Assembly (NCBI GenBank): GCA_903861145.1
Contig: CAIOTH010000017.1
Span: 1-32,243, forward strand
Direction of reading: 5' to 3'
Source: an uncultured Bacteroidota bacterium
Lineage (GTDB): Bacteria > Bacteroidota > Bacteroidia > Chitinophagales > LD1
DNA length: 32,243 nucleotides
The notes under the pieces: generated by a model
What the model was told of the DNA's origin: nothing
What the model saw: the letters and a program-made list of their open reading frames with translations, nothing else
Databases searched by the model: none
Position numbers and translations under genes: made by a program
Shown here: piece after piece, positions 1-32,243 of the stretch
Numbering within the stretch: the first letter of the stretch is position 1
Layout: the number at the start of each line of letters is the position of its first letter

Positions 1-67
1 AGAGGAGAAATTGAAAAGTATTCAATTCATTAAGAGTGAATTGCTCTACCAACTGAGCTACGAAGTC
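1..67 (-). tRNA. tRNA-Lys(CTT) 5' half, degenerate or truncated
   Basis: On the minus strand, reading from 67 downwards, there is a 7-nt acceptor 5' strand (61-67), a TA linker, and a canonical D arm with 4-bp stem and AGTTGGTA loop (43-58). A perfect 5-bp anticodon stem (25-29 with 37-41) encloses the loop CTCTTAA, giving anticodon CTT (32-34), which reads Lys AAG. After this the tRNA pattern stops. The next 24 nt contain no GTTC T-loop signature and form no 5-bp T stem, although nearly the whole T arm should fall inside the window. The 3' acceptor strand would lie just beyond base 1 and cannot be checked. It is probably a tRNA remnant, for example left by an integration, or an assembly artefact at a contig edge, rather than a working tRNA. 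Confidence 0.55.
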
Positions 68-149
68 GTTTTAACGGGACGCAATAATAACTTTCATTTC
101 GCTATTTTTCAAACGTACCAATAACTAAGTTCAAATTTCAGCAAATTGT

Positions 150-1091
150 CTAGCATTCTTCGGTTTTGCAGGAAAGGTCCCCACGCTCGGTTTCAAGGGT
201 AGCGTGTTGTATATTTTGGTGCTCTAATTGGTGCTTTATTTTTTCCTTTAGTGCTTGCTCATCAGCGGCGCTCATGGTTTCTTCAATAACAATGTGTGCG
301 GTTAGGGCATTAACAGTGGTACTTAACGCCCAAATATGGATGTGGTGTATCCCCCTAACACCGGGCATTTTTAGCAGTCCAGCTTTTACTTTGTCCATAT
401 CAACATTGCGTGGCACCGCATCAAGTGAAAGTCGCAGGCTATCAGTCAGCAAACTCCATGTACCGTATAATATCACCACCATAATTACAAGGCTCACAAC
501 GCTATCTAACCGGTACAAATGGGTGTAATAAATAATAACTCCGGCGATAACCACTCCCAACGAAACCACTGCATCGCTGGCCATGTGCAGGTAAGCGCCT
601 TTAACGTTCATATCGTGGTCTTTATCACGCAAAAACATCAATGCGGACAGCGTATTGATGACAATTCCAATAGCGGCCACCACTGCAACGGTCGAACCAT
701 CGGTCGGTTCTGGCTTCAACAAGCGATGAATTGCCTCATAACCCACACCGCCAATACCCACTAGCAGCACTACCGCATTTACGAGAGTAACCAGTATTGT
801 AGTTTTGCTGTATCCATAGGTAAACTGCTTATCGGCTTTAACCTTGCTTAAGCGGAAGGCAATAAGCGATAGCGCCAATGCAGCCACGTCAGCAATGTTA
901 TGCCCGGCATCTGTAAGTAAGGCAAGCGAATTTGTCGCAAAGCCCGCTACCAACTCAATCAAAACAAAAGCAGAGTTAAGCACAATGCCGATAATAAAGG
1001 CTCTGTTTAGATTAGTTAAAACCGGTGCGTGATGGTGGTGGCCAGCGTGATCGTGGTGTTGGTGCTCTTCGTGATGATGGTGGTGCGCCAT
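150..1091 (-). CDS. Cation diffusion facilitator (CDF) family metal exporter
   Basis: This 313-residue inner-membrane protein matches the CDF family, proton-driven exporters of Zn2+, Cd2+ or Co2+ from the cytoplasm. The cytosolic N-terminus is extremely His-rich (residues 3-21). Hydrophobic segments begin near residue 31, and the family metal site is complete: H64-x3-D68 in the second segment and H169-x3-D173 in the fifth. The last 90 or so residues form the usual soluble alpha/beta domain, with a Cys pair at the very end. The length is normal for CzcD/ZitB-type members. The upstream gene on the same strand ends 14 bp before this start, so the two are probably co-transcribed. Zn2+ is the likeliest substrate from the HxxxD pattern, but specificity is inferred. 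Confidence 0.92.
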   Translation of the reverse strand: MAHHHHHEEHQHHDHAGHHHHAPVLTNLNRAFIIGIVLNSAFVLIELVAGFATNSLALLTDAGHNIADVAALALSLIAFRLSKVKADKQFTYGYSKTTILVTLVNAVVLLVGIGGVGYEAIHRLLKPEPTDGSTVAVVAAIGIVINTLSALMFLRDKDHDMNVKGAYLHMASDAVVSLGVVIAGVIIYYTHLYRLDSVVSLVIMVVILYGTWSLLTDSLRLSLDAVPRNVDMDKVKAGLLKMPGVRGIHHIHIWALSTTVNALTAHIVIEETMSAADEQALKEKIKHQLEHQNIQHATLETERGDLSCKTEEC

Positions 1092-1105
1092 ATTCGCCGT
1101 TTGAT

Positions 1106-1729
1106 TTAAAAATTTAAAAAATAAGTTGTGAGGCCCACCAGAATAAGGACGGCCCCAATAATAGCTTTTTCATTTTTCTCTAAAAACTGCCAGTTAAATC
1201 GGTTAATTCCCTCCATAGCCAGTGCAACATAAGCTACCATTGCAACTACGGTAACTACCAAATATACGATTGAAACTACCAAAATACCCGGCCAGCCAAA
1301 GGTGCCGGCAGTAAAGTAATATGATTCTAATTCGACACAGGGAGAAAAAAACATGCCAATGCTTAATGACAACACAACGGTTGCGAAAGGCGTATTAGGT
1401 GCAGGTTGTTCATCAAAATGATGATGATGCCCGTGCCAAAAAAAATTACGGCCAATATACACCAAGCCAAACAAAACCAATATTGCGGGTGCCGCTATAC
1501 TCGAAATATAATGATATGATGAGGCCAGCTTATAACCCGCCCAACCAACTATTATGCCAATAAGAATGGTACTGGCCACATGTGCAAATCCACTGATAGC
1601 AGTGGCCCAAAGTGTAGTGCTTTTGTTCCACCTCTCAACCTTACCAATGGCCACCATAGGCAGCCAGTGATTAGGTATTGTAGCGTGAATGATACTTAAA
1701 ATAAGACTACTGACAATAATATGGAACAT
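1106..1729 (-). CDS. NicO/RcnA-like polytopic membrane protein, probable metal transport
   Basis: A 207-residue protein with about six hydrophobic segments and almost no soluble part. Residues 15-21 read H-A-T-I-P-N-H, resembling the first-helix His motif of the nickel/cobalt transporter (NicO/RcnA) superfamily. A His-rich loop (HGHHHH, about residues 99-104) separates the two halves, as in RcnA, and a later helix carries F-S-P-C-V-E. Transport of nickel, cobalt or another divalent metal is therefore plausible, and the CDF exporter 14 bp downstream supports a metal role. Automatic annotation might call it a UreH/SafE-like membrane protein, and the overall similarity is weak. The start codon sits inside a perfect 12-bp palindrome (1723-1734). 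Confidence 0.6.
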   Translation of the reverse strand: MFHIIVSSLILSIIHATIPNHWLPMVAIGKVERWNKSTTLWATAISGFAHVASTILIGIIVGWAGYKLASSYHYISSIAAPAILVLFGLVYIGRNFFWHGHHHHFDEQPAPNTPFATVVLSLSIGMFFSPCVELESYYFTAGTFGWPGILVVSIVYLVVTVVAMVAYVALAMEGINRFNWQFLEKNEKAIIGAVLILVGLTTYFLNF

Positions 1730-1734
1730 GTTCC
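1723..1734. promoter_or_regulatory. Perfect 12-bp palindrome over the start codon of the metal-transport pair
   Basis: GGAACATGTTCC is a perfect inverted repeat whose centre is the ATG of the 1106-1729 gene. Just upstream on the minus strand, TATCTTTA (1738-1745) resembles the Bacteroidota -7 element TAnnTTTG. An operator for a metal-responsive repressor is possible, but no regulator gene is adjacent and a 12-bp palindrome can arise by chance. Confidence 0.3.
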
Positions 1735-1791
1735 AGGTAAAGATACAAAATGCATTTTACCGCCCCGGTTATGCCAATGAAAAGCCAAAGC

Positions 1792-3426
1792 CTATTCAAC
1801 TACGAGTTTCTTAACCATACTCTCAGCAACGCGAACCAGGTAAATACCTTTAGCCAAACCAACGGTTTGCAATTGGAACCTGTTGCTTGTAATTTGTTGG
1901 CGCGAGATAGTTCTGCCAACAGCATTGGTTAATTCCAGCGTAGTGCCAACCAGGTTATCGTTAACGCATATTGTGGTGTAACCATGAGCAGGGTTTGGGT
2001 AAATTGCCAGGAAGTCTTCGGCAGCAGGAACCTCATCAACACCAACCGTTGATTGAGCACCGGTAGCTGTTTGCACCTTAACTACCCAAAAATCGCTGGC
2101 GCCGTGGTTACCAGTAACGTTACCGTCGGTTGATGATGTATAACCGACTTCCACAACGTTGGAGTCGGCAGTTTCAACCAGGTCATAGCCACCATCGTTA
2201 CCTGTTCCACCAAAAGCGTTTTGCCATGAAACCGGGGGATAGCCACTTGATTTAACCTCGTAAGTCCATAAGTCGAAAGTATTACCACTGGCATCGTGTT
2301 GACCACTGACTGTACCCGGATTATTTGAGTTTGATGCGCCGGTAGTAACCATGTGCCCGTTACGAAGTATGATTATGCTACGGCCAAATTCGTTTTTAGT
2401 ACCTCCATAGGTATTTTGCCAGTTCATGTTTCCGCCAGTCATATTTATTAACCAGTTATCGGCGGTACCGCTACTTCCTCCAAAATTTCCGCTTACGTTG
2501 TAATCATTAGCCTGGGTATATCCCTGCATAAAATAGGTACCGGTAGATGTTTGAACCACAGAGTAGGCTTCGCTGCCATTGGTACCACCCATGCATCCCT
2601 CCCATACAAGCGCGCCAACGCTGTCAACCTTCAAAGCCCAGTAATCAGGATTAGCAGTAGCCGGTATAAAGCTGCCACGGCTTACATCGCCATCCGTGCT
2701 GTACGAATCGCCAACAACAACAAAATCATCATCGCTGGTTTGAATTACGCATCTTGCGTCATCCTGTTTGGTACCACCAAAATTTTTCTGCCATTGAATA
2801 GTGCCGGATGAATTTAATTTTACAATCCATGCATCGGCCGTAGCACCGGTATTATCATGGTTACCGGCTACATCACTATCGTTTGAATAGGTATTTCCGG
2901 CAACAATATAACCACCGTCACGTGTTTGCTTTATTGACTGGGCATAATCGTTTTTGCTACCTCCCAAAGTTTTTTGCCATTGTATGGAACCGGAATTATC
3001 GATTTTGATAACCCAAAAATCAGCCGCACCACCTGCTGCACCATGCAAACCGCTAACATCACCATCGTTTGAATTGGTCCAACCCGCAATTACCGCACCG
3101 CCATCAGTAGTTGCGCAAATAGAATTTGCCTGATCGGTATGGGTTCCACCAAAGGCTTTTTGCCAAACCAGCGAGCCAGTGGCACTTACCTTAATAACCC
3201 AAACATCCGAAAAGTTACCTGAAGGATTGTGGTTACCGGTAACGTTACCATCATTAGAATAAGTAACACCTGCCACATAAAAACCGCCATCTGTAGTATT
3301 AGCAACGCTTCTTGCACTATCATTACCACTTCCGCCAAAACATTTTGCCCACTGCAAACTACCTGCCTGCGCCATGGTAGACAATGAAATTACAGCACTA
3401 ATAAAAACAAGGTACATCTTCTTCAT
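1792..3426 (-). CDS. Secreted seven-unit beta-propeller-like protein with T9SS type A sorting domain
   Basis: This 544-residue protein has a Sec signal peptide (about residues 1-21). Seven tandem units of about 55-65 residues follow, each with a GG(S/T)xxD/E...S(V/I) opening, a DGGxxxxGxTxSNDGxV core and a DxWxxK...G.(L/I).W(Q/E) strand. Seven such units suggest a closed seven-bladed propeller, which is an inference. The last 75 or so residues are a T9SS type A sorting domain, with the IYPNPA motif, a variable sheet and a GIYLVRV...KKLVVE ending. The product should cross the outer membrane and be released or anchored at the surface. No catalytic residues are recognisable, so binding or adhesion is likelier than catalysis. 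The next minus-strand gene starts 63 bp downstream. Confidence 0.88.
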   Translation of the reverse strand: MKKMYLVFISAVISLSTMAQAGSLQWAKCFGGSGNDSARSVANTTDGGFYVAGVTYSNDGNVTGNHNPSGNFSDVWVIKVSATGSLVWQKAFGGTHTDQANSICATTDGGAVIAGWTNSNDGDVSGLHGAAGGAADFWVIKIDNSGSIQWQKTLGGSKNDYAQSIKQTRDGGYIVAGNTYSNDSDVAGNHDNTGATADAWIVKLNSSGTIQWQKNFGGTKQDDARCVIQTSDDDFVVVGDSYSTDGDVSRGSFIPATANPDYWALKVDSVGALVWEGCMGGTNGSEAYSVVQTSTGTYFMQGYTQANDYNVSGNFGGSSGTADNWLINMTGGNMNWQNTYGGTKNEFGRSIIILRNGHMVTTGASNSNNPGTVSGQHDASGNTFDLWTYEVKSSGYPPVSWQNAFGGTGNDGGYDLVETADSNVVEVGYTSSTDGNVTGNHGASDFWVVKVQTATGAQSTVGVDEVPAAEDFLAIYPNPAHGYTTICVNDNLVGTTLELTNAVGRTISRQQITSNRFQLQTVGLAKGIYLVRVAESMVKKLVVE

Positions 3427-3549
3427 AGAAATATTTTATAATTAATAGGTAACGGGGCTAAAATAAAGAAAAGTTTGACAATGGGATGTTAATGTACGGT
3501 TGCGCTAATGTGCCAAAGGCAGTTTCGAAGAAATCATGCAAAATACCGG

Positions 3550-5154
3550 CTATTCAACCACAAGTCTTTTTATAATTGTATTATTATCACTCGACATAAC
3601 CTTAATCAAATACAAGCCATTGGCCCATGTATTTGTTTTAATTCGGAATTTTGACGCAATGATTTGTTGGCTTAAAATACTCCTGCCTATTGCGTCATTT
3701 ACTTCCAGCCAACCACTTACAAAATTATCGCCCACGCTTATCGTCGCAAAATCTTTAGCAGGATTTGGATAAACAGAAAACAGCGAAGGGTCAGTTTTCA
3801 ATACTCCGGTAGTTACCGGTGGTAAGCCGCAGCTATCAGGATTGTAGTTGCTGCACAATGTAAAAGTATCAATAGCAGGGCTACTATTAGTCACTACGCC
3901 TGAGTCTATAATGCATTTAACAGCAGTATGTGTAAAGTTGAGGTTAACAATACGTTTTAAAACCGGCAGGCAATGCAAACTGGTATCGTACATAGTTATA
4001 AAAGTATTCATGCTATCGGGCAGCACCGGTATTAACGATAACTGCATGTTAAAACCGCAATCGAGATAGGTTAAGTGACCCGGTAAATCAGGTAACGCCC
4101 CCAGTTGATTATCGTTGCAATACAGGCTTTGCAAACTTAATGGCAAAGCCGGTAGATTTGTAAGGCGATTATATCCGCAATTAAGCAGCTGTAACTGCCC
4201 GTGCAAGATTGGCAGAGCAGTTAGTAAATTAAAATTGCAAAGCAATGTTTGTAACGATTGAGGCAAGGCCGGCATAGAAGAAATGCTATTGATACCGCAG
4301 TTTAAATAAGTTAAGCCGGCTGGTAAAGCGGGCATAACCGTAAGGTGGTTTTGTTGGCAATACAGTTTTTGCAACGTGCCAGGCAAGGCAGGTATAGAAT
4401 CAATACCATTATTCGAACAGAACAAAGTTACCAGCCCCGACGGAAGCGTCGGCATACTCGTTAAAGCATTTGAACTGCAATTTAAATCGGTTAAAGCTGA
4501 AGGTAACGCCGGTAACGTAAACAACGAATCGCCGAAACAGGTTAAAGTTTGCAGTCCTGCCGGCAATGCGGGCAACGCATAAAGCACATTATAGGTGCAC
4601 GATAAATTTTGTAGCGAATTAGGCAATGCCGGCAGGCCGTTTAGGTAGTTAAAATCGCAAATTAAACTTTGCAGGGTAGAGGGCAACGCCGGCAAACTAT
4701 AAAATCCATTTTGCCCGCACGAGAATTGCTGCAGGTTGGGGGGCAACGCGCTAACCGACGATATAAAATTATTAGTACACACCAGGCTTTTTAAACCGGT
4801 TGGCAACGCGGGCATAATCGACATTTGGTTATTAGCGAAATTGAAACTGACTAACGATGCAGGCAGCTGAAAAGTTGTATAAAGCGAATCGCCGGAACAG
4901 GCAAGGGTTGCAAGATTTTTAAAATATTGAACTCCGGTAAGGTCATATATAGGGGCTCCATTACAATTGATAGTTGTTGTGGTTAAAACAGCGCTACAAG
5001 TTGTATCTAGTTGGTTGCCGTTAAGACAAGCAGCAAAACCATGTCCCTGCAGCCATGTAACAAAACCTGCATCAGGTATATTTACATATTGTGCCTTGCA
5101 GGGATTAAAAACAACCAAGCCAACTAACAAAAGCCCCAGGTATACCTTTTTCAT
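3550..5154 (-). CDS. Secreted LPX-type leucine-rich-repeat protein with T9SS type A sorting domain
   Basis: This 534-residue protein has a signal peptide (about residues 1-22) and a short N-cap region. Fifteen tandem 20/21-residue repeats follow (about residues 97-398) with consensus LPxxLxxLxCxxNxLxxLPA. This is the short bacterial LRR class seen in YopM, IpaH and SspH effectors. There is no E3-ligase domain after the repeats; instead the final 80 or so residues form a T9SS type A sorting domain (VYPNPAKDF...NGLYLIKV...KRLVVE). The protein should therefore be surface-exposed or secreted, probably binding a protein or glycan. Units 2-14 nearly all place Cys at the strand position where YopM-like repeats usually have a hydrophobic residue. 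The paralogous sorting domain and shared strand link it to the propeller protein downstream. Confidence 0.9.
   Translation of the reverse strand: MKKVYLGLLLVGLVVFNPCKAQYVNIPDAGFVTWLQGHGFAACLNGNQLDTTCSAVLTTTTINCNGAPIYDLTGVQYFKNLATLACSGDSLYTTFQLPASLVSFNFANNQMSIMPALPTGLKSLVCTNNFISSVSALPPNLQQFSCGQNGFYSLPALPSTLQSLICDFNYLNGLPALPNSLQNLSCTYNVLYALPALPAGLQTLTCFGDSLFTLPALPSALTDLNCSSNALTSMPTLPSGLVTLFCSNNGIDSIPALPGTLQKLYCQQNHLTVMPALPAGLTYLNCGINSISSMPALPQSLQTLLCNFNLLTALPILHGQLQLLNCGYNRLTNLPALPLSLQSLYCNDNQLGALPDLPGHLTYLDCGFNMQLSLIPVLPDSMNTFITMYDTSLHCLPVLKRIVNLNFTHTAVKCIIDSGVVTNSSPAIDTFTLCSNYNPDSCGLPPVTTGVLKTDPSLFSVYPNPAKDFATISVGDNFVSGWLEVNDAIGRSILSQQIIASKFRIKTNTWANGLYLIKVMSSDNNTIIKRLVVE
3961..4866 (-). repeat. 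Fifteen tandem ~60-nt units coding LPX leucine-rich repeats
   Basis: The coding repeats run at a regular 60-nt period (63 nt for the last two). On the plus strand the recurring words ggcaacgc/ggcaaagc and cagnntnngca mark successive units. Units differ at most third positions, so this is an old, diverged protein repeat rather than a fresh tandem duplication. Confidence 0.85.
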
Positions 5155-5310
5155 ACTCCATGATTTTTGTGGCTACAAGATAGTGGTTGTTTCATTCACG
5201 TTGAAATATATTATACAACAGACTTTTGTAAGGTGTCTATTTCAAAGCATATTGAAACCTGATAAATCCTTTTATCCCTTGGGTGGTTGAATGAGCATAA
5301 CTTGTATAAA

Positions 5311-5344
5311 ATAAAAAGCTCTACCAAGTTTATCGTGGAGCTTT
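5311..5344 (-). terminator. Intrinsic terminator after the SRPBCC/AHSA1 gene
   Basis: On the minus strand AAAGCTC (5338-5344) pairs with GAGCTTT (5315-5321) around a 16-nt loop, and the 3' arm runs into TTTTTATTTT. It lies 17 bp beyond the stop codon at 5362. There is no T tract on the other strand, so it acts only for minus-strand transcripts. Confidence 0.6.
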
Positions 5345-5361
5345 CATTCGCTACCATATTA

Positions 5362-5781
5362 CTACATACCGGGTCGCTTAATTTGTTTACCTGCAAGGTG
5401 CTGTTTCCACAAATTCCAATAATGATCGTGCCATCCTTTGGCAAGATGACCAGCGTGTTCATCGGGCACATTAGCGTGAATGGCATGCATCACTACATCC
5501 TTTCCCCTTGGCTCTATCATTATGCTAAAAAACGAATCAGGAGATTCAGACGTCCAATCGCTACCGCGCCAGGTTTGAGTAAAGAGTTTATCTTTTATTG
5601 CATGAATAGTATTACCGGTTATATAACCATCCCACGCTGAAAAAGGTGCACCCGGCTTTGTAGAAACTTTTACCGAAGACCCGGCTATGGTTGAATGCAA
5701 TTTCACATTTGCATAAAGCGCGTATACTTTTTCGGGTTTCGTATTTTTAAACGTTATCCTTTGAACTATATTTTTTGCCAT
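5362..5781 (-). CDS. SRPBCC / AHSA1-like (START superfamily) small cytoplasmic protein
   Basis: A protein of about 139 residues starting MAKNIVQRITF. The opening strand followed by KPEKVYALYANVKLHSTI, a Gly-rich turn with FSAWDGYITG, and W-x5-W before an extended strand is the pattern of Bet v1-like ligand-binding proteins annotated as SRPBCC or activator of Hsp90 ATPase homologue 1-like. The C-terminal helix holds GHLAKGWHDHYWNLWK, also typical. An upstream in-frame ATG at 5901 would add 40 hydrophobic residues, but it reaches into the divergent hydrolase gene, and the 5781 start sits 17 bp from a promoter-like site. The ligand is unknown, and these proteins rarely act in a pathway that neighbours reveal. 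Confidence 0.8.
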   Translation of the reverse strand: MAKNIVQRITFKNTKPEKVYALYANVKLHSTIAGSSVKVSTKPGAPFSAWDGYITGNTIHAIKDKLFTQTWRGSDWTSESPDSFFSIMIEPRGKDVVMHAIHANVPDEHAGHLAKGWHDHYWNLWKQHLAGKQIKRPGM

Positions 5782-5798
5782 AAAAGTTGATTTAGAAC

Positions 5799-5828
5799 TT
5801 AAAATAACGAAAAGAATTATTAAGACAA
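5799..5828 (-). promoter_or_regulatory. Candidate Bacteroidota-type promoter for the SRPBCC gene
   Basis: On the minus strand TTG (5826-5828) is followed after 19 nt by TATTTTAA (5799-5806), a partial match to the TTG-N19-TAnnTTTG arrangement of the Bacteroidota primary sigma factor. It ends 17 bp before the ATG at 5781. Confidence 0.35.
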
Positions 5829-5895
5829 TCTTATTTCTTAGCCATTCTAGCACTTCATTAAAAAATTGTATATTCAAATTCAAATCCCCTGTTAT

Positions 5896-7167
5896 ATGCA
5901 AAAATTTTACACGCTTTTAATATTCGCTTTTGCAGCTGCAAGCTTAAACGCTCAAATTACCCAACCCTTACAACCAACAACCGGCCCGGGCTCTAACAAT
6001 TTGAATTATACCGGGGCTACTCTGTATGATTACGGCACCAACGCAAATGCCGATGGCTTTTGGTTGTTTGAACCAACCGGCCCAACGCCCGACTCGGCCA
6101 ACGTAGTTGTGTTTATACATGGCTGGGGCGAAACCAATCTTAAATTTTACGGAGCATTTATTGACCGTATTGTGCGTGCAGGCAACATTGTTATTTGCCC
6201 GCGCTACGAAAAAACTGTCGATACTGTTTATGGCACTTATACTGATAGTTGTGCGCGCGGAATACAACTGGCGCTCGAGGTTTTGCAAACTGCCGGCCAC
6301 GTAAAGCCGCGCCTGTATAATTACTTTGTGCTGGGCCATAGTATGGGTGGCGTGCTTACCGCAAACATGAGCACGCTTTATAACCACTACGGTTTGCCAA
6401 AACCGCTGGCAGCGTTTTCGATGGAGCCCGGCGCTAACATTACTGATCTGCTTTTGGCCAATTACGACGGATTTCCGGCTGATGTGAAATATTTGATTGC
6501 CATAGGCCATGATGACGCAATAGTTGATTCAACGGCGGGTAAAATTCTTTTTTACCAAACCACGGCGGTGCCCACCTCGCATAAAAATTTAGTGTGCCAG
6601 TATGCCGATAGCCACGGCACACCGGTCATAACTGCAACGCATTTCGAGCCGTGCTCGATAACCAGCAATAGTCTTTACGACGATGGCGAATCAAATATTG
6701 TAACGCTGGTAAGTAGTGGGGTACCGCCCGATGTTGTTGACTTTTATTGTTACTGGAAGTTATGGGATGCTCTTTACAGGTGCGCCCTTAGCGGCACTGA
6801 CTGCGACATTGCTTTTGGTGATACATACGCGCAAAAATATATGGGCACCTGGAGCGATAGCACACCAATCACTCCGTTGTATGTAATACCCAACGGACCA
6901 ACCGCTGTTAATGTGGTAAAGGAGGCCAACAGCGTAGCGATATTTCCTAACCCCGCCGGCCGCGGCAGCTTTGAGTTGAGTGTAATGAAGACCGAAGGCT
7001 CACCAGTGCTTGAGTTGTTTGATGTAAATGGTCGCCAAATAATGCAGCAACAAATTGTAGCGAATAATACAGCCATTAAACACCAACTTTCACCAGGTAT
7101 GTATTTTTACCAGGTGCAGAATACAGTTGATGGCGTTATTGCGAAAGGGAAACTGGTGGTGCAATAA
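5896..7167 (+). CDS. Secreted alpha/beta hydrolase with T9SS type A sorting domain
   Basis: A protein of 423 residues from the ATG at 5896. The start is chosen because the signal peptide MQKFYTLLIFAFAAASLNAQ begins there; an earlier in-frame start only adds a polar stretch. The alpha/beta-hydrolase core has VFIHGWGE (oxyanion loop), the nucleophile elbow GHSMGG with S149, GHDDAIVD with candidate acids D206/D207/D211, and SHGTPV with H240 as likely catalytic base. It resembles secreted lipase/esterase-type enzymes; the substrate cannot be read from sequence. The last 75 or so residues form a T9SS type A sorting domain (IFPNPAGRG...GMYFYQVQ...GKLVVQ). The gene diverges from the SRPBCC gene, with 114 bp between starts. 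Confidence 0.87.
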   Translation: MQKFYTLLIFAFAAASLNAQITQPLQPTTGPGSNNLNYTGATLYDYGTNANADGFWLFEPTGPTPDSANVVVFIHGWGETNLKFYGAFIDRIVRAGNIVICPRYEKTVDTVYGTYTDSCARGIQLALEVLQTAGHVKPRLYNYFVLGHSMGGVLTANMSTLYNHYGLPKPLAAFSMEPGANITDLLLANYDGFPADVKYLIAIGHDDAIVDSTAGKILFYQTTAVPTSHKNLVCQYADSHGTPVITATHFEPCSITSNSLYDDGESNIVTLVSSGVPPDVVDFYCYWKLWDALYRCALSGTDCDIAFGDTYAQKYMGTWSDSTPITPLYVIPNGPTAVNVVKEANSVAIFPNPAGRGSFELSVMKTEGSPVLELFDVNGRQIMQQQIVANNTAIKHQLSPGMYFYQVQNTVDGVIAKGKLVVQ

Positions 7168-7189
7168 AGTTCAAAAATGATTCTCCCTT

Positions 7190-7221
7190 TTGTGCACTTT
7201 GTGATAACCTTTGTATGTTTA
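7190..7221 (+). promoter_or_regulatory. Candidate promoter of the Crp/Fnr gene
   Basis: TTG (7190-7192), a 21-nt spacer and TATGTTTA (7214-7221) fit the Bacteroidota TTG-N17-23-TAnnTTTG pattern with one mismatch. Transcription would start near 7228, giving a leader of about 20 nt that includes ACAGGAG (7236-7242) just before the ATG at 7248. Confidence 0.45.
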
Positions 7222-7247
7222 GTGGATAATAATTTACAGGAGTGTTT

Positions 7248-7844
7248 ATGATAGCGAAATTCCGGGCTAAGGTTTTAAAGATTCTACCCATTCCGGAAGA
7301 GGAGTGCGATGCCTATTTTAAAGAAGTAAGGCAAACCAAAAACCTTGCAGCTAAAGAATATTTTGTACGCGAAGGCGAAGTTTGCCGCGAAATGACGTTT
7401 GTTAACCATGGCGTTTTACGAATGTTTTACACGACGGAAGACGGAAAGGAAATTAACACCCGCTTTTTTTTCGAGGATGATTTTGTGGCGGCGTTTCAAA
7501 GTTTTCTTACACAAAGACCGGATAGATATTCCATACAGGCTTTAAAAGATTGCGAGCTGGTAACTATACCTTTTACCAGGTTGCTGGATGCCTATAACAA
7601 CTCTTCGCTTTGGGGCAAGTTTGGAAGAATAATTGCCGAAAAAAGCTACATCAGTGCCGAACAGTATACCGAAAGTTTATTGTTTTATAATTCAGAAGAG
7701 CGCTATTTAAAGCTTCTTAAAGCCCATCCCAAAGTTTTTGAACAAGTGCCGCTTTACCATATAGCCTCGTACCTGGGTATTGAGCGAGAAAGCCTTAGCC
7801 GGCTACGCAAAAAACTTGCTATGCATGTCGAGAATGTGACCTAG
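7248..7844 (+). CDS. Crp/Fnr family transcriptional regulator
   Basis: A 198-residue DNA-binding regulator. The ATG at 7248 is preferred over the in-frame GTG at 7242 because ACAGGAG, an unusually clear Shine-Dalgarno for this phylum, lies five bases before it. Residues of about 20-115 form a cyclic-nucleotide-binding-like beta roll (FVREGEVCREMTFVNHGVLR). The phosphate-binding residues of cAMP-responsive CRP are not conserved, so the ligand is unknown. The C-terminal part holds a winged helix with the recognition segment VPLYHIASYLGIERESLSRL. This is the common Bacteroidota form of the family, usually governing stress or redox responses. The DinB-family gene begins 62 bp downstream on the same strand and may be a target or partner. 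A 12-bp palindrome overlaps the stop codon. Confidence 0.9.
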   Translation: MIAKFRAKVLKILPIPEEECDAYFKEVRQTKNLAAKEYFVREGEVCREMTFVNHGVLRMFYTTEDGKEINTRFFFEDDFVAAFQSFLTQRPDRYSIQALKDCELVTIPFTRLLDAYNNSSLWGKFGRIIAEKSYISAEQYTESLLFYNSEERYLKLLKAHPKVFEQVPLYHIASYLGIERESLSRLRKKLAMHVENVT

Positions 7845-7848
7845 GTCA
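7837..7848. promoter_or_regulatory. Perfect palindrome TGACCTAGGTCA at the end of the Crp/Fnr gene
   Basis: This 12-bp perfect inverted repeat spans the stop codon of the regulator and lies about 60 bp before the DinB-family ATG. Its dyad form is what a dimeric Crp/Fnr protein would bind, so it might control the downstream gene. That link is inferred from position only. Confidence 0.3.
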
Positions 7849-7906
7849 ATTAGTTTTTAATTGTGAATACTGTGCTTTGTGTCATTCAAATTTAAAACCC
7901 AAAGCC

Positions 7907-8428
7907 ATGACACAACAGGAAATTATTGAAAAACTGCGCTTTACTTTTTCAGAAGTAGAAAAAAACGGATACTTTTTTACAGCGGATACTTTTTTCAAAC
8001 GACCCCGTCCTGAAAAATGGTCGGCGGCAGAAAATGTCCAGCATCTTTTTTTATCTGCAAAACCGCTGGTGGGTTTGTTTGGCAAACCTGACTTTATAAA
8101 ACAGCAATGGGGCGAAAGCAACAGGCCATCAACCAGCTATGACAAAGTAGTAAATGTATATCTTGAAAAAATTGGCAACCTGGGTACAGCTGTGCCCGCC
8201 TGTGTACCAGATGGTTTGTGCTCAACACAAACAGAACAATTGGCAAATTTGCACGCGATACACTCAAAATTTATTGAACGGGCTTCAAACCTTTCGGAGG
8301 AGGTTCTTGATAACAATCAAATACCGCATCCTTTAATAGGACTGCTAACGGTTAGAGAGTTTTTGTATTTTACTCATTATCATACTCAAAGGCACAACGA
8401 TACTATAACACGACTGTTACGAAACTAA
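7907..8428 (+). CDS. DinB family protein (DinB_2 superfamily)
   Basis: A 173-residue protein from the ATG at 7907 (MTQQEIIEKL); an in-frame TTG further upstream is unlikely. It shows the four-helix DinB/YfiT layout: RPRPEKWSAAENVQHL near residue 38, with one candidate metal His, and the closing helix TVREFLYFTHYHTQRHNDTI near residue 148, with the HxH...H cluster. In this superfamily three His residues bind a divalent metal. Members include thiol transferases and damage-inducible proteins of unknown reaction, so no substrate is assigned. It follows the Crp/Fnr gene on the same strand and ends 18 bp from the convergent DUF4249 gene. Confidence 0.85.
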   Translation: MTQQEIIEKLRFTFSEVEKNGYFFTADTFFKRPRPEKWSAAENVQHLFLSAKPLVGLFGKPDFIKQQWGESNRPSTSYDKVVNVYLEKIGNLGTAVPACVPDGLCSTQTEQLANLHAIHSKFIERASNLSEEVLDNNQIPHPLIGLLTVREFLYFTHYHTQRHNDTITRLLRN

Positions 8429-8446
8429 AGTTATTCAAACTTGTCG

Positions 8447-9256
8447 CTAATCTATTCTGTGAAAACCGTATTGGTCGGCAACTACGTGATGGCTTAAGGT
8501 GCGTGAGTATGCGCTAAAATACCCCAGTGCATTGTTTGAAAAGTTAGAAACCGGGTTGGCCGGTGCCGCGCTTAAATTACTCAGGGTAGAATTATTAAGC
8601 GTATACCAATAGTTATACATAGGTTGGTCAATGGCATCAAGCTCTACTTGCACGGTATCATGCAGGTTAATAAAAAAGTCGGGGCTTATATATTCTTGCG
8701 CGGTTAATCCATTGTCAAACTGATCGTTAATCGGATTTGTTTTTGACTGCTTTTTGTTGTTTACATACAAAAATGCGTTGTAATAGTTGGTTATACCCGC
8801 TGGGTCATGAAATTGGCAGTATGGCGACCAAAATTGCTTGCCGCCAAAAGCAAATACCTGTATACCTGCCGAATCGACCTGCACCGGTGGGTTTAATGTG
8901 CTTGCGGCATCGTATTCCTTACCATCAACGATAACAGACAAATGATATGTGCGGCCCACCACCCCTGCCATTGTTTGGGTAGCATATAAGCCGGGATAAT
9001 AAAAAGGGATTAAAGAATCGCGGTTGCCGGCATTATCGGTCAGTATAAGTTTTGCATCGGTAACGGGTACAAGTGTATTGCTATCGTAAAAGGTAATAGT
9101 TCGCGAGACAACAACGTAGTAAGGGCCGGGGTCGCTATTAATATTGCCCTCTATTACCACAAGCCCGGCGGCACTTTTAAGGTCGAGATGTATATCTTTC
9201 TTGCACGATACGCAAACAATTGAAGCTATAACTGCTAATAGAAGAATTCGTTTCAT
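8447..9256 (-). CDS. DUF4249 family outer-membrane-associated lipoprotein
   Basis: A 269-residue protein with a lipoprotein signal peptide (MKRILLLAVIASIVCVSC; the lipid-modified Cys is probably C18, followed by KK). Residues of about 30-130 form an Ig-like, beta-rich domain (LVVIEGNINSDPGPYYVVVS, then the DAKLILTDNAGN and GRTYHLSVIVDGKEY strands). This pattern is characteristic of DUF4249 proteins, which in Bacteroidota are almost always encoded next to a TonB-dependent receptor and are presumed to be its surface partner. The receptor gene ends 9 bp upstream on the same strand, so the two are co-transcribed. The function is inferred from this pairing, and the substrate is unknown. Confidence 0.88.
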   Translation of the reverse strand: MKRILLLAVIASIVCVSCKKDIHLDLKSAAGLVVIEGNINSDPGPYYVVVSRTITFYDSNTLVPVTDAKLILTDNAGNRDSLIPFYYPGLYATQTMAGVVGRTYHLSVIVDGKEYDAASTLNPPVQVDSAGIQVFAFGGKQFWSPYCQFHDPAGITNYYNAFLYVNNKKQSKTNPINDQFDNGLTAQEYISPDFFINLHDTVQVELDAIDQPMYNYWYTLNNSTLSNLSAAPANPVSNFSNNALGYFSAYSRTLSHHVVADQYGFHRID

Positions 9257-9265
9257 AGTCAGGCT

Positions 9266-11614
9266 TTAATTTGCTTTCTCCTTTTTAAGGTACGTAAATT
9301 TAAAATTGTAAGTTACCGATGGCACTATTCTGAATAACGATAGCTGTTGACTTGTTGATTGGCCGGTGAAGGCATCATCGGCACTGAAACTTATCTGGTA
9401 TGCGTTCTCGCGCGCATAAACATTATACACCGAAATATTAAGGTCGTGCTCCCACATTTTGTGCTTTTTCAAAACAAAGGTTGCTCCAATATCTAACCTG
9501 TGGTACGGCGGAAACCTATCGGAATTACGTGGCGGATAATATTGTACCCAGCTGCCATTAAGCTGGTACTTGCCCGCCGGATAAGTAACTGCATTGCCAG
9601 TACTGTAAACCCATGTTGCCGAAATGTTAATGCGCGGTGTAATATCCCACATTACAACTATTGCCAAATCATGGGTGCGGTCGTAACGCGCCGGGTACCA
9701 GCTCCGGTTATTGATAGAGTCGAAACGGCGTTCGGTGCGAGAGAGGGTGTAGCTAACCCAACCTGTTACTTTACCAACCCGTTTTTTAAGAAACACCTCG
9801 CCACCATAAGCCCTGCCAACACCATACAACAACTGCGACTCAACAGTTTCATTGGCTATTAGCGAAGCACCATTGCGGTAATCAATTTGGTTTTGCATCC
9901 ATTTGTAATAGCCCTCTAAACTAAACTCGAACATATTATTCAGGAAGTTGTAGAAATAGCCCGCCGATACCTGGTCGGCTATTTCGGGCCGAATGTTATT
10001 AGTGGTCATAATCCAGCGGTCGGTGGGGCTGCTGGATGTTGTATTACTTAGCAGGTGGATGTTTTGCGTATTGCGCGAATAGGCCGCCTTGAAGGACATG
10101 TCCTTTTTAAAATTATAGCTGAGTGAAAAGCGGGGTTCAGGATTAATGTACGTTTTTCCAAACTGCCCGGTACGCAGGTTTGTTGTGTCAGTACCATTAG
10201 CATTGAAAGTAAATTCTTTACCTGGCCCTAACAGGCTAAATGCCGATACGCGTAACCCGTAATTAATATTGACTTTGTTCCATAGGGTTACTTCGTGCTG
10301 GGCATATATGGCGCTTTCCCAGCCATAACTATGAGTAATAGAAAATGGTGTTATCAGCAACGGACTGTTTGAATTGATTTCGCCGGGCACTACCGATTTA
10401 AAAGTGGTTTGTGCACCAAATTTGATTTTATTGGTAGCGTTCAAAAAATAATCAATATCCTCTTTCAAACTGTAATCCTGGATGATTGAGTTTACATTTA
10501 CGTCCAACCCTCCGGTGTTAATATTTATCTTCCAAGAAAAGTCGTTATAAATAAATGAGAGGTTGGAGAACAGGCGGTCATTAATAATATGATTCCACCT
10601 CAAGGTGCCTGTAGCATTGCCGTAATCAATACCGAAAGTGTTAGCCAAACCAAACTTATCTCTTCCAAAATATCCAGAAGCAAATATCCGGTCTCTTTGC
10701 CCCAACCGGTAACTTGCCTTTGCGTTGATGTCGTAGAAATACAAAGTGTTCCGGTTAAGCGTTGTGTCTTTACTAAATTTCAAAAATGCATCAGCGTATG
10801 TTCGGCGAGCAGTAACGATAAACGAACCTTTATCGGGCACAATGGGCCCTTCAACATAAAGCCGAGAGGCTATCAAACCAATACCACCTCCTACCGAATA
10901 AGTTTTATCATTACCATCTTTCATTTTCAAATCAAGTACCGATGATAACTTGCCCCCGTATTCAGCAGGCATATTTCCTTTGTACAAAGTGGCATCCTTT
11001 AAAGCATCATTGTTAAATGTTGAAAAGAAGCCCAGCAGGTGCGAAGCGTTATACACCATGGCTTCATCTAACAAAATGAGATTCTGGTCTGAGTTGCCTC
11101 CGCGCACATAAAAGCCACTGTTGCCCTCGCCAGCAGATTTTACCCCGGGCAGCAACTGTATGGTTTTAAGAATATCCTTTTCGCCAAATATTACAGGTAT
11201 TTTACCCAGTTCAACTATGTCGAGCTTAGTAACACTCATCTGCGCCTGTTTCACATTTTCATCGGCCCGGCGAGCTGATATTTCGACTTGTTTCATTTCA
11301 ACAGCTACCGGTGCAAGGTTAATATTAATTACCCGGCTTGAATCGAGGTTTATTTGCTTTGTATATTCAGAATAACCTACATAGTGTGCGCTAATTGTGT
11401 AAGTGCCCTGAGGAAGAGTTAAGGAATAAAAACCATAAGCGTTTGACGAAGCACCGGTATTGGGTATTTCTTTAACCGAAATGGTTGCCCCTATCAATTC
11501 TTCCCCGGTTTTTGCATCGCGGATGCCGCCGCTGATAGTACGCTTGCTTTGCGAAAACAGAGGTAGTGAAATGACCAGAATTATTAAGAGTAGAAAGTGC
11601 CTTGCTAACTGCAT
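9266..11614 (-). CDS. TonB-dependent receptor with carboxypeptidase-like regulatory domain
   Basis: A 782-residue outer-membrane receptor. After a signal peptide (about residues 1-22) comes the carboxypeptidase-regulatory-like domain (SGGIRDAKTGEELIGATISV...GFYSLTLPQGTYTISAHYVGY, about residues 27-110). The plug domain follows (EVEISARR start, then LLPGVKSAGEGNSGFYVRGG and LDEAMVYNASHLLGFFSTFN, about residues 115-235), then a beta-barrel to the C-terminus. The plug motif GxYVRGG is typical of SusC/FecA-like receptors. It imports a substrate using TonB-ExbBD energy; the substrate cannot be read. The absence of a SusD-like gene and the DUF4249 partner 9 bp downstream argue against a classical polysaccharide locus. 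Confidence 0.93.
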   Translation of the reverse strand: MQLARHFLLLIILVISLPLFSQSKRTISGGIRDAKTGEELIGATISVKEIPNTGASSNAYGFYSLTLPQGTYTISAHYVGYSEYTKQINLDSSRVININLAPVAVEMKQVEISARRADENVKQAQMSVTKLDIVELGKIPVIFGEKDILKTIQLLPGVKSAGEGNSGFYVRGGNSDQNLILLDEAMVYNASHLLGFFSTFNNDALKDATLYKGNMPAEYGGKLSSVLDLKMKDGNDKTYSVGGGIGLIASRLYVEGPIVPDKGSFIVTARRTYADAFLKFSKDTTLNRNTLYFYDINAKASYRLGQRDRIFASGYFGRDKFGLANTFGIDYGNATGTLRWNHIINDRLFSNLSFIYNDFSWKININTGGLDVNVNSIIQDYSLKEDIDYFLNATNKIKFGAQTTFKSVVPGEINSNSPLLITPFSITHSYGWESAIYAQHEVTLWNKVNINYGLRVSAFSLLGPGKEFTFNANGTDTTNLRTGQFGKTYINPEPRFSLSYNFKKDMSFKAAYSRNTQNIHLLSNTTSSSPTDRWIMTTNNIRPEIADQVSAGYFYNFLNNMFEFSLEGYYKWMQNQIDYRNGASLIANETVESQLLYGVGRAYGGEVFLKKRVGKVTGWVSYTLSRTERRFDSINNRSWYPARYDRTHDLAIVVMWDITPRINISATWVYSTGNAVTYPAGKYQLNGSWVQYYPPRNSDRFPPYHRLDIGATFVLKKHKMWEHDLNISVYNVYARENAYQISFSADDAFTGQSTSQQLSLFRIVPSVTYNFKFTYLKKEKAN

Positions 11615-11628
11615 TTTAGCAAGTATAG

Positions 11629-11636
11629 CGAAGATA
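11629..11636 (-). promoter_or_regulatory. Candidate -7 element of the TonB receptor operon
   Basis: TATCTTCG on the minus strand, 14 bp before the receptor ATG, matches seven of eight positions of the Bacteroidota TAnnTTTG element. A run of T with TTTC lies about 15-18 nt upstream instead of a clear TTG, so support is weak. Confidence 0.3.
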
Positions 11637-11681
11637 GAGCTATTGTGATGTGAAAAATAGCTGTATAGAATCGAATAGGAT

Positions 11682-11716
11682 TTAGAACGTTCCTTAAAGC
11701 TCTTTAAGCGTTCTAA
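11682..11716. promoter_or_regulatory. Long interrupted inverted repeat between the TlpA-like and TonB receptor genes
   Basis: TTAGAACG (11682-11689) pairs with CGTTCTAA (11709-11716). Inside it TTAAAG (11694-11699) pairs with CTTTAA (11702-11707), leaving an asymmetric internal loop (TTCC against G) and a tiny apex. No T tract follows on either strand, so it is not a standard intrinsic terminator. It could be an RNA processing or stabilising hairpin after the TlpA-like gene, or an operator for the receptor operon. Confidence 0.5.
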
Positions 11717-11738
11717 TCGGGGGTTAAGGTATTATGGC

Positions 11739-13091
11739 CTATTTGAGTTCATCGCGAATATACCCGTCGAGCTCCTTCACCTCCATGTATCGATGGATAA
11801 TAATGCCTTGCTTATCAATAAGCGCCATTGCAGGGGTTGCCTGTATAAAGTAATCGCTGTAGGCGCTTGTAGTTGCCGGTAAATTGATGTTTATCCAGCT
11901 CATTTTGTTTTCGGCTATAAACTTTTTCCAGTCAGCTGAGTTATGGTCTAACGATGCGGCAACCACATTTAATCCCTGGGCATGGTATTGTTCATACAGG
12001 CGCAAAAACTCAGGCATGCTTTGGCGGCAGTGTGCGCAATCGCTCTCCCAAAAAATAAGCAAGGTAAGTTTGTTGGTTTTAACCATATCAGCAAGTGATC
12101 TGGATTTACCGTCCAGGTCAACACCCGAAACTTCGGGGGCTTTACTGCCCGGCATAACCTGGCCCGCTAATTTTAAGCGTGCCGAAATAACCGGCATTTG
12201 CTCATCGGCCCAGGATTGCGCCGCCGTCCATTTGCACATACTGCTTAAATATGCTTCGCGGTTAGTTTTGGTGAAAATATTGTAGAGGGCGGTGCCAACT
12301 TTTTTGCGGGCTTCAGCATTGCCCATGGCTTTCAAAAACATTTCGGTAATAAAATCAAGGCGGCCGCGGCTGCTGGTATCGGCAATATTATCAAGGTAGG
12401 TAATGAATTTAACGCCAACATCGGCCGTGCTGAACAACCTGAGGTCAGTAAAATTAGCGGCATCAAAAAAGTGATACTGCATTAACTCAACCGGCGACAT
12501 CTGGTTATTGACCACCGGTATTTTTGACATAGGGGCCAGCACCTTTGCTGTAAAGGTTGCGGGAAATTGCTCAATAATTTCCTGCATGTGCCCGTTATGG
12601 TTTAGCATAACCTGCGCCCAGCGTTTTACGCAATTTTCTACGTTTGGCGCGCAACCGGTTCTGAAACCCTTTAATGAGTCGCGCAATGAATTATTGAACT
12701 GCCTGAAAATTTCGTGCGCCTGATTTTCGGTTGAGTTGGTAATGAACATCTGGTCAACCTTTCCATCCTTGGTATAAATTTCAAAGCCTATGTTGCGCTC
12801 AGCTTTTGTAAAAAGAACGCTTTTAGCGTAGCCACCGTAACGCACTTCGTATAGTTCAAGTTCCTTTACAGGCACTCTGAATTGAAAACTTCCATCGCTG
12901 TTCAGGTAACCGTTAAACGTTTCAGCCCCATCGCCGTACGGGTTTAGTTTGATATCCGTAGCAGGCAGGGCCCCGCTGGTTATTATCACTTTGCCACTTA
13001 GGGTTACCGTGTCTGTAACTTCGGCTCTTGTACAATTAAATACAAAGAGAACCAGCAAACCTAAAATGATACGACTTAATTTTTGTTGCAT
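11739..13091 (-). CDS. TlpA-like periplasmic thioredoxin-fold protein with DUF4369-like N-terminus
   Basis: A 450-residue protein starting MQQKLSRIILGLL, with a signal peptide of about 26 residues; the longer frame start at 13151 adds a stretch that reaches into the upstream terminator region. Residues of about 30-125 form a beta-rich domain of the DUF4369 type common in front of Bacteroidota TlpA proteins. A helical linker of about 190 residues follows, and from about residue 315 there is an AhpC/TSA-redoxin domain: GSKAPEVSGVDLDGK, then LLIFWESDCAHC with the redox pair C352/C355, and later ATPAMALID with the cis-Pro. It should be a periplasmic thiol-disulfide oxidoreductase. It precedes the TonB receptor by 124 bp, with a hairpin between them, so co-transcription is uncertain. 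Confidence 0.87.
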   Translation of the reverse strand: MQQKLSRIILGLLVLFVFNCTRAEVTDTVTLSGKVIITSGALPATDIKLNPYGDGAETFNGYLNSDGSFQFRVPVKELELYEVRYGGYAKSVLFTKAERNIGFEIYTKDGKVDQMFITNSTENQAHEIFRQFNNSLRDSLKGFRTGCAPNVENCVKRWAQVMLNHNGHMQEIIEQFPATFTAKVLAPMSKIPVVNNQMSPVELMQYHFFDAANFTDLRLFSTADVGVKFITYLDNIADTSSRGRLDFITEMFLKAMGNAEARKKVGTALYNIFTKTNREAYLSSMCKWTAAQSWADEQMPVISARLKLAGQVMPGSKAPEVSGVDLDGKSRSLADMVKTNKLTLLIFWESDCAHCRQSMPEFLRLYEQYHAQGLNVVAASLDHNSADWKKFIAENKMSWININLPATTSAYSDYFIQATPAMALIDKQGIIIHRYMEVKELDGYIRDELK

Positions 13092-13149
13092 ACTCAAAAG
13101 TAACATTTGAAGCGTAATTGTAATGACCGTTTGAATTTGACAACCGCAC

Positions 13150-13178
13150 AAAAAAAAGCCCCCGCATAACGCGGAGGC
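13150..13178 (-). terminator. Strong intrinsic terminator of the collagen-like/Cys-rich gene
   Basis: On the minus strand GCCTCCGC (13171-13178), loop GTTAT and GCGGGGGC (13158-13165) form an 8-bp stem with one U-G wobble, followed by eight T (13150-13157). It lies 18 bp after the stop codon at 13197 and separates that gene from the TlpA-like gene. Confidence 0.9.
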
Positions 13179-13196
13179 GTGAATAAAATTTGCTTT

Positions 13197-15689
13197 TTAA
13201 TGGCAAGCTCCGGCTACGCAACTTTGTAAAGTAGGGCATTGAAAACCGCAACTACTACAGTTATGTGAATCGGTATTGATGTTAATTTCGCATCCATCTG
13301 AAGATATGTTGTTGCAGTTGGCAAAGCCAGCATTGCAAGATGCCACAGTGCAACTTCCTCCAGTACATCCTGCCGTTCCGTTGCTAACAAAACAAACGCG
13401 CCCACAACCGCCACAATTAGCTACGCTGTTGGCGGTATTGATCTCACAACCATCACCGGCAAAAGCATCGCAATCAGCAAAACCGGGATTGCAGGTGGCT
13501 ATAGAGCAACTTCCACCGGTGCAGCCTGCTGTGCCATTCGAAACAAAACAAACGTGCCCACAGCTACCACAGTTTGTTACTGTACTACCAACATTGGTTT
13601 CACAACCATCATTTGGGTTATTATTGCAGTCAGCAAAACCAACATTGCACTCAGCAATAGTGCAATTGCCAGCTGTACAACCTCCGGTTCCGTTGGCAAT
13701 AAAGCACTGGTGCCCGCATCCACCGCAATTGCTAGGGTCGTTCAAATTAACTTCGCAACCATCGGCTGCAATACGGTTACAATCAGCAAAGCCGGGGGCG
13801 CAGCCAAGCACAACACATCCGCCGGCTGAACAGCCCGCTACAGCGTTTGGCAGGCTACAAACCGCGCCACAGTTTCCGCAATTATTTGGGTCGCTCCCAA
13901 TATTGACTTCGCAACCGTTAGCTGGATTTCCATCACAATTTTGAAAGCCCTCGAAACAAATTAACTGGCAAAATCCGCTGCACCTGGCAAACGAGTTCGG
14001 CCCAAAAGGACAAACAGTACCACAGGTACCGCAGTTTAGGATATCTGTAATAGTATTTATCTCGCATCCATCAGCTGTAGCACGATCACAATCGGCAAAT
14101 CCTGCATTACAATTATTAATCACGCAACCGCCGCCAGTGCAGGCAGCAACTGCATTAGGGAAAGAACATACAGTGCCGCAACTTCCACAGTTAGCGGCGT
14201 CGCCATTTAAGTTTACCTCGCAACCATCGCTGGCAATACCGTTACAATCGGCAAAGCCCGTATTGCAACTTAAAATGGCGCACTGCCCGTTATTACAGGT
14301 TGGTGTGGCATTAGGTAAAGAACAAACATGGCCGCAGCTACCGCAATTATTTACATCGCTTCCAAAAATGGTGCATAATGTAGTAGCAACCCATTGTGTA
14401 CCATCCCACATTAATATTTGTCCGGCAGCACCTCCATTAGGCAAAGATGAACCTGAACCTGCAGGGCCTGTTGGTCCTGTTAAGCCTATGCCGTTATTAC
14501 CGGCAGGGCCTGTGGCTCCATTAGCGCCTGTAACACCAGCCGGGCCTATTGCCCCTGGTGCTCCATTAGTTCCATTATTGCCGGCAGGGCCTTGCAGGCC
14601 TGTTGCCCCTGGCGCACCATCATTTCCATTTGTTCCGTTATTTCCGGCCGGGCCTTGTGGACCTGTTGGGCCATTAGCCCCTGTAACACCCGGAGCTCCG
14701 TTGGCTCCATTAATTCCCGGGGCACCCTGGCTACCTTGCGCACCTGCAGGGCCTTGTGCACCTGCTGGGCCTGCTACACCCTGCGCACCCGCCGGACCTG
14801 CTGCTCCTGGCGCACCTTGCACACCGGCTGGACCTGCAACACCTTGCACTCCGGCCGGGCCCGCTGCCCCTGGTGTACCTTGTGGTCCTGCTGGTCCTGC
14901 AACCCCTTGAGCACCGGCAGGGCCTGCTGCACCTTGTGCTCCTGCAACACCTGCAGGGCCTTGAGCGCCTGTACTACCGGTTGCACCTTTAGCACCGGCA
15001 ACTCCCGCAGTTCCTTGTGGGCCTGTAGCACCTGCAACACCTGCCGCACCGGTAGAACCGGTGGCGCCTTTAGCACCTGCTGTGCCTGCAACACCTGCCG
15101 GGCCTGTAGCACCTGTTGCTCCTTTAGCGCCAGCTGCACCTGCAACACCTGTTGGACCTGTAGGGCCCGTTGCGCCAAAGGTTCCGTCGCAATTAGTTAC
15201 GTTAACGCTTTGGTTATCAATAGTAAGTGTATGTGTTTTGCAGTTCCACGAAATGTTATCATCGCTAAGCGTCTTTTCATTACCTGTGGCCAGTTCACCG
15301 GCTTTACCAGCATAAAACGCATACGGAACACTCAACAATTGCGAGGTTCCCATATCAGCAAATGAACCTTTATTGGTAATATCCATTTCAACCTGCAGGT
15401 ATTTTTCACCTAAAGCCCAGTTAACACCTTCAAGGCCTTTAGCATTGGCTCCTAATGATAGTGTAACAAGCCCAAACTGGTTGGTAGTAGCACTTTGCAA
15501 TTCGGTAAATACAACAGGGCCGTTGGCAGCCCCATCATGTATGGTAAAGCGCACGGCCACCTTACTATCGGCAACTACTTGCCCTGATAGGTTACGAACA
15601 ACAGCCTGGTAGTTAAAAGTATGCGGCGCTTGTGCACATAGCACGCCACAAAGCAACAACGCCTTTAAGACGAGTATTAGCTTTTTCAT
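13197..15689 (-). CDS. Collagen-like triplet plus Cys-rich repeat surface protein
   Basis: An 830-residue secreted protein in four parts: a signal peptide (about residues 1-20); a beta-rich N-terminal domain found in many Bacteroidota fibre-like proteins ([15 protein letters not shown]...FGLVTLSLG...KYLQVEMDI...[11 protein letters not shown], about residues 24-130); about 80 Gly-X-Y triplets rich in GPAG, GAQG and GATG (about residues 170-412); and eight Cys-rich units of about 50 residues (about residues 438-830) with pattern NCGxCGxxC...C...C...C...GFADCN...DGCEVN. The last resembles Cys repeats of myxobacterial surface proteins. There is no T9SS sorting domain or lipobox, and the protein ends in a partial Cys unit. 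It is likely a trimeric, disulfide-stabilised surface fibre; that is inference. A shorter paralogue lies upstream. Confidence 0.87.
14455..15180 (-). repeat. Collagen-like Gly-X-Y coding repeat (9-nt periodic)
   Basis: A run of about 240 residues of Gly-X-Y with higher-order units such as [13 protein letters not shown] and GATGSTG. It is strongly GC-rich compared with the neighbouring DNA, and near-identical 18- to 36-nt blocks recur, so length variation by slippage or recombination between blocks would be expected. The periodicity also opens long spurious frames on both strands. Confidence 0.9.
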
Positions 15690-15848
15690 ATATGTGTTGA
15701 TTTGTAAGGGTGTGTCAATACAAAATCGACTGCAATGTAGGAGTTATATTGATAATACCAAATTTAAATTTAGGTTAATTCTTATAGTTGTTTTAGGCGG
15801 CAACTACATCTTTATAAGTGGTGTAAATTCAACAACGCAGCGCTCAAC

Positions 15849-16826
15849 TTATTGAGTATAAGTTATCAAAACCGTGTAAGGCTTATTGAGAATAGCTGAT
15901 GAATTAAGCAAAGTTGTTTTTAAAGTAAATACAGATGATACAAAGGAATATGTGTACTGTACCCCCAACAAGTTAAGCACTGGCGAAAGTAAACCGTTAA
16001 TAGGATCGCGTACCAAAACGTTAATGCCTAAAATCTTAGCGTCCGGAATCCAGGTGCTGAAGCTGGTTGAATCGCCGGCCGATGTAGGCGTTGTGCCGGT
16101 AAATTCTTTCATTTTTATTGCCGGGGCATCAATGCCGAACATTGAATACCCATTAACCGTAAGCGTAGCAGCCGGGGTACTCGTTTGTATGCCAACGTTG
16201 CCACTATTGCCATTGTAAATATCGTTACCGTTTTTTAACCAGATTGAATCGCCAGCGCTTTGCGGGCCGGTTGCACCGGTTACGCCCTCAACTCCCTGCG
16301 CACCGGTGGCACCGTTAAGGCCGGTGCTGCCGGCAATTCCCTGTGGACCTGTGGCACCGGTTGAGCCCGTTAAACCTTGCGAGCCAGTGGGTCCGGGTGG
16401 GCCAGGTAAATTATTGGCCGCAGCACCTGCATACAAAGCATAAGGAACACTCATTAACTGGGTGGTTCCCATATCTACGTAATTAATTCCCCCGGTCACA
16501 TCTAATTCAACTTCCAGGTATTTAAAACCCTCACCCCAGTTAATTCCCTGAAAACTACCTAGCATTACGGTGCCACCACCAATTACCACATTAATTAACC
16601 CAAACTGGTTTGGTATAACCGTATCGCGCTGAACATAAACTACCGTACCCAGGGCCGTGCTATCATGTATAGAAAACTGCATACTTACAGGCCTGTTTTG
16701 CACAATCTGCCCATTGCCGTTACGCACCACGGCCTGGTATGGAAAGCCTTGCGGTACCTGCGCAAATAAAGAAACCGAAACCTGCAAAACAATTGCAGAC
16801 AAAAGAAAGTGGCTTGCTCTTTTCAT
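15849..16826 (-). CDS. Short collagen-like protein, paralogue of the downstream gene
   Basis: A 325-residue secreted protein with a signal peptide (about residues 1-22). It has the same N-terminal domain as its neighbour ([17 protein letters not shown]...FGLINVVIG...[11 protein letters not shown], about residues 26-138), then only about 16 Gly-X-Y triplets ([13 protein letters not shown]..., about residues 142-190). The remaining 135 residues start with a [18 protein letters not shown] segment, as in tail-fibre-like Bacteroidota proteins, and end in a beta-rich domain I do not recognise. There is no sorting signal. It is probably a trimeric surface fibre with a different head from the Cys-rich paralogue; the two likely arose by duplication of the N-terminal and collagen parts. 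Confidence 0.82.
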
Positions 16827-16847
16827 AGGCGTAATTAGGATATAATG

Positions 16848-16962
16848 GTTGTTTAGTGTTTTAATGTAAACAACTATTCATTGATATTCTTTCTATAAGG
16901 TACATGCGCTCAGCTACCTTGTCAAGATATAAGCTAAACTCTTTTCACAAAAAACGTGTGAA
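16848..16962. promoter_or_regulatory. Divergent intergenic region with three inverted repeats
   Basis: Three dyads lie between the collagen-like gene (minus) and the histidine kinase gene (plus): GTTGTTTA (16848-16855) with TAAACAAC (16867-16874); AAGGTA (16897-16902) with TACCTT (16915-16920); and TTCACA (16944-16949) with TGTGAA (16957-16962), spacer 7. The last is the general shape of a Crp/Fnr-type site. They are plausible operators for one or both divergent genes, and none is followed by a T tract. Confidence 0.4.
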
Positions 16963-17049
16963 TTATACAAGGCGTAGCTTTATTCCGCCCTGATGTTTTG
17001 GCCGCCTAACAATAAATGCCAATTGCAAACAACTTTTCAATTGAAGGGA

Positions 17050-17079
17050 TTGACATTTTCTTTTAAGAGCGTATATTAT
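17050..17079 (+). promoter_or_regulatory. Candidate promoter of the TPR histidine kinase gene
   Basis: TTGACA starts at 17050, and 19 nt after TTG comes TATATTAT (17072-17079). This fits the Bacteroidota TTG-N19-TAnnTTTG layout partly and also resembles a classical TTGACA/TATTAT pair. It ends 20 bp before the ATG at 17100. Confidence 0.5.
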
Positions 17080-17099
17080 GGTAAACTAAAAATATTGCA

Positions 17100-18905
17100 A
17101 TGGTTGAAGCAGTAGCAATAAACATGGATTTTGATTCCATGGTTTCGGAAGCGGAACAAATGATTGACCGCAGAAATCCTGAATCAATTCATTTAGCAGA
17201 AAGGATAAGGGAGCAGGCCATTGAAAGTGAAAAGCCACGGCACTACGCGCAGGCCAATTACATTTTGGCATTTTATAATTGTCTTGTAGCCAATAATTAC
17301 GACAGCGCGATACAGCTATGCGAAGACGTTCTGATTAAAGTTAAGGTAGAGGAGATAAACGAAATTGCGTATAAAATATACATGACACTTGGTAATGCGT
17401 ATCAGTTAAAGGGTGAAGTGTTTTCAGCCCAGATATGGTATTTAAAAGGATTGAAACAATTAGAAGCCAAGACAACTTTGGAGGCAAAAGAAAAAGGATT
17501 TCTGGCTTCTTTTTATTATAATCTGTCATTAGTTCTAAGCGATACCGAATTGAAAATTTCGGCGGAGGAGTATCTGGAAAAAGCAGTTTCAATTTATGAA
17601 AGTCTTGGCGCAGCTTTTAGTTTTAAGCTTTCAAAAAGTTATGGGGCTTATGCCTCGGTTTTTGAACGCAGAAAAGAATATCACACTGCAATTGATTTGA
17701 TGCGCAAAGCATTAAAGCTCGATTTGCAGTTGAACGAACCTTACAGCATTGCTCTTTCGAAAGCCAACCTGGGCATTTTGCATATCCGTATTAAAGATGC
17801 GGACAGAGCGTTTAACTACCTTAACGAAGCGCATGATTATTTTGAAAGCAAAAAGCTGACCATTGAATCGGCCATGGTTAAAATGTTTTTAGGTGAGGTT
17901 TTAATAAAACAAGAGCGCTACGATAGCGGCATGTTGTATTTATACGAAGCCGAACAAATGCTTAAACGCCTTGATAACCGGCGTGAGTTGAGTGGCGTTT
18001 ATGAAATGATCTCAAGGTTTTCAGAAGAACATGGTGATTTTAAAGCGGCATTGTATTACAACCGCAAATACACCGAAAGCTTGAACCAGTTTTTCGATAT
18101 TGAAAAAACGAACGCTCTTACCCGCGCAAAAAAAGAATTCGAAACAGAGCAAAAGGAGAAAGAGGCAAATATTTTGAGACAGAAAAATGAAGAGGTAAGC
18201 CATTATGTTTTGAAACTGGAGAGGTCGAATAACGAGTTGCAGCAATTTGCCCATGTAGCCTCGCACGATTTGCGTGAGCCACTGCGTATGATAACAGCCT
18301 ATATTTCCCTTCTCAAAAAAAGCTTTAACAACCAATTAACCGATAGGCAAACGGAGTTTATAGGGTTCATATCGGACTCATCTAAACGAATGGATTACCT
18401 GATTACCGATTTGCTGCGCTTAGCGAAAGTTGACGCCAACCCCAAAAAAGAAGCCGTAAAGCTTAGTGCCGTTATTGATGAAATAAAACAGAATTTAGAA
18501 GTACTAGTAACCGAAAAGAACGCCAAAATATTTTATGCCGGGCTACCGGAATTATCCGCAGACAAAACCATGATACAGCAGTTATTGCAAAATATTATTA
18601 GCAATGGAATAAAATATAATGAAAACCCGAACCCGGCTATAAGAATAGTTTATTCGATGTTTGAGAACGAGCTTGAAATTGCGATAAGCGATAATGGTAT
18701 TGGTATACCTGCAAACCAGCGTGAAAAGGTTTTTGAAATATTTAACCGGCTACAAACCGCAAAGGAATACAGTGGTTCGGGCATTGGCCTGGCTCTTTGT
18801 AAAAAAATTGTAGAGAGCATGGAGGGGAAAATAATTATAGAAGGCAATCCTACCGGCGGCACGATATTTAGAATGACGTTTCCGGTAGCTTTAGTAAAAA
18901 AGTGA
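17100..18905 (+). CDS. Cytoplasmic TPR-containing sensor histidine kinase
   Basis: A 601-residue kinase with no signal peptide or membrane segment. Residues of about 10-330 are tetratricopeptide-like helical repeats (for example AYKIYMTLGNAYQLKGE, SKANLGILHIRIKDADRAFN), and a coiled coil lies at about residues 335-380. The HisKA domain has the H box FAHVASHDLREPL with phospho-acceptor H389. The HATPase domain is complete: N box (LLQNIISNGIKYNEN, N near 498), G1 (ISDNGIGIP), F box (VFEIFNRL) and G2 (GSGIGLALCKK). The REPLRMI wording is typical of bacteriophytochrome-like and Bacteroidota orphan kinases. No response regulator gene is nearby, so its partner is elsewhere. The TPR half probably senses a protein or peptide ligand in the cytoplasm. 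An alternative start at 17124 would remove eight residues. Confidence 0.92.
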   Translation: MVEAVAINMDFDSMVSEAEQMIDRRNPESIHLAERIREQAIESEKPRHYAQANYILAFYNCLVANNYDSAIQLCEDVLIKVKVEEINEIAYKIYMTLGNAYQLKGEVFSAQIWYLKGLKQLEAKTTLEAKEKGFLASFYYNLSLVLSDTELKISAEEYLEKAVSIYESLGAAFSFKLSKSYGAYASVFERRKEYHTAIDLMRKALKLDLQLNEPYSIALSKANLGILHIRIKDADRAFNYLNEAHDYFESKKLTIESAMVKMFLGEVLIKQERYDSGMLYLYEAEQMLKRLDNRRELSGVYEMISRFSEEHGDFKAALYYNRKYTESLNQFFDIEKTNALTRAKKEFETEQKEKEANILRQKNEEVSHYVLKLERSNNELQQFAHVASHDLREPLRMITAYISLLKKSFNNQLTDRQTEFIGFISDSSKRMDYLITDLLRLAKVDANPKKEAVKLSAVIDEIKQNLEVLVTEKNAKIFYAGLPELSADKTMIQQLLQNIISNGIKYNENPNPAIRIVYSMFENELEIAISDNGIGIPANQREKVFEIFNRLQTAKEYSGSGIGLALCKKIVESMEGKIIIEGNPTGGTIFRMTFPVALVKK

Positions 18906-18995
18906 GAAGCAAGGGTCCCTTCCACGTCTAATTGGTGATAGTAAACAGTTCCATATCGCTATAGCGCGTGGGCTTCAATACCTTTTCAAATTATT

Positions 18996-19003
18996 TACAT
19001 TTA
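18996..19003 (+). promoter_or_regulatory. Candidate -7 element of the arylsulfotransferase gene
   Basis: TACATTTA matches seven of eight positions of TAnnTTTG. TTC (instead of TTG) lies 19 nt upstream, and the GTG start at 19028 is 24 bp downstream. Confidence 0.3.
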
Positions 19004-19027
19004 CCCTTTCTATCATAAAATTTTGTT

Positions 19028-20800
19028 GTGAAGGGGTGCATTTTCATTCTTCTTTGTCTTAGCAGTAATTTTTGTGTAGCGCAAATATTGCCGCCGTCAG
19101 GTGCTACACTTAATTACAATCAAATTATGTTTGAGCACCCCAAAATTGCCGGGGCCGATGAGTATCTTGTTGAGGTAGATGCTGGAGAGCCCGTTGGGTC
19201 ATATCATAAACCCTTCCACTTCTTTAAACGCGATTCTTCAACAGCAACCATACTTGGTAATTTTGAATTTGGAAGAACTTATGTTTGGCAATATAGCGGC
19301 ATCAAGAATGGTAAAGTGTTTGCCACCCACGGTGGGTACACCTTTAAAATTGCGAATAACGCTTATGCCGATGATAAAAATTACCGGGTACGATTACTCA
19401 TTAACGATTCGGCAGCCAATGCAGGGGGACTTATTACCTTAGATAATGAGCGTGTTATTATAGACCGCAATGGAAATTTTGTTTGGTTTATGCCGCAAGA
19501 TACAACGATGCGCGTTATAAAAAACAAGGCTGGCCTTCCCGATAATATGGTAAGCGATTTACGCGTTACACCACAGGGAACAATAACCGTGATTAACCAT
19601 TTTAGGGCACAGGAGTTGGACTTGAATGGCAAAATTCTTTGGGCTGTGCCAAAACAAGTAAAAAACGGTACCACAATTATTAATGGGAACCCGCTTTACA
19701 ACCATTGCTTCAAAAAACTGAGCACCGGCGATTACATGGTTATTGACGGTTTGCGTAGGCTTAAAAAAGTGGGCGGGTCCAACAGCACCGACACCCTTAA
19801 AACTACTGTAAACGACGAGATAATTGAAGAGTTTGACCATAGCGGAAATTTAGTTTGGAGTTGGAACTCTGCCAATTATTTCGACTCGTTGGAATGGACT
19901 GATATTGTGCAGCACAAAGCCGATTCAGGTATGCTTGACCCAACGCCAGGGGGACATATGAACGCGTTCGATGTTGACGAAAAAAATGGATTTGTGTATG
20001 CAAGCCTTCGCAATGTTAGCAGGTTGATTAAAATCGATAAGCAATCGGGCAAAGTAATTTGTAGTTGGGGTGAAAACATGAAATTTAACGGCAGCCCCAA
20101 CGCCAACGGTTTTTTTAGCAAGCAACATGAAACAACACTTTTGCGCGATGGAAACATTGCGGTGTATAATAATGATTTACGTCCGATTAACAACAATGGC
20201 ATTGGCCATCGGTCCTCAAGCGTTGTAATTTTTACGCAACCTTCTCAATCATCGAATAGTTCAATAGCGTGGAGCTTTGAGTGCCGTCTGGATTCAAATA
20301 ATAATTTGAGCAATCGTGGAGGCAGCGTTGACGAAATGAACAACGGAAACCTATTGGTAGGCATGGGCATGGTGAATAAAATTTTTGAAATAACCCTAGA
20401 CAAACGCATTGTTTGGAGCGCAGTAATTGAAAGAAGTAATCCGTACGATAATTCCTGGATGCCATGCCCCTCATTCAAAGTTCATTACGCATCATCTTTA
20501 TATCCATGTTACTTCACTGTTCAAACAACTACGGATACCTTGCCTCAAGGCACTCCATCCTTTTATTTGAAAATTTTTAATTGCGGAACCGAACCCGATG
20601 CTTACCTCATCAATATCACAAGTCCATCTGGTGATTACATGGAGCCCCATGCTACTACCTATTTAGCTCCGGGCAAGTCAACAAATTTTGCAGTTGTACC
20701 AAATAAAAAGATTGCGCCAAATAGCACGATTGAAATTTCAATTCAATCAAAAACCAATCCCGATTTTAAAAGAACCGTTTACGTATACTATACTATGTAA
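19028..20800 (+). CDS. Arylsulfotransferase (ASST family), exported
   Basis: A 590-residue protein starting with GTG at 19028; no ATG lies near, and a signal peptide (KGCIFILLCLSSNFCVAQ) follows at once. The middle is a beta-propeller of the arylsulfate sulfotransferase family, which moves sulfate from one phenolic ester to another phenol through a sulfo-histidine. The active-site pattern known from E. coli ASST can be matched: H226 (YNHCFKK), H310-x-N312 (GGHMNAF), R328 (SLRNVS) and H367 (KQHETTLLRDGNIAV), the last being the likely nucleophile. The H310 to R328 distance of 18 equals that of the E. coli enzyme. The last 90 or so residues form an extra beta domain without T9SS features. It should act in the periplasm. 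The substrate is unknown. Confidence 0.85.
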   Translation: MKGCIFILLCLSSNFCVAQILPPSGATLNYNQIMFEHPKIAGADEYLVEVDAGEPVGSYHKPFHFFKRDSSTATILGNFEFGRTYVWQYSGIKNGKVFATHGGYTFKIANNAYADDKNYRVRLLINDSAANAGGLITLDNERVIIDRNGNFVWFMPQDTTMRVIKNKAGLPDNMVSDLRVTPQGTITVINHFRAQELDLNGKILWAVPKQVKNGTTIINGNPLYNHCFKKLSTGDYMVIDGLRRLKKVGGSNSTDTLKTTVNDEIIEEFDHSGNLVWSWNSANYFDSLEWTDIVQHKADSGMLDPTPGGHMNAFDVDEKNGFVYASLRNVSRLIKIDKQSGKVICSWGENMKFNGSPNANGFFSKQHETTLLRDGNIAVYNNDLRPINNNGIGHRSSSVVIFTQPSQSSNSSIAWSFECRLDSNNNLSNRGGSVDEMNNGNLLVGMGMVNKIFEITLDKRIVWSAVIERSNPYDNSWMPCPSFKVHYASSLYPCYFTVQTTTDTLPQGTPSFYLKIFNCGTEPDAYLINITSPSGDYMEPHATTYLAPGKSTNFAVVPNKKIAPNSTIEISIQSKTNPDFKRTVYVYYTM

Positions 20801-20817
20801 ACCCGATCGCTCTCAAA

Positions 20818-21261
20818 CTATCTTTTGCGCGGGGTTTCCATGTTCCAGTATTCTTTATACAAATGATCGCCGGCCCAGGCTAAGCCACCACTATGGGCCA
20901 TTAAAGCCTTGGCAGCAAGCGCGTGGTTACGGCACCAAAACAAAAATTCTTCCATCGCATCTGCATGGCGGGTCGTAAAAATTTCAATACCCTGCCAATC
21001 GCGATGTTCCTGTAAAAAAACACCAAGCCTTTCTTTTGGATGAGCGACTGCCCAGTTAACAAGCTCCTGAGATTTGAAAGGATGTTTCGAATCCCATTCA
21101 AAGAGTCGGTGAGCTGCACCGGGATGCCTCTTTACCCAATTACCCAACTCGGTAGAAGCTTCGGGATGATTATGGGCCCATTGTTCGAGAGGCACCTCCT
21201 GGCTATATATGCCAGAGAAGCAGAAAAAAAATACAATTGAAAGAAAAACTGATTTTTTCAT
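20818..21261 (-). CDS. Small secreted protein made of a 14-residue W/H/P repeat
   Basis: A 147-residue protein with a signal peptide cut near residue 21. The mature part is almost entirely a 14-residue repeat, consensus (L/F)-x-x-W-x-x-(K/R/N)-H-(P/A)-x5. Units begin at residues 25, 39, 53 and 67, in perfect register with W28/W42/W56/W70 and HP at 32/46/60/74. A shortened unit follows at 81-91, then units at 92 (F in place of W) and 106. I do not recognise the family. The period suits a short helical-hairpin solenoid, and the regular His ladder could bind metal or haem; both points are inference. It is convergent with the arylsulfotransferase gene (17-bp gap) and has its own upstream region of 209 bp shared with a divergent acetyltransferase gene. 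Confidence 0.78.
   Translation of the reverse strand: MKKSVFLSIVFFFCFSGIYSQEVPLEQWAHNHPEASTELGNWVKRHPGAAHRLFEWDSKHPFKSQELVNWAVAHPKERLGVFLQEHRDWQGIEIFTTRHADAMEEFLFWCRNHALAAKALMAHSGGLAWAGDHLYKEYWNMETPRKR
20905..21189 (-). repeat. Tandem 42-nt units coding the W/H/P repeat
   Basis: Four exact-length units and three altered ones at a 42-nt period, as described for the host gene. Conservation is at the protein level (Trp, His and Pro codons) rather than as identical DNA. Confidence 0.75.
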
Positions 21262-21470
21262 AACGAGAGTTTTTGTGATAAAATTTTAGGCGGTAAAAAG
21301 AAATTTAGAAGGGAAATTGCGCCAATGGTTTAATGCGGCCTTAACTTTATTTTTTAGCACTTTTGAAGTGATAATAGAAAATTGATTTTTGGACTTTCAA
21401 TGTTGATTAAAAAAGCACGTGTCAATCCCCGGAACAATTATCTTCATCATGTCACTTCACAATATCTTAT

Positions 21471-22043
21471 ATGAACTTTAATTTTGAAACTGATATTGAG
21501 TTAAGCAATGAACGGGCGCATATTCGTCCGTTGGTGCTTGAAGACCTGCAATATTTGCTACCGGTAGCTACACAACATATAGACCTGGTGCGCTTCTCTC
21601 CCACCCTAATATATAATGAAGAGCTTTTGAATGCCTATATTAAACAGGCAGTTGAAGACAGAAAAAATCATTTTCGATATGCCTTTATTATTTGGGACAA
21701 ATTGAAAAACCAATATGCAGGGTCAACAAGTTTTTTAAACATTGTAAATAAGGATAAGCGCCTTGAAATTGGATATACCTGGGTTGGAAAAGATTTTCAG
21801 AGCACCGGTTTGAACGCAAAGGTCAAACAACTATTGATTGACTATACGTTTAATAACCTAGAATTTGAAAGGGTAGAATTTAAAACTGATGAACGCAACG
21901 AGGCCTCGAGAAAAGCATTGCTTAAACTAGGTGCCACTTATGAAGGTTGTTTGCGCAGCCACATGTTGATGACAGATGGATACAGAAGGAATTCAGTTTA
22001 CTACAGCATATTGAGGAATGAATGGAACACGAAAAAAGATTAA
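21471..22043 (+). CDS. GNAT family N-acetyltransferase, RimJ/RimL type
   Basis: A 190-residue cytoplasmic acetyl-CoA-dependent acetyltransferase of the Acetyltransf_3 type. The opening LSNERAHIRPLVLEDLQYL is the standard first strand and helix. YAGSTSFLNIVNKDKRLEIGYTW precedes the acetyl-CoA motif, which here is the looser DFQSTGLNAKVKQLL instead of Q/RxxGxG. The C-terminal part FERVEFKTDERNEASRKALL...LGATYEGCLR is diagnostic of RimJ/RimL-like members. The substrate may be a protein N-terminus or a small amine and cannot be decided. It is followed 56 bp later by the COG2509 gene on the same strand. Confidence 0.9.
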   Translation: MNFNFETDIELSNERAHIRPLVLEDLQYLLPVATQHIDLVRFSPTLIYNEELLNAYIKQAVEDRKNHFRYAFIIWDKLKNQYAGSTSFLNIVNKDKRLEIGYTWVGKDFQSTGLNAKVKQLLIDYTFNNLEFERVEFKTDERNEASRKALLKLGATYEGCLRSHMLMTDGYRRNSVYYSILRNEWNTKKD

Positions 22044-22063
22044 GGGTGCCATCATTTATGCAT

Positions 22064-22071
22064 TATCTTTA
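22064..22071 (+). promoter_or_regulatory. Candidate -7 element before the COG2509 gene
   Basis: TATCTTTA, a seven-of-eight match to TAnnTTTG, lies 28 bp before the ATG at 22100. No TTG is found at the expected distance. It might allow separate transcription from the upstream acetyltransferase gene. Confidence 0.3.
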
Positions 22072-22099
22072 CATCGCTTTGTAGGATAAAAACCTGACC

Positions 22100-23644
22100 A
22101 TGCCCGTTACTATTGAATTAAAAATGACGCCCGAACAGGCGGCCTCGCCCGAGTTTATTAAAGAAGCTGCAGCCCAGGCTTCGCAAATACGAATTGAAAG
22201 AATTGCTGAAGTTAAGGTTGTGCGTAAATCGCTTGATGCGCGTAAGCCGTTCATTATTGTATTGCTTAAAGTGGAAATTTACGTGCAGGGGGAACCGGTT
22301 GAAAATTCGCTGCGTACCTTTAAGCCACAACCGGTATCAAACAAAAAAACGTGCCATATAATCGGTTTCGGGCCGGCAGGTATTTATGCGGCCTTGCAGT
22401 TGCTTGAGCGCGGTATTAAACCAATTATTATTGAGCGAGGGAAAAACGTAAAAGAGCGCCGTAGAGATTTAGCGGCCATTAACCGACAGCTAATTGTAAA
22501 CCCCGAAAGCAATTATTGTTTTGGGGAAGGAGGGGCTGGTACTTACAGCGATGGGAAACTTTACACCCGCAGCAGCAAGCGCGGTGATATTAAAAAGGTG
22601 CTGGATGTTTTTATGCAGCACGGCGCAGATGAGCGCATTGGTTATGAGGCGCACCCACACATTGGCACCAACAAACTACCAGCAATAATTGAAAATATGC
22701 GCGCCACTATTTTAGAAAATGGTGGTGAGGTGCATTTCAGTAAAAAGTTGGTGGGGCTAAAAGCTAAAGATGGCAAGGTTGACTATTTGCTATTTGCAGA
22801 CGGGACTGAAAGCCCGTGCGAAAATGTAATATTGGCCACCGGCCATAGTAGCCGTGATATTTTTGAAATGCTGCACCATCAAGGGATTTTAATTGAAGCT
22901 AAGCCTTTTGCATTAGGCGTGCGTATTGAGCACCAGCAAACGTTAATAGATAGCATTCAATATAAATGTGCCGAGCGAGGTGATTACCTGCCACCAAGTA
23001 GCTACAGCCTCGTTACACAGGCTTATGGCCGCGGTGTTTTTTCTTTTTGCATGTGCCCGGGTGGAATTATTGCACCAGCAGCAACGAGCCCGGGTGAAGT
23101 AGTGGTAAATGGATGGAGCCCCAGCAAGCGCAATGGGCGGTTTGCCAATAGTGGTATGGTTGTATCAGTAAATCCTGAAAACTGGGAGCACTTAAAGGGC
23201 TTTGGCCCATTGGCGGCACTTCAATTTCAAAAAGAGGTGGAGCAGCAAGCGTTTAACTTAACAGGCAGCATAAAAGCACCGGCGCAGCGAATGGAGGATT
23301 TTATTCAGAACAAACCATCGCAAAACCTGCCTGAGTGTTCATACATACCTGGCCTAATACCTTTTGAGTTGCAACAAATTTTGCCCGGTTTTATTGCTGA
23401 TAGCCTGCGGCAAGGATTGATAGACTTTGGAAATAAAATGCGTGGCTATAGAACCAACGATGCTGTATTAGTTGGTGTTGAAAGCCGCACAAGTAGCCCA
23501 GTGCGCATACCGCGAGATAAAGAGACGATGCGCCATCCACAATTAAACAACCTCTACCCTTGTGGCGAAGGAGCCGGGTATGCGGGTGGCATAGTTAGCG
23601 CAGCTATGGATGGTATGGCTTGTGCCAATGCGATATCGGATTAA
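22100..23644 (+). CDS. COG2509-type NAD(P)/FAD-dependent oxidoreductase
   Basis: A 514-residue cytoplasmic flavoprotein of the uncharacterised FAD-dependent dehydrogenase group (COG2509). Residues 1-80 form the typical small N-terminal ferredoxin-like domain (VTIELKMTPEQAA...KVVRKSLDARKPFIIVLLKVEIYV). The Rossmann dinucleotide motif is HIIGFGPAGIYAALQLLERG with the acidic end ERG near residue 112. Group-specific segments include NYCFGEGGAGTYSDGKLYTR, VILATGHSSRDIFEML and SFCMCPGGII. The FAD-contacting C-terminus NLYPCGEGAGYAGGIVSAA is complete. The physiological substrate of this group is not established. The second acetyltransferase gene begins 38 bp downstream, so the two are probably co-transcribed. 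Confidence 0.92.
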   Translation: MPVTIELKMTPEQAASPEFIKEAAAQASQIRIERIAEVKVVRKSLDARKPFIIVLLKVEIYVQGEPVENSLRTFKPQPVSNKKTCHIIGFGPAGIYAALQLLERGIKPIIIERGKNVKERRRDLAAINRQLIVNPESNYCFGEGGAGTYSDGKLYTRSSKRGDIKKVLDVFMQHGADERIGYEAHPHIGTNKLPAIIENMRATILENGGEVHFSKKLVGLKAKDGKVDYLLFADGTESPCENVILATGHSSRDIFEMLHHQGILIEAKPFALGVRIEHQQTLIDSIQYKCAERGDYLPPSSYSLVTQAYGRGVFSFCMCPGGIIAPAATSPGEVVVNGWSPSKRNGRFANSGMVVSVNPENWEHLKGFGPLAALQFQKEVEQQAFNLTGSIKAPAQRMEDFIQNKPSQNLPECSYIPGLIPFELQQILPGFIADSLRQGLIDFGNKMRGYRTNDAVLVGVESRTSSPVRIPRDKETMRHPQLNNLYPCGEGAGYAGGIVSAAMDGMACANAISD

Positions 23645-23682
23645 GACAAAAACAGGAACTTTAACCTTTAACCATTTTCTAA

Positions 23683-24276
23683 ATGGAACAAAAAAACCGG
23701 GAAGCGGGAACTATTATTGCTAAGGCATTTTTGCATTATCCATTAATGCAATATGCTTTTGCAGGACATACTGAAGAAAAACGGCAACAACTGCTGAACC
23801 ATCTTTATACCAGATGTGTAGCAGCCGCTGATATTTATGGCGGGGTATTGGTTACACCCGAAAAGCAAGGTGCTGTTATATGGCTACCGGGGAAAAACTT
23901 TCAATTAACACTGCTGCATGAAATACGCTCGGGTATGGCTCTTATCCCTTTTCAAATAGGCATTAAACAAACGTTGCGTTTGATGAACCATGATGGTGAG
24001 TCGGAAGGATGGCTGAGAAAAAATGCCTCAGTAAATATGGGTTACATCTGGTGCATTGGTGTATCGGCTGAAGCAAGAGGAAATGGTTATAGCCGAATGC
24101 TTATTGACCAAAGCCTGGGACAAATGCGAGAGTTGGGTTTAAGTGAATGCTGGCTTAAAACTGAAGACCCTAAAAATGTAACCATTTACCAAAAACTTGG
24201 TTTTACTTTAATGAATGAAATGACGGTTAAAAGTAGTGGCATAAAATCGTGGGCGATGAAGAAAATGATAGTTTAA
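23683..24276 (+). CDS. GNAT family N-acetyltransferase
   Basis: A 197-residue protein with the GNAT core in its second half: VNMGYIWCIGVSAEARGNGY carries motif A (V-x4-RGNGYSRML), and the strand ECWLKTEDPKNVTIYQKLGF carries motif B. The first 90 residues include AFLHYPLMQYAFAGHTEEKR and GAVIWLPGK, a layout seen in Bacteroidota acetyltransferases of unknown substrate. The start at 23683 is 38 bp after the oxidoreductase stop. The stop codon lies within a TTAA shared with the stop of the convergent YqaE gene, so the two reading frames overlap by 4 bp and no terminator fits between them. Confidence 0.88.
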   Translation: MEQKNREAGTIIAKAFLHYPLMQYAFAGHTEEKRQQLLNHLYTRCVAAADIYGGVLVTPEKQGAVIWLPGKNFQLTLLHEIRSGMALIPFQIGIKQTLRLMNHDGESEGWLRKNASVNMGYIWCIGVSAEARGNGYSRMLIDQSLGQMRELGLSECWLKTEDPKNVTIYQKLGFTLMNEMTVKSSGIKSWAMKKMIV

Positions 24277-24431
24277 CTCTTCTTAGAATTAACAATTACC
24301 ATTGCACCAATAATACCGGGAACCCAACCCATAACCGTAAGTACGCAGACAATGAGGAATGAACCACAGCCTTTATCAGCTACCGCCACCGGCGGAAGCA
24401 GGATACAAAGTATGGCACGAGGAAGGCTCAT
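24273..24431 (-). CDS. YqaE/Pmp3 family small membrane protein
   Basis: A 52-residue protein. It starts MSLPRAILCILLPPVAVADK, then GCGSFLIVCVLTVMGWVPG, then IIGAMVIVNSKKS. This is the complete signature of the UPF0057/YqaE/Pmp3 family: a first helix with LLPPVAV, the short KGCG loop, and a second helix with (G)W(V/I)PGI. These tiny two-helix inner-membrane proteins are induced by salt, cold or membrane stress in several organisms and affect membrane potential; the molecular activity is not settled. The upstream frame is closed by an in-frame TAG, fixing the ATG at 24431. It overlaps the convergent acetyltransferase gene by 4 bp, and a terminator hairpin lies about 40 bp upstream. Confidence 0.9.
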   Translation of the reverse strand: MSLPRAILCILLPPVAVADKGCGSFLIVCVLTVMGWVPGIIGAMVIVNSKKS

Positions 24432-24471
24432 TTTTAGTTTATATAGAAGCTTCTAAGTCTCAATATTTCGT

Positions 24472-24505
24472 AAAAAAGGACCGGCCTAAGTGTTACGGCC
24501 AGCCC
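24472..24505 (-). terminator. Orphan intrinsic terminator upstream of the YqaE gene
   Basis: On the minus strand GGGCTGGCC (24497-24505), loop GTAACACTTA and GGCCGGTCC (24478-24486) form a 9-bp stem, then six T (24472-24477). Two positions are G-U pairs on this strand and would be A-C mismatches on the plus strand, so it is built for minus-strand RNA. No minus-strand gene is visible before it. It could end an unannotated small RNA or act as an attenuator in the YqaE leader. Confidence 0.8.
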
Positions 24506-24885
24506 TTTCTGTGTCAGCAAAAAGAAATATCTGTTTGCTAGTCGGTTTTAATAAATTTCAATCAGTTGTCTTATAAGCAATTTGATAGTGTAATATAACC
24601 TTAAAAAAGAATTCAGTCAAATCCGATTCACCCAAAAGTTGCACTGGTTTATTCACTTTGGTGTAAAGCGCATCTTATTTTCGGCAACCTTAGGTTATGC
24701 CTTTAAACGAACCTTTGCGCTATTTTAGCCATTATTAGAAGTGATATAGCTAGGAAAGCGCTTAAACTCCCCGTTCGGCGTAATCATTTCTATCCGTTTA
24801 ATGTTTATTTGATTGGGATTGTGAATGACAGCAAGAATTATTAATCCGCAGTGATGATTTATAATTCTGTTAAACAAAACAAGCG

Positions 24886-24908
24886 GGTGCAAACTTGTGC
24901 ACCTTTTT
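24886..24908 (+). terminator. Orphan intrinsic terminator or attenuator before the PKD/type-B gene
   Basis: GGTGCA (24886-24891), loop AACTTG and TGCACC (24898-24903) form a perfect 6-bp stem followed by TTTTT (24904-24908). It lies 64 bp before the ATG of the 1225-residue protein, and no plus-strand gene precedes it since the acetyltransferase that ends at 24276. It either ends a small RNA or a long read-through transcript, or it attenuates the downstream gene. Confidence 0.7.
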
Positions 24909-24971
24909 AGGGTTATACTGTGACAAATGATTTATTCTGTAAAGTATATTTCGGTAACACCACGGGCTTAA

Positions 24972-27900
24972 ATGATAATGAGTAATCGGTTAAGAAATTT
25001 TGTTTCGGTTTTGGTTGCAATTGCTTTTGGGTTAGCCGCCAATTCGCAGTGTGCAATGTTGCCGGCTAGTACCATTTGTGGTGATATTAACCCCGGAGTT
25101 ACAGTAATTACACCCAGCCCGGCATGTTTTCAAAGTACTGTAATCATACATTTATCATCAGACATTCCGGTAGATTCCATTTGCCTGACATTTGGAGATG
25201 GGCATGACACCATCCTATTTAATCCTGATACGTCGTTTAACCTTACTCATAACTACAACTTCCCTCCTCCTGATGATTGCCCGGGCGGAGACCCATATCC
25301 CGGCATTCAATGTATTATTCAAGCCAATTTTTATAAGCATTGTCCAGGCAACGGATTTAGTTTTAACTTCAAATCAACCTCGTTATCGTTCAGATTTAAA
25401 CCACGCGCAAAATTTCCGTATCACAATGCAGTGCTTTGCGCAGGCAATTGCGTTACAGTGCCTTTAGATACTTCGTGCACTAACACTTATTGGCAAACAG
25501 ATTCAACCAGCTATACCTGGAGCTGGGGCGATACCAGCCAGCCTTATACGGTACTTCATACCCCGTTTAGCTTTTACCAAACACCACCGCACTGCTACAG
25601 TTCACCAGGTGTTTATGAAATAGTTCTTTCAGCCGAAAATGGTTGCGGCACCGAGGCAGATTCACTTAGACTTACGATACAGCAAATTGACACCGTTAGA
25701 ATTCCACAATTTGCACATTTGTGCACAGGAAACCCGGTGCCCGTTCACATCATCGGCGAAAACGCAAATTTTTATAGCACCTTTATTACACCGGGCTCGC
25801 CAAACGATACGGTAATTGGCTCTACCACAGCGACGCCTCAACTTATATTTTTTGTACCCGGCGTTTATACTGTTTACTTTTCATCGGGCGCATGCTTTGT
25901 TGATACTACCATAACTGTTGAAAGCGGAGCAGCTATGACGCATATCCCTTTTACCGACACCTGTTTTACCGGTAACAACCAGCTGGTTCTATCAAATTAC
26001 TATTCTACCCCTTCGGCTACACAAACAAATCATTTTAGCGTATTCGACTCAACCGGCCTAATTTACCAATACGATTCGGCCGGGGTGCCAAGTGCTGCTA
26101 TTAACTTGCTGCATGCGGGAAACTACATAGTAAAGGAAGTTTCCTCAAGCACATGTGACTCGTTGGTGCTTGCGCAAGATACGTTGACATTGTTTCCACC
26201 AACCAGTTTTCAGTTACCGGGAGATACGATGCTTTGCCTTCAATCGTTTTATATTCTGCCCACATTTGCGAACGTTATTATTTACCTGGATAGAGTGACA
26301 GTTGCCAGCGATACTGTTTATGTTGACTCGCTTAGGCAATATCAGTTTGTTTATACGCCATTGTGCGGAAATAGCAGAACATTAACAATAACAGCGAAGG
26401 GAACACCTGCACAAGGGCTGGATAGTTCATTTTGCGCTTCGCCAGGAATGATTGCCTTAACCGGTAGCCCGGCTGGTGGTACTTTTAATGGTTTGTTCAT
26501 TAATAACGGTCAATTAGATGGTAATTCTGCCGGGCCGGGTCACCATCCGTATACCTATACTTATAACGATGTGGCAGCCGGATGCATTTATATTGATACT
26601 TCTACTATTAATATTTACCCGGCAGTCGTAATTAATTATTCTTTAACCGATACTGTTTGCGCCGGAACAGCTGCAATTTTTGTTAACCAAGATGGCAGTC
26701 AGGTAAACGCGATAAATTTTGGAGATACAGCGGCCAACTTTAGCGGCAACCCAATTCAGCACATTTATAACCAATCGGGATTGCAGCACGCCACACTACA
26801 TATTACCGATACTTTAGGTTGTATGGTTACCATTGCTGATTCGGTGTTGGTCTTACCTCTTCCCATTGCTGACTTTATGTTACCTACCGCCGTGTGCGAC
26901 AGCACATCGGTTATACCTGTATTAACATCACCGGTGATAGGCACAAACACTTATGTATGGAACGTTGGCAATGATACCACATTTGCGCCTCCAACAATTT
27001 TGGTGCGCGATACACTTTACAATATTGTTTCGTATACCGTAAACGTAACGGTTACATCGCCACAATGCGGGGCGATAACTCAAAGCCATAGTATAATGGC
27101 TTTGGCCCAAACAAATGCAAATTTTGGCCTGGTGTACCAAGCCAATTGTAGCCCGATGCATCTTCAATTTGCGGATAATTCGCGGGGCGATAGTTTAACC
27201 TATTCGTGGTATTTAAACGACGTGCCATTTTCGAATGATAGTGTACCTGCGGCAAGATGGTTGACAGCAGATAGTGTTGATTCAGCATACAGATTTAAAT
27301 TAGTTGTGTGTTCGCCATCGTGTGGTTGCAGTACTTTTACAGATAGTGTTACTGTACACCCAGTAAACTTTGCAGTTTGTTTTCACCCGGATAGCTTTAG
27401 TGTTTGCCAGGGCAAGACCATGACATTTAAGGATTGTGGCAGAAGTTTTTGCAACCTGATTTACAATTTTGGTGACGGACAGGATACCATTACCGAAAGC
27501 GGGCAACAGGTTAGCCACTCATATGCTGAAGCGGGTACCTATACTGTTTGGTTGACTATGACATGCAATTGTATGACCGATTCGGCCTCGCAACAGGTGG
27601 TTATTAAGCCAAGCCCGCAGGTAAGCCCGGCAATCAGCAACGGTGATTGCACCGGCCATTTAGCCGATTTTAACGGGAACGTTATTTCAGGAAATCCGGT
27701 GACCTGGCAATGGAATTTTGGTGATGGTGGTTATAGCGGCTTGCAACACGCAACACATACTTACGGCATTGCAGGAATTTATAATGGCTGGGTGTTAGCC
27801 ACCGGTAGTAACTTTTGCGAATCGGACACTGCATTCTTTACCTTACCTGTAACGCAATCACCTAACTCAACTTTTGTTCACGATACCGCTGTGTGCCAGC

Positions 27901-28649
27901 GCACCTCGTTGCAAATAAATGTTGATTCACCAGCCTTAAACTCTACTTACATCTGGCACGTAGTAATTGGAAATGATAGCCAGCTCATTACCACTACCAA
28001 CGGCTCGCTTAATTTTAATACTGCCGATTCGGGTACCTATCACCTATCGCTTGAAACATTTAATAATGCGAACCCACTATGCGCTACTACTACCGGAAAT
28101 ATGCAGGTGGTAGTAATGCCGGCACCGGTTGCCCGTTTTACAGTTTTACCTTTCGAATCGGATATTAACTCGGACTTTGATTTTTATAACTACAGCACCA
28201 ACGCATTGTCTTACTGGTGGAGTTTTGGTAATGGCGATTCAAGTTACGCTGTTAATCCGGTATACAAATATGCGACCCCGGGTTTATACAATATCACCCT
28301 TGTTGCAATAAACGACCTATGTCGCGATACGGCAACCAACAAAATCCTGGTTAATCCTGCCTTGAATCTGTTTATACCTAATACTATCATAGCTAACGGG
28401 GATGGTTATAACGATAAGTTTCAGATATACGGGAACCTGGAAGCTATATATACGCTGGATGTAAAGATTTTTGACCGGACCGGGGAAAAGGTATATAGTA
28501 GCAACGATATATACTTTAAATGGGATGGCACATTCAAGGGTAAGCCCGTTGGGCCGGCTGTATTTGTTTATGAAATACTTGTAAACATAGTTGGGCAGGA
28601 AAACAGGCCACCAAGAATGTATAAGGGCAGTATTACTGTTTTAAGATAA
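24972..28649 (+). CDS. Large PKD-domain surface protein with T9SS type B (CHU_C) sorting domain
   Basis: A 1225-residue protein beginning MIMSNRLRNF; the second ATG at 24978 is equally possible. A signal peptide ends near residue 25. The body is a chain of beta-sandwich domains, several clearly of PKD type: YTWSWGDTSQPYTVL (about 180), LIYNFGDGQDTITES (about 830), WQWNFGDGGYSG (about 910) and YWWSFGNGDSSYAVN (about 1080), each followed by an (A/S)xPGxYxxxL strand. Cys pairs occur throughout. The last 100 residues are the gliding-motility-associated C-terminal domain (LFIPNTIIANGDGYNDKF...VKIFDRTGEKVY...KWDGTFKGKPVGPAVFVYEI). Type B cargo is exported by the T9SS and handled by a PorP/SprF-like partner, not seen here. 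An adhesin role is likely. Confidence 0.9.
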   Translation: MIMSNRLRNFVSVLVAIAFGLAANSQCAMLPASTICGDINPGVTVITPSPACFQSTVIIHLSSDIPVDSICLTFGDGHDTILFNPDTSFNLTHNYNFPPPDDCPGGDPYPGIQCIIQANFYKHCPGNGFSFNFKSTSLSFRFKPRAKFPYHNAVLCAGNCVTVPLDTSCTNTYWQTDSTSYTWSWGDTSQPYTVLHTPFSFYQTPPHCYSSPGVYEIVLSAENGCGTEADSLRLTIQQIDTVRIPQFAHLCTGNPVPVHIIGENANFYSTFITPGSPNDTVIGSTTATPQLIFFVPGVYTVYFSSGACFVDTTITVESGAAMTHIPFTDTCFTGNNQLVLSNYYSTPSATQTNHFSVFDSTGLIYQYDSAGVPSAAINLLHAGNYIVKEVSSSTCDSLVLAQDTLTLFPPTSFQLPGDTMLCLQSFYILPTFANVIIYLDRVTVASDTVYVDSLRQYQFVYTPLCGNSRTLTITAKGTPAQGLDSSFCASPGMIALTGSPAGGTFNGLFINNGQLDGNSAGPGHHPYTYTYNDVAAGCIYIDTSTINIYPAVVINYSLTDTVCAGTAAIFVNQDGSQVNAINFGDTAANFSGNPIQHIYNQSGLQHATLHITDTLGCMVTIADSVLVLPLPIADFMLPTAVCDSTSVIPVLTSPVIGTNTYVWNVGNDTTFAPPTILVRDTLYNIVSYTVNVTVTSPQCGAITQSHSIMALAQTNANFGLVYQANCSPMHLQFADNSRGDSLTYSWYLNDVPFSNDSVPAARWLTADSVDSAYRFKLVVCSPSCGCSTFTDSVTVHPVNFAVCFHPDSFSVCQGKTMTFKDCGRSFCNLIYNFGDGQDTITESGQQVSHSYAEAGTYTVWLTMTCNCMTDSASQQVVIKPSPQVSPAISNGDCTGHLADFNGNVISGNPVTWQWNFGDGGYSGLQHATHTYGIAGIYNGWVLATGSNFCESDTAFFTLPVTQSPNSTFVHDTAVCQRTSLQINVDSPALNSTYIWHVVIGNDSQLITTTNGSLNFNTADSGTYHLSLETFNNANPLCATTTGNMQVVVMPAPVARFTVLPFESDINSDFDFYNYSTNALSYWWSFGNGDSSYAVNPVYKYATPGLYNITLVAINDLCRDTATNKILVNPALNLFIPNTIIANGDGYNDKFQIYGNLEAIYTLDVKIFDRTGEKVYSSNDIYFKWDGTFKGKPVGPAVFVYEILVNIVGQENRPPRMYKGSITVLR

Positions 28650-28752
28650 CATTGGCAACATGGGAATTAAAGTTGCCGCACTGAACAACCATTGAATATT
28701 GGAACAACCTGAATAGGAGCTGCTGTTTATAACCATGTAGCTTTCAACCAAT

Positions 28753-28764
28753 TGCTAATTAGCA
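28753..28764. promoter_or_regulatory. Palindrome TGCTAATTAGCA before the copper monooxygenase gene
   Basis: A perfect 12-bp inverted repeat with a nearby extra half site TTGCTAA (28767-28773). It is about 40-50 bp before the ATG at 28806. It may be an operator; the AT-rich setting makes chance occurrence possible. Confidence 0.3.
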
Positions 28765-28805
28765 GTTTGCTAAAAAAACTTTACTTTCAATTAAATATCA
28801 AAAGC

Positions 28806-31800
28806 ATGAAGAAGTTTTTACTATTCACCGCAGTAATATTTTTTGTACGATTTGCACAGGCAAGTAACCCAACCTGGTCTCAGGACGTTGCGCCGATTTT
28901 ATATGCACATTGTACATCCTACCACCATCCGGGTAGCATTGCGCCATTTTCTTTGCTCAGCTATAACGATGCATATACCCATGCCAGTTTAATGAATAAT
29001 GATCTTACGCAAGGAATTATGCCCCCATGGCCACCGGATACTACCTACAGCCGATTTTTACATGAACGCATATTAAGTGCAAGTGACAGAGCCATTATTG
29101 AACAGTGGGCGACCAGCGGCAAAGCAGAAGGCGATGTAACACTTGCTCCGTCGCAACCATCTTATCCATCGGGTTCGCAACTTGCATCTGTTAATTTATC
29201 TGTTCAAATACCAACGTATACGGTGAGCGGAACGGGCGATGTTTACAGGAATTTTCCTATTGCGACCAATTTATCGCAGGACATGTATGTAACTGCAATT
29301 GAGGTTTTGCCAGGCAATGCATCTATCGTTCACCATGTCCTGGTCTACCAGGATTCTACCACCCAACCGGCAACACTTGATGCCAATGACCCGGGGCCTG
29401 GTTACACGGATGCCGGCGGTACGGGTTCAAATGCTTCTATATTAATTAACGGATGGGCCCCGGGAGCGAGTCCTTATTATACACCTGTGGGAACCGGCTT
29501 TCGTTTACCGGCACATACCAATATAGTGGTGCAGGTACATTATCCAAACGGAACACAGGGGCAAATGGATAGCACCCGTATTAATTTTACATTAACCTCG
29601 GTTGCACAAAGAAATATATCGGTAGTTCCTATTCTGAATTACCTAAGCGATATGACCAATGGGCCTATTAATATTGCTGCGAATACCACTAAAACATATT
29701 ACGAGAAATATACTATCCCAATAAATGTTACTCTTCTGGGAGTTTTTCCACATATGCACCTTATAGGACGTAGCATAAAATCGTGGGCCAATTTGCCAAC
29801 TACAAACGATACTGTTCCGTTAGTCAATATTCCGAATTGGAATTTTCATTGGCAGGGCACCTACGTTTTTCAAAATGCGCTAAAAATACCAAGCGGAACA
29901 ACGGTTCAGGCGTCGGCGTTTTACGATAATACCAGCAATAATCCGTATAACCCCAACTTTCCCCCTCAAGCTGTCGTTGCCGGCACTGCCACGACCAATG
30001 AAATGATGCTTGTTTACTTTTCATACCTTCCTTATCAAAACGGTGATACAAATTTGATTATTGACCGCAGGGTATTGGCACAAGGAGCTACCGCCTTTTG
30101 CAGTGGCCAATCGGTTGCCCTGCAAACTATCATAGGTGCACGATATACCTATCAATGGTATAATAACGGAACCAGCATATCGGGAGCTACCGGTGCAACT
30201 TATGTGGCCACTCAACCCGGAAATTATTATGTACACATAGTACTAGGCCCTAACAACACCTACAGTGATACGATTGCCGTTAGTATTATTTCAACCATAC
30301 CCTCGGCTTCAGTAATTCCGGGTAGCGCAACCTTATGCTCGGGGCAGAATGTAACACTGAATGCTTCAACGGGTAATAATTATACCTACCAATGGTTTTT
30401 AGATACAGTACCTATTAGCGGGGCTAGTGCATCTTCATATTCCGCTACTTCTGCCGGAAATTATTCCGTTCAAGTATATAATGGATGTTATGCCAAATCC
30501 TCACAAGTGCCAGTCACGGTAGGTTCGGCGCCATCAGCAACTGTAACTCCCTCGGGAGCTACTTCTTTTTGCCAGGGAAATAACGTTACACTTAGCGCAC
30601 CAAGTGGCTTGACTTATAACTGGAGTAACGGTTTAACTACCCAAAGTATTAGCGTTACCCAAACCGGTAACTATACTGTTACTGTATCGAGCGGAGGCAA
30701 TTGCACAGCAGCCTCAACGGCAACCGCTATAACAGTAAATGCCGCCCCATCAGCTAGCATTAGTGACGGAGGAGCCACTACTTTTTGTGCGGGGCAAAAT
30801 GTAATACTATCGGCACCCGGTAATTTAAGTTATAGCTGGAGCAACAATGCCACTGCACAAAGCGTTACTGCCGTGCAAACCGGCAGTTACAAAGTGACGG
30901 TTACTGATGGCAATGGCTGTACGGCTGCATCATCGGCCGTGCAGGTAACTGTTAATCCTCTGCCGACGGCTTCGATTAGTGCGAATGGCGCTACCAGCTT
31001 TTGCGCAGGTGGGAGCGTAACCTTAACGGCTGCAGTGAATGCTTCATATCATTGGAGCAATAATGCCAGTACCCAATCAATTTCGGCTAATGGCGCAGGT
31101 GGTTATGCCGTTACCGTTACTGATGCCAATACATGTAGCAACACGGCAAGTACTACCATAACCGTTTATTCGCTGCCCGACACCACAGTAAGTGCTAACA
31201 AACCAACTACTATTTGCCCGGGCGATGCTGTAACTTTAACCGGTGCCGCGGGATTAAGTTACTCATGGAGCAACGGAGCAACTACGCAATCGGTATCTGT
31301 TTCAAACAGCAGCACTTTGACACTAACGGTAACCAATCAGCACTCGTGCACTGCAGTTTCATCGCCAATTTCAATAACAGTTAGTAACAATGCTACGGCA
31401 AGTATTACTCCTTCGGGCGCTACTTCATTCTGTGCAGGAAATTCGGTTGTTCTTATAGCCAGCACAGGTACTTCGTACAACTGGAGCAATGGCTCTACCG
31501 GTCAGTCAATAACAGTAACCGCAAGCGGAAGCTATACCGTTAGTGTTACGGTAAGCGGAAGCTGTACGGCTGTATCGAATGCTCAAGCAATAAATATTTT
31601 TCAAAACCCGGATACACCTTCTATTACTGCCGGTGGCGCAACAACTTTTTGTGCAGGTAACAATGTTTCACTTAGCGCGCCTGCGGGATACAGTTATATG
31701 TGGAGTATGAACGAAACAACACAACAGGTAACTGTAAGTGCGGGGGGTAACTATACACTTACCGTTACCGATGGTAATGGTTGTAGCGCGGCATCATCGG

Positions 31801-32243
31801 CTACTACAGTAACCGTAAACACTTTGCCGGTTGTATCTTTCAGCTTTTCCGATTCAACAGTGTGTAGCAATGCTGCTGCTCTATCCTTAAGCGGGGGACT
31901 ACCAACGGGCGGTACCTATTCGGGAACGGGTATTAGCGGCAATAGTTTTGTACCAGCGTTAGCAAGTTTGGGAGCAAATCTGATTACTTACACTTATACA
32001 GATAATAATGGTTGTGCAAATAGTGCCGCACAAAATATAACGGTTAGCAGTTGTTTGGGCATGGATAATATATTCCTTCAGGATATTATATGTATACCAA
32101 ATCCAAGCAACGGAAACTTTGAAGTTAACTGGTCAGAAGCGAACATTGAGGTTACCGATATTAAGGTGTTTGATTTGGCAGGAAAACTAATTTATGTTAG
32201 CCAACCAGGCCATGCACAAAAACAAAGTATTGCTTTGCAAAAC
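28806..32243 (+). CDS. Copper type II (PHM-like) monooxygenase fused to Ig-like repeats and T9SS tail, partial at window end
   Basis: The frame is open for 1146 codons to the window edge, without a stop. In order: signal peptide MKKFLLFTAVIFFVRFAQA; a cytochrome-c-like segment (WSQDVAPILYAHC...GSIAPFSLLSYNDA...IMPPWPPD, about 24-105); a copper type II ascorbate-dependent monooxygenase domain (about 140-410); eight Cys-containing Ig-like units of about 75 residues, consensus FCAGxxVxLxA...Y.WSN...QS..V...GxYxVTVTD..GC (about 425-1020); one different PKD-like unit; and the start of a T9SS type A domain (CIPNPSNGNFEV...IKVFDLAGKLIY). All copper ligands of the PHM family can be placed: H176/H177, H245 (VQVHYPNG), H316-M-H318 and M400 (NEMM). 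The haem motif is broken (C36-T-S-Y39-H40). Secreted oxidation of an extracellular substrate is inferred. Confidence 0.88.
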   Translation, partial: MKKFLLFTAVIFFVRFAQASNPTWSQDVAPILYAHCTSYHHPGSIAPFSLLSYNDAYTHASLMNNDLTQGIMPPWPPDTTYSRFLHERILSASDRAIIEQWATSGKAEGDVTLAPSQPSYPSGSQLASVNLSVQIPTYTVSGTGDVYRNFPIATNLSQDMYVTAIEVLPGNASIVHHVLVYQDSTTQPATLDANDPGPGYTDAGGTGSNASILINGWAPGASPYYTPVGTGFRLPAHTNIVVQVHYPNGTQGQMDSTRINFTLTSVAQRNISVVPILNYLSDMTNGPINIAANTTKTYYEKYTIPINVTLLGVFPHMHLIGRSIKSWANLPTTNDTVPLVNIPNWNFHWQGTYVFQNALKIPSGTTVQASAFYDNTSNNPYNPNFPPQAVVAGTATTNEMMLVYFSYLPYQNGDTNLIIDRRVLAQGATAFCSGQSVALQTIIGARYTYQWYNNGTSISGATGATYVATQPGNYYVHIVLGPNNTYSDTIAVSIISTIPSASVIPGSATLCSGQNVTLNASTGNNYTYQWFLDTVPISGASASSYSATSAGNYSVQVYNGCYAKSSQVPVTVGSAPSATVTPSGATSFCQGNNVTLSAPSGLTYNWSNGLTTQSISVTQTGNYTVTVSSGGNCTAASTATAITVNAAPSASISDGGATTFCAGQNVILSAPGNLSYSWSNNATAQSVTAVQTGSYKVTVTDGNGCTAASSAVQVTVNPLPTASISANGATSFCAGGSVTLTAAVNASYHWSNNASTQSISANGAGGYAVTVTDANTCSNTASTTITVYSLPDTTVSANKPTTICPGDAVTLTGAAGLSYSWSNGATTQSVSVSNSSTLTLTVTNQHSCTAVSSPISITVSNNATASITPSGATSFCAGNSVVLIASTGTSYNWSNGSTGQSITVTASGSYTVSVTVSGSCTAVSNAQAINIFQNPDTPSITAGGATTFCAGNNVSLSAPAGYSYMWSMNETTQQVTVSAGGNYTLTVTDGNGCSAASSATTVTVNTLPVVSFSFSDSTVCSNAAALSLSGGLPTGGTYSGTGISGNSFVPALASLGANLITYTYTDNNGCANSAAQNITVSSCLGMDNIFLQDIICIPNPSNGNFEVNWSEANIEVTDIKVFDLAGKLIYVSQPGHAQKQSIALQN
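30090..31850 (+). repeat. Eight tandem Ig-like coding units
   Basis: Units of about 210-240 nt coding for the FCxGxxVxL...YxWSN...GCxA pattern inside the copper monooxygenase gene. Units 3-8 are the most alike, units 1 and 2 are longer and more diverged, and the DNA differs widely between units. They probably form a stalk between the enzyme and the sorting domain. Confidence 0.8.

Follow-up and report, generated by a model that had tools for sequence, protein, structure and literature searches.

A PHM/DBH-type copper protein with a cytochrome-c-like N-terminal domain and an altered heme motif, probably exported, from an uncultured Bacteroidota bacterium

The closest described proteins are rat peptidylglycine hydroxylating monooxygenase (PHM) and human dopamine beta-hydroxylase (DBH). 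In PHM, Arg240 and Asn316 provide the contacts that hold the peptide carboxylate. The supply of two electrons to PHM and DBH, and their movement between the distant coppers, have long been debated. DBH is described with disulfides in both copper domains in the available part of one report (PMC4846438). Two further systems bear on heme attachment: in the available text of PMC8112865, CcsBA added heme to a single cysteine-variant CXXCH peptide, which carries homocysteine at the first Cys, and in that of PMC4451467 a cytochrome c552 with two Ala substitutions is a b-type cytochrome. No paper on a bacterial fusion of cytochrome c and PHM, or on its export by the T9SS, was present among the matches listed by a literature search whose scope leaves most subscription journals outside. 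A natural fusion of a cytochrome and a PHM core, common in one bacterial order, would place an electron donor that can be followed by spectroscopy in one chain with the copper core.

The window, that is the whole stretch of DNA analysed, comprises the 32,243 nucleotides of contig CAIOTH010000017.1 from an uncultured Bacteroidota bacterium. A frame scan finds no stop codon from the ATG at 28806 to the contig end at 32243, giving an open frame of 1146 residues, and a check of the sequence confirmed the reading frame, start codon and residue numbering used in the preliminary description. Of real interest are the heme-copper fusion and this gene as the single copy with an altered heme motif. Its parts are as follows.

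28806..32243, plus strand: whole gene, 1146 codons; open frame that runs off the contig at 32243, its 3' end missing
28806..28865, plus strand: signal peptide MKKFLLFTAVIFFVRFAQAS, recognized by eye from the basic start, hydrophobic run and AQA-S
28866..29150, plus strand: c-type-cytochrome-like domain, residues 21-115, from Cytochrome_CBB3/Haem_bd matches of relatives and weak structural similarity to heme-c proteins
28911..28925, plus strand: altered heme motif CTSYH, residues 36-40, with the Tyr codon TAC at 28920-28922
29019..29021, plus strand: Met72, part of MPPW and presumed to be the sixth heme ligand; Met in 112/112 members with a letter here
29184..30047, plus strand: PHM/DBH-type two-copper core, from structural alignment to PHM/DBH and Pfam
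29331..29336, plus strand: His176-His177, CuH ligands; His in 111/113 and 112/113 members with a letter
29538..29540, plus strand: His245, CuH ligand in QVHY; His in 112/112, aligned to the same motif of PHM
29751..29759, plus strand: His316-Met-His318, CuM ligands; His in 110/111 and 111/111
30003..30005, plus strand: Met400, CuM ligand; Met in 110/111
30087..32096, plus strand: stalk of eight Ig/PKD-like repeats (Pfam PKD/PKD-like; repeat pattern = 8) and a ninth, divergent unit added by eye
32097..32243, plus strand: T9SS type A sorting tail, truncated (PF18962 22.7 bits; TIGR04183 16.1 bits)

The copper ligands of the PHM family had all been placed in this protein before, and sequence and alignment bear out each of them (H176, H177, H245, H316, H318 and M400). 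Family members were collected by blastp, the 135 matching frames being reduced to 115 members once overlapping copies were removed. The six ligand positions are filled in 111, 112, 112, 110, 111 and 110 of the 115 aligned rows, the window copy included; rows without the ligand have mostly gaps, and any given key column is gapped in 2 to 4 rows. Because the same six positions are kept across the 115 members, the ligand set of the window copy is not due to chance. In Pfam the window copy matches Cu2_monoox_C with 25.2 bits (cut-off 23) and Cu2_monooxygen with 29.3 bits, just under the cut-off of 30. An AlphaFold2 model of 404 residues, computed from eight alignment rows (mean pLDDT 64.3, pTM 0.64), has its copper core better predicted than the N-terminal hundred residues. 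Comparison of the predicted structure with PHM and dopamine beta-monooxygenase, as the preliminary description had proposed, identified a PHM/DBH fold: Foldseek with this model places 31 PHM/DBH chains on top (E 5.8e-13 to 4.3e-10; next match 8.3e-6), and VIA-align gives Z scores of 16.6-19.9 for 26 PHM/DBH entries over 232-269 residues (best other entry 8.8), the alignments covering mostly model residues about 107-394. The shared fold and the aligned ligand motifs lead to the expectation that the copper ligands cluster in space. No cysteine is found within the copper core of the window copy. The copper-enzyme reading of gene 28806-32243 was right, with the exception of the label "copper oxidase", the PHM/DBH family being composed of monooxygenases rather than oxidases.

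The window-copy protein likely carries out PHM-like chemistry. Its substrate side differs from that of PHM. In columns set by aligning the family with PHM, the position of R240 (column 294, Phe in the window copy) has Arg in 0/111 rows and that of N316 (column 382, Leu in the window copy) has Asn in 1/111 rows. As the equivalents of Arg240 and Asn316 are absent, a glycine-extended peptide is an unlikely substrate. Peptide amidation was thus rejected as the main reading, and we consider it very improbable that the protein is a true peptidylglycine hydroxylase amidating peptides, even though its fold and ligands are those found in PHM. In addition to the loss of the anchor residues, an eight-row profile searched against PDB sequences ranks DBH (E 1.4e-11) over PHM (E 1.4e-5), while the single-sequence phmmer search (PHM E 0.0019, DBH E 0.0023) and the structure comparison score both alike, and no lyase family is present among the 12 families listed for the protein.

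The domain list of the preliminary description (copper core, Ig stalk and tail) holds and is incomplete, the N-terminal cytochrome-c-like domain having been overlooked. Residues 21-115 have the appearance of a small c-type cytochrome, with a helix, the heme motif and then MPPW. In the eight-row alignment (A2), Cytochrome_CBB3 and Haem_bd each match 7/8 rows at E <= 1 (best 1.5e-5, for Cytochrome_CBB3), and the window row has no cytochrome family match at that threshold. Cytochrome/heme Pfam scores of paralogues from the same genome are 17.0, 14.3 and 13.3, below the curated cut-off of 27. The best match of the A2 profile to PDB sequences is only E 0.06. The domain is of low confidence in the whole 404-residue model; modelled alone it forms three helices (pLDDT 73.5) that have no Foldseek match at E <= 0.001, and VIA-align finds 6/404 chains reaching Z >= 2 (2.0-3.1, weak), all of them heme-c proteins. 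As the model has no clear match in the structure library, the assignment as a cytochrome relies on sequence, mainly the conserved CxxCH and Met, and has little strength beyond that motif.

The second heme position has Cys in 111 of the 115 members (111/111 of the other members with a letter at that column), a gap in three and Tyr only in the window copy, where CTSYH is found in place of CTSCH. Of the 108 members that have a letter at each of the ten positions, 105 combine the six copper ligands with CxxCH and Met; the window copy is one of the three exceptions. The codon TAC (28920-28922) is a single base change away from TGC. It is a possibility to be taken seriously, if on balance somewhat doubtful, that TGC was read as TAC by a sequencing or assembly error and that the gene codes for a family member like any other, its heme motif unbroken: besides the one-base distance and the absence of Tyr from every other collected member, none of the other columns of the domain that are conserved at >= 85% is changed in the window copy (17 such columns, of which it differs solely at the second Cys). 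Against an error speak the frame, which is open throughout, and the lack of any other sign of poor sequence. In the single assembly at hand the covalent heme has probably been lost, if the base is not a sequencing error.

A heme-free remnant of the cytochrome, kept for folding while a soluble reductant serves the copper core as ascorbate does for PHM and DBH, is also possible, though we lean against it. The second heme Cys is gone, and the cytochrome tip branch relative to the copper-core branch is raised, at 1.98 where the median is 0.93 (fifth among the 73 tips with a copper-core branch > 0.1, in trees built from 108/115 members). The strictness of CcsBA described in the available text of PMC8112865 is in line with such a remnant. 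On the other side, the presumed axial ligands His40 and Met72 are intact, as if heme were bound or its loss recent, and four members with intact CxxCH exceed the branch ratio of the window copy. General decay of its cytochrome domain is not demonstrated, because those four members have the higher ratios. Among the 29 columns conserved at >= 70% the window copy differs at 5, the median of the others being 3 and 26/111 of them reaching >= 5. Decay of the domain as a whole, mild at most by branch ratio and conserved-column counts, was discarded; constraint on it may be relaxed to some degree.

The first heme Cys (Cys36) is retained in the window copy, as are His40 and Met72, and these three residues could together keep the heme of a non-covalent (b-type) or single-thioether cytochrome. 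We judge this unlikely, knowing of no natural CxxYH heme c. The two-Ala cytochrome c552 provides a precedent for a b-type form (available part of PMC4451467), while the reading is weakened by CcsBA, whose heme attachment to Cys variants was limited to the homocysteine peptide in the available text of PMC8112865. Whatever its state, a copy from nature that has lost one heme cysteine offers a ready control for the fusion.

The genome of the window has one Cytochrom_C_asm domain, in an 847-aa frame that by its size looks like a fused CcsBA. As ResB (PF05140) was not found in this genome, the synthase assignment depends on the single Cytochrom_C_asm match. CTSYH should not be matured by such an enzyme, because CcsBA accepted no cysteine-variant peptide but the homocysteine one (available part of PMC8112865). 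The reading that we prefer, and hold to be somewhat more probable than not, is that of an exported monooxygenase of PHM/DBH fold with a fused N-terminal c-type cytochrome, the window copy being without covalent heme or carrying a base error. The protein would first be exported by Sec, and a CcsBA-like synthase would then add heme to the CxxCH cysteines of normal members. The heme, in place of ascorbate, would hand electrons to CuH, O2 would be activated at CuM and the substrate hydroxylated. The T9SS would put the enzyme on the surface, the window copy standing on a long Ig-like stalk. With Tyr replacing the second heme Cys, covalent attachment would fail in this copy, which would be heme-free or hold its heme loosely and use another reductant.

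Family matches at E <= 1e-10 are found in 65/119 related genomes, own included, and Cu2_monoox_C at E <= 0.001 in at least 29/296 genomes of a phylum-wide set, own included; the latter count is a lower bound, since one genome (G048) matches in the search of related genomes but not there. Cu2_monoox_C is matched six times in the own genome, the window copy being one of these. CxxCH is present in paralogues L001 and L005 and also in L006, which has no tail and is lipoprotein-like by eye. The more distant L003 and L004, unmatched by the family search and outside the 115, have N-terminal domains with CX4CH and CX3CH. Nine long members (793-1260 aa as open frames), window copy included, cluster together (SH-aLRT 89.4) and carry stalks of 3 to 9 repeats by pattern count. 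Eight of the nine, window copy included, come from the genus of the window, sampled by 18 genomes (own included, one per species), and the ninth (G085) from another family of the order. No neighbour family is common to more than two of the nine long-stalk loci. A 678-aa protein (L055) linked to the family via Ig repeats alone was dropped on reading. In a plasmid search the one match, from Nonomuraea, was weak and covered query residues 109-382, without the cytochrome part.

Outside the clade of the window, a gene coding for an exported thioredoxin-fold protein is found on the same strand and no more than 400 bases away in 27/115 members. Since 60 loci were mostly available with about 1 kb of flank, this linkage may be undercounted. 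Most of the linked redoxins have CPxC or CPxS, and most a VGCFI-like end. Of two tested in Pfam, one is AhpC-TSA/Redoxin and the other Redoxin below cut-off. Five downstream Bcp-like peroxiredoxins matching the redoxin profile (L027, L058, L059, L065 and L066) were dropped, which reduced the count from 32 to 27. In 20 genomes, all redoxin copies found at E <= 1e-15 (22/22) are upstream of a family match on the same strand, with 63-355 bases between the edges of the two matches; note that the 20 genomes were picked for holding the pair, so that 22/22 reports the lack of stray copies there and not a frequency of linkage. In the genome of the window the single redoxin copy found is about 2.4 kb upstream of L006, with two opposite genes between them. 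The redoxin is a tightly linked candidate partner of the fusion enzymes. As a guess, it could keep the heme cysteines reduced (ResA-like) or deliver copper (Sco-like).

The stalk had been described as eight Ig-like units. The repeat pattern gives the same number, to which the ninth, divergent unit recognized by eye has to be added. The T9SS type A domain reported to follow it is present and incomplete, the contig end removing the remainder: residues 1098-1145 align to positions 3-51 of the 75 of PF18962 (cut-off 27), and the NCBIfam model TIGR04183 has a cut-off of 23. The same genome codes for GldL (232 bits, cut-off 68), the single T9SS core protein tested. Export of the window-copy protein is likely; its proposed display outside the cell is favoured by the T9SS-type tail, truncated as it is, and the genomic GldL. 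A search for other T9SS cargo with a copper domain, which had been recommended, shows that the combination is not singular: a T9SS-type tail is detected with a home-made profile in 88/109 collected members whose end is inside the stretch. The 109 of the 115 members counted include L117, which is a fragment, and L093, a gene broken by a stop that enters with its two pieces. The tail is found in 13/26 redoxin-linked members compared to 75/83 others. It exceeds the cut-off for T9SS type A in 4/5 of the other Cu2_monoox_C proteins of the own genome, and a C-terminal T9SS type A tail is visible by eye in the long-stalked relatives. Together these features suggest exported copper oxygenation in Bacteroidota. 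A broader view can be put forward tentatively, its chance being not far short of even: a class of PHM-fold enzymes would be wired to their own heme, a fused cytochrome c replacing ascorbate, and would work at or outside the surface, one branch with a maturing exported redoxin and the window copy as a natural variant without covalent heme.

The protein combines features of several known systems. It shares the tail type and an Ig/PKD-like stalk with T9SS type A cargo (PF18962/TIGR04183), from which it differs by a tail that is cut and scores under the curated cut-offs. Its relatives have in common with monoheme c-type cytochromes (PF13442, PF14376) a CxxCH that follows the first helix and, further on, the Met of MPPW; they score low, however, and the window row has neither a family match nor the second Cys. 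Rat PHM (1phm, 1opm) has the same two-domain beta-sandwich core, the same ligand order HH-H-HxH-M and the QVHY motif. Identity to PHM is 17-19% in structural alignments, the family is without equivalents of Arg240 and Asn316, and the window copy adds the cytochrome-like domain, the stalk and the T9SS tail to a core that has no Cys. Human DBH (4zel) shares the core and is the best profile match, at the E of 1.4e-11 given above. Its disulfides in both copper domains, reported in the available text of PMC4846438, contrast with the Cys-free core of the window copy. The same source describes DBH, too, as modular, its additional domain at the N-terminus being DOMON. The family list of the window copy does not include DOMON, and the cytochrome-c-like domain takes its place.

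One branch of the copper monooxygenase family has an exported redoxin gene, coding a thioredoxin-fold protein, as its neighbour (loci L058, L059, L088, L097, L107-L112, L118, L119, L123 and L124 of the collected relatives, and others). In 20 genomes that were selected for holding this pair, the redoxin gene is positioned directly upstream of the family gene in all 22 redoxin copies. Tandem pairs of family genes are frequent (L058-L064, L042, L115), with three genes found consecutively in L115.

The family alignment identifies two members, L113 and L116, which miss some copper ligands while retaining the CxxCH heme motif. The HH pair of copper ligands is replaced by KG in L113, and the residues found at ligand positions of L116 are R, Q and L.

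The window codes for additional T9SS cargo proteins and for proteins with other features:

24972-28649, gene upstream of the copper monooxygenase; 1225 aa, PKD repeats and T9SS type B (CHU_C) tail
1792-5154 and 5866-7167, three additional genes for cargo of T9SS type A; leucine-rich repeats occur in one of them, and another matches alpha/beta hydrolases weakly
13197-15689, minus strand, collagen-repeat protein
15849-16826, minus strand, collagen-repeat protein
19028-20800, arylsulfotransferase-like protein (PF05935, 77 bits)

Two more distant paralogues are encoded in the same genome:

L003:1210-2871, N-terminal heme-like motif CX4CH
L004:1210-2853, N-terminal heme-like motif CX3CH

Both match the diheme cytochrome model TIGR03806 with scores far under its cut-off, and the heme-like motifs of their N-terminal domains are widened relative to CxxCH.
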